From the NCBI GenBank assembly GCA_015058625.1, contig SVCA01000001.1, positions 124,001 through 188,000 of the forward strand: a stretch of DNA of 64,000 nt, in the 5' to 3' direction. Of this stretch, positions 1 through 64,000 are shown in pieces. How positions within the stretch are numbered: the stretch's first letter is position 1; every line of letters begins with the position of its first letter. This DNA comes from Pseudoselenomonas ruminantium (GTDB lineage: Bacteria > Bacillota > Negativicutes > Selenomonadales > Selenomonadaceae). The translations under genes and the position numbers were made by a program. The notes under the pieces are model-generated. The model made no database searches. It was not told where the DNA came from and saw only the letters and a program-made list of their open reading frames with translations.

Positions 1-180
1 CATAAAGGTCAGGTTCATAGCTACAACATCTTTTTCTACCAGCTAAAGAATCAAGTCTACGCCAAAATCCTCCCCCGCTTCGCGACACCGCCGCTCTATA
101 TCGGCTACGGCGTTCATGTGCGGCCCACCAATATAAAAGAAGCCACTCAGGAAATCCAGCGGCTTTACTTCCATAAATAA
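1..180 (+). CDS. C-terminal end of a DUF4931 / GalT-like protein (partial)
   Basis: An open frame enters from the left edge and ends at TAA 178-180, giving 59 residues without a start. The segment around YAKILPRFATPPLYIGYG resembles the C-terminus of DUF4931 proteins, relatives of galactose-1-phosphate uridylyltransferase and the HIT fold. This is family resemblance only; the catalytic part lies outside the window. The gene is convergent with prfC and they share the hairpin at 183-225. Confidence 0.45.
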   Translation, partial: HKGQVHSYNIFFYQLKNQVYAKILPRFATPPLYIGYGVHVRPTNIKEATQEIQRLYFHK

Positions 181-182
181 AG

Positions 183-228
183 AAGGTCATCTGACATGTC
201 AAAATTTGACATGTCAGATGACCTTTTC
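183..228. terminator. Bidirectional terminator built on the TTGACATGTCAA palindrome
   Basis: Arms 183-200 (AAGGTCATCTGACATGTC) and 208-225 are perfect reverse complements around a short A/T loop, followed by TTTTCTT on the plus strand. It lies between two convergent genes. Its core is the dispersed TTGAC-NN-GTCAA palindrome seen many times in this window. Confidence 0.8.
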
Positions 229-1854
229 TTATGCTTCTTTTTTATCGAAGGGTACGTGATTGAGGATGAGGTCCGGATTGTTGTCCGTAATCCAGCCCAA
301 AGCCCATTCGTTGTTGACGAGCAGCACCGGGTTATTGTGGCGGTCGTAAACGAACATACCACGGTCAGCGCCTTTGAGTTCTGCCGGCGTTACTTCATGA
401 CCATCTTCAAAGGCCATCCAGCGCGCCACCTCATAAGGCTGCATGTTCATTTCGATATCCACGTTATACTCGTTCTTGAGACGGTATTCGAGCACTTCAA
501 ACTGCAGCGTGCCAACCGTGCCGACAATGTAGGATTCCGTACCAGCACCAGCCTGCTGGAACAGCTGAATCGCACCTTCCTGCGTCAACTGCTCAATGCC
601 CTTGACGAACTGCTTGCGCTTCATGGTGTCCTTGGCCTGTACGCGGGCAAATTTTTCTGGCGGGAATACCGGGAAATCGGCATATTTGAACTTATGGCTG
701 GCATCGCAAACCGTATCGCCGATACCGAACACGCCCGGGTCAAAAAGACCGACGATATCGCCGGGATAAGCCGTGTCGATAATCTGTCTGTCCTGAGCCA
801 GGAACTGCTGGGGCTGGGCAAGTTTCAGCATCTTGCCCGTGCGTTCATGCCAGACTTCCATATTGCGCTCGAATTTGCCGGAGCAAATGCGGATAAAGGC
901 CAGACGGTCACGGTGCGCCGGGTTCATGTTTGCCTGAATCTTGAATACAAAGCCCGAGAACTTTTCATCGTTGGCGGCAATCAGACCTTCCGAGGACTTG
1001 CGTGGCTGCGGCGTCGGCGCCATTTCAATATAACCTTCCAAGAAGTCCTGCACACCGAAGTTGGTCATAGCCGAGCCAAAGAACATCGGTGTCAGTTCAC
1101 CAGCATTGACCTTTTCCATGTCAAATTCTTCACCGGCTTCGCTCAAGAGTTCCAAGTCTTCCTGCAATGCTTCCCAAACATCTTCACCTACACGTTCGAT
1201 AACCTGCGGGTCATCCGGCTCAAATACATCGGCTACGCGGGCTTCCTGACCATGGGTGGTATCGGCGGCAAAGAGCAATACCTTGTCGTTGCGACGGTCA
1301 TACACGCCCATATACTGACCATCCTGACCAATCGGCCAATTCATGGGATAGGAGCGAATGCCCAACACGTTTTCGATTTCGTCCATCAGGTCAATCGGCG
1401 CCTTGCCGAAATGGTCAAGCTTGTTGACGAAAGTAAAGATAGGAATACCACGCTGTTTGCAGACCTTAAAGAGCTTCTTCGTCTGCGCCTCGACGCCCTT
1501 GGCCACGTCGATAACCATGACAGCGCTGTCCACGGCCATCAAGGTGCGGTAGGTGTCTTCACTAAAGTCCTGATGGCCCGGCGTATCGAGAATGTTGATA
1601 CGACAGCCATCATAGTCAAACTGCAATACGGACGAAGTTACAGAGATACCGCGCTGTTTTTCGATTTCCATCCAGTCGGACACCGCATGACGCTGCGTCT
1701 TGCGGGATTTGATGGAACCGGCCAAATGAATGGCACCACCGTAGAGCAAAAGTTTTTCCGTCAACGTCGTCTTACCAGCATCCGGGTGTGAGATGATGGC
1801 AAAGGTACGACGCTTTTCAATTTCTTTATCAAGTTCTGCGCTTAAAGCTGACAA
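229..1854 (-). CDS. prfC: Peptide chain release factor 3 (RF3)
   Basis: A translational GTPase that removes RF1/RF2 from the ribosome after termination. About 541 residues, the usual RF3 length. Visible motifs are the P-loop SHPDAGKTT, switch II DTPGHQDF and NKLD for guanine recognition. The frame is open further upstream, but the best ribosome site, GGAGG at about 1862-1866, sits 7 nt before a TTG at 1854-1852 (reading MSALSAELDKEI). I therefore prefer the TTG start over an ATG 7 codons upstream, at 1875. Monocistronic; it ends at the shared terminator. Confidence 0.95.
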   Translation of the reverse strand: MSALSAELDKEIEKRRTFAIISHPDAGKTTLTEKLLLYGGAIHLAGSIKSRKTQRHAVSDWMEIEKQRGISVTSSVLQFDYDGCRINILDTPGHQDFSEDTYRTLMAVDSAVMVIDVAKGVEAQTKKLFKVCKQRGIPIFTFVNKLDHFGKAPIDLMDEIENVLGIRSYPMNWPIGQDGQYMGVYDRRNDKVLLFAADTTHGQEARVADVFEPDDPQVIERVGEDVWEALQEDLELLSEAGEEFDMEKVNAGELTPMFFGSAMTNFGVQDFLEGYIEMAPTPQPRKSSEGLIAANDEKFSGFVFKIQANMNPAHRDRLAFIRICSGKFERNMEVWHERTGKMLKLAQPQQFLAQDRQIIDTAYPGDIVGLFDPGVFGIGDTVCDASHKFKYADFPVFPPEKFARVQAKDTMKRKQFVKGIEQLTQEGAIQLFQQAGAGTESYIVGTVGTLQFEVLEYRLKNEYNVDIEMNMQPYEVARWMAFEDGHEVTPAELKGADRGMFVYDRHNNPVLLVNNEWALGWITDNNPDLILNHVPFDKKEA

Positions 1855-2072
1855 AATAAATCCTCCAGTTGTCATATAATGTTGAATCGAACTCACATGA
1901 CATCCATTTTACCATAAAATAAGAAGGGAATACAAGAAAATTGGCACGGGACTTTGCCCGCATCAACTTTTACCCTATATGTATTTCTGTCCCATCCTTG
2001 AATGACTGGCTCATGTTATTCAAGACAACTTTTAGGCTTGAGGATGGCCTAAAAATCCGCAGAGGATATGCC

Positions 2073-2490
2073 TCATTTCATTTTCAAATCCAGCAATACC
2101 TTATCGGTTTCCCACGGCGATATGACGGTATAGCCGATACCTGCTCCATCCAGAACAGCCTTAATTTCATCATCCTTTACCTTGGCCCGTTCCAGATTGG
2201 TTTCCTTACGCCCATCAATGCTGATGAATTCATCATTGCGCCGCAGGAGGTATTCCACATTGTCAAACTTGGCATGCTCATGCATGACCAGCTGGTCAAA
2301 GAGTTCATCCGGCGTATTGTTGTAGATGATGTTCAAAGGCAGCGGCGAATCACAGACCGCATACTCCACGCCGTAGCGTTCCAACGTCTTGAGCCGGTGC
2401 ACCTGCTCGGCAAAGAGATACAGCTGGTCCTGCACGATGTCCGTAGCGTTCTGATACCAAAGCCACTTGGCATATTCGCCGACCAATAAT
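2073..2490 (-). pseudogene. N-terminally truncated AAA-type nucleotide kinase/ATPase
   Basis: The frame reads VGEYAKWLWYQ, then CDSPLPLNIIYN. This matches the middle and C-terminal part of small phage/bacterial AAA nucleotide kinases, whose intact members begin with a P-loop about 30-40 residues before the VGEYAKW motif. Upstream of 2490 the frame gives no P-loop, and a hairpin (2529-2570) follows instead. I read it as a decayed gene missing its ATP-binding N-terminus. A near-identical 24-nt piece (encoding NIIYNNTP) occurs near 52.67 kb. Confidence 0.6.
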
Positions 2491-2528
2491 GATATTATAC
2501 ATCACCGCCGAGCTATTCTCTAGCATTG

Positions 2529-2570
2529 AAAAAATCAGCACCATGTTCGAATCCATGATGCTGATTTTTT
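2529..2570. terminator. Hairpin terminator
   Basis: Arms AAAAAATCAGCA (2529-2540) and TGCTGATTTTTT (2559-2570) pair perfectly, with CATG/CATG pairing inside. T-runs on both strands make it a likely bidirectional terminator. Confidence 0.7.
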
Positions 2571-2614
2571 CATTTAGAACGATTCATTCCCAACTGAAAA
2601 TATAGTTACAGACA

Positions 2615-2770
2615 GCAAAAGAACCGGTATCACTCCACTGACTCCGGTTCTCGCTAAAAAGATGTAAGGAAATGGGATACTGGAAACTGGGATATGTTTC
2701 CAGAGAAGAGACCGATAGGTTTTTCCGATGTAAACCGGTGGGATATCCGGCTACTTGCCTATCGACACTT
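2615..2770 (-). ncRNA. Candidate small structured RNA with its own promoter and terminator
   Basis: No convincing protein fits this stretch. Read on the minus strand, it begins after an extended -10-like TGTTACACT (about 2781-2773) and can form three stems in order: GATAGG/CCTATC (2763-2758 with 2719-2714), CTGGAAAC/GTTTCCAG (2703-2696 with 2687-2680), and GAACCGG/CCGGTTC (2650-2644 with 2627-2621) followed by TTTT, a typical terminator. The motif ATCCCA recurs three times in loops or joints. I do not recognise a known RNA family. It is divergent from hypF. Confidence 0.5.
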
Positions 2771-2943
2771 ATAGTGTAACACATCTATTAAAAAAAATAC
2801 ACCCCCTGACGCAAAAAATTTTTATTTTTATCAATTTTTCAGTCTATTACAAATTTAATCCAATCTTATATCACCATATTTGCATGGCGCAATCCCCTTA
2901 ATATATAATAGAAAGTGATTTCAAAGGAAGGCGAGTGACAACC

Positions 2944-5217
2944 ATGGCACTTTATCAAAGCAAAATCTTCGGCATCGTACAGGGTGTGGGCTTCCGTCCC
3001 TTTGTGGCGCGATTGGCCGCCCGTTTTCATATCTGCGGCAGTGTCTGCAACAAGGGGCCTTACGTGGAGGTCTTCGCCCAAGGAAGTGAAGCAGCGGTTG
3101 ACCAATTTCTCACCGCCATCGAGCAGGAACCGCCCGAGCGGGCCTCCATCCTGAAGCTGACCCGTCAAAAACTTGACCAAGCTGAAACCTACGCCGACTT
3201 CCAGATTATTGAAAGCGCCAAGGAGCGAGGTTCCATCTTCGTGTCCCCGGATATTGCCACCTGCGATAAATGCAAAGCGGAACTCTTTGACCCGCAGGAT
3301 AAACGCTATCTTCATCCCTTCATCAACTGCACCGCCTGCGGCCCCCGCCTCACCATTTTAGACTCCATGCCCTATGACCGCGAGCGCACGAGCATGGGGG
3401 AATTTCCCATGTGCCCCAGCTGTCAGGCCGAATACGACAGCCCGACTACCCGCCGCTATGATGCCCAGCCCGTTTGCTGCAACAACTGCGGCCCGGAAGT
3501 CTATCTTATCGGCGAAGAAGATGTGCGGGGGGCTGCCGCCATCACCCGCACCCGTCAAACCATTATCGCGGGCGGAATTGTGGCCATCAAGGGCATTGGC
3601 GGCTTTCATCTCTGCTGTGATGCCACCAACGATAACGCCGTCCGCCGCCTGCGAAAGTTAAAGCACCGTCCAGTCAAGCCCTTCGCCATCATGGCCCGGG
3701 ATATGACGGCGGTAGAGCGTGAATGTCAGGTAGAAGACGGCCAGCAGGAAATGCTCACAGGCCATCAAAAGCCCATTCTCCTCTTAAAGCGAAAATTGAC
3801 CGGTCAAATTGTGGACAGCGTAGCTCCCGGCAATCCAAAAATCGGTATGATGCTGCCCTATGCGCCGTTGCATATGCTGCTCTTTGATTATCCTGACGGA
3901 CTCACCATGCCCGATACCCTTATCATGACCAGCGGCAATCCGGCAGGAGCGCCCATCTGCCGGGATGACGACGGAGCCGTCGCTGCCCTTAGCGGCTTCT
4001 GTGATTTAATGCTGTCTCATAACCGCAAGATTCGCATTCGCGCTGACGATACGGTAATGGACTGGCTTGCTGGCAAGCCCTACATGATTCGCCGCAGCCG
4101 CGGCTTTGCCCCCCTGCCCTTTATGCTGAAAAACGCTTGGCAAGGCGCTGTGCTGGGCATTGGCGGCGAGCTCAAGAACACCTTCTGCGTAGGCAGTAAC
4201 AACATCTTCTATCCTTCGCCCTACGTGGGGGATATGAGCGATTTGCGCACCATGCAGGCTTTGCGGGAAACCATCCAGCGGCTGACGGAACTTCTGGAGT
4301 GCGCCCCCAAAATTGTAGCCTGCGATATGCACCCACGCTATAACACCGTCACCATTGCCAAAGAGCTTGGCCTGCCCCTGTTCCCGGTTCAGCATCACTA
4401 CGCACATATTCTCTCCTGCATGGCAGAAAACGACTACGATGCCCCCGTCATCGGCGTGTCCTTCGATGGCACTGGCTACGGCACCGACGGAACCATCTGG
4501 GGCGGAGAAATTCTGCAGGCTGATTTTCAGGGCTTTCAACGGCTCGCTTCCATTACCCCTTTCCGTCAGGCCGGCGGCGACAAAGCCAGCCGGGAAGGCT
4601 GGCGCATTGCCGTGTCTTTGCTTTACGATTTGACCGGCGACAAGGAAGAAACGCGCAAACATGCTAAGGCGTTAAATCTTTGCAGTGAAGCTGACCTGGA
4701 GGCCATGTTCTTCATGCTCGATAACAACATCAACACCATCAAGAGCACCAGCGCCGGACGCCTCTTTGATGCTGTCAGCGCCATCTTGGGAATTCGCACA
4801 AGCTCCACCTTCGAAGGAGAAGCCAGCATGTATTTGGAATTTGCAGCCCGCAAATGGCAGGACGAACACAAAGATGAGCTGCCTGTTCCTGCTGAAATGA
4901 ACACCGACCGACTCTTTGCCTATCTGCTGGAGCAGCGATTAAAAGGTGAGGACTCTGGCAAACTGGCCTATCTCTTCCATGCAGGCCTTGCCCGCTTCAT
5001 CACGGACGCCTGCCTGCGTGCCCATAAAGACACGGGCTTAAATGTTGCAGCTCTGTCCGGCGGCGTTTTCCAAAACCTGCTGCTGACGGAACTTGTCACG
5101 ACCTTCCTGCAGGAAGATGGCTTCACGGTCCTGCGCCACAGCCTGCTCCCCCCTAATGACGGCGGCATTTGCCTGGGCCAGGCTGTGGCTGCTATGTATC
5201 ATTTGAATTCTGACTAA
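2944..5217 (+). CDS. hypF: Carbamoyltransferase HypF ([NiFe]-hydrogenase maturation)
   Basis: HypF makes the cyano ligand precursor for [NiFe] hydrogenases from carbamoyl phosphate and hands it to HypE. About 757 residues with the full domain order: N-terminal acylphosphatase-like domain (QGVGFRPF, residues about 10-20), two zinc-finger segments (CDKC with CTAC; CPSC with CCNNC, about 105-180), a YrdC-like domain, and a C-terminal Kae1-like domain (HHYAHI, SGGVFQN). GTG 2935 and ATG 2944 are both possible; ATG has the better spacing to AAGGCGAG. A -10 TATAAT-like box lies near 2902. No other hyp gene is adjacent. Confidence 0.93.
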   Translation: MALYQSKIFGIVQGVGFRPFVARLAARFHICGSVCNKGPYVEVFAQGSEAAVDQFLTAIEQEPPERASILKLTRQKLDQAETYADFQIIESAKERGSIFVSPDIATCDKCKAELFDPQDKRYLHPFINCTACGPRLTILDSMPYDRERTSMGEFPMCPSCQAEYDSPTTRRYDAQPVCCNNCGPEVYLIGEEDVRGAAAITRTRQTIIAGGIVAIKGIGGFHLCCDATNDNAVRRLRKLKHRPVKPFAIMARDMTAVERECQVEDGQQEMLTGHQKPILLLKRKLTGQIVDSVAPGNPKIGMMLPYAPLHMLLFDYPDGLTMPDTLIMTSGNPAGAPICRDDDGAVAALSGFCDLMLSHNRKIRIRADDTVMDWLAGKPYMIRRSRGFAPLPFMLKNAWQGAVLGIGGELKNTFCVGSNNIFYPSPYVGDMSDLRTMQALRETIQRLTELLECAPKIVACDMHPRYNTVTIAKELGLPLFPVQHHYAHILSCMAENDYDAPVIGVSFDGTGYGTDGTIWGGEILQADFQGFQRLASITPFRQAGGDKASREGWRIAVSLLYDLTGDKEETRKHAKALNLCSEADLEAMFFMLDNNINTIKSTSAGRLFDAVSAILGIRTSSTFEGEASMYLEFAARKWQDEHKDELPVPAEMNTDRLFAYLLEQRLKGEDSGKLAYLFHAGLARFITDACLRAHKDTGLNVAALSGGVFQNLLLTELVTTFLQEDGFTVLRHSLLPPNDGGICLGQAVAAMYHLNSD

Positions 5218-5221
5218 AATC

Positions 5222-5273
5222 CTTAAGTATACTTAAGAAAACATTTGTCCACGAACATTTTTCATGCTATAAT
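5222..5273 (+). promoter_or_regulatory. Strong promoter with adjoining perfect palindrome
   Basis: -35 TTGTCC (5245-5250), 17-nt spacer, extended -10 TGCTATAAT (TATAAT at 5268-5273). Immediately upstream is the perfect 16-bp palindrome CTTAAGTATACTTAAG (5222-5237), placed where an activator or repressor could bind. It drives the small gene at 5321. Confidence 0.7.
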
Positions 5274-5320
5274 CGAATTAGAGATACTATCCTGCCTGCA
5301 CTTGCAAGGGAGGGATTGTT

Positions 5321-5599
5321 ATGAGCGGTACGAGTGGTATCGGCAGTTTTGCCTATCGCTGGAACCTTGTTGCCTCCGGCATCGCTTCGGTAGATGCCAC
5401 GGCGAGAACCTCGAACTCATTTCACCAGAGCTCTGATAAAAACGAAACCTCCGCGACTCGTGGTACTGTGGAAAGTGCTACGATTACCAAGAGGCTGTCC
5501 GACGGAGCCATGATTATTTTACGTTATGATAAACGCGCCGAGGTTTCGGCCTATTCTGCAGAAAATAGTACGGGCAATAACGTAAATATGACTGCTTGA
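5321..5599 (+). CDS. Small orphan protein, 92 residues, function unknown
   Basis: ATG 5321 follows AGGGAGGG at a suitable distance and a consensus-like promoter lies 50 nt upstream, so expression is credible. The product is rich in Ser, Thr and Ala, with no signal peptide, membrane segment or cysteine. I do not recognise a family. A short second open stretch (about 5605-5685, without a start codon) follows before the terminator, so the transcript may hold more than this ORF. Confidence 0.55.
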   Translation: MSGTSGIGSFAYRWNLVASGIASVDATARTSNSFHQSSDKNETSATRGTVESATITKRLSDGAMIILRYDKRAEVSAYSAENSTGNNVNMTA

Positions 5600-5666
5600 T
5601 TAACGGTTTATATTCAAGGATGGAATAAGCAGGCAGGAGTATCTCGACGAACTGTACAGCAAGCGT

Positions 5667-5696
5667 AAAAAAACCGGCTGAATGCCGGTTTTTTAT
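5667..5696 (+). terminator. Intrinsic terminator
   Basis: AACCGGC-TGAAT-GCCGGTT followed by TTTTTTATTT. It separates the small gene from the ttcA-type gene. Confidence 0.85.
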
Positions 5697-5728
5697 TTGT
5701 TATATTCGATAATGCAAAGGAGCATGTT

Positions 5729-6526
5729 ATGAATCTCAATATGCCACAACTTTACTACAGCAAGCTGATGCGGGCTGTGGTGGAATTCGATATGATTGCC
5801 GACGGTGACCACATTCTGCTGGGCATTTCCGGCGGCAAGGACAGCATCTTCCTCGCTTACGCCATGGCTATTCTGAAGCAGCGGCTGCACAAGGATTTCA
5901 AGCTGTCCGCCCTCACCATCAATCCCCAGTTCAAGGACGAGCAGGGCCGCCCTGCCCTCTTTGATATCGAGCGGGCCAGGGATTTCATGGCGAAGCTCAA
6001 CATTCCCTATGAAATCATCGATGTAGACATTGCGGACACCATTGAAACCTGCCCGGATAAAAATCCCTGCTTTACCTGCGCCTTCTTCCGCCGGGGGGCT
6101 GTGAACCGTTATGCCAAAGAGCACGGCGTCAACAAGGTCGCCTATGCCCATCACCATGATGATGCTGTGGAAACCTTCCTGATGAGTCTGCTCTATTCCG
6201 GTCAGCTCCATACCTTTACCCCGGTCACCTATCTGGACCGCATGGATTTGACGGTTATCCGCCCCTTGGTTTACTTCCGGGAAAAAGAACTTATCGAAGC
6301 CATCAACATCCATGGTTTTGACCCGGTCAAAAGCCCCTGCCCCCATGACGGCAATACCTGCCGCCAAGAGGTCAAGGAACTCATTGCCAAATTGGAGCCC
6401 CAGATTCCCGATGTCTACGACCACTTAGGCGCCGCCATGCGTCAGGGGGCCCTTGGTGAACTCTGGCCCGCCGCCAAGAGCCGAGAGGAAATGCGGAAGA
6501 CATACTTTGCTTATAAGAATAAGTGA
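5729..6526 (+). CDS. TtcA-type tRNA 2-thiocytidine synthetase
   Basis: A PP-loop ATP pyrophosphatase that activates a tRNA cytidine for sulfur insertion. 265 residues. The ATP motif SGGKDS is at residues about 35-40. The CFTC pair (NPCFTCAFF) and a third cysteine region (SPCPHDGNTC) match the cysteines that hold an Fe-S cluster in TtcA. A good ribosome site AAAGGAG precedes ATG 5729. It could be another TtcA/TilS-superfamily thiolase with a different tRNA target. Confidence 0.8.
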   Translation: MNLNMPQLYYSKLMRAVVEFDMIADGDHILLGISGGKDSIFLAYAMAILKQRLHKDFKLSALTINPQFKDEQGRPALFDIERARDFMAKLNIPYEIIDVDIADTIETCPDKNPCFTCAFFRRGAVNRYAKEHGVNKVAYAHHHDDAVETFLMSLLYSGQLHTFTPVTYLDRMDLTVIRPLVYFREKELIEAINIHGFDPVKSPCPHDGNTCRQEVKELIAKLEPQIPDVYDHLGAAMRQGALGELWPAAKSREEMRKTYFAYKNK

Positions 6527-6578
6527 AGATAACAGCACTTGTAAAATTGCAGTTTGCCAGTTCGTACTAAAATTTTTT

Positions 6579-6800
6579 GTTACAGCTCAGTTTGGGCGGA
6601 GGTGGTAATACTTTTCGCCGTTGCACTGAATGACCCACAAGTAAATGTATAGACTTTTTAGTTACCTGCGCCGGGCGAGACCGGCGGCGCGTATGTTCAG
6701 CCCAGTGTTTAGTCTATGCCGTTTGTGGGCCAGTCCTCACTGCGTTCGGACAGTCGTTCCACGGCGAAAAGCATCACCACCTCCGCCCTAAGTTGCGTCT
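6579..6800 (+). repeat. Long structured palindromic repeat, copy A
   Basis: A non-coding element closed by GGGCGGAGGTGGT (6594-6606) and its exact complement (6776-6788), with a second stem layer TTTTCGCCGT/ACGGCGAAAA and inner hairpins GCGCCG/CGGCGC and GTCC/GGAC. It shares the inner segments AGTTACCTGCGCCGGGC and CAGTCG with copy C at the right edge, in the same orientation, while the outer stems differ in sequence but keep pairing. No gene is present. Confidence 0.75.
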
Positions 6801-6833
6801 GCATAAAACGAATTTTTTCTCGGTGATAAGCAG

Positions 6834-7130
6834 CAAGTACATCGATGTTCTTGTTACGGGAGCAACGAGTTCGTGGCAATAGTATAGGCCGTAACTTGGG
6901 TCGGACGGGGGAGTGATTTTTCTGTAGGGAGCGACTGCCTGAACGAAGTGAAGGCCGACCCCATGTAGTCCCCTGCTAAGCAAATACGCTGAAAGGAGCG
7001 CCGTTGGCCTGCCCGGCGCGAGTAACTGGACAGCTCTACTTTGCGAAGGGGTCGTTTAGCGGAAAACAGAAAAATTACTCCCCCGTCTGGCCCCAAACTA
7101 AGCATGAACAAGATACCTTTATCACGAACT
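6834..7130 (-). repeat. Long structured palindromic repeat, copy B
   Basis: The reverse complement of this block matches copy C (63672-63964) almost throughout, from the GTGATAAAGGTATC edge to the near-palindrome CAAGTACATCGATGTTCTTG edge (about 6834-6853). The outer arms (GGGGGAGTGATTTTTCTGT and its partner about 190 nt away) pair, and inner GCGCCG/CGGCGC and GCCT/AGGC stems are kept. It lies back to back with copy A between the ttcA-type gene and the TPR gene; the 6527-7162 interval has no other content. Confidence 0.8.
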
Positions 7131-7162
7131 CCCCAACAAACCGTAATTAATCTATCACAGGC

Positions 7163-8005
7163 TTATTTTATAGCCTTGTTGATGCCGTCCAGCAGTTCCT
7201 TGAGCTCCTTGCTCTCCGTAAGCTTATAGGCAATGTCCAGGAAATACTGGGCGTGTTCGTATTTCTTGTTGGCCAGCATGGTCTTGCCGTACTGCATGGC
7301 GGTCTCGATGATTTTGCTGTCCGGGCCAATGGGAAAGCCGTACTTTTCCCCGTAGGAGCGCAGGGCTCCGATGGAGGGCCGCTGGGCCTGACCTTCCGTT
7401 TCATCATGGATGTACTTGAGCTCCAGTTCTGCCTGATAGCGGCCTTCTGCATCGGCAAAACTCATGCTGAGCAGATAACAGCCTACGGCTTCATCCCACA
7501 TCTGCTTTTCCACGAAGTAATAGCCTAAGTTGCGGTAGCAATGGGCGATTTCCCGGCGCTTGTAGGCGATGGGGAAAATAGCAATGGTCAGTTCCTTGAG
7601 CTTTTCCCAATCCTTTTTTTGCTTAAAAACCTCCGCATGTTCAAAGGCAATGTCGGCACTCATGGGGTTCCAGTCCATGGCGATAGCCAATGCCTCCTGC
7701 GCTTCGTTTAGCTTGCCCTGCTCTAACAGCAACGAGCCATACATGGCGTATAAGCGGTTCAGCGGTTCTTCGATATCGGACACGGGATGGATTTCCGGAT
7801 GCTGGCTCTGGAACATCACCATTTCCATCAGCGTATTGAAGTCATAGTAATCGGCACGGCCGTCATTGTAGAGATTCAACGCCTCCACCGCTTCAATCTG
7901 CTGGTGCAGGATATCCACCGCCGCTTCCACATCTTTTTCCCCTGCCAGACTCAACGCCTGACTCAGGGCATCCTCTATTTTTTTCTTTAAGGCATTTGCC
8001 TGCAT
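7163..8005 (-). CDS. TPR-like repeat protein, function unknown
   Basis: 280 residues, soluble, mostly helical. Alternating segments such as YAMYGSLLLEQGKLNEAQEA, IAFEHAEVFKQKKDWEKL and CYRNLGYYFVEKQMWDEAVG look like tetratricopeptide repeats, a protein-binding scaffold. No signal peptide. AAAGGAG precedes the ATG. It is the last gene of the minus-strand run and follows a terminator at 8028-8058, so it may have its own promoter. Confidence 0.65.
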   Translation of the reverse strand: MQANALKKKIEDALSQALSLAGEKDVEAAVDILHQQIEAVEALNLYNDGRADYYDFNTLMEMVMFQSQHPEIHPVSDIEEPLNRLYAMYGSLLLEQGKLNEAQEALAIAMDWNPMSADIAFEHAEVFKQKKDWEKLKELTIAIFPIAYKRREIAHCYRNLGYYFVEKQMWDEAVGCYLLSMSFADAEGRYQAELELKYIHDETEGQAQRPSIGALRSYGEKYGFPIGPDSKIIETAMQYGKTMLANKKYEHAQYFLDIAYKLTESKELKELLDGINKAIK

Positions 8006-8027
8006 ACTTTCTTCTCCTTTGCATTAT

Positions 8028-8058
8028 AAAAGCCCCCACGGATTCTGGGGGCTTTTTT
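8028..8058 (-). terminator. Intrinsic terminator
   Basis: AGCCCCCA (8031-8038) pairs with TGGGGGCT (8046-8053), with a T-run on the minus strand. It closes the transcript containing the 8062-8382 gene. Confidence 0.75.
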
Positions 8059-8061
8059 CCA

Positions 8062-8382
8062 TCATTTTTGCCGCTTCTTCTCCCGCTCCAGACGACGCTC
8101 ATGCAGGTCTGCACATTTTTCCACAATGAGGCGCACCACCCAGGAAGGGGGTCTGGAGGCATCTTTATGGAACCACATCTCCACGGTGCGGCTGGGCGCG
8201 CCCAGGATTTTCTCGCAGTCCCGCGGGGTTATCCCCCAGAGGTCGCGCATCATCTTCATTGGCTCATCGGCACAGGCTATACGGTCCAGTTCCGCCGCTT
8301 TTTTCAGTTCTTCCACATCTACGTTAAAACCAGTCTTGCGCTGGAACCAGTTGGGAATATCTTCACGGGTAACCTTAGGCAT
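8062..8382 (-). CDS. Small HTH-like protein, function unknown
   Basis: 106 residues. The middle (DLWGITPRDCEKILGAPSRT) has the spacing of a helix-turn-helix, followed by a basic C-terminal tail (HERRLEREKKRQK). AAAGGAGG precedes the ATG. It lies 17 nt after coaBC and is probably cotranscribed. DNA binding is inferred only from shape and charge. Confidence 0.5.
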   Translation of the reverse strand: MPKVTREDIPNWFQRKTGFNVDVEELKKAAELDRIACADEPMKMMRDLWGITPRDCEKILGAPSRTVEMWFHKDASRPPSWVVRLIVEKCADLHERRLEREKKRQK

Positions 8383-8399
8383 AGCGCGCCTCCTTTGCT

Positions 8400-9596
8400 T
8401 TACATCATCTCTACTATTTTATTCAAGATGATGCCGGCTAATTCCTGCTTGCTCATCAATGGATATTTCTCACATTCGCCCTTGCGGAAGTAAATCTGCA
8501 CCCGGTTGTTGTCCACGGCAAAGCCTGCATCCTTAGCCGATACATCATTGGCCACGATAAAGTCCAGATTCTTCTTCGAGAGCTTCTTTTTGGCGTATTC
8601 CTCCACATTGCAGGTTTCCGCCGCAAAGCCCACCAAAATCTGCTTGTCTTTTTGCTGACCAAGACCGTAGAGAATATCCGGATTGCGCTCCAAATGGAGC
8701 ACCAGTTCATCATCGCTTTTTTTGATTTTATCCTTGGCAACCGTCTTGGGCCGGTAATCGGCCACAGCCGCCGACATGATAACCGCATCGGCTTTAGCGT
8801 AGGCTGCCTGCACGGCCGCCTGCATTTCCAGCGCGGTCTGAATGCGCACAGTCTTTACGCCTGCGGGGTCAGCCAGATTACTGGGGCCGGATACTAGGAG
8901 CACCTCTGCTCCAAGCTTTGCGGCTTCCGCAGCAATGGCGTAACCCATCTTGCCCGTAGAGTGATTGCCTAAGTAACGCACCGGGTCCAGCGGCTCAATG
9001 GTGCCACCGGCAGTAACGATAATCTTACGGCCCTGCAGGGGCTGCTCGCCGCTCATAAAGTCCATGATGAACTGTACGATTTGCGCAGGTTCCGGCAGAC
9101 GGCCCTTGCCCTCTACACCGCAGGCCAAATGGCCAGAGGCAGGCTCAATCATCTGCACGCCCCGGCTCTTTAATTCCGCGATGTTTTTCTGGGTTACAGG
9201 ATTCTCATACATATTGGTATTCATAGCTGGTGCCATGACGATGGGTGCTTTAGTTGCCAGTACCGTAGTGGTCAGCATATCATCGGCGATGCCCGCCGCC
9301 GTCTTGGCAATGATGTTGGCTGTGGCCGGGGCAATGAGCACAAGGTCAGCCAGCGTAGCCAGCGCAATATGTTCCACATTGAAGTTCGCAACCTTGGCCC
9401 ACATATCCGTGGACACAGGCTGGCCCGTAATCTCCCGAAAGGTCAGTTCCGTGACAAACTCCGTGGCCTCCCGCGTCATGATGACGTGAACCTCTGCTCC
9501 GGCTTTGCGGAGACGGGAGGCAATCTCCACCGCCTTGTAAGCGGCAATGCCTCCCGTCACGCCTAATACAATTTTCTTGCCTGTTAAGCTGCCCAT
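8400..9596 (-). CDS. coaBC: Bifunctional phosphopantothenoylcysteine decarboxylase / phosphopantothenate-cysteine ligase
   Basis: Two steps of coenzyme A synthesis. 398 residues from ATG 9596, one base after the rpoZ stop; an upstream extension into rpoZ is rejected. The N-terminal flavin decarboxylase half begins GKKIVLGVTGGIAAYKA and carries PAMNTNMY and the GHLACG cysteine loop. The C-terminal ligase half carries GRKIIVTAGGTIEPLDPVR and VGFAAET. Cotranscribed with gmk and rpoZ, a common arrangement. Confidence 0.96.
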   Translation of the reverse strand: MGSLTGKKIVLGVTGGIAAYKAVEIASRLRKAGAEVHVIMTREATEFVTELTFREITGQPVSTDMWAKVANFNVEHIALATLADLVLIAPATANIIAKTAAGIADDMLTTTVLATKAPIVMAPAMNTNMYENPVTQKNIAELKSRGVQMIEPASGHLACGVEGKGRLPEPAQIVQFIMDFMSGEQPLQGRKIIVTAGGTIEPLDPVRYLGNHSTGKMGYAIAAEAAKLGAEVLLVSGPSNLADPAGVKTVRIQTALEMQAAVQAAYAKADAVIMSAAVADYRPKTVAKDKIKKSDDELVLHLERNPDILYGLGQQKDKQILVGFAAETCNVEEYAKKKLSKKNLDFIVANDVSAKDAGFAVDNNRVQIYFRKGECEKYPLMSKQELAGIILNKIVEMM

Positions 9597-9597
9597 C

Positions 9598-9834
9598 TTA
9601 GAGATCAGCCTTGGAAATCTTGTAGGCAATTTTGCCCTCTGCGATTTCTTCCAGAGCATTGGTCACGTCTTTGGTGGATTTCATTTCGATGTCCTTGAGT
9701 TCTTCGCCATCCACCAGCTGACGGGCACGCTTGGAAGCGCATACCACCAGACCATAACGGCTGTCCACGCGGGACATCAGTTTATCCGTAGACGGGTTTA
9801 CCATGCTCATTTCCGGTTTGCTCATTACTTTCAT
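9598..9834 (-). CDS. rpoZ: RNA polymerase omega subunit
   Basis: 78 residues with the omega pattern (DSRYGLVVCASKRARQL, then STKDVTNALEEIAEGKI). Assists RNA polymerase assembly. Its ATG overlaps the gmk stop as TAATG, indicating translational coupling. Confidence 0.93.
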   Translation of the reverse strand: MKVMSKPEMSMVNPSTDKLMSRVDSRYGLVVCASKRARQLVDGEELKDIEMKSTKDVTNALEEIAEGKIAYKISKADL

Positions 9835-10436
9835 TACTTTGCCAACTCCTCAAAAATTTCCTGATTTTTATCCATACGGCAGTGTTCTGCAGTGCGAATC
9901 GCCATAATGCGCTGTACGGCATTTTTCACCGTATCATTGACCACCACATAGCCGTATTTTTTGCCATCTTCGATTTCCTTGCGGGCAGAACCCATGCGCT
10001 TCTGGAGGGATTCCTCCGTCTCGGAACCACGGCCGCGGATGCGGCGCTCCAATTCCGCCAGAGACGGCGGCACAAGGAAGATAAAGAGCCCATCGGGGCA
10101 TTTTTCCATGACATTGATGGCACCCTGGGTATCGATTTCCAGCAGGATGTCCACACCTTCTGCCAGTCGTTCTTCAATTTTGCCCAGCGGCGTGCCGTAG
10201 TAATTGCCATAGACATTAGCATATTCCAAAAAGCCGCCTGCGGCAATCTTCTGTTCAAACTCTGCCTTGTCCATGAAGTAGTAGTTCTTGCCGTCCACTT
10301 CTCCAGCCCGCGGCTGACGGGTCGTAGCGGAAATGGAATAAGCAAGGTCCTGTGCCTGAGCCAAAAGCTCGCTGCATACCGTCCCCTTGCCCGTTCCCGA
10401 AGGACCGGAAACGACAATCAATAATCCTTTACGCAT
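9834..10436 (-). CDS. gmk: Guanylate kinase
   Basis: Phosphorylates GMP to GDP. 200 residues. P-loop SGPSGTGKGT near residue 10, the GMP-binding region TTRQPRAGEVDGKNYYF, and the lid with GRGSETEE. It follows the remA stop directly (TAA then ATG) and overlaps rpoZ by one base. Confidence 0.96.
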   Translation of the reverse strand: MRKGLLIVVSGPSGTGKGTVCSELLAQAQDLAYSISATTRQPRAGEVDGKNYYFMDKAEFEQKIAAGGFLEYANVYGNYYGTPLGKIEERLAEGVDILLEIDTQGAINVMEKCPDGLFIFLVPPSLAELERRIRGRGSETEESLQKRMGSARKEIEDGKKYGYVVVNDTVKNAVQRIMAIRTAEHCRMDKNQEIFEELAK

Positions 10437-10721
10437 TTATTCTTCGTCTTCTTTCTCTTTCTCCGTCTTAACATCATCATCGCCATCCTCTACGCGATGC
10501 GCTACCGTTTCCGGCTGCACCGCCGATAAAATGACATGGTCGCTGTCCATAATGATAACTGCACGGGTTCTGCGTCCGTAAGTCGCATCAATCAGGCGTT
10601 CCCCATCCCTGGCTTCCTGGATAATGCGCTTAATAGGCGCAGATTCCGGGCTCACAATGGCCACAATCCGATTGGCCGATACAATATTACCAAAGCCGAT
10701 ATTGATGAGTTTAATATCCAT
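10437..10721 (-). CDS. remA: RemA/DUF370-type regulator
   Basis: 94 residues. The first about 75 ([33 protein letters not shown]) match RemA, a ring-forming DNA-binding activator of extracellular-matrix and osmoprotection genes in Bacillus. The tail is a run of acidic residues and lysines. Its place between yicC and gmk is the standard clostridial order. Its targets here are unknown. Confidence 0.9.
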
Positions 10722-10734
10722 CAGTATCTCCCCT

Positions 10735-11610
10735 TTACTCGATATTTTGCACCTGCTCGCGAATCTTTTCGATTTCGCTTTTCATATCCACCACCAGCTG
10801 GGCCGCTTCGGTACTATTGGCCTTGGAACCAATGGTGTTCGTTTCCCTGTTAAATTCCTGAATGAGGAAGTCCAGTTTCCGGCCTACCGGCTCGTCTGCC
10901 GCCATAATCTGACGGAACTGGCCGATATGGCTCTCCAGCCGCACCACTTCTTCCGTGTAATTCACACGGTCGGCAAAGAGTGCGGTTTCCTGAATAATCC
11001 GCGTCTCATCAAAATCCTTGCCAGCCAGTGCTTCTTCGAGCACTTCCTGCAGATGTTTGCGCCGTTCTTCCACAATGGCCGGCGAGAGTTTAATCACCTG
11101 CTGGCGCATTTCCTCAAGTTTGTCCAGACGCTTAGCAAAGTCGTCTGCGATATGCGCGCCTTCCCGCTGACGCATGGTGTCAAAGGCCGTTAGCGCCTGC
11201 GTCATTGCCTCCGTGAGCACCGGCTGCAGGCCTTCAAAATCGGCCGTTTGCTCCACCTGCAGCACATCGGGAAAACCCGCAAACATCGCTGCGCTGTCGG
11301 GGCGGGGCAGATGCAGTGTATCGCTGAGCTCATTTAAGGCCGACTGATAGGCCAAAGCCAGCCCCTTGTCCACACGGATGCTGCTTTTGGCTTCCCGCTT
11401 GTCCTGATAATTGATGAAAATATCCACCTTGCCGCGGGCTGCAGTCTTGCGGATAAGCTGGCGCAAGTTTTCTTCCCACTCCCCAAACTGCCGGGGCATA
11501 TGGAAATTCAGTTCCAAGAACCGCTGGTTGACGGCTTTTAACTCCACCGTCACCTTGTAATCGTCATTCTCCACCGTTGCGGCACCGAAGCCGGTCATAC
11601 TCTTCAGCAT
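10735..11610 (-). CDS. YicC/YloC family endoribonuclease
   Basis: 291 residues starting MLKSMTGFG, the hallmark N-terminus of the family; E. coli YicC is an endoribonuclease involved in small-RNA turnover. The C-terminal region with [20 protein letters not shown] and NTIGSKAN is conserved. The ATG lies inside the end of dapF (ATGCTGA overlap); an in-frame GTG two codons upstream is less likely. Confidence 0.92.
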
Positions 11611-12464
11611 ACACACGCCTCACAATCTGCCAGCTCACCGCTGAACACCAGTTCAGCCGGGCCAGTCATAAACACATGGTTATCATTCGCCCAATGAATC
11701 GAAAGTTTGCCGCCATCCAGCTCCACTTCCGTGGCAGCATCTCTGTCCAGCTTGCCGTTCAATATGCCAGCCACCACCGTCGCACAGGAGCCCGTACCGC
11801 AGGCCAACGTCACCGCAGCCCCACGTTCCCAGACGCGCATGCGCACATGCTGGCGGTCCTTGACCTCCACAAACTCCGTATTGGTCTTTTTCGGGAACAA
11901 CGCGTGTTCCTCAAACTTGTGGCCCAATTCATAGATGGGGAAATTCTCCGCATCATCCACAAAGATGACGCAGTGCGGATTGCCCATGGATACAGCCGTG
12001 AAATGATATTCCTGACCATCAACGGACATTGACTTGTCAATAACCTTTGACCCGTCAAAACCGACAACAGGTATTTCCTCACCCAAAAGATGCGGCTCAC
12101 CCATATCCACCTTGACGCCCTTGACCTTGCCGCCTTCGAGCACAATCTCCGGCACCAGAATCCCGGCTCCCGTCTCCACGGTAAAGCGCGTTTCCTTCGT
12201 CAGGCCGAAGTCATAGAGATAACGAGCAAAGCAGCGGATGCCGTTGCCGCACATCTCCGCCTCGCTGCCGTCGGTGTTGAAAATCCGCATGCGGAAATCC
12301 GCTTGCGCAGAAGGCAGTACCACGAGAATCCCATCTGCCCCGACGCCATAATGACGGTCACAGACCTTCCAGGCTACCGATGCGTAATCCTCTATATCAT
12401 CCTGCAGGCAGTCAAACAAAACAAAATCATTGCCACAACCTTGCCACTTCGTAAATTTCTTCAT
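11604..12464 (-). CDS. dapF: Diaminopimelate epimerase
   Basis: Converts LL- to meso-diaminopimelate for lysine and peptidoglycan. 286 residues. The two catalytic cysteines sit in EMCGNGIRCF and LACGTGSCAT. First gene of the remA-gmk-rpoZ-coaBC run. An AGGAGG site fits either TTG 12467 or ATG 12464. A paired TTGAC-type palindrome (about 12024-12058) lies within the coding sequence. Confidence 0.95.
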   Translation of the reverse strand: MKKFTKWQGCGNDFVLFDCLQDDIEDYASVAWKVCDRHYGVGADGILVVLPSAQADFRMRIFNTDGSEAEMCGNGIRCFARYLYDFGLTKETRFTVETGAGILVPEIVLEGGKVKGVKVDMGEPHLLGEEIPVVGFDGSKVIDKSMSVDGQEYHFTAVSMGNPHCVIFVDDAENFPIYELGHKFEEHALFPKKTNTEFVEVKDRQHVRMRVWERGAAVTLACGTGSCATVVAGILNGKLDRDAATEVELDGGKLSIHWANDNHVFMTGPAELVFSGELADCEACVC

Positions 12465-12501
12465 CAATAACCTGCCTCCTGTCTATTTCGATATCTATAC
12501 T

Positions 12502-12530
12502 ATAATACCTGCATTTCCGCAATTTTTCAA
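12502..12530 (-). promoter_or_regulatory. Promoter of the dapF operon
   Basis: Minus strand: -35 TTGAAA (12530-12525), 17-nt spacer, -10 TATTAT (12507-12502), about 38 nt before dapF. Confidence 0.65.
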
Positions 12531-12559
12531 GGTTTTTCTCACGATTTCACCGCAATACG

Positions 12560-12605
12560 AAAAACTCTCCCATTGACAAGTCAATTTGACATGTCAACGG
12601 GAGAA
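12560..12605 (-). terminator. Terminator containing a double TTGAC palindrome
   Basis: Outer arms CTCCC/GGGAG enclose TTGACAAGTCAA and TTGACATGTCAA in tandem, with a T-run on the minus strand. It closes the ATPase gene at 12614. Confidence 0.75.
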
Positions 12606-12613
12606 TATAATTT

Positions 12614-13888
12614 TTACCGTATGGCATTCTGTTTCCATTCTTCATCCCAGCGAAGGTAGAACAGTAAAAACGGGTCAAGGATATATAAAGCACCGTTTTG
12701 CCATTCCAGAGTATCCAAAGCTGGCACCGACGCCTTAATAATGCTTTCACTGTGTTTGACCACGTTAGCCAAGTTCATACCATTGGGCGCTTCTTCGCCA
12801 TCACGCAGAATTTCTTTCATGCGTTCATGAATTTCAGCAGAAGTCAGCTTCATCATGGGTGGGTCAATGCTTAAGCTAAGCAGGAACAAACCGTAAGTAT
12901 CACAGTGCTGGTCATTCTTCAATGTATATTCCTTGCGACGGCTTCTTCCCTTCGCAGGGCCTTCCCACATTCGCTGAACATTCTCTTTATAATGCTGATA
13001 GGCCTCCACCGTATCACCAAAGGCACGGCGTACTGCCTCCATGGAAATTTCTTCTCCATCTTCCTTTATGCGCATCGCTAGATTATAGCAATTTTCCTGC
13101 ATCAGCTGCGGAGACAGGGCGCTTTCTTGAACTATGTGCGCGATTTGATCGTCCGGCACAGGAATGTGCAGCAAGTCGAACCCCTTACGGGCTATCTGCT
13201 CCAATTCTTCCTTCGTCCACGGCAAAAGATTAATAAATACCGTACGCCCAATCAGGTCAGGGTTGCGCTTGATGGCATCATCAGCACGATGAGGCAGGCT
13301 CAGCAGAATAACCTTCAGTCCATTGAACAATTCCGCTTTCAAAATTCTGGACAAATAAAGTTGGGTTTCAGGATTGATATAATGAAAATCATCAATGACC
13401 AGTACAAAATCACCAGCTATAAGCGTTTTCAGCACCAAGGTATTGTTACGCATAACTTTTTGCGTGATATTTTCCCCTTGGCTGCTGCTCTTGCTAAATT
13501 CCCCATTTACAGAAGCCGCCAGCATAGACATAAAAGAAGATTTTCCGCCAGCCGTTGCCTTGCCGCCTTTATTTTCTTGAGAAGAATATGCCATAGAAAG
13601 CTCATCAGGAATGCGCAGATTCTCTGCTATTTGCTGCCAAAAATCTTCCACAGAATTTATCTGCGCACCGCTAAGTTCAACGAGTTTATCTTCCGGTACC
13701 ACTTTACGATAAAGCACTGTCTTTCCCGTTTTGGAGCCGCCGGAAATAGCAATAAGACTCCCCACCTTTTGCAGCGCACGCTTTAATTTCGTCTCGTAAG
13801 TGGTTCCCCGCTTTTCCTGTCTGTTTATATAAGTGTATGATGGCATGGTATTCGGGCGAAAAACTTCCGCAACGTGATACTTCTTCAT
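12614..13888 (-). CDS. Orphan P-loop ATPase (archaeal/STAND-like), function unknown
   Basis: 424 residues. Walker A ISGGSKTGKT near residue 50; Walker B VLVIDDFHY near residue 165; a sensor-like stretch LKVILLSLPH follows. The C-terminus (ALYILDPFLLFYLRW) resembles the end of archaeal-type AAA ATPases, in which a winged helix often follows the ATPase core. GGGAGG precedes the ATG. It has its own promoter and terminator. A signalling or defence role is possible from the STAND-like build, but nothing in the sequence names the target. Confidence 0.65.
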   Translation of the reverse strand: MKKYHVAEVFRPNTMPSYTYINRQEKRGTTYETKLKRALQKVGSLIAISGGSKTGKTVLYRKVVPEDKLVELSGAQINSVEDFWQQIAENLRIPDELSMAYSSQENKGGKATAGGKSSFMSMLAASVNGEFSKSSSQGENITQKVMRNNTLVLKTLIAGDFVLVIDDFHYINPETQLYLSRILKAELFNGLKVILLSLPHRADDAIKRNPDLIGRTVFINLLPWTKEELEQIARKGFDLLHIPVPDDQIAHIVQESALSPQLMQENCYNLAMRIKEDGEEISMEAVRRAFGDTVEAYQHYKENVQRMWEGPAKGRSRRKEYTLKNDQHCDTYGLFLLSLSIDPPMMKLTSAEIHERMKEILRDGEEAPNGMNLANVVKHSESIIKASVPALDTLEWQNGALYILDPFLLFYLRWDEEWKQNAIR

Positions 13889-13921
13889 ATTCTCCCCTCC
13901 TGCCGACTACTTTATACATAT

Positions 13922-13949
13922 ATTATAGCATATCTTATGTTTTAAGCAA
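13922..13949 (-). promoter_or_regulatory. Promoter of the orphan ATPase gene
   Basis: Minus strand: -35 TTGCTT (13949-13944), 16-nt spacer, -10 TATAAT (13927-13922). Confidence 0.7.
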
Positions 13950-14007
13950 TAAACCCTATCAATACGCAAAAAGCCCGCAGGCGTCTTGGCACATCATTGT
14001 AATGCAG

Positions 14008-14093
14008 ACAAAAAGCCCGGCGGCTGATGATGCTTTCCCGTTGCGTTAGGCAAGCCTGCATAAGCTAAGGGAAAGTATTATCAGCCACCGGGC
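14008..14093 (-). terminator. Large hairpin terminator after typA
   Basis: 25-nt arms (14015-14039 and 14069-14093) pair with a few mismatches and enclose a smaller AGGC/GCCT hairpin. TTTTT follows on the minus strand (14014-14010). A second small GC-rich hairpin lies near 13970-13982. Confidence 0.7.
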
Positions 14094-14126
14094 GTCTTAT
14101 TATATGGATGTTAACCGAACTTAGGA

Positions 14127-15953
14127 TTAACCTTTGCGTGCATTCTTGGCTGCACGGCCGCGCACGGTACGATCCAGAATGCTCTTGCGCAGACGGATGT
14201 GTTCCGGCGTAACTTCAACCATTTCATCGTTGTTGATGTATTCGATAGCCTGTTCCAGAGAGAGGATTCTCGGCGGGGTCAGGCGGATTGCTTCATCGGA
14301 GGAAGAGGTACGCATGTTGGATACGTTCTTCTTCTTGCAGGGGTTGATGTCGATATCGTTATCGCGGGAGTTTTCACCAACGATCATACCTTCATAAACC
14401 TGTTCGCCCGGCTCGATGAACATTACGCCGCGATCCTGCAGGGAGAAGATACCATAACCAGTGGTTTCACCCTGTTCAAAAGCAACAAGGGAACCGCGCG
14501 TACGGCCCGGAATGTCGCCCTTGTACGGAGCATAACCATGGAACACATGGTTCATGATGCCGTTACCCTTCGTGCTGGTCAGCAGCTCGGAACGGAAACC
14601 AATCAGACCACGGGCCGGAATGGTGAATTCGAGGCGCATGTAACCAGCCGTCTCCGTCATGTTCGTGAGTTCAGCCTTACGAGTGCCAAGACCTTCCATA
14701 ACAGCGCCCATGTATTCCTGGGGCACTTCTACCGTCAGGTTTTCAATCGGTTCGCAGAGCTGGCCGTTGATGGTCTTATAAACTACTTCCGGTTTACCAA
14801 CCTGCAGTTCATAGCCTTCACGACGCATGGTTTCAATCAGGATGGACAGGTGGAGTTCACCACGGCCGGAAACCTTGAATACATCAGCAGAATCCGTTTC
14901 CTCAACCTTCATGGCCACGTTAGTCTCGATTTCCTTGAACAGGCGGTCACGCAGGTGACGGGACGTTACGAACTGACCTTCACGGCCGGCAAACGGGCTC
15001 GTGTTAACACCGAAGGTCATGGACAGAGTCGGCTCGTCGATGTTAATCGTCGGCAGAGCTTCCGGATTTTCAGCGTCAGCTACAGTGTAACCGATAGATA
15101 CATCCCCGAGACCGGTCAGGGCAACGATTTCACCCATGCTGGCGGATTCGCTCTCTACGCGCTGCAGGCCCTGGTAAGTGAATACCTTACCGATTTTCGC
15201 CTTGGTTTCCTGGTCACCATTGATGATGCAGACATTCTGGTTCGGTTTAGCCGTACCACGGATGATGCGGCCGATAGCCACGCGGCCTACGAAAGCATCG
15301 GATTCCAGCGTGGTAATCATCATCTGCAGCGGAGCATCCGGGTCACCATGCGGAGCCGGGATTTCCTTCACGATGGTTTCCATCAGCGGTTCGAGGTTGT
15401 CGTTGTCGTCATCCATGCTGTACTTGGCAATACCGTCACGAGCCGTAGCATAGATAACCGGGAAGTCGAGCTGGTCATCATCAGCGTCGAGTTCCATGAA
15501 GAGTTCGAGAACTTCATCATAAACATCATCTACACGCTGGTTGGGCTTATCAATCTTGTTGATAACCACAATCGGCTTCAGCTTCTGTTCGAGAGCCTTG
15601 CGCAGCACGTATTTCGTCTGCGGCATGGGGCCTTCGAAGGCATCCACCAGCAGTACAACGCCGTCAACCATGTTGAGGACACGTTCCACTTCGCCGCCGA
15701 AGTCAGCATGGCCCGGGGTGTCCACGATGTTGATTTTTACATCGTTGTACATAACGGCCGTGTTCTTGGAAAGAATCGTAATGCCGCGTTCACGCTCGAT
15801 ATCGCCGGAGTCCATAACGCGTTCTGCAACCTGTTCGTTGGAACGGAACACATGGCTCTGCTTCAGCATGGCATCGACCAGGGTAGTTTTACCATGGTCA
15901 ACGTGGGCGATAATGGCGATGTTTCTTAAATTTTCATTGGTGGTCATACTCAT
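14127..15953 (-). CDS. typA: Ribosome-associated GTPase TypA/BipA
   Basis: Translational GTPase that helps 50S assembly and stress adaptation. 608 residues, normal length. G motifs [22 protein letters not shown] and NKIDKP are visible. EF-G-like domains follow, with [11 protein letters not shown] and the typical C-terminal [10 protein letters not shown] and TRGSLVAFE segments. AGGAGG lies 14 nt before ATG 15953, rather far, but no better start is seen. Confidence 0.96.
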
Positions 15954-15974
15954 TTTAGTGTAATCTGCCTCCTA

Positions 15975-16065
15975 AATTCTATAAAGCAAGGAAGGATACA
16001 TAACTGTATCCCCCAAAAGCTCAACATAACGTATAAATTTTATCCTATGGCCGTGCCCCTGTCAA
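15975..16065 (-). promoter_or_regulatory. typA promoter and leader hairpin
   Basis: Minus strand: consensus -35 TTGACA (16065-16060), 17-nt spacer, -10 TAAAAT (16042-16037). The leader can form the stem GGATACA/TGTATCC (about 15990-16009), an unassigned element. Confidence 0.75.
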
Positions 16066-16072
16066 GGATTTT

Positions 16073-16828
16073 CTAGCATTCAATCTCCAAGCCTACGGGG
16101 CAATGGTCGCTGCCAAAAATCTCATTGTGGATGGTGGCATCCTTGATGTTTTCCTGCAGACGCTTCGAGGCCACGAAGTAGTCAATGCGCCACCCGGCAT
16201 TGTTGTCCCTAGCCTTGCGCAGATAGGACCACCAGGTATAGATGCCCGTGCGCTCCGGATATAACGTACGGAAGGTATCAATAAAGCCCGCTTCCAAAAG
16301 CTCACCGAACTTAGCTCTTTCCTCGTCGGTAAAGCCAGCATTGTGGTGATTTGTCTTGGGATTTTTGAGGTCAATCTCCTGATGGGCCACGTTGAGGTCC
16401 CCACAGATAACCACAGGCTTTTGTTCATCCAGCTTCATTAAATACTGCCGGAAGGCGTCCTCCCATTCCATGCGGTAGGAAAGCCGCTCGAGTTCCCGCT
16501 TGGAGTTCGGGGTATAGACCGTCACCAAAAACATCTCGGGAAATTCCAAGGTGATTACCCGGCCTTCATGGTCGTGTTCTTCAATGCCGAGGCCGTAGGT
16601 GACATTTAATGGCTCAATGCGGCTGAATACCGCTGTGCCGGAATAGCCTTTTTTCTCGGCGCTGTTCCAATACTGCTTATAACCGGGCAAATCGAGGATT
16701 GCCTGATCCGGCTGCATCTTGGTTTCCTGCAGGCAGAACACATCGGCGTCCAGCTTGCAGAATGACTCCATAAATCCCTTTTTCAGACAGGCCCGCAGGC
16801 CATTGACATTCCAGGAAATAAACTTCAT
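16073..16828 (-). CDS. xthA: Exodeoxyribonuclease III family AP endonuclease
   Basis: Base-excision repair enzyme cutting at abasic sites and 3' blocks. 251 residues. Motifs: [18 protein letters not shown] metal ligand, [14 protein letters not shown] and C-terminal GSDHCP with the catalytic histidine. It lies 17 nt after lepB in the rplS-lepB-xthA run. Confidence 0.95.
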
Positions 16829-16845
16829 CGTCCATGCCTCCCCTA

Positions 16846-17367
16846 TTACGGCAGCGTCTTAAACTGTCCAATCGGCCAGAACACCAGCATCGCCTTCCCC
16901 TTAATCAGGTCGAAAGGCACAAAGCCCACATCGGCAAAGCGGCTGTCCTCGGAATTGTTGCGGTTATCCCCCATCACAAAGACGGTGCCCTGCGGAACCG
17001 TGGACTTAGGATACTCGCTGCGGGTGGGTTCTAAGATATAATCCTCCGTCAGCAGCTGGTCATTGACATAAACCTTGCTGGCCTTGATTTCTACCGTATC
17101 ACCTGGCGTAGCAATAACCCGCTTGATAAAATCACGGCTTCTGTCCCGGGGATATTCAAACACGAGAATTTCATTTTTCTGGGGTGCCCGGAAATTGTAG
17201 ATGAACTTATTGACCACGAGCCGTTCCTGGGATTGCAGGGTGGGCCGCATGGAAGGGCCATCTACAATGTATAATTCCACGATGAACTCGCGGATAAAGA
17301 AGGCCAGTACCACCGCAATGACGATGGAAATAAGCCAGTCCTTTGCTTCTTCGCCTAATGAACTCAT
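16846..17367 (-). CDS. lepB: Type I signal peptidase
   Basis: Cleaves signal peptides of exported proteins at the membrane. 173 residues with one N-terminal membrane segment ([15 protein letters not shown]), the nucleophile in GPSMRPTL, the general-base lysine in FIKRVIA, and box [12 protein letters not shown]. Follows rplS. Confidence 0.95.
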
Positions 17368-17417
17368 AAGGGGTTCCTCCTCTTGCTGTGTTTTCGCTGT
17401 ATTACGCTAATGAAAAT

Positions 17418-17441
17418 AGGGACTGCTCGGAAGCAGTCCCT
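17418..17441 (-). terminator. Terminator between rplS and lepB
   Basis: AGGGACTGCT and AGCAGTCCCT form a perfect 10-bp stem, with TTTTC after it on the minus strand. Partial readthrough is expected because lepB follows closely. Confidence 0.7.
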
Positions 17442-17454
17442 ACCGTTACGCAGA

Positions 17455-17796
17455 TTAGCGTTTTTCTTTGATACGAGCAGCTTTACCCGTAAGGTTGCGC
17501 AGATAATAAAGTTTTGCACGACGGACAACACCGCGGCTAACAACTTCAATCTTGGCAATACGCGGAGAATGAACCGGGAAAAGACGTTCTACGCCGATGC
17601 CGTAGGAAATACGACGAACGGTGAAAGTCTCACGAACGCCAACGCCCTGACGAGCGATTACGCGGCCTTCGAATACCTGAATACGCTCACGGTTGCCTTC
17701 GACGATCTTTGCATGTACGCGAACTTTGTCGCCAGGTGCAAATACGGGAATGTCGCTGCGGAGCTGTTCTTTCTCCAGAGTCTCGATGATGTTCAT
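17455..17796 (-). CDS. rplS: Ribosomal protein L19
   Basis: 113 residues, full length; motifs [24 protein letters not shown] and [17 protein letters not shown] before the ATG. The 127 nt upstream (17797-17923) form an untranslated leader in which I see no certain regulatory fold. Confidence 0.96.
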
Positions 17797-17923
17797 TTAT
17801 ATTTTCCTCCTTAATCAGACGTTCGTGGCAAGCTCATGCTCACTCAGAGGACCGTCCACATACCTAAGTAGTTTACCATAAAAAAATCTGGGCTTCAATA
17901 CCTAAAAAAAATATTTTTTAACA

Positions 17924-18703
17924 TCAAGCTCTTACCGTGAATACAGAGCTGAGCAGTTTCTGCGTATAAGGATGCTGGGCCTCCTGTATCTTATCCCCTG
18001 GCAATTCTTCCACAATCTGGCCCTGCTGCATGACGGCCACCCGATGACTGATTAAACTTACGAGCGCCAAGTCATGGCAGATAAAGATGTAGCTTACGCC
18101 GCGTTCCTTTTGAATCTTAGCCAGGAGTTTTGCTATGCTGTCCTGTACGGACACATCGAGAGCACTGGTGGCTTCATCGCAGATGATGATTTCCGGCTCT
18201 AAGATAAGGGCCCGGGCAATGCCGACGCGCTGGCGCTGGCCGCCGGAGAGTTCATGCGGATAGCGCAGGGCGATTTCCGGTGCCAGCTCCACCTTCTCCA
18301 ACAGCGCCACAGCTCTGGCCTCGGCTTCCTTATCGGAAACCTTGGCAAAATTGCGCAGCGGCTCACAGATGATATCGCGAATCCGCATCTTGGGATTAAA
18401 GGCTGTAGCGGGGTCCTGAAAAATCATCTGGATATGCTTGGCCATCGCCCGGCGCTTTTCGCCGGAAAGGTTCGTGATATCCTCGCCCTTAAAAAAGATT
18501 TTGCCGCTGCTTGCCGAATGCAGGCCCATAATCGTGCGGACAAAGGTGGACTTGCCGCAGCCGGACTCACCGACCAGCCCCAGCGTTTCGCCGCGGTAGA
18601 GCTGCAGGCTCACATCCTTGCAGGCGGTAAACTTCGTGCCGTCACCCTTGGTAAATTCCTTGCAGATTTTATCCGTGGACAGCAAAATTTCCTTATCCGA
18701 CAT
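17924..18703 (-). CDS. Family-5 ABC importer ATPase 2 (OppF/NikE-like)
   Basis: 259 residues. Walker A GESGCGKST, signature LSGGQRQRVGIARAL, Walker B IIICDEATSALD. The start is ATG 18703, overlapping the previous ATPase by 11 nt; a longer upstream frame is unrelated to the family. Fifth and last gene of the cobalamin-riboswitch operon. The substrate is not readable from the ATPase. Confidence 0.9.
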   Translation of the reverse strand: MSDKEILLSTDKICKEFTKGDGTKFTACKDVSLQLYRGETLGLVGESGCGKSTFVRTIMGLHSASSGKIFFKGEDITNLSGEKRRAMAKHIQMIFQDPATAFNPKMRIRDIICEPLRNFAKVSDKEAEARAVALLEKVELAPEIALRYPHELSGGQRQRVGIARALILEPEIIICDEATSALDVSVQDSIAKLLAKIQKERGVSYIFICHDLALVSLISHRVAVMQQGQIVEELPGDKIQEAQHPYTQKLLSSVFTVRA

Positions 18704-19481
18704 AGCGTGTGCCTCCAATCTCCGGCACAGCCTGCAAAAGGGTCCGGGTGTAATCTGCCTGCGGATGTTCAATGACTTCCGCCGTGCTGCCATACTCCAC
18801 CACTTTGCCGCCGGCCATGACCATGATTTTATCCGCCATATGCGCCGCCACACCAATATTATGGGTAACGATAATCATGGCTGAACCTGCTTCGTGAACA
18901 ACCTGCATAAGCTCGTCCACAATCTGTGCCTGCGTGGTCACATCAAGGGCCGAAGTCGGCTCGTCAGCGAGCAGCAGCTTAGGAGCAAAGGCCAAGGCCA
19001 TAGCAATGCCGACACGCTGGCGCATGCCGCCGCTGAGCTCAAAGGCATGGGATTCCATCACGCGCTGCGGGTCGGGCAGATTCATGCGGGTAAGCAAAGC
19101 GCAGGCTTTTTCTACCGCCTCACTTTTGCTCATAGAGCTGTGCAGCTGCAGATATTCCACAAACTGCTTGCCAATGGTCTGCACAGGGTTAAGCATATTG
19201 CCGCTGTCCTGAAAAATCATGGCAATGTCCTTGCCGCGAATGGAGAGCCATTCCTTATTGTTCAGATGGGCAATATCGCGGCCGCCAAAGTTTATTTGGC
19301 CGCCCTCCACCTGCCCATTGCCGGACAGGCAGCCCAAAATCGCCCGAATCACAGAGGTCTTGCCACTGCCGGATTCTCCGACAATGGCCATAATCTCCCC
19401 TGCCTGCAGGTCAAAATTGACATCGGACACCGTAGGCTTGCCCTGGTAGGCAATTGATAAATTCTTTACATCTAAAAGCAT
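18693..19481 (-). CDS. Family-5 ABC importer ATPase 1 (OppD/NikD-like)
   Basis: 262 residues. Walker A GESGSGKTS, signature LSGGMRQRVGIAMAL, Walker B LLLADEPTSALD. Works with the second ATPase and the two permeases to energise import of the ligand bound by the 19493 lipoprotein. It is slightly shorter than OppD/DppD, closer to NikD in size. Confidence 0.9.
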   Translation of the reverse strand: MLLDVKNLSIAYQGKPTVSDVNFDLQAGEIMAIVGESGSGKTSVIRAILGCLSGNGQVEGGQINFGGRDIAHLNNKEWLSIRGKDIAMIFQDSGNMLNPVQTIGKQFVEYLQLHSSMSKSEAVEKACALLTRMNLPDPQRVMESHAFELSGGMRQRVGIAMALAFAPKLLLADEPTSALDVTTQAQIVDELMQVVHEAGSAMIIVTHNIGVAAHMADKIMVMAGGKVVEYGSTAEVIEHPQADYTRTLLQAVPEIGGTRYVG

Positions 19482-19492
19482 CTTTGCTTCCT

Positions 19493-21088
19493 TTACTTTT
19501 TCGCCGGTTTAATCAGGCTCGTAATCCAGTAATAATCGGAAGGATACATCTTCACGCCGGACAGAACCTTGTTGCTGATGATGTTGGTCTGCGGATAGCC
19601 CAGGAACAGTGCCGCACCATCATTGAGGAGAATCTGCTGAATGTCGATAATCAGCTGACGGCGCTTGCTCTTGTCAAATTCAGCGGCCAGTTCATTGAAC
19701 TTGGCATCGAGTGCCGGATTGCTGTAACCGGAACCATTCTGCGGGTTGTCGCCGTTGTTGTTGGTCTTCCAGTACCAAGAGAGGAAGATTTCCGGGTCGC
19801 CGGTGTTGGCCGTCGTGATGTTGGAAATCAGGAGGTCATATTCGCCCTTGATGCCCATCTGGTCAACGAGGTTATAGTCAACGGTCTTGATGTTGATGTC
19901 AAAACCGAGTTTCTTGAGGTCGGACTGCACGGCTTCGGCGTAGAGCGGCAGTTCGGCACGGCTGTTATACACAACGAAGTCGAGCTTCAGCGGCTGGCCA
20001 TCCTTGTCGCGGATGCCGTCGCCATTGGTATCTTTCCAGCCTGCTTCATCGAGGAGTTTTGCTGCGCGTTCCGGATTGTAGGCATTGGGGTCAGTCAACT
20101 GGTCAAAGCCATAATCCATGGACGGCGGTACCGGAGCCTTGCCCGGCAGGAAGGTGCCCTTCAAGAGAACATTATTGTAAGTTTCGCGGTCACAGCCGCA
20201 GATAAGTGCCGCCCGCACTTTATCATCCTTCAGAATACCCTTCTGATTCAGACGGGCCAGCACTACGCGCAGGGAGGAAATTTCATCCACGAAGAACTTG
20301 TCGTTGCCGCGGAAGGTATCCATATCACCGGCGGCGATATTTACGGCCATATCCACTTCGCCGGACTGCAGCGCCATAGCGCGGGTGTTCGGGTCATCGA
20401 TGGACGGAATTTCTACGGTTTCAAAGGGTACTTCGCCATCCCAGTAGTTCGGGTTCTTCTTCATCACGGCCTTTTCCTTCACGAAGGATTCCACCATGTA
20501 CGGGCCGGTGCAGATGGGGCCTTCTTTGGCAAAGTCACGGCTGCCTTCGGCGCTGGTGTCCACGATGATGAACAGCGGGTCAGCTAAAAAGCCCGGCATA
20601 TTCGGCATGGGCTTTTCCGTCACAATGGTCAGCACCTGGCCTTCGGCCTTGATTTCCTTGTACTTGAAGAACGTAGCGGCGCGGTTGTTCTTGGCAAAAG
20701 CGCGTTCAATGGAAGCTTTGACCGCTTCAGCCGTCAGCGGATTGCCGTTGGAGAACTTTACGCCCTCGCGGATTTTGAACGTCCAGGTCGTATGGTCGTC
20801 GCTGATGCTCCAGCTTTCGGCCAGCCAGGGCTGTACGTTCATCTTATCGTCAAACTTCGTCAGGCATTCGCCGAGACCGTAACGCATAACGACCCAGCCA
20901 AAGAAATTCTGCGTGGGTTCGAGCGTATCGGCAAAGTTCGTCACACCGACTTTGAGTACACCCTTGTCGGCACTGCTGCTATTATCCGCACCACAGCCAG
21001 CCAGCATAACGGTCAGTGCTGCACCACACAGGCCGAGGCTGACGGCCTTCCATAACTTCTTCGTGTTGAACATTTTCATCTCAAACAT
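19493..21088 (-). CDS. Family-5 substrate-binding lipoprotein of the riboswitch-controlled importer
   Basis: 531 residues. Lipoprotein signal with lipobox LAGC at about residue 32. The mature protein has the family-5 layout (LAESWSISDDHTTWTFKIREG, VKIREG-type motif, PNYWDG, TGPYMV). The family binds peptides, nickel or metal chelates; the regulation by a cobalamin riboswitch points to cobalt or a corrinoid-related ligand, which is inference. Several in-frame ATGs (21088, 21079) are possible starts. Confidence 0.85.
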   Translation of the reverse strand: MFEMKMFNTKKLWKAVSLGLCGAALTVMLAGCGADNSSSADKGVLKVGVTNFADTLEPTQNFFGWVVMRYGLGECLTKFDDKMNVQPWLAESWSISDDHTTWTFKIREGVKFSNGNPLTAEAVKASIERAFAKNNRAATFFKYKEIKAEGQVLTIVTEKPMPNMPGFLADPLFIIVDTSAEGSRDFAKEGPICTGPYMVESFVKEKAVMKKNPNYWDGEVPFETVEIPSIDDPNTRAMALQSGEVDMAVNIAAGDMDTFRGNDKFFVDEISSLRVVLARLNQKGILKDDKVRAALICGCDRETYNNVLLKGTFLPGKAPVPPSMDYGFDQLTDPNAYNPERAAKLLDEAGWKDTNGDGIRDKDGQPLKLDFVVYNSRAELPLYAEAVQSDLKKLGFDINIKTVDYNLVDQMGIKGEYDLLISNITTANTGDPEIFLSWYWKTNNNGDNPQNGSGYSNPALDAKFNELAAEFDKSKRRQLIIDIQQILLNDGAALFLGYPQTNIISNKVLSGVKMYPSDYYWITSLIKPAKK

Positions 21089-21110
21089 CTACCCCTTTAT
21101 AAAAAATATA

Positions 21111-21926
21111 TTATTCCTGCCGTGGGTCGAAAACATCCCGCAGGCTGTCCCCCCACAGATTGAATATTGCTACGACAATAAAGATGGCCAAGCCCGGATA
21201 AATCATGAGCCAGGGCGCCGTCTGGATATACTGACGACCCTCGTTAAGCATCAGGCCCCATTCCGGCGTCGGCGGCTGCGCACCAAAGCCCAAGAAGGAG
21301 AGCCCCGCAATTTCCATCATCATGGTGCCGATATCCATAGCCCCGGTAATCACCACCATCGGCATGACATTGGGCAGGATATGACGCCAGAGGATGCTGC
21401 GGGTCTTCGCTCCCTGAATTTTCGCGGCCTGAATAAAATCCTGATTGCGCAAACGCAGAACAAGGCTGCGCACCAGACGGGCATATTTTGCCCAGCTGAC
21501 CACGAGCAGGGCCAAAATGGTATTGATGACACTGCCCCCCAAGATACCGGCAATGGCAATCGCCAGCACGATACCAGGGAACGCGAGCATCATATCCGCA
21601 AAGCGCATGAGAATCGTTTCAAGCCAGCCGCCAAAGAAACCGGCCAGCACGCCGACCAGCGTACCCACCATGGCAATCAGAGCCACCAGACACAGGGCCA
21701 TAAAGAGCGAAATCTGCGTGCCGCAGAGGATGCGGGAGAAAATATCCCGCCCGAGTTTATCCGTGCCGAGGAAATGCTCCGCAGACGGCGTCTGCAGAAC
21801 CAGTTTCATATTTCCCGCCATAGGGTCCTGCGGCGCAAGGTATGGGGCAAAGATAGCCAAGAGAACAATCAGCACAACCAGCCCCGTATAAAAAGCAAAT
21901 AACTTATTTTCCCGAAAAACCGTCAT
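21111..21926 (-). CDS. ABC importer permease (NikC/OppC-like)
   Basis: 271 residues, about six membrane segments, with the N-terminal OppC-like leader segment and the EAA-like loop AAKIQGAKTRSILWRHILPN. The ATG overlaps the stop of the upstream permease as TGATG. Pairs with the other permease to form the channel. Confidence 0.88.
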   Translation of the reverse strand: MTVFRENKLFAFYTGLVVLIVLLAIFAPYLAPQDPMAGNMKLVLQTPSAEHFLGTDKLGRDIFSRILCGTQISLFMALCLVALIAMVGTLVGVLAGFFGGWLETILMRFADMMLAFPGIVLAIAIAGILGGSVINTILALLVVSWAKYARLVRSLVLRLRNQDFIQAAKIQGAKTRSILWRHILPNVMPMVVITGAMDIGTMMMEIAGLSFLGFGAQPPTPEWGLMLNEGRQYIQTAPWLMIYPGLAIFIVVAIFNLWGDSLRDVFDPRQE

Positions 21927-22867
21927 CAATGGGCCTCCTTCTTCAGACGCGGGTCAAGGTAGACATAAGACAAATCCACCAACGCATTGATGGCCATGTA
22001 CACAATGGAAATCCAAAGCACAAAGCCTTCAATCAGCGGATAATCCCGCATGGAAATCGCCCGCACCGCCATATTGCCGATGCCCGGCCAGGAAAACACC
22101 ATCTCGATAACGGCCACGCCGCCCAGAAGCCAGCCAATGGACATGCCCAAGAGCGTAATCAACGGCAGAACGGCATTGGGCAGAACATGCTTCCAGAGGA
22201 TTGCTTTCTCTGAAAGGCCACGGGCTCTTGCGCCCACCACATAATCCTGCTGCAGTTCCTCCAAGAACACCGTGCGCACCTGCCGGATATACTTGGACGA
22301 CATGTATAATGCCAAGGTAAGTGCTGGCAAAACAATGCCCTGTGCCGTCACCGCCGATTTGGCAATCGGGAACCAGCCCAGTTTGAGGCCGAACACATAG
22401 AGAAAGATAAGGCCGAGCCAAAAGGTCGGCATGGATACGCCGATAAACGAAACCGTCCGCACTAGATAATCCTGCCAGCCATTGCGATGCACAGCCGACC
22501 ATATCCCGAGCGGCAGGGATATGAGCAGGACGAACACAATCGTCACCGCCGCCAGCGTCAAGGTTCCGGCAAAGCCTTCGAGCAGTTTATCCGTTACCGG
22601 TTTCTTCGCTGAGTAAGACATCCCCATATCCCCATGGAGAACCCCGCCTGCCCAGTTGACATACTGCACGAGGAACGGCTTATCAAGCCCCAGCTCTGCG
22701 CGGGTCTTGTCCAAGGTTTCCTGCGAAACAATCGTATCACCGGCCTCCAAAAGCATGGCTGCCGGGTCTCCCGGTGCCAGATAGGTCAAACAAAATGTCA
22801 GAAAGCTGACGCCCACAAGGGTTATCAGCATTTGCGACAATTTGCTTACAAGTTTTTGCAAAATCAT
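21926..22867 (-). CDS. ABC importer permease (NikB/OppB-like)
   Basis: 313 residues from ATG 22867 (AGGGAG 5 nt upstream). About six membrane segments. N-terminal LVGVSFLTFCLTYLAPGDPA is typical of OppB/NikB; the loop VGARARGLSEKAILWKHVLPN contacts the ATPase. First gene after the riboswitch terminator. Confidence 0.88.
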   Translation of the reverse strand: MILQKLVSKLSQMLITLVGVSFLTFCLTYLAPGDPAAMLLEAGDTIVSQETLDKTRAELGLDKPFLVQYVNWAGGVLHGDMGMSYSAKKPVTDKLLEGFAGTLTLAAVTIVFVLLISLPLGIWSAVHRNGWQDYLVRTVSFIGVSMPTFWLGLIFLYVFGLKLGWFPIAKSAVTAQGIVLPALTLALYMSSKYIRQVRTVFLEELQQDYVVGARARGLSEKAILWKHVLPNAVLPLITLLGMSIGWLLGGVAVIEMVFSWPGIGNMAVRAISMRDYPLIEGFVLWISIVYMAINALVDLSYVYLDPRLKKEAH

Positions 22868-22928
22868 CCACACTCCCTAAGGAACTGTTCATAAATAAAT
22901 TTTAGATTGCCAGTTCCTAAAAAAAATA

Positions 22929-22966
22929 AAAAAAGCCTGTCCGCATAAAAATGCAGACAGGCTCAC
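22929..22966 (-). terminator. Riboswitch expression-platform terminator
   Basis: Minus strand: GAGCCTGTCTGCAT, a T-rich loop, then ATGCGGACAGGC and seven T residues. It stands between the cobalamin aptamer and the ABC operon, about 60 nt before the first gene, fitting ligand-controlled transcription termination. Confidence 0.9.
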
Positions 22967-23045
22967 CGTAACAAACTCCAGTAAAATCCCCATCCCCATC
23001 GCTCGCGGGTGTAAGAAACGGCCAACGTTTCTTGCGGTGATTGTC

Positions 23046-23206
23046 AATCAGGCAGTTCTCCTGGCTTCAGTTCATCATCATATCGCGCCTTCCCAAAGAG
23101 GCTTTTCCCTCTCCAGTGACTTACATGCAATATGACTCCCTGTTACAGTGGCGGGACCGCTCCGGCATATACCGGATTCTCTATTAAGTCTTCCGACACC
23201 TGATTC
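23046..23206 (-). promoter_or_regulatory. Cobalamin riboswitch
   Basis: Minus strand carries the conserved blocks in order: AGGTGTCGGAAGACTTAATA, GGGAATCC-like AGAGAATCCGG, GCCGGAGCGGTCCCGCCACT, GTAAGTCACTGG, GGGAAGGCG, GATGATGAACTGAAGCCAGG and AGAACTGCC (B12 box). Downstream (23045-22967) a long A/G-rich linker with an AAGAAACG/CGTTTCTT stem could serve as antiterminator before the terminator at 22929-22966. Confidence 0.93.
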
Positions 23207-23277
23207 AACCGTATATTAAAAATTACTCTCAATACACAATAAGACAAACAGAATTTTACCACTCCCCCCAGTCTGTG

Positions 23278-24612
23278 TCAAGTGTCACAGGCCATTTGCG
23301 GACGGGATTTCCAGAGGCGCCAGAGCAAAAATGACGCGCAGGACGCCCTAAGGGACTGGTCAATCGCCAAAGCTAACCATGCCCCTGCCAGCCCTAAGTC
23401 GAGCACCTGCAGGAAAAACGCCGTAATCAGCGGCCGCAGGAAAGCAATGCTCACAAAGGAATAGGCCGCGACCTGACTCGTCTTGCCGCTGCCTCGAAGG
23501 ACTCCGGCGCACACCATGGCATGGGCTTCGGGGAAGCTCACCGCCGCCACAAAAATCATAATCAAAGCGCCTAACGGCAGAAGCTCAGCCTCATGAGAAT
23601 AGATGCCAAAGATTTCCTCCCGCAGTACATAGGTGGCAGAAAAGGAAATCAGCGAGAACACAAAACTCCACTTGAGTCCTGCGCGCAGCTGCCGCTGCCA
23701 GTAATTCCAGTCTCCGGCACCATGGGCATGCCCGGCCAGCACCATATTGGCTTTGCCTAAGCCGCCCGCAAAGCAGTAATAAAAATCACAGAAGTTCATG
23801 CAGATGGCATGGACGGCATAGGCCGCCGTACCAAGTTCTGCGACCATGCGCGTATAGAGCACCATACCGATACGCTCAAAGCCCTGCTCGCTGAACACGC
23901 CGCCAAAGACTGGCAAAAATTCCTGAAAATACGCGCGCGTCGGCCAAAAACTGCCCCAGCCTGACCATTCGCTCTCCTTCAGCTGATAGCCCGTTACCCC
24001 CAGCGTCCAGCCCGTGCCAATAACCGTACCCACAGCCGCACCAACTACGCCCATTTCCGGGAAGGGGCCCAGACCGAAAATCAGCAGGGCATTGGCGATA
24101 ATGTTGACCACATTTCCCTGCACATTGGCACTCATAACCTGTTTGGTATGGCCATACCCCAGTTGCACAGCCTGCAAAATCGTAGATAAAGTGGTCAAAA
24201 ACACGCCGACCAGCGCAATATCGCCATAAGCTAGTGCCGCCGCCATATATTCCTCCTTGGCTCCCATCCAGCTTAGAATCCCCTCTAAATGCAGGAAAAA
24301 GAGCACATGGAGCACGCCCATCAGAATGAGCATACAAAAAAGTGTCCGCGCAAGCAGCGCAGGCACTTCCTGTAATTTCTTCTCCCCAAACTTGCGGGCG
24401 GTAAGCAAGGTCAACACCGAGGCCACCGACCGCACCACACACAAGAGCATCATGCGCGGCTGGGTGAAGATACTCACCGCCGCAATGGCCGCTGTTCCGA
24501 GCACGCCCACCATGATGATGTCCACCGAGGAAAGCAGCACCATAAAAAGTCCTTCCAATGCGGCAGGCATGGCTATGCCCAAATAATGTCTGTCATCTTG
24601 TTGTAATCGCAC
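23278..24612 (-). CDS. MATE family multidrug/Na+ antiporter
   Basis: 444 residues, about 12 membrane segments, MATE layout (MPAALEGLFMVLLSSVDIIMVG near the start, repeat at the middle with VFSEQGFERIGMVLYTRMVA). GAGGAG lies 8 nt before GTG 24612, so I prefer this to the two ATGs upstream of the ribosome site. The riboswitch follows its stop but is read with the next operon. Substrate unknown. Confidence 0.85.
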   Translation of the reverse strand: MRLQQDDRHYLGIAMPAALEGLFMVLLSSVDIIMVGVLGTAAIAAVSIFTQPRMMLLCVVRSVASVLTLLTARKFGEKKLQEVPALLARTLFCMLILMGVLHVLFFLHLEGILSWMGAKEEYMAAALAYGDIALVGVFLTTLSTILQAVQLGYGHTKQVMSANVQGNVVNIIANALLIFGLGPFPEMGVVGAAVGTVIGTGWTLGVTGYQLKESEWSGWGSFWPTRAYFQEFLPVFGGVFSEQGFERIGMVLYTRMVAELGTAAYAVHAICMNFCDFYYCFAGGLGKANMVLAGHAHGAGDWNYWQRQLRAGLKWSFVFSLISFSATYVLREEIFGIYSHEAELLPLGALIMIFVAAVSFPEAHAMVCAGVLRGSGKTSQVAAYSFVSIAFLRPLITAFFLQVLDLGLAGAWLALAIDQSLRASCASFLLWRLWKSRPQMACDT

Positions 24613-24698
24613 AGCAAAACTCCTCATCATCGAAAATTACTATCAATTCGATGATAACAGGGAAGGCAAACACCGCACAAGCCCCCCGGGGGGATATT

Positions 24699-25796
24699 TT
24701 ATTTTGTTTCCGTCAAATGACTTTTTTCCAAAGCCGCCAATTCGGCATCGCGTTCTGCCGTCGGCTGTTTGACCTTGAGCATCATGGCATCACCAAACGA
24801 GAAGAAGCGGTACTTCATCTCCACTGCCGTCTTATAAGCATCCAGTACGAAGTTGCGGCCTGCAAAGGCGCTGATGAGCATAATCAACGTGGACTTGGGC
24901 AGGTGGAAATTCGTGATAATGGCATCGACAATCTTGAAGTCATAACCTGGATAGATGAAAATCTGCGTCCAGCCACTCTTGGCAGAGATTTCACCCATAC
25001 CATCTGCCGCCGATTCCAACGTGCGGATACTGGTCGTGCCCACGGCGATAACGCGATGGCCAGCCTTTTTCGTGTCCATGATGAGCTTGGCCGTTTCTTC
25101 CGGCACGTTATAGAATTCCTTGTGCATATCGTGCTTCTGGATATCTTCCACATTGACCGGCCGGAAAGTGCCCAGACCAACATGAAGCGTCACAAAGCCA
25201 AGGTTCACGCCCATATCCTTGAGTTCCTGCATCTGTTCCTTGGTGAAGTGCAGGCCCGCAGTCGGTGCTGCCGCCGAACCCTGTTCGCGATTATAAACCG
25301 TCTGATAGCGTTCCTTATCCTCCAGTTTTTCATGGATGTACGGTGGCAGCGGCGTTTCGCCGAGGCGGTCAAGGATTTCCTCGAAGATGCCCTCATACTG
25401 AAACTCCACAATGCGGCCGCCAAAATCCGTATGGTCGGTGACCACGCAACTCAGTTCGTCGCTGAAGTTGATTTTATAGCCCGGCTTGGCCTTCTTGCCC
25501 GGCTTAACCAAGGTTTCCCAACGGTTGGCATCAATGCGGCGCAGCAGGAATACTTCCACCTTGCCGCCCGTCTGATCGCGGTGACCGATAAGGCGGGCCG
25601 GCATAACGCGGGTATCGTTGAAAATCAGCGTATCGCCCGGTTCCACATATTCCTTGAGGTCATAGAAATGACGGTGTTCCACAGTCTTTTCCACGGGGTC
25701 AAGCACCATCAACCGCGAAGAGTTACGCGGTTCCACGGGAACCTGTGCAATCCGTTCTTCTGGCAGTTCATAATCAAAATCCGAAAGTAATAACAT
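24699..25796 (-). CDS. queA: S-adenosylmethionine:tRNA ribosyltransferase-isomerase
   Basis: Makes epoxyqueuosine in tRNA. 365 residues with [55 protein letters not shown] and [12 protein letters not shown]. In the same run as queH, which performs the next step. Confidence 0.96.
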
Positions 25797-25818
25797 GTTT
25801 CATCCTTCTATATCAATA

Positions 25819-26991
25819 TCAATACAATTTTTTCAATTGCGCACCATGATAATAGTGCTGCAAAATCTTCTTATAATCCCAATGCTCGCTGTCCGCATAA
25901 GCCTTGGCTCCATGCTGGGACATACCCAGCCCGTGCCCCCAGCCGTAGCCCGTGATAAAGACCACATGACGGTTCAGGCTCACGGAAAAGAGCGTGCTCT
26001 TAAGGCCCAGCATATTGCGCAAATCGTTGCCCGTCACACTGGCCCGTCCATTCTTGCCCACAAAGGTCACAGACTTCACCCGGCCGGAAATGGTGCGGTC
26101 CTTAGAAGCCTTACCTATCTTAATCGGAGAAAGTTCGATTTTCTTGATTTCACCGATATTCTTGCCCCGCTTGGCCAGAAGTTCACCGAGCTGCTGGGCC
26201 GTAATATTCTTCTCCCAAGGATACGTTTCCGTGCGCAGTTCCTTGGCCGCCCGCAGGCAGTCAATGCGGCTGCCCCAGACATCTTCGCTGTTTTCCGTCA
26301 TGCCACCGGAATCCGTATGAAACAGGGCGTCCACCAGAGCCCCCCGGCTTTGCAGGACTTCACCGGCCGTAGCCTTGACAGCCTGATTGGCCGCCGTCCG
26401 CTCCGCAGCCACACCGCCGTACTGCTGGCAATGAGTGGTTGCACAGACATCAAAGCCCTCCTTGCCATGGCGCTTGCGCTGATGCAGGGCATAAGTGCGG
26501 GCCGCCACCGCCTGCGCTTTCACCGCTTCGGCGTTCCACTCCGGAGGCATTTCCTCGGGCACCACACCCTGCAGGTATTCCTCCACCGTCACACGGTTAA
26601 TCACATCGAGACAGTTCTTGTGCGGCACGAGCCGCAGGGCACCACGATAGGATTTGCTGTCATAGGTGCTAACAAGCTTGGCCAGATTGCGCTCGTCCTC
26701 AACCGTAAGTTCCAAGGCCGCCGCATCGGCATGCTTGAGCTTTTTGCCATTCAGTTCCCAACCGGTGCCGGCAAAGGTCAACGTCGCAAATTCCTTAGCC
26801 TTGCCCTGCCAGACCACCTTCTTGTTATCCAGCCGCTTCAAGACTACAGGGATATTCCCTGACAGGCGCAAAGTCGTGCCCTTGGTACCCAGAGAAACCA
26901 AAAGCTGCGGCTGCCAGGCTGCCTCGGCAAAGCCAGCCGAGCCCAGCAAAAACAAACACAGTGTGCAAAGGGTGATTAATTTCTTTTTCAT
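25819..26991 (-). CDS. SpoIID/LytB-domain exported protein
   Basis: 390 residues with a clear signal peptide (KKKLITLCTLCLFLLGSAGFAEA). The SpoIID domain includes VEEYLQGVVPEEMPPEW, KAQAVAARTYAL, HTDSGGMTE and GYGWGHGLGMSQHGA. In sporulators SpoIID cleaves peptidoglycan glycans during engulfment; in non-sporulating relatives the domain is a wall-remodelling or amidase-enhancer protein. Its start overlaps the queH stop (ATGA). Confidence 0.9.
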   Translation of the reverse strand: MKKKLITLCTLCLFLLGSAGFAEAAWQPQLLVSLGTKGTTLRLSGNIPVVLKRLDNKKVVWQGKAKEFATLTFAGTGWELNGKKLKHADAAALELTVEDERNLAKLVSTYDSKSYRGALRLVPHKNCLDVINRVTVEEYLQGVVPEEMPPEWNAEAVKAQAVAARTYALHQRKRHGKEGFDVCATTHCQQYGGVAAERTAANQAVKATAGEVLQSRGALVDALFHTDSGGMTENSEDVWGSRIDCLRAAKELRTETYPWEKNITAQQLGELLAKRGKNIGEIKKIELSPIKIGKASKDRTISGRVKSVTFVGKNGRASVTGNDLRNMLGLKSTLFSVSLNRHVVFITGYGWGHGLGMSQHGAKAYADSEHWDYKKILQHYYHGAQLKKLY

Positions 26992-27617
26992 CGCTGCGCC
27001 TCCAGTTCCCGGGCCTTGGCCTCTGCTTCGAGCCGTGCCCGCTTCTTGGCCTTGTTATCCTTCTTGCGCTGTTTGCGGATGGCCTTGCTGTAACGCTCCT
27101 CCTCACTAAAGATACAGCCACAGTAAGGCTGGCGGTAAAGTTCGAGTTCCTGACTGATGTCAATGCCCTCCTGCCAACCGGGACGGAAATCTTCATAGTA
27201 GAATTGCACGCCATACTGCGCGGCAAAACGCTCCGCCGTCCGCTTCATTAAATCATGCTGCTGGTAAATGCTGTAAAAGAGCGTCGAGGTAAAGGCATCA
27301 AAGCCATGCTCCGCCGCAAACCGCGCCGCTTCCTCCAACCGCCAGGTGTAGCACATGGTACAGCGGCCATTGGGCAGAGCTTCTGCCGGCAGGGCCTGCT
27401 TCAAAAAATCACGCAGGCGGTAATTTTCGTCCGCAAAAAATTCCATATGGACCTTTTCCGCAAACTCTCGCGCGGTATTGAGGCGCATCTCCCACTCTTT
27501 GTACGGGTGGATGTTGGGATTGAAAAAATACCCCACCGGCTCAATGCCATCTGCCCGCAGTTTTTTCACCGGATAACAGGAACACGGCCCGCAGCACATA
27601 TGTAATAGTAACTTCAT
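26988..27617 (-). CDS. queH: Epoxyqueuosine reductase QueH
   Basis: Reduces epoxyqueuosine to queuosine, replacing the unrelated QueG. 209 residues. CCGPC near the N-terminus, GRCTMCYTWRLEEAA and YCGCIFSEEERY supply the cysteines for the Fe-S cluster and metal site. A Lys/Arg/Glu-rich tail closes the protein. Confidence 0.93.
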   Translation of the reverse strand: MKLLLHMCCGPCSCYPVKKLRADGIEPVGYFFNPNIHPYKEWEMRLNTAREFAEKVHMEFFADENYRLRDFLKQALPAEALPNGRCTMCYTWRLEEAARFAAEHGFDAFTSTLFYSIYQQHDLMKRTAERFAAQYGVQFYYEDFRPGWQEGIDISQELELYRQPYCGCIFSEEERYSKAIRKQRKKDNKAKKRARLEAEAKARELEAQR

Positions 27618-27629
27618 AACGACAAACTC

Positions 27630-28658
27630 CTATTCCGGATAAGCAATGCCCAGATGCTCGTAGCCCGCCTTCGTCACCACGCGGCCGCGGGGCGTACGGT
27701 TGATAAAACCGAGCTGAATCAGGAATGGCTCAAACACATCCTCCACAGTATCCGTACTCTCGCTGATTGCCGCCGCCAACGTGTCGAGTCCCACCGGGCC
27801 GCCGCCAAACTTCTTAATCATGGTCAAAAGCATCCGTCTGTCCGTATGGTCAAGGCCCGCCTTATCCACTTCAAGCAAGGACAACGCCTTATCGGCAATC
27901 TCATCGGTGATAACGTCCTTGCCCTCATACTGCGCCACATCCCGCACGCGCTTCAACAGGCGGTTGGCAATACGCGGGGTTCCCCGGGAACGGCGCGCAA
28001 TTTCCATAGCCCCTTTATCCTCAATGGGGATTTCCAGAATTTCCGCCGCCCGCTTGACAATCGTCACCAAAGCCTCCGGCGTATAATATTCCAGACGGGA
28101 AATAATGCCGAAGCGGTCACGCAAAGGCGCCGCCAACGAGCCCGCTTTTGTCGTAGCGCCAATCAGCGTAAAAGGCGCAATATCCAGCCGGATGGAGCGG
28201 GCACTTGGCCCTTTGCCAATAATGATGTCCAGCGCAAAATCCTCCATCGCGGAATACAAGACTTCTTCCACGCTGCGGGACAAACGGTGAATTTCATCGA
28301 TAAAGAGCACATCATGCTCCTGCAGATTCGTGAGGAGTGCCGCCAAATCCCCCTGCCGCTCAATAGCCGGGCCGGAAGTCTGCCGGAAATTTACTCCCAT
28401 TTCATTGGCGATAATCCCCGCCAGCGTGGTCTTACCCAGCCCCGGAGGCCCATAGAGCAGAACATGGTCAAGCGCATCTCCGCGGTTCATGGCCGCCTGA
28501 ATGAAAATCTCCAGATTTTTCTTGGCCTTATCCTGCCCGATATACTCGCTTAACTTACGGGGGCGCAGGCTGTACTGCCAATCGTCCGTCCGCTGCTCGT
28601 CCATGGCCACAATGCGGCCATCATCAATATCCATGTCGTAAAAATCTTCTTCAGCCAA
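27630..28658 (-). CDS. ruvB: Holliday junction helicase RuvB
   Basis: Branch-migration motor. 342 residues: [18 protein letters not shown], Walker [10 protein letters not shown], Walker B FIDEIHRL, sensor GATTKAG and the winged helix with [10 protein letters not shown]. The start is TTG with GGAGG at 8 nt. Follows ruvA; ruvC lies 9 kb away. Confidence 0.97.
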
Positions 28659-28673
28659 GCCTCAACCCTCCTG

Positions 28674-29276
28674 TTAAAATTTATTCAACTGCTTAAGCGC
28701 CAGCTTGATGACTTCTTCCGTCGTCTTGCACTTGGTCGCCTTCTTGAGCACCGGCGCGATTTCGGCCTGACTATAACCCAGAGCCACCAAAGCCGCCTGC
28801 GCTTCACTCATCATATCGTCGCCAGTCGGCCCTTCCAAATCCAAAGTCAGAATTTCTTCCACATCATCAGCTGCCGCAAAAGCAACCTTGTCCTTCAGTT
28901 CCAAAATCAGCCGCTCTGCCGACTTCTTGCCAATGCCCGGCAGTTTCGTCAGCACCGTGGCCTGCTTGTTCTGAATCGCCTTGCAGAGACTTTCCACCGT
29001 GATAGCCGACAAAATGCCCAAAGCCACCTTGGGGCCAATCCCCGACACGCCGATAAGCAGCTGGAAGATATCGTACTCTTCCTCACTGGCAAAGCCATAG
29101 AGCGTGATGCCGTCCTGATAAACATTCATATAGGTAAAGAGCTGGGCTTCTTCCTTGAGCCGCAATTTATTCCGGGTGGAACCGGCCACGAATACCCGAT
29201 AGCCCACGCCATTCACATCCAAAAGGCAGTAGTCAGCTTTCAGCGCTGCCACCTGTCCCCGCAAAAATCCAATCAT
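28674..29276 (-). CDS. ruvA: Holliday junction protein RuvA
   Basis: 200 residues. OB-fold start MIGFLRGQV, HhH motifs around LIGVSGIGPKVALGIL and LTKLPGIGKKSAERLILELK, and the C-terminal domain III that contacts RuvB. 15 nt upstream of ruvB. Confidence 0.96.
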   Translation of the reverse strand: MIGFLRGQVAALKADYCLLDVNGVGYRVFVAGSTRNKLRLKEEAQLFTYMNVYQDGITLYGFASEEEYDIFQLLIGVSGIGPKVALGILSAITVESLCKAIQNKQATVLTKLPGIGKKSAERLILELKDKVAFAAADDVEEILTLDLEGPTGDDMMSEAQAALVALGYSQAEIAPVLKKATKCKTTEEVIKLALKQLNKF

Positions 29277-29343
29277 CTGGTACCTTCACTCCAATAATCA
29301 ATCGATAACCTGTAACCTTATTAGTATAGCACGAATGACAAGG

Positions 29344-29377
29344 AGCTGACCAGTCAAAATTGACCGATCAGCCCCCA
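29344..29377. repeat. Paired TTGAC palindrome between ruvA and the CYTH gene
   Basis: GCTGACCAGTC, AAAATTG and GACCGATCAGC form an inverted pair of diverged TTGAC-NN-GTCAA units in the gap between the CYTH gene stop and the ruvA start. It probably folds as a hairpin after the CYTH gene. Confidence 0.6.
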
Positions 29378-29400
29378 CGCTCGTCACGACCTCACCATTA

Positions 29401-29886
29401 TCATTCACACTGCAAAATTTCCCGCACTATATCCATGCCCCTTGCCTGCGCCAATGTGCCATAGGAAAACCGGACATCATCCGTAACTTCCCGGCCAAAC
29501 CAGATAGGTGGCACAAACTTTTTGGCCCCTTCCACATCCGGGAATTCAACTTCCACATAATTGAAGCCTTTCAGATGGCCTGCATGTACATGCAGCTCGG
29601 CCACCAAACCATCCGCCAACGGAATTTTATAGCGCCGCTTCTCAATCATGCAGGTTCCGGGACACAGCCGCTCCGACAGACTGACAAATTCCTGCCGAGA
29701 AACTTCCGTCTCCCATTCCTCCCGTACCACCCCGGCACCGCGCTTGACCGTAAGCCAAAAATGACTGTCCCCAATCTGCCGAATCCGGATTTCCGGCAGC
29801 AGCGCCACATATCCCTGCCGCAAAAACTCACAATCTGCGGGCAGCTGCGGCAGTTTGTCCACTAAAAATTGCCGTTCTATCTCCAT
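29401..29886 (-). CDS. CYTH-domain protein (triphosphate tunnel metalloenzyme)
   Basis: 161 residues starting MEIERQFLV, the EXEXK-like signature, with RIRQIGDSHFWLTVKRG, a basic IEKRRYKIPL strand and ELHVHAGHLKGFNYVEVEF, the acid/base strands of the tunnel. Family members hydrolyse tripolyphosphate or make cyclic nucleotides; which applies here cannot be told. Confidence 0.8.
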   Translation of the reverse strand: MEIERQFLVDKLPQLPADCEFLRQGYVALLPEIRIRQIGDSHFWLTVKRGAGVVREEWETEVSRQEFVSLSERLCPGTCMIEKRRYKIPLADGLVAELHVHAGHLKGFNYVEVEFPDVEGAKKFVPPIWFGREVTDDVRFSYGTLAQARGMDIVREILQCE

Positions 29887-29904
29887 ATCCCTTATCCTGC
29901 TCCT

Positions 29905-29991
29905 TCACGATGGCTCCAGCAAATCTTCCATCCGGCAGCATAGTGCCTTAGAAAGTTTATATAACGTAACTGCAGCTGTCTTATTGATATC
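29905..29991 (-). pseudogene. 3' remnant of an Xre-type HTH gene
   Basis: Minus-strand codons read DINKTAAVTLYKLSKALCCR then MEDLLEPS and stop, the conserved last helices of short Xre regulators. Upstream, the expected HTH continues only in another frame (TRVPYCDCVSSG), so a frameshift near 29992 has broken it. Too short for most gene callers. Confidence 0.55.
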
Positions 29992-30038
29992 CCGCTACTC
30001 ACACAGTCACAATATGGGACTCTCGTCATCTGACTCAT

Positions 30039-30228
30039 CTACTCAACGAACTTTTCCATGTCAAATTCATAATAGGCCAAATGATACATATCTATAATAA
30101 CATCTAATAAAACCACCTTCAATATATCCCTAAAGGATATATCAATCATTGGTAACAAGAACTCATAATCCTTGAGCACCCGATGATGAAATAGCAACTT
30201 CAGTGAATAGCGCGTTGTCAGAAATCTT
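30039..30228 (-). pseudogene. Unidentified C-terminal ORF fragment next to the Xre remnant
   Basis: A frame of about 62 codons without a start ends HLAYYEFDMEKFVE, and its stop abuts an ATG of the broken Xre gene (TAGATG). Codon content is protein-like, but I cannot assign a family. The pair may be a decayed regulator or toxin-antitoxin locus. Confidence 0.35.
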
Positions 30229-30269
30229 TATATATCCGCTTGATATCAATATATCGCAACAGTGTTCTG

Positions 30270-30287
30270 TTGACACGATTGTGTCAA
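30270..30287 (+). promoter_or_regulatory. Probable operator of the AIPR-Xre operon
   Basis: Perfect inverted repeat TTGACAC-GATT-GTGTCAA lies just before the AGAAAGGAG ribosome site of the AIPR gene. The Xre protein encoded by the second gene is the natural candidate to bind it. Confidence 0.6.
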
Positions 30288-30306
30288 GTAGAAAGGAGTT
30301 TTTTCC

Positions 30307-31479
30307 ATGATCAAAAAAACCTTTAAAATTTCCGGCAACACATTCCGTAAACTCGATGACCCATTCGAAAATGCAACATCCAAAAAGTATGTTTTTTATT
30401 CAAATGTAAACGATGTACCAGATGGAATCCCTATGGCTACCAACCCTCGCGAGCAAAAACTTACTTCTGATGTAGCAAAAGCAATTGAATCCTCACTCTG
30501 CAGCAATGATGGCTATTTTCATTTGAAAAATAGAGGTATTGTTGTTTCAGCCCAAAAAATTATCTTCAATAACAAAACGAACGAAGTAACGATTGAATTC
30601 AACGACGAACTTTCACATGGCAATATTGACGGCGGCCATACTTATAAAATAATTTGTAAACATAAAAATGATCAGCCACTTATCAACCAATATGTCCAAT
30701 TCGAAGTAATGACCGGTGTTGAAGACATTATAGAAGACCTTGCACGTGCCAGAAACACCTCTGTCCAAGTAGATGAAAAACCCATGGCAGAACTTGCTGG
30801 AAAATTTGATCCGATAAAAGAGGGGATTGAAGGAATGCCCTTCTTCTCTCGTATTGCTTTTAAAATGAATCAGGTTGAACAAGATTCAACAACCGGAAAA
30901 AACTTAAAGATGATAGACGCAAGAGAAATTGTTGCTATCATCAGCATGTTTGATATTGAAAAATACACACCATCCACACCTCCCATCCAAGCCTACTCCT
31001 CAAAAGCTAGCATTCTAAACCTATATCTCAAAAATCCAGACCATTATCGAGCATTTATAAACATCGCTCCAGATATTTTTGATCTGTATGATGCTATTGA
31101 AACAGAATTTGCCGAAGCATATAACAGTACAGGAAAACGCTATGGGGAAAAAAAATTCTCAGGATATAAAGATGGGAAGCCCATTGCAAAAAGTAAATTT
31201 ATACAAAACGATATCGCCTATAAAATCCCTGATGGTCTCTTATACCCCACCCTCGCTGCATTCCGCGCTCTAGTAAAACTTGACCAAAACACCAGTAAGT
31301 ATTATTGGACAGAAGATCCACTAGCCGTTTGGAAACGTTGTAAAAATGAACTAGCAAGCAAGATTATGAACTTCTCCGCCTCCATAGGCGATAATCCAAA
31401 CAAAGTTGGCAAAGATTCTAACATTTGGGATCTTGCATATATGACAGTATCATTTACAAAACAAGGAGAATTATTATGA
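30307..31479 (+). CDS. AIPR-family (abortive infection phage resistance) protein
   Basis: 390 residues, soluble. The block FHLKNRGIVVSAQKIIFNN followed by GNIDGGHTYKII matches the AIPR signature (a NRGI segment, then a DGGHT-type motif). Founder members were linked to phage abortive infection; the biochemical activity is unsettled. Codon use is AT-richer than in nearby housekeeping genes. It is followed in ATGA overlap by an Xre gene, so the two form an operon. Confidence 0.7.
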   Translation: MIKKTFKISGNTFRKLDDPFENATSKKYVFYSNVNDVPDGIPMATNPREQKLTSDVAKAIESSLCSNDGYFHLKNRGIVVSAQKIIFNNKTNEVTIEFNDELSHGNIDGGHTYKIICKHKNDQPLINQYVQFEVMTGVEDIIEDLARARNTSVQVDEKPMAELAGKFDPIKEGIEGMPFFSRIAFKMNQVEQDSTTGKNLKMIDAREIVAIISMFDIEKYTPSTPPIQAYSSKASILNLYLKNPDHYRAFINIAPDIFDLYDAIETEFAEAYNSTGKRYGEKKFSGYKDGKPIAKSKFIQNDIAYKIPDGLLYPTLAAFRALVKLDQNTSKYYWTEDPLAVWKRCKNELASKIMNFSASIGDNPNKVGKDSNIWDLAYMTVSFTKQGELL

Positions 31480-31691
31480 GTGTAAAAATAGAATTGCGTT
31501 TAAAACAGCTACTATCTGAAAAAGATATGACTCAGAAAAGTCTAGCAGAAAAAACCGGTATTCGAGAATCTACAATTAGTGATATCACCCGAGGTGCCAG
31601 AACTGTTATGAACTTCGAACATATAGCCAGAATAGCAGAGGCACTAAACATCGAAGATATTCGAGATTTAATACTCTTAAAAAAACGTTAA
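31476..31691 (+). CDS. Xre/Cro-type HTH regulator paired with AIPR
   Basis: 71 residues from ATG 31476, overlapping the AIPR stop by 4 nt. A complete small HTH: LKQLLSEKDMTQKSLAEKTG then IRESTISDITRGARTVMNFE. Likely autorepressor through the palindrome at 30270, and possibly antitoxin-like towards AIPR (inference). Confidence 0.85.
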   Translation: MSVKIELRLKQLLSEKDMTQKSLAEKTGIRESTISDITRGARTVMNFEHIARIAEALNIEDIRDLILLKKR

Positions 31692-31746
31692 GCGTATCCC
31701 TACTTAATCATGGATGCCATTGTGACCTTGCCTAAAATAAGGATAT

Positions 31747-31800
31747 GAATTACAATAGCCGTTGACAAGTCAATTGACCTATCAACGGCTATTGTAATTC
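31747..31800 (+). terminator. Long perfect hairpin after the AIPR-Xre operon
   Basis: 19-nt arms GAATTACAATAGCCGTTGA (31747-31765) and the complement (31782-31800) enclose a CAAGTCAATTGACCTA loop, again using the TTGAC palindrome. Confidence 0.75.
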
Positions 31801-31897
31801 TATCGTCGCCAACCCTTGTGACAATATCTTACGCTATCATCACAAAAGTAAATCATTTTTATCTATGGCACCCTCTCTGTCGTCATAGACAATGAAT

Positions 31898-32167
31898 TCA
31901 ATCATCATAATGCGTACGGCACGAAATAATCGTTACCACTTCTTCATCAACCGCATATACAATTCTATTCGTGCCATCAATTCTACGGCTCCAAAAACCC
32001 GACAAATTCTGCTTCAAAGGTTCCGGCTTACCAATTCCTTCGAACGGATGTCTTCTTATATCCTTTATCAGGGCATTTATACGCTTGAGTGTTTTCTTAT
32101 CCTGCGTTTGCCAATATACATAATCGTCCCACGCATCAAAATCCCACACCAAATTCTTTATCGGCAT
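31898..32167 (-). CDS. YoeB/Txe-family mRNA interferase toxin
   Basis: 89 residues with the YoeB pattern: WDDYVYWQTQDKKTLKRINAL, GKPEPLKQNLSGFWSRRI, then RIVYAV and a C-terminal CRTHYDD, where the His-Tyr pair is catalytic in YoeB. Cuts ribosome-bound mRNA. It follows its antitoxin by 2 nt. Confidence 0.9.
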   Translation of the reverse strand: MPIKNLVWDFDAWDDYVYWQTQDKKTLKRINALIKDIRRHPFEGIGKPEPLKQNLSGFWSRRIDGTNRIVYAVDEEVVTIISCRTHYDD

Positions 32168-32169
32168 GA

Positions 32170-32433
32170 TTAGTCCTCTACCAGCTCATGTTCAGCCAAA
32201 CGCAAGTGGCCTGCTTTGTAGGCCTCCATCTTTTTTTCCAAATAGCGCATATTGGCCTCCGAGTAGAATGGGTCAGCAGACACCTCAAAGGGGATTCTTC
32301 TTTCTCGGCCTACCTTCTTAGCAAAAATAGTAAATGCCGCACTCATGGAAAGTCCCATATCGGCACAAGCCTGTTCCATACTTTTTTTAACATCATAATC
32401 CAGTTTAAAATTCACACTTACTGTCTGTGCCAT
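32170..32433 (-). CDS. RelB/DinJ-family antitoxin
   Basis: 87 residues from ATG 32433 (AAGGAGG 8 nt upstream; a GTG three codons earlier overlaps the ribosome site and is less likely). N-terminal ribbon-helix-helix MAQTVSVNFKLDYDVKKSME then SMSAAFTIFAKKV; the C-terminus would neutralise the YoeB toxin. A DinJ-type antitoxin with a YoeB-type toxin is a known hybrid pairing. Confidence 0.88.
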   Translation of the reverse strand: MAQTVSVNFKLDYDVKKSMEQACADMGLSMSAAFTIFAKKVGRERRIPFEVSADPFYSEANMRYLEKKMEAYKAGHLRLAEHELVED

Positions 32434-32457
32434 ACAAGCCACCTCCTTTTATATATA

Positions 32458-32505
32458 ATTCTATCATATATAAAGAAAAATACAAGCATTTCTCTTTATA
32501 TATGA
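32458..32505 (-). promoter_or_regulatory. Promoter and operator of the DinJ-YoeB pair
   Basis: 13-nt perfect arms TCATATATAAAGA (32464-32476) and TCTTTATATATGA (32493-32505), 16 nt apart. A -35 TTGTAT (32485-32480) and a -10 TAGAAT (32463-32458) with 16-nt spacing overlap it, so antitoxin binding would block transcription. Confidence 0.7.
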
Positions 32506-32598
32506 TTTCCCATGCTAAAATTTCATCAGCCCCTGTCAATCCCCCATGAATTGTGTTATACTTGATTCCTGATTCATTTGCATGGAAGGAGTTTGCTC

Positions 32599-33735
32599 AT
32601 GTTTCTATACCAAAAACTGCGCCAGAATCCGGATTTGACCGTGGCGCTTGTTTTTGCCCTGCTTACCAGTTTTATCGCGCCGCCCAGCCTCACGGAAATA
32701 GGGGCACGGCTCAATCTCCCCCTGCTGGGGCTCTTGCTATTCTTGATGTGCATTGTGGCAGGCCTGCGGCTCAGCGGTTTCTTTGCCGCGATTTTCCAAC
32801 GGCTGTTCAAAGGCAATGCCTCCGGCCGTTCCTTAGGACGGTTCTTTATCTTCAGCTGCTATTTCAGTTCCATGTTCATCACCAATGATGTGGCCCTGAT
32901 TATCTTTGTACCGCTGGCTATTATGGTCTTTACGGAAGCCCGGCGCATCCGCCTTATCGTGCCTACCGTCTGCTGGCAGACCATTGCGGCCAACCTAGGC
33001 AGCATGCTCACGCCGATTGGCAATCCGCAGAATCTCTTTATCTACTCCCATTACGGGCTGGAACCGCTGGAATTTCTAGCCATCACTGCCCCCATCGTCC
33101 TGCTCAGCGGCGCGGCCATCTACCTTGCCACTTATACGCTGACGGACTGTGATGTGCATCTGCCGGCAGCGCAGGAAGCCAGACTCCCTTGGCAAAAGAT
33201 TCTGCCCCTGCTATTGCTGTTCAGCCTTTGCCTGCTCCATGTGGTGCATCTGCTCGATTTTTCCCTACTGGCCGTTATCGTCGTGCCTGCCCTGGCCCTG
33301 CTGAATTACCGTCTTTATAAGGAAGCCGATTACAAACTGCTGCTGCTCTTTGCCCTCTTATTTATCGGCGTGGGAAATCTCAGTCATATCGAAGTATTCC
33401 AAAGCTGGCCCGCCAAGATGTTAAACGGCCACGAGTTCTGGGTATCTTTGCTGCTGAGCCAGCTCCTCAGCAACGTTCCCGCCACGGTGCTCTTAGCCAA
33501 CTACACAGCGGCCTACACGCCCCTGCTTTTGGGCGTGAACATCGGCGGTCTGGGTACGATTATCGCCTCCATGGCCAGCGTAATTTCCTTCAAGGCGTAC
33601 CTGCAGACCCGCTTCAGTAAGCCCGGCTATTATCTGCTGACCTTCACGGGCAGCAATCTGGCGGTACTATCCCTGCTTCTGCTTTATTACCATCTCTACA
33701 TGACCTATGGAGAACTGCTGGCCCAACTCCTATAA
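32599..33735 (+). CDS. ArsB/NhaD-like (IT superfamily) membrane transporter
   Basis: 378 residues from ATG 32599 (GGAAGGAG 7 nt upstream). About 10-11 membrane segments. The motifs FITNDVALIIFVPLAI and GSMLTPIGNPQNLFIYS are typical of citrate/arsenite/Na+ ion transporters of the IT superfamily. The substrate cannot be told from sequence. Confidence 0.8.
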   Translation: MFLYQKLRQNPDLTVALVFALLTSFIAPPSLTEIGARLNLPLLGLLLFLMCIVAGLRLSGFFAAIFQRLFKGNASGRSLGRFFIFSCYFSSMFITNDVALIIFVPLAIMVFTEARRIRLIVPTVCWQTIAANLGSMLTPIGNPQNLFIYSHYGLEPLEFLAITAPIVLLSGAAIYLATYTLTDCDVHLPAAQEARLPWQKILPLLLLFSLCLLHVVHLLDFSLLAVIVVPALALLNYRLYKEADYKLLLLFALLFIGVGNLSHIEVFQSWPAKMLNGHEFWVSLLLSQLLSNVPATVLLANYTAAYTPLLLGVNIGGLGTIIASMASVISFKAYLQTRFSKPGYYLLTFTGSNLAVLSLLLLYYHLYMTYGELLAQLL

Positions 33736-33739
33736 CGTG

Positions 33740-33776
33740 AAAACGACAAGCCTTTTGTAATGACTTGTCGTTTTTT
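33740..33776 (+). terminator. Intrinsic terminator
   Basis: AAACGACAAG (33741-33750) and CTTGTCGTTTTTT (33764-33776). Confidence 0.85.
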
Positions 33777-33864
33777 CTATTTCTTATGGAATTTTAACCT
33801 TGCCATGCTACCCTATTCATTGGTTACGAATGACTTGGGACAAACGAGGAAAGGATGATTGATT

Positions 33865-34125
33865 ATGACAAAGGCGGAAAACCGTACCAACTGGGCGGCA
33901 GCTCTGGAATCGGCTGAGGATAGCTCCACGCTGAGCGCTGCGATTGGCTTTGGCTTTACCAAAGATGACCTAAGAGAACTGGTGGCCCTGCATCAGGCCG
34001 GTAAATATCAGGAAAAAATTGAGGCGCTGCTGGTGGAATGCAATTTCATCTCCTTTTGCTGCTGCCTGATGAATAAGGAATATGCAGAAGCCATAGAAAT
34101 GGAAGAACTTAACGAAGCAGACTGA
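33865..34125 (+). CDS. Small protein of unknown function
   Basis: 86 residues from ATG 33865 (TTG 33859 also possible), ribosome site GAGGAAAGG. Acidic, helical, with a CCC triplet in FISFCCCLMNKEYAEAIE. No family recognised. Its 3' end overlaps convergent nudC by 17 bp. Confidence 0.55.
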   Translation: MTKAENRTNWAAALESAEDSSTLSAAIGFGFTKDDLRELVALHQAGKYQEKIEALLVECNFISFCCCLMNKEYAEAIEMEELNEAD

Positions 34126-34954
34126 TATCTCCTTCCTTGAACTTCATCATCATTTGATTGGTCAAACTCCAATCATCCGTCTGGCCCTGGATGTCTTCGC
34201 GCTTCATCCACAGGGCCTCTTTTAATTCGCTTTTATCCATGCGGATGGTGGTATCGCCATCCACCTCACAGTAAAAGCCGACAATCAAATCCTGCACGCT
34301 GCCCCAGGGCTGGGATTTATAGTAACGGATATTTTTGACCTTGAGGCCTGTTTCCTCCATGACCTCACGGGCCACACATTCTTCCAGCGTCTCACCAATT
34401 TCCACAAAGCCTGCCACCAATGCATAGAAACTCATGCTGCGGTTGGCGTATTTTGTCAGCAAAATGCTGTCACCATTGATGACGCCGACCACCACCGCCG
34501 GATTGATGCGGGGATAAACTACATGACCACAGTCATCGCATTCCAAGGCCCGCTCATCAGCCGCATAAGCCATAAGATGACCGCAGCGGCCGCAAAAATG
34601 ATTATCCTCATACCACTTGATGAGATGCCACGCTGTGTAAGCCGCATACATAAGCTCCTGCGGCCCCTGCAGCTCATAGCGGATTTCTCGCAGCGTCTTA
34701 TAAGCATAGCCTTCCAACGGCTCTACATGACTTCCCACCCCATGGTACACGCCATGGCCGTCCAGCGAAAACAAATACTGATACATGTACTGATTCGAGC
34801 GGATTTCCTGACGCTTGGGAAAACGCATCTTTCCCGGCTCCCCAGATACCATCAAGCCATCCTGATTTGCAAAGATGATGATATCATCCTTCCATGGTTC
34901 AGCATCGGGCAAAAACGCATTATCCAATTTATGCGGCGTAATTTCATGAATCAC
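34109..34954 (-). CDS. nudC: NAD(+) diphosphatase (NudC type)
   Basis: 281 residues. Zinc ribbon CGRCG/CDDCG in the middle, then the Nudix box GFVEIGETLEECVAREVMEETG-like (residues about 180-201) and the SQPWGS motif diagnostic of NADH pyrophosphatases. Hydrolyses NAD(H) and can remove NAD caps from RNA. Confidence 0.92.
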   Translation of the reverse strand: MIHEITPHKLDNAFLPDAEPWKDDIIIFANQDGLMVSGEPGKMRFPKRQEIRSNQYMYQYLFSLDGHGVYHGVGSHVEPLEGYAYKTLREIRYELQGPQELMYAAYTAWHLIKWYEDNHFCGRCGHLMAYAADERALECDDCGHVVYPRINPAVVVGVINGDSILLTKYANRSMSFYALVAGFVEIGETLEECVAREVMEETGLKVKNIRYYKSQPWGSVQDLIVGFYCEVDGDTTIRMDKSELKEALWMKREDIQGQTDDWSLTNQMMMKFKEGDISLLR

Positions 34955-35066
34955 AGCTGTACACTTCCTTCTTTCGCTTTATTAAGGTTCACGCTACTTC
35001 CATCACCTATTATACGCTTAATCGGCCCGCAAGTAAAAAATTACTGTCAAGCTGTAAACATACATT

Positions 35067-35096
35067 TGACAATTCCGCACGATATTCACTATACTA
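35067..35096 (+). promoter_or_regulatory. Promoter of the NhaC-like gene
   Basis: -35 TTGACA, 18-nt spacer, -10 TATACT. Confidence 0.7.
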
Positions 35097-35134
35097 GTTA
35101 AGTTAGTTATTTCTTGACAAAGGATGATGAATCT

Positions 35135-36454
35135 ATGGAACAAAACGCAACGCAGCCTAAGCCGCGTGCTCTCGCGCTGCTGCCCATACTGGTCTTTCTC
35201 GTGCTCTACCTGGGCGCAGGCATCTGGTATGAATACATCGCACCGGTAGAAGGACAGATGGGCTTCTATGTCATGTCCGTGGTGGTGGCCTTCGGTCTGG
35301 CCTTGATTGTGGCCTTTATGCAGAACCGCAAGCGCCTCTTTGTGGATAATATACAGCTCTGTGCCAAGAGTATCGGCGATGTGAACATCACCATCATGCT
35401 CTTTATCTTCCTGATGGCCGGTGCCTTCAGCGGTATCGCCAAAGCCGCCGGAGGCGTGGAAAGCACCGCCCATCTGCTGCTGAATTTCATACCGGGGACC
35501 TTTGCCATCCCCGGTCTTTTCCTCATCGCCTGCCTGATTTCCATGTCCATGGGCACCAGCGTCGGCACCATTACGGTACTCGTGCCCATCGCGACCTCAG
35601 TAGCGCAGAATGCGGACTTAGGCCTGCCGCTGACGGTGGCTTCCGTGGTGGGCGGTGCCATGTTCGGCGACAACCTCTCCTTTATCTCGGACACGACCAT
35701 TGCCGCCACGCGCACGCAGGGCACACGCATGCAGGACAAGTTCTATGCCAACCTTAAGCTGGCCCTGCCCGCAGCTTTGGTCACTTTGGTTGTGCTCATT
35801 TGCCTGGCACTTTCCGGCGGTACGGCGGACTTAGGCCATTTTGATTACTCCCTGCTGCTGGCTCTGCCCTATTTTCTCGTGCTGATTATGGCGCTCATGG
35901 GACGCAATGTGTTCCTGGTGTTAGGCACGGGCATTGTGCTGTTCTTTTGCCTTGGACTTGCCACGGGCACCACCGACCTGTCCAAGGCATTTTCCGCCAT
36001 GGGCACCGGCACCAACGGCATGTTTGAAACCATGATTGTCACCATCCTGGCCGCATCCATCAGCGCCCTCATGCGGGACGGCGGCGGTTTTGAAGCCCTG
36101 CTTTCCTTTATCCGCAAGCATTTCAAGGGCAGGGGCGGCGGCCGTCTGGGCATTGTCCTTCTGACCATCCTGATGGATGTAGCCACCGCCAACAATACCG
36201 TAGCCATTGTGGTAGCCGGCCCCATTGCCAAGAACATCAGCGAGGAATACGGCATTGCCCCGCGCGATAGCGCCTCCCTGCTCGATACCTGTTCCTGTAT
36301 CGCCCAGGGCATCATCCCCTACGGCGCGCAGCTCTTGATTGCCTCGGCCATCGCCGGCATCACGAGCCTCAGCATCATTCCCTATCTCTTCTATCCCTTC
36401 TTTTTAGCCTTGGCCGTCCTCCTTTGGATTGCTCTGGATGCACGAAAAAAATAA
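35135..36454 (+). CDS. NhaC-type Na+/H+ antiporter family protein
   Basis: 439 residues from ATG 35135 (AAAGGATGATG upstream; an in-frame TTG at 35114 is the longer alternative). About 11-12 membrane segments with MGTSVGTITVLVPIAT, GAMFGDNLSFISDTTIAA and C-terminal LDTCSCIAQGIIPYGAQ, the NhaC-superfamily pattern. May exchange sodium, or amino/organic acids, for protons. Confidence 0.85.
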   Translation: MEQNATQPKPRALALLPILVFLVLYLGAGIWYEYIAPVEGQMGFYVMSVVVAFGLALIVAFMQNRKRLFVDNIQLCAKSIGDVNITIMLFIFLMAGAFSGIAKAAGGVESTAHLLLNFIPGTFAIPGLFLIACLISMSMGTSVGTITVLVPIATSVAQNADLGLPLTVASVVGGAMFGDNLSFISDTTIAATRTQGTRMQDKFYANLKLALPAALVTLVVLICLALSGGTADLGHFDYSLLLALPYFLVLIMALMGRNVFLVLGTGIVLFFCLGLATGTTDLSKAFSAMGTGTNGMFETMIVTILAASISALMRDGGGFEALLSFIRKHFKGRGGGRLGIVLLTILMDVATANNTVAIVVAGPIAKNISEEYGIAPRDSASLLDTCSCIAQGIIPYGAQLLIASAIAGITSLSIIPYLFYPFFLALAVLLWIALDARKK

Positions 36455-36474
36455 GCATTTGTTCGCATAAAAAT

Positions 36475-36514
36475 GTCCCCCATAAGCTGATTCCACATCA
36501 GCCTTATGGGGGAC
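36475..36514. terminator. Bidirectional terminator
   Basis: GTCCCCCATAAG (36475-36486) pairs with CTTATGGGGGAC (36503-36514), between convergent genes. Confidence 0.75.
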
Positions 36515-36523
36515 GTTCCTTAT

Positions 36524-37141
36524 TCAGGTCAGTAAGATGGCCAGCGCGATAGCCGTCAGAACCACGCCCTGAACAATACCCAGAATACGATTTATGTTTT
36601 TGCAGCCCAGAATGAAACTGCGCACTCTCCCTGCGCAAAGGGCAATGAAGGAAAAGATAGCAAAGGCCTGCAAGGCAAATACTGCTCCCAGCATGGCGAT
36701 ATGCCAGCCTACCTGCTCACTTGCCGTATCCACAAACTGCGGCAGGAAAGCCAAAAAGAACAGCAAGACCTTGGGATTCAGGACATTCATCAGGACGCCG
36801 CGGCGATAGATGGCAAGATAGGGCGCACCTTCCCCGGCCTCGCCCAGCTGCAGTTCGCCGTGCTCACGAAAAGCCTTTCCCGCCAGATACAGAAGATAGG
36901 CTGCCCCCACAAATTTCAACACCGTAAAAGCCAGCGGAGAACTTTGCAGCAGCGCCGCTACCCCCAAAATAACCAGAGTGGTATGAAAGACAATGCCGCT
37001 GGCCAGCCCTGCACTTAATGCCACACCGCTTCTGGCACCGCTCGCAAGGCTTTTGGCCAGCAGATACATATTGTCCGGCCCGGGGGCCAAGGTCAGTATA
37101 ACGGAAGCGGTCAAAAAATAAAACAGCGTATTTATTTCCAT
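36524..37141 (-). CDS. LysE/RhtB-family amino-acid exporter
   Basis: 205 residues, six membrane segments, family start FLTASVILTLAPGPDNMYLL and the segment RRGVLMNVLNPKVLLFFLAF. Exports amino acids such as threonine, homoserine or lysine in relatives; the substrate is unknown here. Confidence 0.9.
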   Translation of the reverse strand: MEINTLFYFLTASVILTLAPGPDNMYLLAKSLASGARSGVALSAGLASGIVFHTTLVILGVAALLQSSPLAFTVLKFVGAAYLLYLAGKAFREHGELQLGEAGEGAPYLAIYRRGVLMNVLNPKVLLFFLAFLPQFVDTASEQVGWHIAMLGAVFALQAFAIFSFIALCAGRVRSFILGCKNINRILGIVQGVVLTAIALAILLT

Positions 37142-37198
37142 AAGCTCTCCCTCTCGTGTATAATAGTAAGGTGTGTTTTTACAAAGGAGCTGATTGAT

Positions 37199-37654
37199 TT
37201 GTATATCGAATATATTACCTTAGGTGCGGTACTGCTGCTCAGTTATCTGGGCCATAATATGACCGTTGTCTATGCCACGGCCATTGTACTCGGGCTGAAA
37301 ATACTCGGGCTGACTACAGCCCTCAATACCCTGGGATCTCAGGGCCTCAACTGGGGCATCATCATTTTAACCGCCGCCATTCTCGTGCCCATTGCCAACG
37401 GCACCATCACCATCAGCCACATGATTGATGCTTTCCGTACCCATGCCGGCGTAATCGCTATCGTGGCAGGACTTCTGGCTGCTGTAGCCGGAGGCAGCGG
37501 CGTAGACCTGCTGAAAAGTACGCCGGATGTTATCCCGGCCCTCATCATCGGCACAATGGCCGGCGTGCTCCTGTTCCACGGCGTTGCCGTTGGCCCGCTG
37601 ATTGCCGGCGGCCTGACCTATTTCATCCTCTGGCTCATGAAATCCTTTACCTGA
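37199..37654 (+). CDS. DUF441 / UPF0756 membrane protein
   Basis: 151 residues, four hydrophobic segments, with the conserved stretch PIANGTITISHMIDAFRTHA and C-terminal GVLLFHGVAVGPLIAGGLTY. TTG start with AAAGGAG 9 nt upstream and TATAAT near 37158. Function unknown. Its 3' end overlaps convergent ruvC by 8 bp. Confidence 0.85.
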   Translation: MYIEYITLGAVLLLSYLGHNMTVVYATAIVLGLKILGLTTALNTLGSQGLNWGIIILTAAILVPIANGTITISHMIDAFRTHAGVIAIVAGLLAAVAGGSGVDLLKSTPDVIPALIIGTMAGVLLFHGVAVGPLIAGGLTYFILWLMKSFT

Positions 37655-38144
37655 TGCCGTTGCGGAAAGCTGCGTTGCCCATGCAATAGGTCGTGCAGAT
37701 AGCCACGGCCAAAGCATCGGCGGTATCGTCAGGCTTGGGCGGCTCGGGCAGATGCAAAAGTTTCGTCACCATGTAAATGACCTGCTTTTTATCGGCCTTG
37801 CCATACCCCGTTACATCCTGCTTAATCTGCATCGGCGTGCGCTCCACGATGGAAATATTGTTTTTCGCCGCCGCGAGCAACACAACACCGCGGGCCTGAC
37901 CTACGGGAATGGCAGTCGTGACATTGCGGTTGAAAAAGAGTTTTTCAATGCCCATAATGTCGGGCTTGTACTCCTTCATCAACGCATCGAGTTCATCGTA
38001 GATTTTAACCAGCCGGTCTTCCATGCGCATTTTAGGCGAGGTGAATACCGAACCGTATTTTATTGGGATAAGACGGCTGCCGCGCGATTCCACCAAACCA
38101 AAACCGCAGATGGCCGTACCGGGGTCAATTCCTAGTGCTAACAT
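37647..38144 (-). CDS. ruvC: Holliday junction resolvase RuvC
   Basis: 165 residues. Acidic catalytic residues in LGIDPGT, GIEKLFF and DDTADALAVAI. Cleaves junctions processed by RuvAB (encoded 9 kb away). Follows yebC, the usual neighbour, with a terminator hairpin in between. Confidence 0.95.
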   Translation of the reverse strand: MLALGIDPGTAICGFGLVESRGSRLIPIKYGSVFTSPKMRMEDRLVKIYDELDALMKEYKPDIMGIEKLFFNRNVTTAIPVGQARGVVLLAAAKNNISIVERTPMQIKQDVTGYGKADKKQVIYMVTKLLHLPEPPKPDDTADALAVAICTTYCMGNAAFRNGIR

Positions 38145-38166
38145 TAATATCCTTTCCTTGATACAG

Positions 38167-38195
38167 AAAATGGGCTCTTACGAGCCCATTTTTTT
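38167..38195. terminator. Intrinsic terminator between yebC and ruvC
   Basis: AAAATGGGCTC-TTAC-GAGCCCATTTTTTT. Confidence 0.8.
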
Positions 38196-38200
38196 ATGCT

Positions 38201-38932
38201 TTAGTCTTCGTCCGTTTCGTAGTTGCTGTATACGTTCTGTACGTCGTCGTTGTCTTCCAGAGCGTCTTCGAGCTTCTGCATCTTTTCGGCATCTTCACCG
38301 GACAGTTTTACGGTGTTTTCCGGAACCATCGTGATTTCAGCGGAAGCCGTTTCGATACCCTTTTCAGCCAGAGCAGCTTCGATGGCGTCAAAAGCATCCG
38401 GTTCAGCGGTGATTTCGAATACATCGCCTTCGTCCTTCATGTCATCTGCGCCAGCTTCAAGCACGATTTCCATGAGTTCGTCTTCGTTGTCGAACACTTC
38501 TTTTTCAACTACGAAAATGGCCTTCTTGTTGAACATCCAGCCTACGCAGCCGTCCTGACCGAGGTTGCCGCCGAATTTGGAGAACAGGTGGCGCACATCA
38601 GCAGCCGTACGGTTGCGGTTATCCGTGAGGATGTCAAGCATAACAGCCGTACCAGCCGGACCGTAACCTTCGTAAGTGAGTTCTTCGTAGTTGCTGCCTT
38701 CAGAAGCGCCGAGGCCCTTCTGGATAGCGCGGTTGATGTTGTCCTTCGGAATATTGTTGGCCTTGGCCTTGGAAAGAGCCAGCTTCAAACGCATATTACC
38801 CGTGGGGTCACCGCCGCCCATGCGTACAGCAATGGTGATTTCACGGCCGATTTTCGTGGTGATACGACCGCGGATAGCGTCGTTGGCGCCCTTTTTACGT
38901 TTAATGTTGGCCCATTTGGAATGTCCTGACAT
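38201..38932 (-). CDS. yebC: YebC/PmpR-family translation/transcription factor
   Basis: 243 residues: GHSKWANIKRKKGANDAIRG at the start, GRITTKIGREITIAVRMGGG, YEGYGPAGTAVMLDILTDNR and FSKFGGNLG. Known as a regulator, and recently as a factor easing ribosome stalls. Confidence 0.95.
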   Translation of the reverse strand: MSGHSKWANIKRKKGANDAIRGRITTKIGREITIAVRMGGGDPTGNMRLKLALSKAKANNIPKDNINRAIQKGLGASEGSNYEELTYEGYGPAGTAVMLDILTDNRNRTAADVRHLFSKFGGNLGQDGCVGWMFNKKAIFVVEKEVFDNEDELMEIVLEAGADDMKDEGDVFEITAEPDAFDAIEAALAEKGIETASAEITMVPENTVKLSGEDAEKMQKLEDALEDNDDVQNVYSNYETDED

Positions 38933-39021
38933 GCAAAATTCGCTCCTTTTGCTTATTTACCCTCATTTGAGGAAAATTTCGTTAATAACTCTAATAGTAT
39001 ACTACGATTCCGCGTTATCGT

Positions 39022-39036
39022 CAAATTGACATGTCA
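39022..39036. repeat. TTGACATGTCAA palindrome after hsdR
   Basis: TTGACATGTCAA just downstream of the hsdR stop, continuing into a half copy. Same family as the element at 183. Confidence 0.6.
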
Positions 39037-39044
39037 ACTCACCC

Positions 39045-42000
39045 TCACTTCTCCCGCAATGGCCGGATTTTTTCAATCAGCTCGATAACAGCGTCTTTGG
39101 CATTGCGATTGTATTTTAACTTGCTGACGCCCTCGTGGTTTTGCTTATAAGCTTCGTAGTCTGTAACGAGGGATATTTTATCGCCCTTCCTAAAGGTATT
39201 TAATATGGCCAGCACATCTTTTTTCTGTGCACACCATTCCTTCGTGAAGCTGTTAATCTGCTGCGCGATAATTTCCTCGATACGGGTTTCAATCACCGTC
39301 ATGGCATCAAGGCCCTTATATTTCAGCGGGTCTTTCTTCATGTCTTCCCAGAAGCCGCCAATGACATCAGCCAGCGCCGGATTCGTTTCACGGAGTTTTT
39401 CGATATGCCCATCAATAGCGGTATCTTCAATAGGCTCTACAATAAGCTCATCTTCCCCAGGCATATAGTTCTGAATCAACGACACGATATAACGGTAGTC
39501 AATGGTCACGCTACGGATATTCTCAATCTCATAGCCGATATCCACCACCACAGGCTCCTCATCACTCGTCGGCGTTTTCAGTTCTTCAATGACATTATGA
39601 TACTTGCCGCCGTATTCTGTCAGACTCTCCTTCACAATGCCATAATCGCTGAACTCCTTGTCCTCCCATTCCTGATAAACCTGAATTTCACCACTGAGGC
39701 GGTCAACTTTCTGAAAGGCCTTGGCAAATTTCTGCATGGCACTGCGGTCGTCCATAATTGTTTCCACAGCTTCGGGCGTTGCCGCAATGCTTTTGAGCTC
39801 TGCCAGTGCTTCCTGAAACTCCTTTTCGATTTCCGCAAAGGTCGGAGCGCTGACTTCCTTCGTGCCACCGTTGCTATACAGGAGCAAAGCACCATCCACA
39901 GCAGTCTGGTACTGCGCCGACCGCTGAAAAATCACCACCATGCCATAGCGTTTACTCTTGTCAAAAATGCGGTTGGTGCGGCTGAATGCCTGAATGATAT
40001 TCTGCGGGGCCATCGGCGGGCGGTCTACAAAGAGAATAGCGCAGGGCGGCGCATCAAAACCGGTCAGCAGGCGGTCAACCACAATGACAATATCCAACTG
40101 TTCTTTCCGCTGTTTATAACGCCCCTTCTTCCGGGCCAAACGGTCATTGAGATTGGTGTTGTAGGCCTGCAAACTGTCCAGCGCGAATTTCGTGCCAAAC
40201 ATTTCGTTGTAATCAGCCAAAGATTCCTTCATGGCCTGCTGATTGGCAAGCGAATCTTCGTCGTTTTCCGTCACCGTATAGGTAATGGCAATTTTGGGGA
40301 AATCTACGCACTTTTCCCGAATGGAAGCCGACACATTGCCCTCTGCAATGAACTCCTTGAACAGCTGATAATACCGTTGGGCAATCTCAATGGAAGGCAC
40401 AGTAAGAATCGCCTCATAGGCCTCCCCTTGAGGAGCATTCAGTCGGAACTTTCCTGCCGCCTTGTTGATGATGTACTTCACTACACCACGACGATGGTTG
40501 TCATTGTCATAAATATCCGTGCCCACATTCTTGTAATAAGCGGCGAAAACCTTTTCCTCCAGCTTGTCCGGCTCCATATTGGCCAGTTCATCAGCACTGG
40601 CCACCTGCAATTTCTCGCCAAGTTCCAGCAGTTGGTCATGGGACACAGAATCCTTGTAATCAATCTGGAACCCCAGAACGGCATTATTATGCAAGGCCTC
40701 CTTAATGGTGTAATTGTGCAGACAGGGGCCATACAGCGCTTCCGTGGTGCGGGCCAAATCCCCTTTGCGCTGGCGCTTGTTCTCGTCAAAAATCGGCGTA
40801 CCGGTAAAACCGTACCACAGGGAATTACTAAAGAACTTCTGTAACTCCCGCTGGGTTTCCGGCGTAACCGTGCGATGACATTCATCCACCACAAAGGCAA
40901 TGCACATGCCATGGAGACGCTTGGCCGTAGCGGAATCCTTCTTTGCTTCGCTATTGTAGCGCTTCATGATAATCTGCATCTTTTGGATGGTGGTGACAAT
41001 CACCACGCGGTCTTTGTTTTTGAGTTTTTGCAGCAGGTCATGGACATTATCGGTTTCGTCCACATCAATGATGTCATTTTCCGCATAGGCCTTGAAAGAA
41101 ATCGAAGTCTGCTGGTCGAGGTCTTTGCGGTCAATCAGGAAAATGGTCTTGTCGATACCCGGAATCAAAATAAGATTCTTGGCCACCGTGTAGGAGGTTA
41201 ACGTCTTGCCGGAACCCGTCGTATGCCAGACAAAGCCCGACTCCTGCCGCGGGGAGGACTGCTTGACGGCTTCAATGGCATGCACCTGATAGGGCCGTAG
41301 CAAAATCAGCTTATGCCGCTCCGCATCCACCACACTGTAATGGCCCACCATCTCATGCGCTTCAGGAATCCGCAAAACTTCCTTGGCAAATTCCAGATAG
41401 TTTTCCACCGGCTCATTGTTCTTGTTAACCCATGCAGTCAAAAAACGCTCATTGAGGTTTGAGCCGGTATCGGCGGAAATATAGCGGGTGTTGCTGCCAT
41501 TGCTGATGACAAACATCTGCACCATGCCAAACAGCCCACGGAACTTCCCTTCCAGACTGTATTTCTTTATCTGACGGAACGCATCCATATAAGGATGGTC
41601 CTGGTTCTTGAGTTCAATATGAATCATCGGCAGGCCGTTAATCAGCAAAGTCACATCAAAGCGGCGCTCACGGTCATCCTCATCCTGCTTGTCAGAAACG
41701 AACTGGTTGATGACCTCATAAGATGACCGCCCTCCTGCAATTTCCCGATTGCTAACCGCCATCAAATGAATCGTCCCTTTGGCCGCGTCTTCACGCGTCA
41801 AAGGGATAACCGCTTCACCATTCTCCCCTGCCAGCCACAAAGCCGCCTTGTAAGGAGTCTTGGCCACATCCAGCATATATTCCCGAATCTGATGAAATTC
41901 GGCATCAGTTACAGGCTCCCCATCGAGCACAGCAATATTGTTCTGATTCAGCTTCGCCCGGAAATTGGCCCAAAGGGATTCCTCGTCTACAATATCCTTG

Positions 42001-42077
42001 CGATAAGTCCATTGGGAAACATCTCCCGTGAGCTGCTTAATCAGCGCCCATTCCATCGACACTTCACTTTGTGCCAT
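39045..42077 (-). CDS. hsdR: Type I restriction enzyme, R subunit
   Basis: 1010 residues from ATG 42077 (GGAGG 8 nt upstream). N-terminal nuclease with FDVTLLINGLPMIHIELKN (PD-(D/E)XK), helicase motifs TTGSGKT, DECHR, GFTGTPI and QAFSRTNR, and a C-terminal helical part that holds the motor on HsdM/HsdS. Translocates and cuts DNA lacking the host methylation mark. Last gene of the hsd cluster. Confidence 0.96.
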   Translation of the reverse strand: MAQSEVSMEWALIKQLTGDVSQWTYRKDIVDEESLWANFRAKLNQNNIAVLDGEPVTDAEFHQIREYMLDVAKTPYKAALWLAGENGEAVIPLTREDAAKGTIHLMAVSNREIAGGRSSYEVINQFVSDKQDEDDRERRFDVTLLINGLPMIHIELKNQDHPYMDAFRQIKKYSLEGKFRGLFGMVQMFVISNGSNTRYISADTGSNLNERFLTAWVNKNNEPVENYLEFAKEVLRIPEAHEMVGHYSVVDAERHKLILLRPYQVHAIEAVKQSSPRQESGFVWHTTGSGKTLTSYTVAKNLILIPGIDKTIFLIDRKDLDQQTSISFKAYAENDIIDVDETDNVHDLLQKLKNKDRVVIVTTIQKMQIIMKRYNSEAKKDSATAKRLHGMCIAFVVDECHRTVTPETQRELQKFFSNSLWYGFTGTPIFDENKRQRKGDLARTTEALYGPCLHNYTIKEALHNNAVLGFQIDYKDSVSHDQLLELGEKLQVASADELANMEPDKLEEKVFAAYYKNVGTDIYDNDNHRRGVVKYIINKAAGKFRLNAPQGEAYEAILTVPSIEIAQRYYQLFKEFIAEGNVSASIREKCVDFPKIAITYTVTENDEDSLANQQAMKESLADYNEMFGTKFALDSLQAYNTNLNDRLARKKGRYKQRKEQLDIVIVVDRLLTGFDAPPCAILFVDRPPMAPQNIIQAFSRTNRIFDKSKRYGMVVIFQRSAQYQTAVDGALLLYSNGGTKEVSAPTFAEIEKEFQEALAELKSIAATPEAVETIMDDRSAMQKFAKAFQKVDRLSGEIQVYQEWEDKEFSDYGIVKESLTEYGGKYHNVIEELKTPTSDEEPVVVDIGYEIENIRSVTIDYRYIVSLIQNYMPGEDELIVEPIEDTAIDGHIEKLRETNPALADVIGGFWEDMKKDPLKYKGLDAMTVIETRIEEIIAQQINSFTKEWCAQKKDVLAILNTFRKGDKISLVTDYEAYKQNHEGVSKLKYNRNAKDAVIELIEKIRPLREK

Positions 42078-42097
42078 GCTCAATTCCTCCTGCTATG

Positions 42098-43111
42098 TTA
42101 TTCTTCTTTCGCCAGAGGAAGCTCCTGCAAGCGCAGTTCCTTTTTCAATTCTTCCTCGGTGGGCATATACGGCATATACTTTGACGCATAAATATGGGTG
42201 CTGTTGTCGCTCCCCATCGTATACTTCACTACGGCCTCATTCTTCTCCGCGCAAAGGACAATACCAATAGGCTCATTGTCGCCTTCATTGCGCATATTGG
42301 CCTTGTAATAATTCACATACATCTGCATCTGACCAATATCCTGATGTTTAACCTTGCCTAGCTTCAAATCAATAAGGACAAAGCATTTGAGAATGTAGTT
42401 ATAGAACACAAGGTCAATATAGAAATCATCGCCGTCAAGCGAAATACGCTTCTGTCTAGCCACAAAGGAAAAGCCACGCCCCAGCTCCAGTAGGAACTGT
42501 TGCAAATGCTCAATAATCCCCTGTTCAATATCCCGCTCATAGAACTCTGGGGAAGGCTTCAGTTCCAGAAACTCCAACACATAAGGGTCACGAATAAAAT
42601 CGCGATAAGGTGCCATTCCCTTATCCGTCGCTGTCTGTGGTAGTCTTTCGGTTGTCTTTTGCTGAGAAACCGTGCGCTGATAGGCAAAGGTCGTAATCTG
42701 TCGCTCCAGTTCCCGACTGCTCCATCCTGCGGCAGCACATTCTTCGGCATAAAACTCCCTAGCCTTGGAATCCGCTACCCGCATTAGCATACGATAATGT
42801 GTCCAGCTCAAATTGCTACGCAGTGCGTAGCAATTTGGAAAGCAACGATAAAACTGCCGCATATTCCGCAAATTGGCATAGGAATAACCTTTGCCAAATT
42901 CAGCCGTCAACTTATCGGAAACTTGTTGCAATACACCCTTGCCATATTCCGCCTGCTTACCATCACAGGCCTTATCCAACTGTTGACCAATTTCCCAATA
43001 TATCTGCACCATGCCAGCATTTACGGTCTGTTGTACCTTATGCTGTACATGGATTATACTTTGTCTGATTTCGCTGTAAATATCCTGCGATACTTTCTCG
43101 ACTTCATTCAT
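42098..43111 (-). CDS. DUF1016 (YhcG-type) PDDEXK nuclease
   Basis: 337 residues. N-terminal winged-helix-like domain (YWEIGQQLDKACDGKQAEYG, YANLRNMRQFYRCFP) and C-terminal nuclease domain with DFYIDLVFYNYILKCFVLIDLKLG, a PD-(D/E)XK pattern. It sits between hsdS and hsdR in the same orientation, a place where DUF1016 genes are often found. Its role in restriction is not established. Confidence 0.88.
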   Translation of the reverse strand: MNEVEKVSQDIYSEIRQSIIHVQHKVQQTVNAGMVQIYWEIGQQLDKACDGKQAEYGKGVLQQVSDKLTAEFGKGYSYANLRNMRQFYRCFPNCYALRSNLSWTHYRMLMRVADSKAREFYAEECAAAGWSSRELERQITTFAYQRTVSQQKTTERLPQTATDKGMAPYRDFIRDPYVLEFLELKPSPEFYERDIEQGIIEHLQQFLLELGRGFSFVARQKRISLDGDDFYIDLVFYNYILKCFVLIDLKLGKVKHQDIGQMQMYVNYYKANMRNEGDNEPIGIVLCAEKNEAVVKYTMGSDNSTHIYASKYMPYMPTEEELKKELRLQELPLAKEE

Positions 43112-43132
43112 TCCTATTCACCCCCAACGCCT

Positions 43133-44302
43133 TTATTTCTCAGGAAACATATTTTGCAACATATATTTCTTGATTTCTTTTAAGGTCTCATGCTTACGCT
43201 GATGAAGGGTGATAAGGTTGTCTAAATTAGTAAAGACCGCTTCAACCTTTTCCTGCTCCTTTATGTTTGGCGTAGGTATTTTCATATCAGCTATCATTTC
43301 CATACGCACCGAATCAACCGAGGTTTTTGCCGTCATTGACATAACCCGATTATAAAACAGCTTCGAGAATACATGATAGAAATATTTAGCATTTAACGCA
43401 TCTGTGAAGTCATACATCCTATAGCAGCGCTGATGAAGGTCGTATTTGCCATTCACATAATGAAATACCTTCCCCGTTCCCACTCCATCTCCAACAGTAA
43501 GAACAGCCTCTTCATCATACAAGTATTTTGTACTTCTTTCAATTATTGGCGAACGAACATAGAAAGGGTATTCACCATCATCTACTTTGTCTTGAGTATT
43601 ACTCTTCCCCGTAGAAATTGAACACATGTCTGAAATCTTTCGCTGTTCCCAATCGTCAGTGAACCCAGCAAAGCGAATCTCTGGAACTTTTTCTCCTTTT
43701 TTCGGAAACATTTTTTGAAGCATATACTTCTTTACTTTTTGCAGTTCATCACACTTACGCTGATGAAGGGCGATAAGGTAGTCAAGGCTCTTGAACTGAT
43801 GGCTTATCTGCCGTTGTTCCTCATAGCTGGGATATGGCAAGTTAATCTTGGCTAGGTCTGAGTTATGCAAATGGACAACTGACTTGCCCTGTGCCATCTT
43901 CGCCATATCGCTGTGAGGCTTGCCGTTTGATATGCTTATGGCGAGAAAGGCAGAATCAAGCTCCTGCGGTGGTGTGATGATATTCAAGTCACCACCAAGT
44001 ATAACCCCAGGCTGGTCAACAACAGAAGCAACGGAAATATCTTCTGCCGTTTCTCCAGAAGCAGGAACTATCACTTCCCCACCATTGCTGAATACAGAGT
44101 TAGATTTCTCACTGGCGAATGTGTCAACATCGCTGATGACTGTTTCATATTTCGTATACAATCTACCATAAAGAATTATTGGTGTTCCATCTTCTTGCAA
44201 ATCGGACTTTGAATATCCTGACCCTTTTGAGAAGCTGACAATATCTCCCAACTTCCGCTGTTCCCAATCATCCGTAAATCCCTTAAATCGCAATTTAGGC
44301 AT
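43133..44302 (-). CDS. hsdS: Type I restriction enzyme, S (specificity) subunit
   Basis: 389 residues from ATG 44302. Two target-recognition domains, each opened by the same phrase GFTDDWEQRK (starting near residues 7 and 212) and each closed by a LHQRK...KKYMLQ(K/N)MFP helix. The duplicated DNA segments could allow recombination that swaps recognition domains. Together with HsdM it sets the DNA site; the site itself cannot be predicted here. Confidence 0.93.
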   Translation of the reverse strand: MPKLRFKGFTDDWEQRKLGDIVSFSKGSGYSKSDLQEDGTPIILYGRLYTKYETVISDVDTFASEKSNSVFSNGGEVIVPASGETAEDISVASVVDQPGVILGGDLNIITPPQELDSAFLAISISNGKPHSDMAKMAQGKSVVHLHNSDLAKINLPYPSYEEQRQISHQFKSLDYLIALHQRKCDELQKVKKYMLQKMFPKKGEKVPEIRFAGFTDDWEQRKISDMCSISTGKSNTQDKVDDGEYPFYVRSPIIERSTKYLYDEEAVLTVGDGVGTGKVFHYVNGKYDLHQRCYRMYDFTDALNAKYFYHVFSKLFYNRVMSMTAKTSVDSVRMEMIADMKIPTPNIKEQEKVEAVFTNLDNLITLHQRKHETLKEIKKYMLQNMFPEK

Positions 44303-44335
44303 ACGCATCCCTCATCATTCATCATTATTCGTCTT

Positions 44336-44384
44336 TGACTTGACAAGTCAAAATCGCCTGTTTGACTTGTCAAAAGTCAAATGT
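44336..44384. repeat. TTGAC palindrome cluster between hsdS and a Fic remnant
   Basis: TTGACAAGTCAA-like, TTTGACTTGTCAAAAG and half copies in 49 nt, the densest group of this repeat family in the window. Confidence 0.65.
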
Positions 44385-44408
44385 CAATCGCGCTGACCTA
44401 AAATTCCG

Positions 44409-44588
44409 TCAGTCAGCGTCATTGACCACAAAGCGATATTTCCCTTTTCCTAAGCCGTGTACGCTTTCCAGCAACCCTAAAGCCTGCATTTTCTTTATCA
44501 AGTCTGTTGTAGGACGAGCCGTGATTGGTAATACACTCACCACATCACCACGTCCAAATATCTTTTCTTTGCCAAAAGCCTTATACCA
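44409..44588 (-). pseudogene. C-terminal winged-helix remnant of a Fic-family protein
   Basis: Reads WYKAFGKEKIFGRGDVVSV, then ITARPTTDLIKKMQALGLLE and GKGKYRFVVNDAD, the usual C-terminal DNA-binding part of Fic/DOC AMP-transferase proteins. No Fic catalytic motif (HxFx) is present, and a stop lies directly upstream. It lies only 7 nt below the hsdM stop. Confidence 0.6.
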
Positions 44589-44595
44589 CTAAATT

Positions 44596-46209
44596 TCAGC
44601 CCTCCTGCAATACCTTAATGAAGTCTGCCAGAGCTTCTTCCGTTTCCTTATCCTGACATGTCAAATTATTTGACATGTCAAGCAGCTCATGCGTTGCCTG
44701 CTTAATGTCAAGGTCAATCGCCTTGATATTGGCGCAGACAGCTTTAAGGTCAACTTCCGGTTCGGGTTCACTGGTATCCACATAGCGGGGAATATTGAGG
44801 TTGTAGTCATTTTCCTTGATTTCTTCAAATGTGGCCAGATGCGCGAACTTGTCCACATCCTTGCGCTCATCATAAGCCGCCATAATCTTGTCGATATGCT
44901 CCGCATCCATAAAGTTCTGCGCCTTTTCCTTGCGGAACTCTTTTGACGCGTCAATAAAGAGCACATCACGGCTCACATGGTCTTTTTTCAGCACGATAAT
45001 GCAGGTCGGTATGCCCGTATTGAAGAAAATCCCCGCAGGCAGACCGATAACCGCATAGATATTGCCATCTTCCAGCAGGTGTTTGCGGATTGTCCCCTCC
45101 GCAGCCCCGCGGAACAGAACGCCATGCGGCAGGATAATCCCCATTGTGCCGTTTTCTTTCAGATGATAGAAGCCATGAAGCAGGAAGGCAAAATCAGCCT
45201 TTGACTTCGGCGCCAGCTTTTCATAACGCTGGAAACGCGGGTCAGTCAAGAAACCTGCCGCCGCGCTCCAATGCTGACTGTATGGAGGATTCATCACGGT
45301 AGCATCATAGTTCGTCGGCTCCTCCGTGGGCCAGTCAGCCCCCAAGGTATCGCCATTGCGAAAATGCTGATACTGGAAGGGCACATTATGCAGAATCATA
45401 TTCATACGGGCCAAGTTGTAGGTGGTATGCGAGATTTCCTGCCCGAAGAACTGAATACCATTGCGGCAGTCCTCGTTGATAAACGCGCGGGCATGTAAAA
45501 GCAGGGAACCTGAACCCATGCACGGGTCATAAATGGAAAAAGCCGGCTCCCCTTCCTTGCCTTTGGTCACAATACGGGTGATAAGTTCCGAAACAGCCTG
45601 CGGGGTATAGAACTCCCCGGCCTTTTTCCCGGACCCCGCCGCAAACTGACCAATCAGATATTCATAAGCATCACCGAGCGCATCCGCGCCATACTGCGTA
45701 AAGTCAATATGAGCCAACTCCTTCATCACATCCGAAAGCATCGCATTGCGCTTTGCCGGGGTAGTGCCAAGGCTTTTGGAGTCAATATCAAAATCCTCGA
45801 ACAAATCCTCATAGAGCTTCTGCCCACGAATAGCCTCGCCGCCCTGCTCAATATCCCGCATAGCCTGACGCAGATGGTCGGTAGTAAAGGTTTTGTTGTT
45901 GATTTCATTGTATAACGCCGTAAAGGTATACTGCGGCTCAATCGCAAAGCTGTAATTTTCCTCCAGCTCAGCTTTTAAGTCATCCCAATCCTCACTTTGA
46001 CGGGCTTCCTCATACAACTGCTGCGCTTCATCAAGACTTTCCGGTTGGCGGTCTTCCAACAAGTCAACTACCGTATAAAGCTGACGGTCAGACAGATACT
46101 TGTAGAAAATCATGCCCAGAAGATAATCCTTATATTCGTCCGCGCTCATCGTACTGCGCATAACATTAGCGGCGTTCCATAACGCCTGATTCAATTCCTG
46201 TGATGCCAT
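44596..46209 (-). CDS. hsdM: Type I restriction enzyme, M (methyltransferase) subunit
   Basis: 537 residues: SAM site DPCMGSGSLL, catalytic NPPY, preceded by GEFYTPQAVSELI. Methylates adenine at the site chosen by HsdS. The N-terminal helical domain (LWNAANVMR) is complete. Near the C-terminus codons for LLDMSNNLTCQDKE are made of a double TTGACATGTCA palindrome (44657-44684), so a repeat unit sits inside the gene. First hsd gene. Confidence 0.95.
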   Translation of the reverse strand: MASQELNQALWNAANVMRSTMSADEYKDYLLGMIFYKYLSDRQLYTVVDLLEDRQPESLDEAQQLYEEARQSEDWDDLKAELEENYSFAIEPQYTFTALYNEINNKTFTTDHLRQAMRDIEQGGEAIRGQKLYEDLFEDFDIDSKSLGTTPAKRNAMLSDVMKELAHIDFTQYGADALGDAYEYLIGQFAAGSGKKAGEFYTPQAVSELITRIVTKGKEGEPAFSIYDPCMGSGSLLLHARAFINEDCRNGIQFFGQEISHTTYNLARMNMILHNVPFQYQHFRNGDTLGADWPTEEPTNYDATVMNPPYSQHWSAAAGFLTDPRFQRYEKLAPKSKADFAFLLHGFYHLKENGTMGIILPHGVLFRGAAEGTIRKHLLEDGNIYAVIGLPAGIFFNTGIPTCIIVLKKDHVSRDVLFIDASKEFRKEKAQNFMDAEHIDKIMAAYDERKDVDKFAHLATFEEIKENDYNLNIPRYVDTSEPEPEVDLKAVCANIKAIDLDIKQATHELLDMSNNLTCQDKETEEALADFIKVLQEG

Positions 46210-46239
46210 ATAAACATGTCCTCCATATTTTAATATTTG

Positions 46240-48678
46240 TCATTTACAAAACATATCCATTTCACAGATCATAACCTCATTTTCTCCAGCCTCACGCATT
46301 TTCTCTATTATGTCGTCTCGTAAACTTATAGTATCATCATCTATATTTACATCTATATATTCAGCATATTTTTCAATAAGAATTTTGGCCAAAGTCAAAT
46401 TTAACCCATTTTTTATACACGTGATAGCCCTTTTATCATCCGTTCCATATTTGATAAATAAATAAAGTCTATTTTCAATTAACCCTAGATCATTTAAAAC
46501 CTCTACATACTTAATAAGCACATTATCCAGAAAATCTTGTTCCTCTTTAATCCTTACTATAGCAAGATTAACCAATTCTTTATCTGTCTTATTGGAAATA
46601 TTCGTCCATAATGGTTTCGCACCCTCTCTTGTCATATCGCCCCAACGTCCAACAAAAATTATAGTTTCATCTTTATTTCTTGACAGTAATCCTTTCCAGT
46701 ATTTCATAAACGAAGAAATCATTTGGTTTAAGGATACATTTGTAATTCTCCAGTCTAAAAACATTTTGTAAAAGCGTCTTGTTTCCTCATAACGAAAACG
46801 ACTCATAATTTCTTTGTCCGATTTACGAAGGAACATTTCATACATCACATCGAACAATTTTTCAGTATTATCTATTAAACCTATTTCTCGCTTAATTTCA
46901 ACAAATTTATTTTCGATATATTCTTCCTGTTCAAAAATATTTATCTCATTTATATTATTCAAAAAACATATCTTACCAGCATCAGTTTTCACCTTTCTTA
47001 AGTTATAATTAGGAATGGCACCATCCTCATAATTTTCAATAAATTCTTTTGCATTTTCTAATTCCTTTTTATTATCACTCGTTATATTAGTTTTTTTCAG
47101 TAATACATTTTCTAATTTATCCTCTACCTTTTTCTCAACGTTCATTGCTGTCGTTATAAAGTTTTTAACATTAGCATGTGACGAATAATATTTTCCAACG
47201 ACTAGATAAATTTCCGGTTCAAGTCTTTTTAACGTTCCATACTCTTCATCAAAAATTTGACTAAACCTGCATACTCGTCCAATTAAATTCTTAAAAGCTG
47301 ATGGCGTTAAATTTCCCTTTCCTTTTTTATTATCTAGAACAAACATCTTTTCTGCTGGAACATTAATCCCTTCGAGCAATGTAGAATTAGTAATGACATA
47401 TTTAATTTCTTTTATTTCTGAATATAATTTCTCAATATACAACCTTATTGGCTCCGGCACATCACCATGATGATAAATAACTCCTCGTTTGATCGAATCT
47501 ATCAATCTATATTCAGGATGTATATATTCAGCAATATTATCACAAGCTTTTCTAATTTTATTCGATTTGATAATTTTAAATTTATTTATTATTTGTTCAA
47601 CAAACGCTTCAATATCTTTTGGCTTATTAAAGTATACTATATTTTTATTTCCTGCATGTTCGAGCATAAAAGAAAATTCGTTATATGTATCACATACACC
47701 AAAATCATAAAACTGATTCATAAACTGATCATAAAATGTTATTTTTTTTGGCATATTATCTCGTAACTCAACCAAGTATATCATTTCAGTCTTCACATAT
47801 TCATTTACCGTATATTGTTTTGATATATTCTCCACATAACGAACATTTAAATTAGTTGTATCATATATAAACGGTGTTAAAAATTTAAAAACCGTTTTAG
47901 GATTCCTTTTAAACAAAACCACAATAACACTTGTCAAAAGCCGACTTCTATCACTAGGCCCCAATAATTCATGAGCTTCATCAATTATCACACAATCAAA
48001 AGTGCATAGTGGATTATTTTTCAATAATCTTAACACTCTCTCCTGTGTCATTACTGCTAAAACATTGCTCTCATTTCTATTATACATTTCAGGGTGTGTA
48101 ATTACCTTAAGTTCTCTATCACACGCTTTTAATATTCTCATTTTAGTTTGTGCCAGCAAGGATTTGGTAGGTGTAATAATACATATATTCTTATCTACGC
48201 TATCGTTTATCGTATGTAGAATCAACTCTGTTTTACCATACGAAGTTGGCGCAACAACAGCTAACGATTCATTTTTATTACCACGATAAAAATCTATCAT
48301 TTTTTTCTGTTGTAATGTGCAAATAACACTATTCACAGCAAAATTCTTATTATATGCAGCATTTAACTCAGTAAATACATTTTTATCATCTTCATCAATA
48401 AGCTGTTCTTCAATAAAGTATGAAATTGGCAGCAATCCAGTATTAGTCGTAATATCATACAAAGGTCTATAATCATTAGTCCTATTACAATATATAACAA
48501 TAATTCTATATCCCAATCTTTTTACATTCTCATTTAAGCAATTAAGAAACAATGTAGCAACAGTAAGAATTACTCTGTATTTTCCTCTATTCATATTTTG
48601 ATTAAGTAAAAAATCTTTATATGCAGAAGGAAAGAAAGTACCTCTTATGATTCTTATTGTTAAATTATCATTCTTCAC
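46240..48678 (-). CDS. hamB: Hachiman defence helicase HamB
   Basis: 812 residues, superfamily 2 helicase: motif I APTSYGKTEL, motif II DEAHELLG, motif III region FKFLTPF, and motif VI LIGRVCRFSQ. Starts at GTG 48678, overlapping hamA by 11 nt, with AGAGG 6 nt upstream. In Hachiman, HamB senses DNA and restrains or releases the HamA nuclease. The gene is strikingly AT-rich compared with hsdM next door, a sign of transfer. Confidence 0.85.
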   Translation of the reverse strand: MKNDNLTIRIIRGTFFPSAYKDFLLNQNMNRGKYRVILTVATLFLNCLNENVKRLGYRIIVIYCNRTNDYRPLYDITTNTGLLPISYFIEEQLIDEDDKNVFTELNAAYNKNFAVNSVICTLQQKKMIDFYRGNKNESLAVVAPTSYGKTELILHTINDSVDKNICIITPTKSLLAQTKMRILKACDRELKVITHPEMYNRNESNVLAVMTQERVLRLLKNNPLCTFDCVIIDEAHELLGPSDRSRLLTSVIVVLFKRNPKTVFKFLTPFIYDTTNLNVRYVENISKQYTVNEYVKTEMIYLVELRDNMPKKITFYDQFMNQFYDFGVCDTYNEFSFMLEHAGNKNIVYFNKPKDIEAFVEQIINKFKIIKSNKIRKACDNIAEYIHPEYRLIDSIKRGVIYHHGDVPEPIRLYIEKLYSEIKEIKYVITNSTLLEGINVPAEKMFVLDNKKGKGNLTPSAFKNLIGRVCRFSQIFDEEYGTLKRLEPEIYLVVGKYYSSHANVKNFITTAMNVEKKVEDKLENVLLKKTNITSDNKKELENAKEFIENYEDGAIPNYNLRKVKTDAGKICFLNNINEINIFEQEEYIENKFVEIKREIGLIDNTEKLFDVMYEMFLRKSDKEIMSRFRYEETRRFYKMFLDWRITNVSLNQMISSFMKYWKGLLSRNKDETIIFVGRWGDMTREGAKPLWTNISNKTDKELVNLAIVRIKEEQDFLDNVLIKYVEVLNDLGLIENRLYLFIKYGTDDKRAITCIKNGLNLTLAKILIEKYAEYIDVNIDDDTISLRDDIIEKMREAGENEVMICEMDMFCK

Positions 48679-49474
48679 TTGACGCCTCTTCTTTCAAGAA
48701 ATCATATATTTTAGAATAGGTTGCTTTTTGAATCTCTAATACATAAACTTGTTGAAATGTTTGTGTTGTCTCTATTCTATTTTGTTTTTTCTTTGCATTC
48801 TCATCATTTATTTCATCCTCCATATCAGCAAATAACACACCTGCTAATATGACATTTTTATCGTGACTTGAGTAACTGCCATCGGTTGCCTCATCATTCC
48901 AATCCAACAAAACGTCAACCACAGCTTGTTTCATTTCATTCCTACTGTCAAACGAAATTTTCGCACAATTAACGGCTTCCATCCACAACGATACATTTTC
49001 ATTATTTAGCCTTTCAGTCAAATCTTCATTTGCTGTTCCAATTAAATCATTCATTGTTTGATTTGAATTTTTATTACTATGCAAGTTGCCCGACTTAACC
49101 TCTGTTATCCACAATATTGGATTATCAACCTCTGTTAGAACTATATCATATCCTTTTTTTATACTTCTTTCTTCCATATTAAAAAACGGCGTAACAGTTT
49201 TATATTCATAAAAATAATTATAAAAGATTAAATGAACTAACAGCTCACCAATCATGCCTATTCTTATTTTTTCAGATTTCTTTTCATATCTTTTTAGGAA
49301 TTCTTTAATTGTATTCTCGTAATTATATGCACGTCTACCTGTTTTTACATAATCCTCCCCATGGCATATCTCTGCCAATTGCTCTCGCATTGATTTTTTT
49401 ATACTTTCAGATAGCTCACGGATCCGAAACACCGAAAACTTTTTCTCCTTATAATAATTAATCCCCTCAAGCAT
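48668..49474 (-). CDS. hamA: Hachiman defence nuclease HamA (DUF1837)
   Basis: 268 residues from ATG 49474 (an upstream GTG 49498 gives 276). The block RIGMIGELLVHLIFYNYF then KKGYDIVL and LWITEVKSG is the DUF1837 pattern with PD-(D/E)XK-like residues (Glu, Asp, Glu-x-Lys). HamA is the DNA-cutting effector paired with HamB. Gene order hamA-hamB and the protein sizes agree with known Hachiman systems. AT-rich like hamB. Confidence 0.83.
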   Translation of the reverse strand: MLEGINYYKEKKFSVFRIRELSESIKKSMREQLAEICHGEDYVKTGRRAYNYENTIKEFLKRYEKKSEKIRIGMIGELLVHLIFYNYFYEYKTVTPFFNMEERSIKKGYDIVLTEVDNPILWITEVKSGNLHSNKNSNQTMNDLIGTANEDLTERLNNENVSLWMEAVNCAKISFDSRNEMKQAVVDVLLDWNDEATDGSYSSHDKNVILAGVLFADMEDEINDENAKKKQNRIETTQTFQQVYVLEIQKATYSKIYDFLKEEASSEE

Positions 49475-49596
49475 TCTTCCCCATCCTTCCACTACCACAA
49501 CATTACACTAATTATGCACTTCCCATAATTTCTGATTAGTTTTATCTCCAAAATTCCATCTTATTTATATTATCTATCCTTACACCTATTAATACT

Positions 49597-49999
49597 TTTT
49601 ACAATTTTATTTCCCAATGACCGCTATATCCGCGTCCTACATACGACGACTTGGAAATCTTCTTAATCTCACGCTCAATGGTTTTCTTACTCACACCGAT
49701 TTTTTGCGCTATTCTTCACGCGTTACCTTATCATTCGCCTTCACCAGTTCCAGTATCTGTGCTCCATATTTACTCGATTTTTCTTGGGCGACCTCTTAGG
49801 CGACATCTTGGGCGACATTCTTTTCTTCAACATAATTCAAATTATACAATGTCAGCAGGAAATCCCTATGCTCTGCCATGAATTTCGGCATCAATGCGGC
49901 TGTCGTATGCTCTTGGGAATCGTAGTCTTCCAGTATTTTCTTGAAGCCACTGCCTCTGCGCTCCTTGAGTTGCAGTCTGCTGAAAAGGTCCACCAACAT
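49597..49999 (-). pseudogene. Remnant of an AlbA/Schlafen-like ATP-binding regulator
   Basis: Minus strand begins LVDLFSRLQLKERRGSGFKK, the C-terminal part of AlbA_2/HATPase-type putative regulators, then a winged helix IAQKIGVSKKTIEREIKKIS ending HWEIKL. Two lesions are visible: a TAA where the repeated VAQ(D/E) phrase predicts CAA, and a one-base loss at about 49715 that shifts the frame inside REELAQKIG. The N-terminal domain is gone. Confidence 0.65.
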
Positions 50000-50073
50000 C
50001 TATTATTTTATCATATTTCAACGTAATATTACACCTCAGGCTCTATGATAACCAAAGGCCGTCAATACGAGGC

Positions 50074-50153
50074 GGCAGACAAAGAGGGATTATTCCTGCG
50101 CTAGTACACGCTGCGCGTGTAAACCGCTTAGGAATAATCCCTCTTTGCCTGCC
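50074..50153. repeat. Large inverted repeat
   Basis: Arms of about 22 nt (50074-50096 and 50131-50153, core AAAGAGGGATTATTCC) enclose a smaller ACACGC/GCGTGT hairpin. It follows the end of the speE'-'aguB remnant, with no clear T-run, so it may be a terminator or a rearrangement footprint. Confidence 0.6.
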
Positions 50154-50168
50154 GAAGTTATATTAATA

Positions 50169-50512
50169 CTACTTTACAATATCCTGATACATTTCCGGCC
50201 TACGGTCGCGGAAAAGGCCCCAGCTCAAACGGTCTTTGGCATATTGGTCAAGGTCAAACGCAGCGGTCAAAACCTGCTCGTCCGTGCGGCTTGCTTCAGC
50301 GATAATCTCCCCGGTGTTATCCGTGATAAAGGAAGAACGATAGAAATTCAGCGACGAGGACTGACCGCTGTTTTCTGCGCAGGGTTCCACGCTCTCCATG
50401 CCAATGCGGTTAGCCGCGATTACAGGCACGAGATTGCTACCCGCACAGAGGTCTTGACATTTTCCGTATCCAGCTGGGAAAACCATATTTCCATGTATCT
50501 GCCTCCTTTTGA
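50169..50512 (-). pseudogene. Chimeric remnant: 5' speE joined to 3' aguB
   Basis: The first about 19 codons (MEIWFSQLDTENVKTSV) match the start of speE at 58147, including the ribosome-site region. They run straight into the last about 92 codons of aguB (AGSNLVPVIAANRIG onwards; compare 52850-53130). The junction lies at a shared GCGGG(T/C)AGCAATC-like sequence and changes the frame, so no fusion protein is made. It looks like the two ends of a second polyamine cluster whose middle (about 5 kb) was lost. Confidence 0.85.
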
Positions 50513-50546
50513 CCAGTCAACCTGACCGGTCAAATTGACATGTCAG
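50511..50546. repeat. Triple TTGAC palindrome
   Basis: TTGACCAGTCAA, TGACCGGTCAAATTGACATG and TGTCAG in tandem, upstream of the speE' remnant and at the end of the MNT-HEPN gene. The real speE has the matching pair at 58157-58188. Confidence 0.65.
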
Positions 50547-51252
50547 ATTCTAAGCGCCGCTGAATCTCCTTGTCCCACGCAGTCAACAAAGCTGCATATT
50601 TTTCCTTGATAAGCTGGTAGACCTCCAAGGCCGTTGATTCATTGTAGGTATGTGCCGACAAGTTCCGCTTCTCCTGCATGTCCAACCAAACTTCCGCATC
50701 CGTAATCATCCCCTGCTTCCAGCCTTCGCGAATACTGGACCGAGGACTGTTCGCTTCGATACCTTCGTAATCCAAGCAGACTTTCATCAGCTTCCAAGCC
50801 AGTTCAAAGCAAAACTCAAACCGCTGAATTGTTGCATCCAAATACATATCATCTGCATCAGGCTCTTTCGTCAATGCCAACTGTAAACGCTTCAAGGCAC
50901 GGTGGTAATCTGCCTGCTTCATTTCTATTTGCATTTTCGTCATAATGGATGCTCCTCCCTTATTGCTGAATATCAGTTTTCCATCTTGGTCTATCGCCTG
51001 CTTCAATTTTTCATTGGTTTGCCGATTATAATCAATGATGTCAAATGTGTATGGCAGCTTACTATCATCAAATGCCACTGATAATTTTGTAATGATATCC
51101 TTGTTGCCAGCTACGGCTAAATCAATATCCGAAGTCCGTTTAGCGTCGCCTCTGGCTCGTGAACCGAACAGCTTAACCCACTCTATGTCGCCAGCGTGTT
51201 TTACCAAAATACTGCAAATGATTTGCCAATACTTATTATCTATACTCCGCAT
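50530..51252 (-). CDS. Fused MNT nucleotidyltransferase-HEPN protein (TA-type)
   Basis: 240 residues from ATG 51252. The N-terminal half is a minimal nucleotidyltransferase (KLFGSRARGDAKRTSDIDLA). The C-terminal half is a HI0074-type HEPN protein (FELAWKLMKVCLDYEG, and RNLSAHTY carrying the R-x4-H motif). Normally these are two genes in which MNT modifies and silences the HEPN RNase. Here no stop separates them, yet a good internal ribosome site GGGAGG with ATG 50943 remains, so HEPN may also be made alone. Confidence 0.8.
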   Translation of the reverse strand: MRSIDNKYWQIICSILVKHAGDIEWVKLFGSRARGDAKRTSDIDLAVAGNKDIITKLSVAFDDSKLPYTFDIIDYNRQTNEKLKQAIDQDGKLIFSNKGGASIMTKMQIEMKQADYHRALKRLQLALTKEPDADDMYLDATIQRFEFCFELAWKLMKVCLDYEGIEANSPRSSIREGWKQGMITDAEVWLDMQEKRNLSAHTYNESTALEVYQLIKEKYAALLTAWDKEIQRRLESDMSI

Positions 51253-51307
51253 CTCTGCCGACCTCACTTAGACTTTATATGCATATCCTGATTATATTAC
51301 ACCCGCT

Positions 51308-51336
51308 GTTGACAAGTCAAAATCGACCTGTCATAT
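51308..51336. repeat. TTGAC palindrome pair upstream of the MNT-HEPN gene
   Basis: GTTGACAAGTCAA followed by a diverged partner CGACCTGTCA, between the MNT-HEPN start and the gltS stop. Probably a gltS 3' hairpin. Confidence 0.55.
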
Positions 51337-51367
51337 CGATCACGAACAGTTTTATTCTGTTCCTCCG

Positions 51368-52609
51368 TCAGCCTGCAAAGCCCTTCACGAAGAACTTGAT
51401 GAACGCGATGGTCTGCGGCTGATAGATGATATCCACTAGAAAGGCGCCGACAATGGGGACAATCATGAAGGCCTTTCTGGACATGCCGTACTTGTCCTTT
51501 ACCGCCGTCATGTTCACGATTGCGGAGGGCGTAGCGCCCAGGCCGTGGCCCAGAAGGCCCGCGCACATGACTGCTGCATCATAGTTCTTGCCGAGGATTG
51601 GGAAAACGACAAAGAGGGAAAGGAGCACCAGTACTACCACCTGCGCAGCGACAATTATAAGGACTGGTCCGATCAGGTCAAGCAGCTGATACAGGTTCAG
51701 GCTCATCAGCGCCATGGAAAGATACAGGTTCAGCATGACATCACCAGTGCCGTCCACCAGCGAAAATCGGAAATGATACCAGTGGAACTGCTCGTTCAGG
51801 TTGCGGACAAGCATAGCGATGAACATTGCACCGACATAGGACGGGAAGCTCATTCCAATCAGCTTGCCAAGCCAGCCGGAAATCTCAGTTCCCAGCGCCA
51901 TACAAAACAGGATCGCGGTCACGTTCTTCAGGACGTCCAGATTGGTGAGCTTATCGCCGTGTCCTGCGTTGATCTCTTCGACGGAAGTGTCCAGCGTCTC
52001 GGAGTTGTCCGGGGTCAGGTGGTTCTTCTCGATCAGCATGCGGGCCACCGGGCCGCCCACCAGGATGCCGAAGATCAGGCCGAAGGTCGCAGCTGCCGCG
52101 CCGACGGTGATAGCTGCCGAATAGCCCATCTCGATAAAGGTGGAACCGTAGGAGCCTGCCGCTCCGTGTCCGCCGGTCATGGAGATGGCGCCTGCCAGAA
52201 GCGCGTAGGGATACTCAAGGCCTGTGACATTGGCGAGGCCGATGCTGATGCAGTTCTGAATGATCGAGACAATGCCGGCAATCAGCCAGTAGACAATCAG
52301 CAGTATGCCGCCTTTCTTCAGCAGGGAAAGGGACGCCCCCAAGCCGACGGTGGTAAAGAACGCCACCATGAACGGACTCTGGAAGGTCGTATCGAACTTG
52401 AACGCGAATGCGCCGCTCTGATGTCCGGCAAAGGTGATGAACATGAACAGGAAGCCGCCCACCACAGGAGCCGGAATGCAGTATTTCGAAAGAAAGCTCA
52501 CCTTCTTCCGGATCCAGAAGCCGATTAGGAGCAGGATAGCGGCCAGCGCCGTCGTCATGACCATCGTACAGCTGATATTCAATGTACCTTCAACAGTTTC
52601 AAAAGACAT
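51368..52609 (-). CDS. gltS: Sodium/glutamate symporter
   Basis: 413 residues from ATG 52609 (AAGGGGGA upstream); an upstream frame extension is not family sequence. About ten membrane segments and the two pore-loop repeats TGGHGAAGSYG and GLLGHGLGATPSAIVNM typical of GltS. Imports glutamate with sodium. Lies between the MNT-HEPN gene and the polyamine operon. Confidence 0.92.
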   Translation of the reverse strand: MSFETVEGTLNISCTMVMTTALAAILLLIGFWIRKKVSFLSKYCIPAPVVGGFLFMFITFAGHQSGAFAFKFDTTFQSPFMVAFFTTVGLGASLSLLKKGGILLIVYWLIAGIVSIIQNCISIGLANVTGLEYPYALLAGAISMTGGHGAAGSYGSTFIEMGYSAAITVGAAAATFGLIFGILVGGPVARMLIEKNHLTPDNSETLDTSVEEINAGHGDKLTNLDVLKNVTAILFCMALGTEISGWLGKLIGMSFPSYVGAMFIAMLVRNLNEQFHWYHFRFSLVDGTGDVMLNLYLSMALMSLNLYQLLDLIGPVLIIVAAQVVVLVLLSLFVVFPILGKNYDAAVMCAGLLGHGLGATPSAIVNMTAVKDKYGMSRKAFMIVPIVGAFLVDIIYQPQTIAFIKFFVKGFAG

Positions 52610-52639
52610 AAGATCCCCCTTTCTGACAGGAGCGGTCTC

Positions 52640-52845
52640 GGAAACAATTGATGTGCCGGCGTGTTGTTGTAGATGATGTTCACTGCGTTGCAAAGACGCT
52701 CCCCACGGCAAGGCTTTACTTGACGCATTTTGACAATGTAGCTCACGCCTACATTACTCGCCAAACCATGAAGGGACGACTGGCAGAGCGCAACGTGACG
52801 AATTACGATATGCCTATGGATGGCGAAACCATCGAATACTGATTT
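52640..52845. pseudogene. Patch of gene fragments between gltS and aguB
   Basis: On the minus strand, codons for NAVNIIYNNTPAHQLF (about 52650-52700) match the truncated nucleotide kinase at 2.3 kb in 23 of 24 bases over NIIYNNTP. On the plus strand a frame ending GRLAERNVTNYDMPMDGETI (stop 52840-52842) looks protein-like but has no recognisable family. I read the 240-nt gap as recombination debris. Confidence 0.4.
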
Positions 52846-52849
52846 TTTG

Positions 52850-53725
52850 CTACTTTACAATATCCCGATACATCTCCGGCCGCCTGTCGCGAAAAAGTCC
52901 CCAGCACAGGCGGTCTTTGGCGTATTGGTCAAGGTCAAACGCAGCGGTCAAAACCTGCTCGTCCGTGCGGCTTGCTTCCGCGATAATCGCCCCGGTATTA
53001 TCCGTGATAAAGGAAGAACCATAGAAGCTCAGCGACGAGGACTGACCGCCGTTTTCTGCGCAGGGTTCCACGCTCTCTACGCCAATGCGGTTAGCCGCGA
53101 TTACAGGCACGAGATTGCTGCCCGCATGGCCCTGCATGCAGCGGCGCCAGTGGGGCATGCTGTCGGTTTCGAGAATCGGTTCGGAACCAATCGCCGTGGG
53201 ATAGAGCAGGATTTCTGCCCCCTGCAGGGCCATGGCGCGGGCAGCTTCAGGGAACCACTGATCCCAGCAAATACCTACGCCCATCTTGCCATAGCGGGTA
53301 TCCCAAACCTTAAAGCCGGTATTGCCCGGCGTAAAGTAGAATTTTTCCTGATAATAATGGTCATCGGGAATATGTGTCTTGCGATAAACGCCCAAAACCT
53401 CACCATCTGCGTCGAGCATGGCAATGCTGTTAAAGAGCCGCGTGCCATCCTTCTCATAGAAACTGATGGGCATAACCACCTTTAATTCCCTGGCAACCTG
53501 CTGAAAATGCTGCACCGCCGGATTTTCAGCTGCTGCGGTGGCATAATCATAAAAATCATACTGCCGCTGCTGGCAGAAATAAGGCCGCTCAAAGAGTTCC
53601 GGCAGCAAAATAATCTGCGCCCCCTGCTCCGCGGCTTTGCGTACCAGTTGTTCGGCTTTTTTTATATTCTCACTTACACCTGCCGTCATCTGCATTTGAA
53701 TGGCGGCAACGGTTACTTTGCGCAT
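52850..53725 (-). CDS. aguB: N-carbamoylputrescine amidase
   Basis: Hydrolyses N-carbamoylputrescine to putrescine. 291 residues, nitrilase fold with the Glu-Lys-Cys triad in LPELFERPYF, YRKTHIPDD and GICWDQWFPE. Its ATG overlaps the aguA stop (TAATG). Last gene of the polyamine operon. A duplicate of its 3' third is at 50169. Confidence 0.95.
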   Translation of the reverse strand: MRKVTVAAIQMQMTAGVSENIKKAEQLVRKAAEQGAQIILLPELFERPYFCQQRQYDFYDYATAAAENPAVQHFQQVARELKVVMPISFYEKDGTRLFNSIAMLDADGEVLGVYRKTHIPDDHYYQEKFYFTPGNTGFKVWDTRYGKMGVGICWDQWFPEAARAMALQGAEILLYPTAIGSEPILETDSMPHWRRCMQGHAGSNLVPVIAANRIGVESVEPCAENGGQSSSLSFYGSSFITDNTGAIIAEASRTDEQVLTAAFDLDQYAKDRLCWGLFRDRRPEMYRDIVK

Positions 53726-54855
53726 TATCTCACCTCGTGTCTCTGCATGATGGAAGGAATCTGCTGGGTCAGGCAATGAAAATTGCCGCCGCCCACAATT
53801 ACGGCTCTGGCTGGCAATGGCACTACCTGACGTTCCGGGAAACATTCCCCCAAGATACGCCGGGCTTCCCTGTCCATTTCATCACCGAACTGCGGCAGAA
53901 TGACCTTCCCATTGCAGAGGTAAAAATTCACATAGCTGGCCGCCAGCCGTTCCCCCGGCTCCCGCCTGTCCTCACCTTCCTCGAAGGTAAAGCTGTCCGC
54001 TTCTTCCGCGGTAATGCAGACAGGCTTCTTGGGGATAGGCAGTTTATGGATGATAAACTTACGCCCCTTGGCGTCCGTAGCCGCCTCCAATACCGCTAAA
54101 TCCGCCTGACTCAGCGCATACTGCGGGTCAGATTTATCTTCCGTCCAGGCCAGCAGGACTTCACCGGGCTTTACAAAGGCAAAGACATTATCCACATGCT
54201 CGTTGGTTTCATCGTTGTAGATGCCCCGTGGCAGCCAGATTATTTTTTCCGCGCCTAGATATTGCAGCAGCTTTGCTTCAATCTGCTCTTTTGACAGGGC
54301 AGGATTGCGCCCCTTGGACAGCAGGCAGGCTTCGGTCACAACGACCGTACCTTCACCGTCCACATGGATGGAGCCGCCTTCGAGCACAAAATCACCGGCA
54401 TCATAGATATCATCTCCAAGAGCCGCGCACATCTTCTCTGCCGCCGTATCATCCCGCGCATAATCCGGGTAAAGGCCGTCAACATCGCCTCCCCATGCAT
54501 TGAAGCGCCAGTTGATCCCCCGGCGCTGACCTTTGCCGTCAACGACATAGGTCGGCCCCATATCCCGCGCCCAGGCATCGTCCGTGGGAATAGCCAGATA
54601 ATGGATATGCTCCTGCGGCAGGCCCCCTAGCATTGCTTCCGCCTGCGCGCGGTGCGCTTCATCCACCAGCAGATAAAGCTCCTCCACCGCCGAAATCTCG
54701 CGGATAAGTTCTACAAAAATAGGCTGTACATCAGCGCCATTATTTGTCCACGAGCCGGGACGGGTGGGCCAAATCAGGAATGTGCCTGCATGGGGCGCAA
54801 ACTCGGCGGGCATATAAAAGCCGTCAGCTTTTGGTGTACTATCCTTTATCCTCAT
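53725..54855 (-). CDS. aguA: Agmatine deiminase
   Basis: Converts agmatine to N-carbamoylputrescine. 376 residues: PAEFAPHAGTFLIWP at the start, RDMGPTYVVD, VLEGGSIHVDGEGT and the catalytic cysteine in GGGNFHCLTQQIP. ATGA overlap with the preceding decarboxylase gene. Confidence 0.96.
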   Translation of the reverse strand: MRIKDSTPKADGFYMPAEFAPHAGTFLIWPTRPGSWTNNGADVQPIFVELIREISAVEELYLLVDEAHRAQAEAMLGGLPQEHIHYLAIPTDDAWARDMGPTYVVDGKGQRRGINWRFNAWGGDVDGLYPDYARDDTAAEKMCAALGDDIYDAGDFVLEGGSIHVDGEGTVVVTEACLLSKGRNPALSKEQIEAKLLQYLGAEKIIWLPRGIYNDETNEHVDNVFAFVKPGEVLLAWTEDKSDPQYALSQADLAVLEAATDAKGRKFIIHKLPIPKKPVCITAEEADSFTFEEGEDRREPGERLAASYVNFYLCNGKVILPQFGDEMDREARRILGECFPERQVVPLPARAVIVGGGNFHCLTQQIPSIMQRHEVR

Positions 54856-56027
54856 GACAATCGTTCCTTAAAGTCCTGATAATCAAATTTTTTGACCAAT
54901 GTACAGTCACCACTGGCATCCATCTTCAAAATGGAAGGCAGGGCCATGCCATTGAAGGTGTTATTCTTGACCATGGAGTAGATGGCCATATCCTCAAAAT
55001 AGAGCCTGTCTCCCGGCAGGATTTCCCGATCAAAGGAATAATCCCCGATAATATCGCCCGCCAGACAGGTGCAGGAGGAAAGCCGATAGGTATAGGCTTT
55101 CTCCCCGGCCTCGCCGGAATCTTTAAGCGGGGGCCGATAGGGCATTTCTAACACATCAGGCATATGGCAGGCGGCGGATGCGTCAAGAAGCAGGATATTT
55201 ACGCCATGATTCGTGACTGTATCCAACACTTCCGTAACCAGATAACCTGCATTGAGTGCCACAGCCTCACCCGGCTCCAAGTAGACTTCCAGAGCATATT
55301 TTTCTTTGACGCCTTTAATCAGGTCAATGAGTAACTGTCGGTCATAATCCGCCCGCGTGATATGATGGCCGCCGCCCATATTGAGCCAGTGCAGTTTGTC
55401 CTGTTGCAGCCAGCGGCCAAACTTCTGCTCTACGGCCTGCAAAGTCTCAGCCAAGGCATCGCTGTTCTGTTCGCAAAGGGTATGAAAGTGCAAGCCGTCC
55501 AGCAAAGCCCAAAGCTGTGGTTCAGCTTCTGCCGCCCGGGCAAAATCCTCCGACGTAACGCCTAAGCGCGAACCGGGTGCACAGGGGTCATAGATATCAT
55601 GTTCCTGCGTCGAGCATTCGGGATTAATGCGCAGGCCAATGCCATGCGCTATGCCCCGCGCCTGCTGAATTTCCTTGACCTTGCCGCCAAAACGGCGCAG
55701 CTGGGAAAAGGAATTGAAGATTACATGGTCGCAGATAGCGGCAATCTCCTCGATTTCTTCAGCCCGATAAGCAGGGGAAAACACATGATTCTCCCCCGCC
55801 ATTTCCTCATGGCCCAAGCGTGCCTCATAAAGGCCGCTGGCCGTTGCTCCATCAAGGTACTTGCCAATCAAGGGATACTCGGCAAACATCGAAAAACATT
55901 TCTGCGCCAGCAGGATTTTACAGCCTGCCGCCTCTTTGACCTGCTGCAAAATCCGCAGGTTATTCTCTAAGGCCTGCTCATCCACCACATAGGCGGGCGT
56001 GGGCACTTTGTCGATTTTCCTGCTCAT
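54852..56027 (-). CDS. nspC: Carboxynorspermidine/carboxyspermidine decarboxylase
   Basis: PLP enzyme of the alanine-racemase fold that decarboxylates carboxyspermidine to spermidine. 391 residues: VPTPAYVVDE, PLP lysine in LLAQKCFSMF, GLRINPECSTQEHD, NMGGGHHIT and LEPGEAV. It follows the matching dehydrogenase by 3 nt. Confidence 0.93.
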   Translation of the reverse strand: MSRKIDKVPTPAYVVDEQALENNLRILQQVKEAAGCKILLAQKCFSMFAEYPLIGKYLDGATASGLYEARLGHEEMAGENHVFSPAYRAEEIEEIAAICDHVIFNSFSQLRRFGGKVKEIQQARGIAHGIGLRINPECSTQEHDIYDPCAPGSRLGVTSEDFARAAEAEPQLWALLDGLHFHTLCEQNSDALAETLQAVEQKFGRWLQQDKLHWLNMGGGHHITRADYDRQLLIDLIKGVKEKYALEVYLEPGEAVALNAGYLVTEVLDTVTNHGVNILLLDASAACHMPDVLEMPYRPPLKDSGEAGEKAYTYRLSSCTCLAGDIIGDYSFDREILPGDRLYFEDMAIYSMVKNNTFNGMALPSILKMDASGDCTLVKKFDYQDFKERLS

Positions 56028-56030
56028 GCC

Positions 56031-57290
56031 TTAGTCCACCAGTACAGGATTTTCTTCGACCTTCCAGGGCAGGCCCCATTTGTTGAGAGCTTCCATATAC
56101 GGGTCCGGGTCAAACTCGTCCGTGGTGAACACGCCGGGCTTTTTCCACTGGCCCGTGGCGACAAGCATGGCACCAATCATGGCCGGTACGCCCGTCGTGT
56201 AGGAGATGGCCTGCGAGCCAACTTCCTTGAAGCATTCCTGATGGTCGCAGACATTGTAAATATAGATAGAGCGTTCCTTGCCGTCCTTCTTGCCCGTAAA
56301 GATGCAGCCGATATTCGTCTTGCCCTTCGTGCGCGGGCCAAGGGATGCCGGGTCGGGCAGCAGGGCTTTGAGGAACTGAATCGGCACGATTTCCTGACCG
56401 TTGTAGTTGATTGGCGTCGTGGAGAGCATGCCCACATTTTCCAAGCAGCGCATATGGTCAAGATAACTCTGGCCAAAGGTCATAAAGAAGCGGATGCGCT
56501 TGACTTCGGGCATATTGCGGCCCAAGGCCTCGATTTCCTCATGGTGCAGGAGATACATATCCTTCTTGCCCACACCTTCGAAGTCGTATTCACGCTTAAT
56601 GCTCATGGCCGGAATCTCAATCCACTTGCCGTTTTCCATATAGGAGCCGGGGGCAGAAACCTCGCGCAGGTTAATTTCGGGGTTGAAATTCGTGGCAAAG
56701 GGATAGCCATGGTCACCGCCGTTGCAGTCGAGGATATCAATGGTATCGATGGTGTCAAAGTAATGTTTCTTGGCATAAGCGGCAAATACGGAGGTTACGC
56801 CCGGGTCAAAGCCCGTGCCCAAGAGCGCCGTAAGGCCCGCATTCTTGAATTTATCTTCATAGGCCCACTGCCAGGAATAGTCAAAGTAGGCGGAGAAACC
56901 CAAATCCTGGCAGCGTTTTTCATAGATTTTGCGCCATTCCGGGTCTTCCGTATCTTCCGGCTCGTAGTTTGCCGTGTCGATATAATCCACGCCGGCAGCC
57001 AGACAGGCATCCATAATGGTCAGGTCCTGATAGGGCAGGGCCACGTTGAGCACGGCATCCGGCTTATATTCTTTAATCAGCTTGGTCAGGGCATCTACAT
57101 CATCGGCATCAATCTGCGCCGTGGTGATTTTCGTCTTCGTCTGCCCCTGCAGTTTTTCTTTCAGGGCATCGCACTTGGAAACCGTGCGGCTGGCAATCAT
57201 CAGTTCGTCGAATACCTCATCATTCTGACATACTTTATGGATAGCTACACTGGCTACACCACCGCAGCCGATAATCATTAATCTGCTCAT
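56031..57290 (-). CDS. Carboxy(nor)spermidine dehydrogenase (saccharopine dehydrogenase family)
   Basis: 419 residues. N-terminal Rossmann motif MIIGCGGVASVAIHKV and the C-terminal SDH fold (GTGFDPGVTSVFAAYA, DCNGGDHGYPFATNF). In carboxynorspermidine pathways it condenses putrescine or diaminopropane with aspartate semialdehyde. Adjacent nspC supports this over a lysine-pathway role. ATGA overlap with speE. Confidence 0.92.
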   Translation of the reverse strand: MSRLMIIGCGGVASVAIHKVCQNDEVFDELMIASRTVSKCDALKEKLQGQTKTKITTAQIDADDVDALTKLIKEYKPDAVLNVALPYQDLTIMDACLAAGVDYIDTANYEPEDTEDPEWRKIYEKRCQDLGFSAYFDYSWQWAYEDKFKNAGLTALLGTGFDPGVTSVFAAYAKKHYFDTIDTIDILDCNGGDHGYPFATNFNPEINLREVSAPGSYMENGKWIEIPAMSIKREYDFEGVGKKDMYLLHHEEIEALGRNMPEVKRIRFFMTFGQSYLDHMRCLENVGMLSTTPINYNGQEIVPIQFLKALLPDPASLGPRTKGKTNIGCIFTGKKDGKERSIYIYNVCDHQECFKEVGSQAISYTTGVPAMIGAMLVATGQWKKPGVFTTDEFDPDPYMEALNKWGLPWKVEENPVLVD

Positions 57291-58147
57291 TTTCTTACTT
57301 CCTCCTCCGAAAGAATATCCTCGACATATTTGGGCAGCATAAAAGCCCCCTTATGCAGATGGGTCGTATAATACCAGGTTTTGAGTCCGCGCGCGTTCCA
57401 GCGCTTGTCATCAAAATCCTTCAAGGGATGATACTTCTTGGATGCAAAGCCAAACATCCAAAGCCCTGCCGGACAGGTCGGAATCCCCGCCTGATAAACG
57501 CGGCTCACGGGAAAACTCTGATACGCCTTGCGGTGCATGGCCCGGAAGGCCGCCTCGTCCTCGTCATAGAAGGGGCTGCCATGCTGATAGACCATAATGC
57601 CGTCATCATGCAGAGCGCGGTAACAGTTGCCATAGAATTCGCGCGTAAAAAGTCCTTCCGTATGGCCAAAGGGGTCCGTCGAATCGTTGATGATGAGGTC
57701 GTACTTATCCCGGCAGCGCCGCAAAAAGCGCAGGCCGTCCATGTTCGTAATCTTCACCCGGTCATCATCAAAGCCCTTGGCCGTCTCGGGGAAAAACTCC
57801 CGCGAAACCTCGATAAACATTTCATCCGGCTCCACCACATCGATGGCTTCAATCTCAGGGTATTGCGTCAGGACTTTGGCCACACCGCCGTCACCGCCGC
57901 CGATAATCAGCACATTTTTTACCTGCGGATGAACGGCCATCGGCACATGCACCACCATTTCGTTGTAGATGAATTCATCTGCCTCCGAAAAGATAATTTC
58001 GCCATCGAGCACAATCATCCTGCCAAATTCCCGCGATTCAAACACATCAATGCGCTGATATTCACTCTGGCGGGAAAAAAGCTGTTTGTCTACCCGCACA
58101 GAGGTCTTGACATTTTCCGTATCCATCTGGGAAAACCATATTTCCAT
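57287..58147 (-). CDS. speE: Spermidine synthase (aminopropyltransferase)
   Basis: 286 residues: VLIIGGGDGGVAKVL, VEPDEMFIEVSREFFP, YDLIINDSTDPFG and LYTREF-like LFTREFYGN. Transfers an aminopropyl group from decarboxylated SAM. No speD is in the window, so the donor must come from elsewhere. The first 19 codons are duplicated at 50.5 kb. Confidence 0.93.
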   Translation of the reverse strand: MEIWFSQMDTENVKTSVRVDKQLFSRQSEYQRIDVFESREFGRMIVLDGEIIFSEADEFIYNEMVVHVPMAVHPQVKNVLIIGGGDGGVAKVLTQYPEIEAIDVVEPDEMFIEVSREFFPETAKGFDDDRVKITNMDGLRFLRRCRDKYDLIINDSTDPFGHTEGLFTREFYGNCYRALHDDGIMVYQHGSPFYDEDEAAFRAMHRKAYQSFPVSRVYQAGIPTCPAGLWMFGFASKKYHPLKDFDDKRWNARGLKTWYYTTHLHKGAFMLPKYVEDILSEEEVRK

Positions 58148-58156
58148 GTATTAGCC

Positions 58157-58188
58157 TCCTTTTGACATGTCAATTTGACTTGTCAAAT
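58157..58188. repeat. TTGAC palindrome pair between speA and speE
   Basis: TTTGACATGTCAA and TTTGACTTGTCAAA in tandem across the speA stop (58183) and the gap to speE. Confidence 0.65.
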
Positions 58189-59640
58189 TTCCGTCAATAT
58201 GCGCATTTCCCGGCATTCCAAGTCCTGCGTTCCCTGCAGGGAGCAGCCCTTTTCGCGGGCGTATTCGATATAGTCGAGAATCTCCTGCGTAATGCGCTCG
58301 CCCGGTGTCAGAATGGGAATTCCCGGCGGATAGCACATCAGCATTTCTCCGGCTACCCGTCCTACGGTTTTCTCCAGAGGCATGCGTTCTCCCTGAGCAT
58401 AAAAGGCATCCCGCGGGCTCATCACGAGTTCGGGCGCAATGAATTCCCCGCAGTAAAGTTCCTTACGGTTCGCAGCCGCCGAACGGTCCGCAATATCTTC
58501 CAAAGCACCCACCAGCCGCTCAATATCGCGAATGCGGTCACCGATGGAAATATAGGCCAGAATATTGCCGATATCGCCGAATTCAATCTGAATATCGTAC
58601 TCATCGCGCAGCATATCGTAGACTTCAATCCCCGTCATGCCAATCCCCTGGGTGAAAACGGAAAGTTTCGTCACATCAAAATCAAACACGCTGTCCCCAT
58701 CAATAAGTTCCCGCCCATAGGCGTAATAACCGCCAATCTCGTTGATTTCCGCACGGGCATATTCCGCCATCGAGCTGACTTTTTCAAAGGACTCCTTGCC
58801 ATGCAGAGCAAGATTGCGGCGGGACAAGTCAAGGCTCGAAATCAGCAGATACGAAGCACTCGTCGTCTGGGTCAGATTGATAATCTGCTGCACATATTCG
58901 GCGTCCACGCCCTTGCCGCAGAGCATAATGGAACTCTGCGTCAGGCTGCCGCCGGATTTATGCATGGAAACAGCCGCCAAATCCGCCCCGGCCGCCATGC
59001 CCGAAATCGGCAGATTATCGCCAAAATACAGATGGGTACCATGCGCCTCGTCCACGAGCACCTTCATGCCGGCTTTATGGGCAATGTCCACAATGCCCTT
59101 AAGGTCGGATGCGATGCCATAATAAGTGGGATTATTGACAAAGATGGCCTTGGCCTTGGGATGCTCGCGGATAGCCCGCTCCACATCCGACAGCGCCATG
59201 CCCGTGGCAATGCCAATCTGATGATTGACCCGCACGGGCACATAGACCGGTATGCCGCCGCAGAGCACCAGCGCATTGATTACACTTTTATGTACATTGC
59301 GCGGCAAAAGGATTTCCTCCCCCGCCCGCACCGTCGCGAGCACCATCGCCTGTACCGCTGAGGTAGTGCCATGCACCATAAAGAAAGCATGTTGGGCGCC
59401 AAAGGCATCGGCAGTCAGTTCCTCTGCTTCCTTGATTACCGAAACCGGATGACTCAAATTATCCAGCATCTTCATGGAATTGACATCGACGCCCACGCAT
59501 TTTTCGCCCAGAAAATCCACGAGTTCCGGGTTGCCCCGTCCCCGCTTATGCCCGGGCACATCAAAGGGCACAACGCGCCGCTTGCGCAATTCTAACATTG
59601 CTTCGTATACAGGGGCCGTATGTTGACTGATTCTATCCAT
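58183..59640 (-). CDS. speA: Arginine (Orn/Lys/Arg) decarboxylase, short fold-I form
   Basis: 485 residues from ATG 59640 (GGGAGGGG upstream); an upstream frame extension has no family match. PLP enzyme like Bacillus SpeA: VPGHKRGRG, GTTSAVQAM, VDEAHGTH and the PLP lysine in SMHKSGGSLTQSS. Context with aguA and aguB points to arginine as substrate, although lysine or ornithine cannot be excluded by sequence. First gene of the operon. Confidence 0.9.
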   Translation of the reverse strand: MDRISQHTAPVYEAMLELRKRRVVPFDVPGHKRGRGNPELVDFLGEKCVGVDVNSMKMLDNLSHPVSVIKEAEELTADAFGAQHAFFMVHGTTSAVQAMVLATVRAGEEILLPRNVHKSVINALVLCGGIPVYVPVRVNHQIGIATGMALSDVERAIREHPKAKAIFVNNPTYYGIASDLKGIVDIAHKAGMKVLVDEAHGTHLYFGDNLPISGMAAGADLAAVSMHKSGGSLTQSSIMLCGKGVDAEYVQQIINLTQTTSASYLLISSLDLSRRNLALHGKESFEKVSSMAEYARAEINEIGGYYAYGRELIDGDSVFDFDVTKLSVFTQGIGMTGIEVYDMLRDEYDIQIEFGDIGNILAYISIGDRIRDIERLVGALEDIADRSAAANRKELYCGEFIAPELVMSPRDAFYAQGERMPLEKTVGRVAGEMLMCYPPGIPILTPGERITQEILDYIEYAREKGCSLQGTQDLECREMRILTEI

Positions 59641-59659
59641 TTTCCCCTCCCAGATAAAG

Positions 59660-59724
59660 ATTCCGACAATTGTCACTAATGTCGTTACTCTTAAAATTTT
59701 ACAGGTTCTACGAAGATTAAGCAA
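59660..59724 (-). promoter_or_regulatory. Promoter and palindromes before speA
   Basis: Minus strand: -35 TTGCTT (59724-59719), 17-nt spacer, -10 TAAAAT (59701-59696). Downstream, CGACATTAGTGACAATTGTC holds the palindrome GACAATTGTC and an outer CGACA/TGTCG pair, a possible operator in the leader. Confidence 0.6.
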
Positions 59725-59765
59725 GTAAAATTATTTTATGGATTATAAGAATTGGATTGCTATTT

Positions 59766-59800
59766 GCTACAGCTCAGTTTAGGGCGGAGATGAGAATATA
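59766..59800 (+). repeat. Fragment of the long structured repeat (left edge only), copy D
   Basis: TACAGCTCAGTTTAGGGCGG matches the left edge of copy A (6580-6602), after which similarity stops. A truncated copy or a shared insertion edge. Confidence 0.5.
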
Positions 59801-59848
59801 CAAAAACCGTTTGGACAAAGTTTCTTCTTCCAAACGGTTCGTATGTTA
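59801..59848 (-). terminator. Terminator after the MFS gene
   Basis: Minus strand: AACCGTTTGG, a 15-nt loop, CCAAACGGTTTTTGTA. It closely resembles the attenuator in the leader of the same gene. Confidence 0.75.
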
Positions 59849-59875
59849 GGCAAAAGCAGATAGACAATTATGTTT

Positions 59876-61090
59876 TCAATGAACCTGCGGCGTCTGTACC
59901 GGCACGGCCGCCGTGTTGCCATGGAATTTCAACGCCGTGGCAATCAAAAGGTTCAGCACAAAGCAGGCGCCGAAGAAGTACAAGGTATCTGCATAACTAT
60001 GGGTGTGTTCCCAAAACCAGGCTACAATGGTCGGCCCCACGACACCAGCTACGCCCCAGGCCGTGAGCACACGGCCGTGGATGGCGCTGAGTTCTTTCGT
60101 GCCAAAGATATCGGAAAGATACGCCGGCATGCAGGAAAAGCCGCCGCCATAGCAGCTGATAATCAGAAACACCAGCATCTGGAACAACATAGCATCACGG
60201 GTGCCTGCCAGCAGCCAGAACGCGGCTGTTTCCAGCGCAAAGAACACCATATAGGTAAGCCCGCGCCCCAGATAATCCGAAAGGGTTGACCAAAGGATGC
60301 GGCCGCCGCCATTTAAGAGTCCGATAATGCCCACCATGGAAGCGGCCTGTGCCGCATCCATGCCCGTGACCTGCTGGGCCATCGGCGAAGCCACCGCCAA
60401 CAGGCCAATGCCGCAGGTGATGTTGACAAAGAATATCCACCAAAGGGCACCAAACTGCCAGGTCTTAATGGCTTCTGCCGCCGTTGCACCATGCTGCAGT
60501 TTCTTGACTGCAGCACTGCCCTCCGGCAGTACCGGCGGCTGCAGATACATGGCCGACGCACCAATCAGCACCATATAGACCGTGCCCAAAATCAGGAAAT
60601 TTTCCACCAAGCCGAAGCGAGCCGTCAGATACTGCATCACCGGCCCGGCAAGCAAGGCCGCAAAGCCAAACCCCATAATGGCCAGCCCCGTGGCAAAACC
60701 GCGATGATTGGGGAAATACTTAACCAAAGTCGATACCGGCGTAATGTAGCCCACGCCCAAACCGATGCCGCCAATCACACCATAGAAAAGATAGAGCAGC
60801 GGCAGGCTATGCAGATAAAAAGCCAGCGCCGTACCGAACATCCCTGTACCAAAGAAAGCCATGGATAAAAGACCGCTTTTCTTCGGGCCATGTTTTTCCA
60901 CAAACCGCCCCAAGAAACCTGCGGACATGCCCAAAAACAGAATAGCCAAAGAAAACGTCCAAGTCGTCTCCGACAGGCTAAAGCCCATCTCCGCCATAAT
61001 CGGACGGGTCAAAACACTCCAGGCATAGACGCTGCCGATGGAAATATGAATTCCCACTGCAGCCAGAGCAATCAGCCAACGATTCCGCAT
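59876..61090 (-). CDS. OxlT-type MFS transporter
   Basis: 404 residues from ATG 61090 (AAAGG 9 nt upstream). Twelve membrane segments, resembling the oxalate/formate antiporter subfamily: GSVYAWSVLTRPIMAEMG near the start, GGIGLGVGYITPVSTLVKYF and GLLNGGGRILWSTLSD. The substrate is probably a small carboxylate such as formate or oxalate, not provable here. Preceded by a structured leader. Confidence 0.82.
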   Translation of the reverse strand: MRNRWLIALAAVGIHISIGSVYAWSVLTRPIMAEMGFSLSETTWTFSLAILFLGMSAGFLGRFVEKHGPKKSGLLSMAFFGTGMFGTALAFYLHSLPLLYLFYGVIGGIGLGVGYITPVSTLVKYFPNHRGFATGLAIMGFGFAALLAGPVMQYLTARFGLVENFLILGTVYMVLIGASAMYLQPPVLPEGSAAVKKLQHGATAAEAIKTWQFGALWWIFFVNITCGIGLLAVASPMAQQVTGMDAAQAASMVGIIGLLNGGGRILWSTLSDYLGRGLTYMVFFALETAAFWLLAGTRDAMLFQMLVFLIISCYGGGFSCMPAYLSDIFGTKELSAIHGRVLTAWGVAGVVGPTIVAWFWEHTHSYADTLYFFGACFVLNLLIATALKFHGNTAAVPVQTPQVH

Positions 61091-61150
61091 GAAAACCATC
61101 CTTTCTGCTGTATAAACAGCAACCGAAAAGAGATTTTTCCCAGCGGGCAA

Positions 61151-61262
61151 AACAAAAACCGCCTGGACAAAATCTCTGCCCAGACGGTCGGCTTATCTTA
61201 ACCATACAGTGCATGTGGTCATTTCCACTTATCCGTCAGCCCTGCATGGCCTGTTTACTTTT
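61151..61262 (-). promoter_or_regulatory. Structured leader of the MFS gene, possible ZTP-type riboswitch
   Basis: Minus strand: stem CCATGCAG/CTGTATGG (61249-61242 with 61209-61202) encloses CTGACGG and a GTGG/CCAC hairpin. Downstream CCGTCTGGGCA is the 3' signature of pfl/ZTP riboswitches, and its CCGTC can pair with the GACGG above as in the ZTP pseudoknot. The same CCGTCTGG also forms a terminator with CCAGGCGG-TTTTT (61187-61151). The usual GGGAG block is not seen, so the class is uncertain. Confidence 0.45.
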
Positions 61263-61268
61263 GCAATT

Positions 61269-61298
61269 AGTATATCAGCATCCATAGGATTATGTCAA
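61269..61298 (-). promoter_or_regulatory. Promoter of the MFS gene
   Basis: Minus strand: consensus -35 TTGACA (61298-61293), 18-nt spacer, -10 TATACT (61274-61269); predicts a leader of about 170 nt. Confidence 0.75.
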
Positions 61299-61409
61299 TG
61301 GATTTTCTTCTCTTGTCAAAGCGACTGTATAATTGGGAACTATCAGCAAACAAGTAAGCACTACGTAAAACCATATTTTTTCATGACATGCCCCTTCTTG
61401 CTATTCGAC

Positions 61410-61667
61410 CTACTGGCTTTTAAAACAACGATCTAATAATCGACCCAGCAAAATGCAAACTCTTTCACCCCAGGCCACGACCACCACGATAACGACCGAC
61501 CCAATTACCAGCATTTGCTCCAGATGCGCAAGCTCCATCTTCTGCTCTGGTGTTAGCTTCAATAACATACTGCCCCATTCCAGTCTCCACAGTCCCATAC
61601 TGTTCACATAGACAAACAAAAGATACTCCAAGACCAGAATCACTACGAGTTTCTTTAGAACAGACAC
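61410..61667 (-). CDS. Small two-segment membrane protein, unknown
   Basis: 85 residues from GTG 61667 after AAGGAGG. Membrane segments at about 5-27 and 52-72 with an acidic/polar loop (TPEQKMELAHLEQML). An extended -10 TGGTACAAT lies near 61780. No family recognised. Confidence 0.55.
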   Translation of the reverse strand: MSVLKKLVVILVLEYLLFVYVNSMGLWRLEWGSMLLKLTPEQKMELAHLEQMLVIGSVVIVVVVAWGERVCILLGRLLDRCFKSQ

Positions 61668-61813
61668 GGCTTTTCCTCCTTTTCCTCTTTCCCCTTTGAC
61701 AGACCAAACAGGAAATGAGTCACAAAAGCAGGGATACTGCCATCATAGCCAAGATAAAGCAAATCCCGCACGTATTGTACCATATTTTTCGAACAACTTC
61801 CACTATTCGCCCA

Positions 61814-63019
61814 TCAGGGCCGCGCCGCCATCTCCTCCACCACCTGATAGAGATAGCCCAGGGCGGAATGCATTTTTTCCAAGGACAAGTCCACGCCATA
61901 GCGCTGTTCAAGCTGGCCTATCCCCTGCTCCATGCCGCTCGCTTGTTTCTTGTCCTGCAAATCGGCAAACGAGAGCTGGCGGATATAGTCCTTGCTGAGA
62001 TTCTGCATGCCCAGACCTATGAGGCGCACCGGCTGGCGCTTTACCTTTCGCAGCAGCTCGACCGCAATTTTGTAAATCTCATAGCCGTCATCGGTACTTT
62101 CACAGCCCTGAGAACGGGTAATGGACTTCATATCCCCATAGGTAATCTTGAGCGTTACCGTCCGGCCGTAAAGTCCCCGCTTCTTGAGCCGCTCGTCCAC
62201 ATTGCGGGCCAGAATCAGCAGCACATCCTGCAAAAAGGCGAAATTCCGTTGGTCCTTCTGAAAGGTCATTTCCCGGCTCAATGACTTGGCATCGGCGGCA
62301 TCATAATGAACCACCGGCCGTTCATCCATGCCTAACGCAGAATTGAGGATAAAGCTGCCGTGTTTTGGCCCCAACATTTCCAGCACCTGTTTGGACTTGG
62401 CGATGATGTCTTTGACCTTATAAATGCCATAGCCATTTAATTTTTCTGCCGTGCGCCTGCCAATGCCAAAAATCACACGGATATCCCGCTCGCTAATCAG
62501 CTTGCAATACGACTCCCGGTCAGGAATCACAAAAAAGCCGTCCGGCTTCTTCTCCTCACTGGCAATCTTCGCCGCCGACTTGGAATAGCCGATACCCACA
62601 GAGCAGGTCAGTCCCGTCTCGGCTTTTACCCGGGCTTTTATCAAGAGGCCCAATTCCTCGGGACTATGAAAATTCCTTACCGAGCGGGTTACATCCAGAT
62701 AACCTTCATCACAGGCAATATACTCCGTGACATCTGCGTAGGTTTCCCAGATGTGATGAAGTTCGCCGGATATTCGGCGGTATTTTTCATAGTCGCCGTG
62801 CATAAAGACCGCCTGCGGACAAAGCCGATAGGCCTCCTTGATATTCATAGCCGAGTGGACGCCATACTTTCGGGCAATGTAATTGCAAGTGGAGACAACG
62901 CCACGCTCATGGGGCTTGGCGCCGATAACAACCGGTCGGTTTTTCAGTTGGGGATTGTCCCGGATTTCCACAGAAGCAAAAAATGCATCCATATCCACAT
63001 GTATGATGACCCGCTTCAT
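61814..63019 (-). CDS. dinB: DNA polymerase IV (Y family)
   Basis: Translesion polymerase. 401 residues from ATG 63019. Catalytic acids in HVDMDAFFASVE and CDEGYLDVT, HhH IFGIGRRTAEKLNGYGI and the little finger domain. An upstream frame extension is not conserved. Confidence 0.93.
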   Translation of the reverse strand: MKRVIIHVDMDAFFASVEIRDNPQLKNRPVVIGAKPHERGVVSTCNYIARKYGVHSAMNIKEAYRLCPQAVFMHGDYEKYRRISGELHHIWETYADVTEYIACDEGYLDVTRSVRNFHSPEELGLLIKARVKAETGLTCSVGIGYSKSAAKIASEEKKPDGFFVIPDRESYCKLISERDIRVIFGIGRRTAEKLNGYGIYKVKDIIAKSKQVLEMLGPKHGSFILNSALGMDERPVVHYDAADAKSLSREMTFQKDQRNFAFLQDVLLILARNVDERLKKRGLYGRTVTLKITYGDMKSITRSQGCESTDDGYEIYKIAVELLRKVKRQPVRLIGLGMQNLSKDYIRQLSFADLQDKKQASGMEQGIGQLEQRYGVDLSLEKMHSALGYLYQVVEEMAARP

Positions 63020-63040
63020 AATGTCCTCTTTCTGTGCGCG

Positions 63041-63053
63041 TAAGTAACTTACA
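63041..63053. promoter_or_regulatory. Palindrome in the dinB leader
   Basis: GTAAGTAACTTAC, a perfect 13-bp palindrome 22 nt before dinB, a candidate operator for a damage-response repressor. It does not match the classic Gram-positive LexA box. Confidence 0.45.
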
Positions 63054-63221
63054 CAAAGTGTAACACAAAGACAGGATTCAGGCAAGGATAATAAAGCGGA
63101 TTATTAAAGACAGCATGTTATTCCTTTGAAAAAAATTTTTATCAGCGGCAGGAAAATCAAAAGATTGTGAAGAATTCTACATTTAGAAGCGTTTAGTATC
63201 GTCATAATAAAGGAGGAATTT

Positions 63222-63590
63222 ATGATGAAACTCTGGCACACTCTTCGCGCACTTGCTTTGGCGGCTGTTCTGCTTGTCGGCATTTCGGTTGCCAATGCAC
63301 CATCTGCTGATGCAAAGACTCTTACCCTTGTCAACAATACCGGCTATGATATCGTCGTATTGAACTGCGTTCCCACCAATGCGACTACCTGGTGGGAAGA
63401 TGTTCTCGGCAACGATATTTGGGCCAACGGAACGAGCGTCACCATCGACTTCGAAAAATGGGCGCTGAAAGACAAATGGGATTTCAAGGCTCATTACAGC
63501 GATGGCTACAGTGATGAATGGTACGGCGTCAATGTTCGCAACGTGAATAAGATTGTTCTGAGGAAGAACGGGATCAATGATTACTATTGA
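63222..63590 (+). CDS. Small secreted protein, unknown
   Basis: 122 residues after AAAGGAGG. Clear signal peptide (LRALALAAVLLVGISVANAP, cleavage near ADA-KT), leaving a mature domain of about 90 residues, rich in aromatics: LTLVNNTGYDIVVL, WWEDVLGNDIWANGTSVTID, YSDEWYGVNVRNVNKIVL. The repeated strand pattern suggests a beta-sandwich. I know similar small exported proteins without assigned function in related bacteria. Confidence 0.7.
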   Translation: MMKLWHTLRALALAAVLLVGISVANAPSADAKTLTLVNNTGYDIVVLNCVPTNATTWWEDVLGNDIWANGTSVTIDFEKWALKDKWDFKAHYSDGYSDEWYGVNVRNVNKIVLRKNGINDYY

Positions 63591-63623
63591 TTCCCTTTCG
63601 TAAGGAACAACAAGCAGGCAGAA

Positions 63624-63671
63624 AAGCGGGGCTATGCATAAGTGAGAAGGCACTTATGCATAGCCCCGCTT
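63624..63671 (+). terminator. Long perfect terminator hairpin
   Basis: 21-nt arms (63624-63644 and 63651-63671, core GGGGCTATGCATAAGTG) with a 6-nt loop, after the secreted-protein gene. Confidence 0.8.
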
Positions 63672-63964
63672 AGTTCGTGATAAAGGTATCCAGTTCATAC
63701 GTTGTCAGGGGCGAACGGAGAGTAATTTTTCTGTTTTCCGCTAAACGACCCCCTCGCAAAAGAAAGATGTCCAGTTACCTGCGCCGGGCAGGCCAACGGC
63801 GCTGCTTTCAGCGTATTTGCTTAGTTGCTTCCTACAGGGGCCGGCCTTCACTTCGTTCAGGCAGTCGCTCCCTACAGAAAAATCACTCCCCGTCCGCCCC
63901 AAACTACAGATTATGCAATCGGCGAGAACTCGTTGCTCCCGTTACAAGAACATCGATGTACTTG
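63672..63964 (+). repeat. Long structured palindromic repeat, copy C
   Basis: About 290 nt, strongly similar to the reverse complement of copy B. Outer arms near 63706-63732 and 63875-63903 pair (GAGTAATTTTTCTGT with ACAGAAAAATCACTC), with inner GCGCCG/CGGCGC, CCCCT/AGGGG and GCCT/AGGC stems. Edge sequence ACAAGAACATCGATGTACTT is a near-perfect palindrome. No gene lies between 63591 and 64000. Confidence 0.8.
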
Positions 63965-64000
63965 CCCCTTGTCACTGCGAAAATGCCAACTTATACGGAC

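Follow-up and report, generated by a model that had tools for sequence, protein, structure and literature searches.

The window, a stretch of 64,000 nucleotides of DNA, contains a non-coding element in which two giant hairpins lie between 13-bp terminal inverted repeats (TIRs), and at matched sites in a close relative the copies of this element stand in either orientation. On balance, we favor the reading that these elements are non-autonomous, MITE-like double-hairpin DNA cassettes, and that their TIRs are exchange sites for a putative trans-acting enzyme. A more sweeping version is offered tentatively, and we find it rather doubtful as a whole: that about 30 docking sites in Selenomonas, each a near-palindromic 13-mer, are loaded with unrelated giant-hairpin cassettes, in either orientation, by a putative recombination system.

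One element with two giant hairpins

An earlier note had described positions 6579 to 7130 as two back-to-back elements of about 300 bp, A and B, with covarying stems. The flagged stretch is real, its sequence and base pairing are as claimed, and both blocks fold better than shuffled sequence: block A at -91.1 kcal/mol (z -5.81; 0 of 200 shuffles as good) and block B at -122.3 kcal/mol (z -4.84; 0 of 100). Two separate elements they are not. A and B lie about 20 bp apart, in the same order and adjoining, in most genome copies, and the two-element view was rejected because one alignment runs through both in most of the copies fetched. Both lie within a single 606-bp TIR-to-TIR unit, the A-type element (Table 1), and positions 6579 to 7130 lack both of its ends. 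Most copies extend beyond the reported ends to the TIR; a few element ends among the fetched copies are degraded or lost. The 63 full elements from nine genomes, namely those with both TIRs recognizable, are 587 to 614 bp long; the element is larger than REP or ERIC units. The further copy C is also real, running past the end of the window, with a B part 85% identical to the B of the window copy.

Hairpin A is about 70 to 75% similar to the reverse complement of hairpin B, which gives the A-type layout an approximate symmetry, running from TIR through hairpin, central palindrome and inverted hairpin to TIR. The differences between A and B are therefore divergence between the two arms of one element. 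As read from the sequence, the TIR differs little from its reverse complement (AAAYTGCARTTT). The longest ATG open reading frame in the 63 A-type elements has a median of 70 aa and a maximum of 173; in six elements of the B-type, described below, it is 36 to 73 aa, and a long conserved open reading frame was not evident in either set.

Table 1. Positions of the element, its parts and related sequences within the window
Feature	Position	Strand	Remarks
Whole A-type element, TIR to TIR	6544..7149	+	606 bp; holds blocks A and B
Left TIR	6544..6556	+	AAATTGCAGTTTG
Right TIR	7137..7149	-	here CAAACCGTAATTA; commonest form CAAACTGCAATTT
Giant hairpin A	6594..6788	+	outer stem GGGCGGAGGTGGT / ACCACCTCCGCCC
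Central palindrome	6834..6853		CAAGTACATCGATGTTCTTG; central module of about 135 bp repeated in some copies
Giant hairpin B	6905..7086	+	inverted relative of A; outer stem ACGGGGGAGT / ACTCCCCCGT
Second copy of the element (copy C)	63672..64000	-	runs past the window end as far as G000:C5:188216
Possible remnant of the left part of the element	59763..59798	+	86% over 36 nt

Pairing is under selection

Pairing was scored in an alignment (A1) of 27 of the 63 full elements, chosen for spread across nine genomes. Because of gap placement, an automatic fold of A1 recovered only part of the structure; a structure of 103 pairs was therefore set by hand from the window copy, a choice that favors the real structure over controls in which partners were slid by 1 to 3 columns (41 to 46% paired). 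Paired cells made up 88.5%, against 85.1% in shuffles (0 of 500 as high). Pairs changed on both sides numbered 27 against 19.4 (1 of 500), cells with a two-sided change 116 against 50.5 (0 of 500), and the covariation score was 0.141 against 0.084 (0 of 500), all by shuffle statistics that ignore the relatedness of the copies. One measure showed the opposite trend, further pair types numbering 59, below the 65.3 of the shuffles. These data support selection for folding of the A-type element.

The main stem of B was 98.9% paired across the 27 copies, with two-sided changes at 7 of its 20 pairs. The apical stems named previously, GTCC/GGAC in A and GCCT/AGGC in B, do covary (two-sided changes at 2 of 4 pairs each), as do the long stems of A and B. 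The TIR was 93.1% paired, and none of its 13 pairs had a two-sided change, which marks it as conserved as sequence. The idea that compensatory change reflects selection for folding stands on the 27 copies; the comparison of A with B from which it was drawn is arm divergence, and copies and species supply the stronger evidence. In this bacterial repeat, ends conserved as sequence and an interior conserved as structure are now separated.

A probable DNA hairpin rather than RNA

The earlier note had allowed for either a folded RNA or a hairpin DNA intermediate, and of these hairpin DNA fits better. An RNA made from one strand is expected to tolerate G-U better than A-C. G-T and A-C mismatches were equal in the 27 copies (108:108), and nothing in these counts points to a one-strand RNA; in the 63 copies, counted over pairs common to folds of both strands, there were 145 G-T and 201 A-C. 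The lean is opposite in the two hairpins, the A half having more A-C and the B half more G-T, with few columns involved. The interior of the window copy showed no sigma-70-like site, and orientation is free relative to neighboring genes. Together with the equal mismatches, these observations favor hairpin DNA, and we read the pairing evidence as DNA-level structure, a reading that is not proof. A multicopy family of structured RNA genes, with pairing selected in the transcript, would account for the strong compensatory change and for the conserved length. We consider it very unlikely in view of the mismatch counts, the free orientation, the lack of a promoter-like site inside the window copy, and the existence of unrelated interiors with the same ends.

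The family is unclassified, as had been claimed: no Rfam family reached gathering score in the flagged region. Nor was there an Rfam match at E<=1 inside element copies from five sources; isrG (E 0.45) and a tRNA matched in flanking DNA, outside the copies. Rfam RNA families were rejected, since no covariance model matched in the element copies.

Distribution and genomic context

The genome of the window, G000, is that of a Selenomonas. A neighboring protein has 17 relatives, every one from Selenomonas and many carrying the name S. ruminantium. The genome has about 33 copies of the element. Block B gave 42 matches and block A 89, with 33 long ones each, mostly in adjacent places and in the same order. 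By blastn the A-type element is present in 15 of the 22 Selenomonas genomes, its own included, and in 0 of 38 genomes outside the genus, where the searches were by blastn and TIR pattern only. Allowing up to one mismatch, the 13-mer of the TIR occurs 49 times in G000 and 41 times in its close relative G011, mostly at element ends (reversed control, 0). The single exact TIR of G000 that was left unplaced (L115) belongs to an element end that is truncated, and three single matches opened in G011 looked like chance. The exact 13-mer is found 11 to 50 times per genome in the 15 A-type genomes. Among blastn-negative genomes of the genus it occurs in G010 (10), G018 (8), G021 (4) and G014 (1), and it is absent from G008, G015 and G019; with one mismatch allowed, G019 has 51 TIR matches, mostly AAATTACAGTTTG (control, 3). 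Outside the genus the exact 13-mer occurs once each in 8 of 38 genomes, and the reversed control once each in 3.

A plasmid or phage origin is unsupported: the element had no phage match, one exact 24-base pattern had no match in viral contigs, and the one plasmid match, to pSR1, was partial (41% of the query). In the pSR1 record (NC_002139.1, L143), positions 14-265 hold part of an element beside radical SAM genes, and this piece may be a chromosomal fragment. In the assemblies G004, G012, G013 and G019, many TIR or element matches fall a few hundred bases or less from a contig end, and the element repeats therefore probably break draft assemblies. That coincidence is one practical warning; another is that the elements could be mistaken for phase-variable inversions or for conserved RNA genes.

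Genes around 49 loci were scored by codon usage, an approximate measure that replaced a stop-free-run test found too noisy. Thirteen loci lie between convergent genes and 27 between tandem genes; at seven, a gene 3' end adjoins on one side and no gene was scored on the other, one lies between divergent genes and one was unscored. The element adjoins a gene 3' end in 47 of the 49. A terminator-like hairpin lies within 70 nt of 25 of 128 element ends, compared with 3 of 106 windows further out. Many ends adjoin a similar pair of such hairpins, a short G/C hairpin and then AAAGTSCGTTGAC...GTCAACGSACTTT, seen at the flanks of L001, L004, L008, L023 and L029 and also at L096; this pair may be a repeat family of its own.

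Conserved sites with changing content

The flanks of G011 and G000 are about 95% identical. An element is present in both genomes at 26 sites with both flanks matched, in the same orientation at 16 and reversed at 10. This count leaves out L014/L015, one-flank sites, L004 and the ambiguous matches, namely L020 and additional matches for L022 and L029; of the 26 elements in G011 that it includes, L098 and L099 are incomplete. The reversed elements sit between intact flanks with their breakpoints at the TIR, and the window copy is among those reversed in G011 (L035/L040). Two of three one-flank sites are also reversed; L014 and L015 are split by an IS, and both ends match L108, reversed. In a few cases the outer TIR variants stay with the flank and the inner ones change. 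Two G000 sites are empty in G011.

Segments that lie between short inverted repeats and occur in both orientations at many loci are known as invertons, or multi-locus DNA inversion systems. If the elements were of this kind, each would flip in place between its TIRs and switch the neighboring gene, as reversal at 10 of 26 sites with breakpoints at the TIR might suggest. The relationships among copies argue otherwise. In an analysis of 28 site pairs (fragments L014, L015 and L034 left out), the counterpart ranked 3rd to 32nd of the 33 G011 copies at the 11 reversed pairs ranked. Averaged over 50-nt segments, the mean rank at reversed sites was 15.4 of 33, compared with 14.3 for random partners, so that reversed sites hold other family members, and pure in-place inversion was rejected on this ground. 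Two pairs, L035/L040 and L019/L104, are reversed, yet each has reciprocal rank 1, and some true in-place inversion is therefore possible. As a general account, simple inversion is most improbable; it also sits poorly with elements that lie behind genes and with the exchange of A-type for B-type at one site, which is not inversion.

At same-orientation sites the mean rank was 8.8 and orthology was patchy, which suggests that ordinary gene conversion also acts there. Nine pairs classed as orthologous are all in the same orientation (Fisher p 0.004, the class having been set after the ranks were seen); with L019 and L035 counted as orthologous, p is 0.11. The link between replacement and reversal thus depends on the post hoc class. 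Strains could also have exchanged entire loci by homologous recombination, and some cassettes could have moved in this way.

The site of the window copy is occupied in G000 and G011, and in G003, G004, G005, G013 and G017 it is a short intergenic region; some genomes without the element have a terminator-like hairpin there. No A-type match was found in 17 named loci around the same gene, some with other neighbors and overlapping in part with those five genomes. The G000 counterpart of another locus, L109, is not a clean empty site.

A second family with the same ends

In G010, G018 and G019 we found cassettes with the same TIR and architecture and with unrelated interiors (B-type). TIR pairs in these regions are 557 to 571 bp apart, with further forms at 332 to 465 bp; among those inspected, pairs about 690 to 708 bp apart have another repeat in mid-element. 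Folds of seven indicate that full-length B-type elements have two giant hairpins as well. The window copy and 22 B-type elements share only terminal matches of 12 to 26 nt and one 28-nt stretch, at E>=0.26.

At one locus, L182 (a B-type element of G010) and L189 (a B-type element of G018, 465 bp long) have matching flanks, at 90% on one side and 87% on the other, and the element between them is reversed. The left flank of L089 (G002) is 88.8% identical to that of L182 up to the TIR, after which an A-type element follows; the right flank of L089 is off the contig, so that the comparison of A-type with B-type uses the left flank. Three genomes thus carry, at the same base, a B-type element, a reversed B-type element and an A-type element. 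This is the one base-exact site for an A/B swap; L175 (B-type) shares an intergenic region with the A-type L012/L044, not base-exactly. A single genomic site is in this way seen to be filled, from genome to genome, by structured DNA of unrelated kinds.

A second hairpin repeat, CCTTCCCC...GGGGAAGG next to GGATGAGGT, was noted at L097, L088, L091, L182, L184 and L187, these loci being an otherwise empty site in G011 and a number of elements, both A-type and B-type, that contain it. The repeat may be mobile in its own right.

A model of cassette exchange

We propose that a cassette would settle downstream of genes, in many cases next to a terminator-like hairpin. A site, once occupied, would tend to stay so, its cassette being replaced over time, in either orientation, by one of the same family or by one of the other, A-type and B-type sharing only the TIR. 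The TIR would be the recombination or transposition site of a putative enzyme acting in trans. Its near-palindromic core may explain the free orientation: to an enzyme that recognizes so nearly self-complementary a site, the two directions would be hard to tell apart. What selection maintains would be a folded single strand or a cruciform rather than an RNA, and this may be the enzyme's substrate, as proposed for REPINs in an excerpt of PMC3116915; such a role would explain the selection on pairing.

Of the rival explanations, repair copying at cleaved hairpins ranks first, followed by insertion at hot spots, a family of RNA genes and, last, simple inversion. The first needs no dedicated enzyme. 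The hairpins would extrude and be cut by a host hairpin nuclease (SbcCD-like), and the break would be repaired by copying another cassette, in either direction because both broken ends carry the same TIR. The hairpins are indeed very stable, gene conversion at same-orientation sites is patchy and no mover was found; against this, the terminal 13 to 26 nt that A-type and B-type share offer little homology for a swap, and new sites also arise. We regard this explanation as unlikely. We regard it as decidedly unlikely that a transposon specific for a sequence or structure has inserted again and again, independently and in either orientation, at the same hot spots beside terminators. The terminator-like hairpins near element ends, the use of the same base by three genomes and the two G000 sites empty in G011 count in its favor, but of about 34 sites in G000 no fewer than 26 are occupied in G011 too, which is unlikely by chance unless hot spots are few and saturated, and no shared target sequence was recognized.

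As to the enzyme that cassette exchange would require, no TIR pair around a transposase was noticed among the TIR matches of G000 and the closed genome G011, not all of which were opened, and ends with more mismatches would escape this search. No target-site duplication was noticed by eye in the flanks, where there was no base-exact empty site for comparison. Nor did the sequence comparisons made here show a match to a known transposon end, which the earlier note had named as a refuting result. RAYT (Y1 transposase, PF01797) matched in 8 of 15 genomes and was rejected as the mover, since the domain is absent from element-rich genomes: G000, G001, G002, G011, G017, G010 and G018, all element-bearing, lack it. 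One element copy in G000 (L116, G000:C17:1-9000) is split at about 577-6755 by a 6.2-kb insertion with ends AATGTCATTAAGTTAAGG / CCTTAACTTAATGACATT, which begins with an IS4-type (DDE_Tnp_1) transposase gene and also carries YadA-like adhesin and CoiA_N-domain genes. It was rejected as an autonomous partner because of that transposase type and its different ends.

Relation to known systems

The element resembles MITEs in being short, non-coding and TIR-bounded, with many dispersed extragenic copies and no transposase of its own. It differs in its length of about 600 bp with two giant covarying hairpins, in the lack of a related autonomous transposon among the TIR matches opened in G000 and G011, and in that families with unrelated interiors have the TIR in common and sites are reloaded in either direction. 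Invertons, too, occur at many loci as a segment bounded by short inverted repeats and found either way round, but here the content is replaced, not merely flipped, the window copy has no promoter-like site inside, and no invertase was identified. Integron gene cassettes are interchangeable cargo between conserved short sites, and folded DNA may be their substrate. The present elements share these traits, folded DNA being a possible substrate here too, but they lie at dispersed single sites, not in an array, and carry no evident gene. With REPs and REPINs they have in common extragenic palindromes, compensatory changes and a possible single-strand intermediate (excerpt of PMC3116915). REPs are given as 20 to 40 bp in an excerpt of PMC3733652, whereas the present element is extragenic and palindromic but 587 to 614 bp, and genomes rich in it lack the RAYT-type domain; a REP/RAYT assignment was rejected on both counts.

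The kinds of component, namely TIRs, hairpins and extragenic repeats, are known. Searches of open-licence papers gave no description of these elements, nor the combination of a length of about 600 bp, giant covarying hairpins, a shared TIR with unrelated interiors, and sites with swapped, reversible cassettes. If the more sweeping, docking-site version is right, this would be a system of cassette exchange, dispersed and free of genes, in which DNA structure itself is the cargo. Bacteria usually destroy long hairpins, and the persistence and spread of large palindromes there become testable with these elements.

Other features of the window

Elsewhere in the window are a cobalamin riboswitch (23034-23218, minus strand), a ZMP/ZTP riboswitch (61171-61253, minus strand), and operator-like TTGAC..GTCAA palindromes at 12573-12603, 31747-31800, 50437-50536, 51296-51320 and 58090-58189. 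Two direct repeats, 50169-50445 / 52850-53126 (277 nt at 92%) and 43136-43222 / 43697-43783 (87 nt at 76%), are unrelated to the element.
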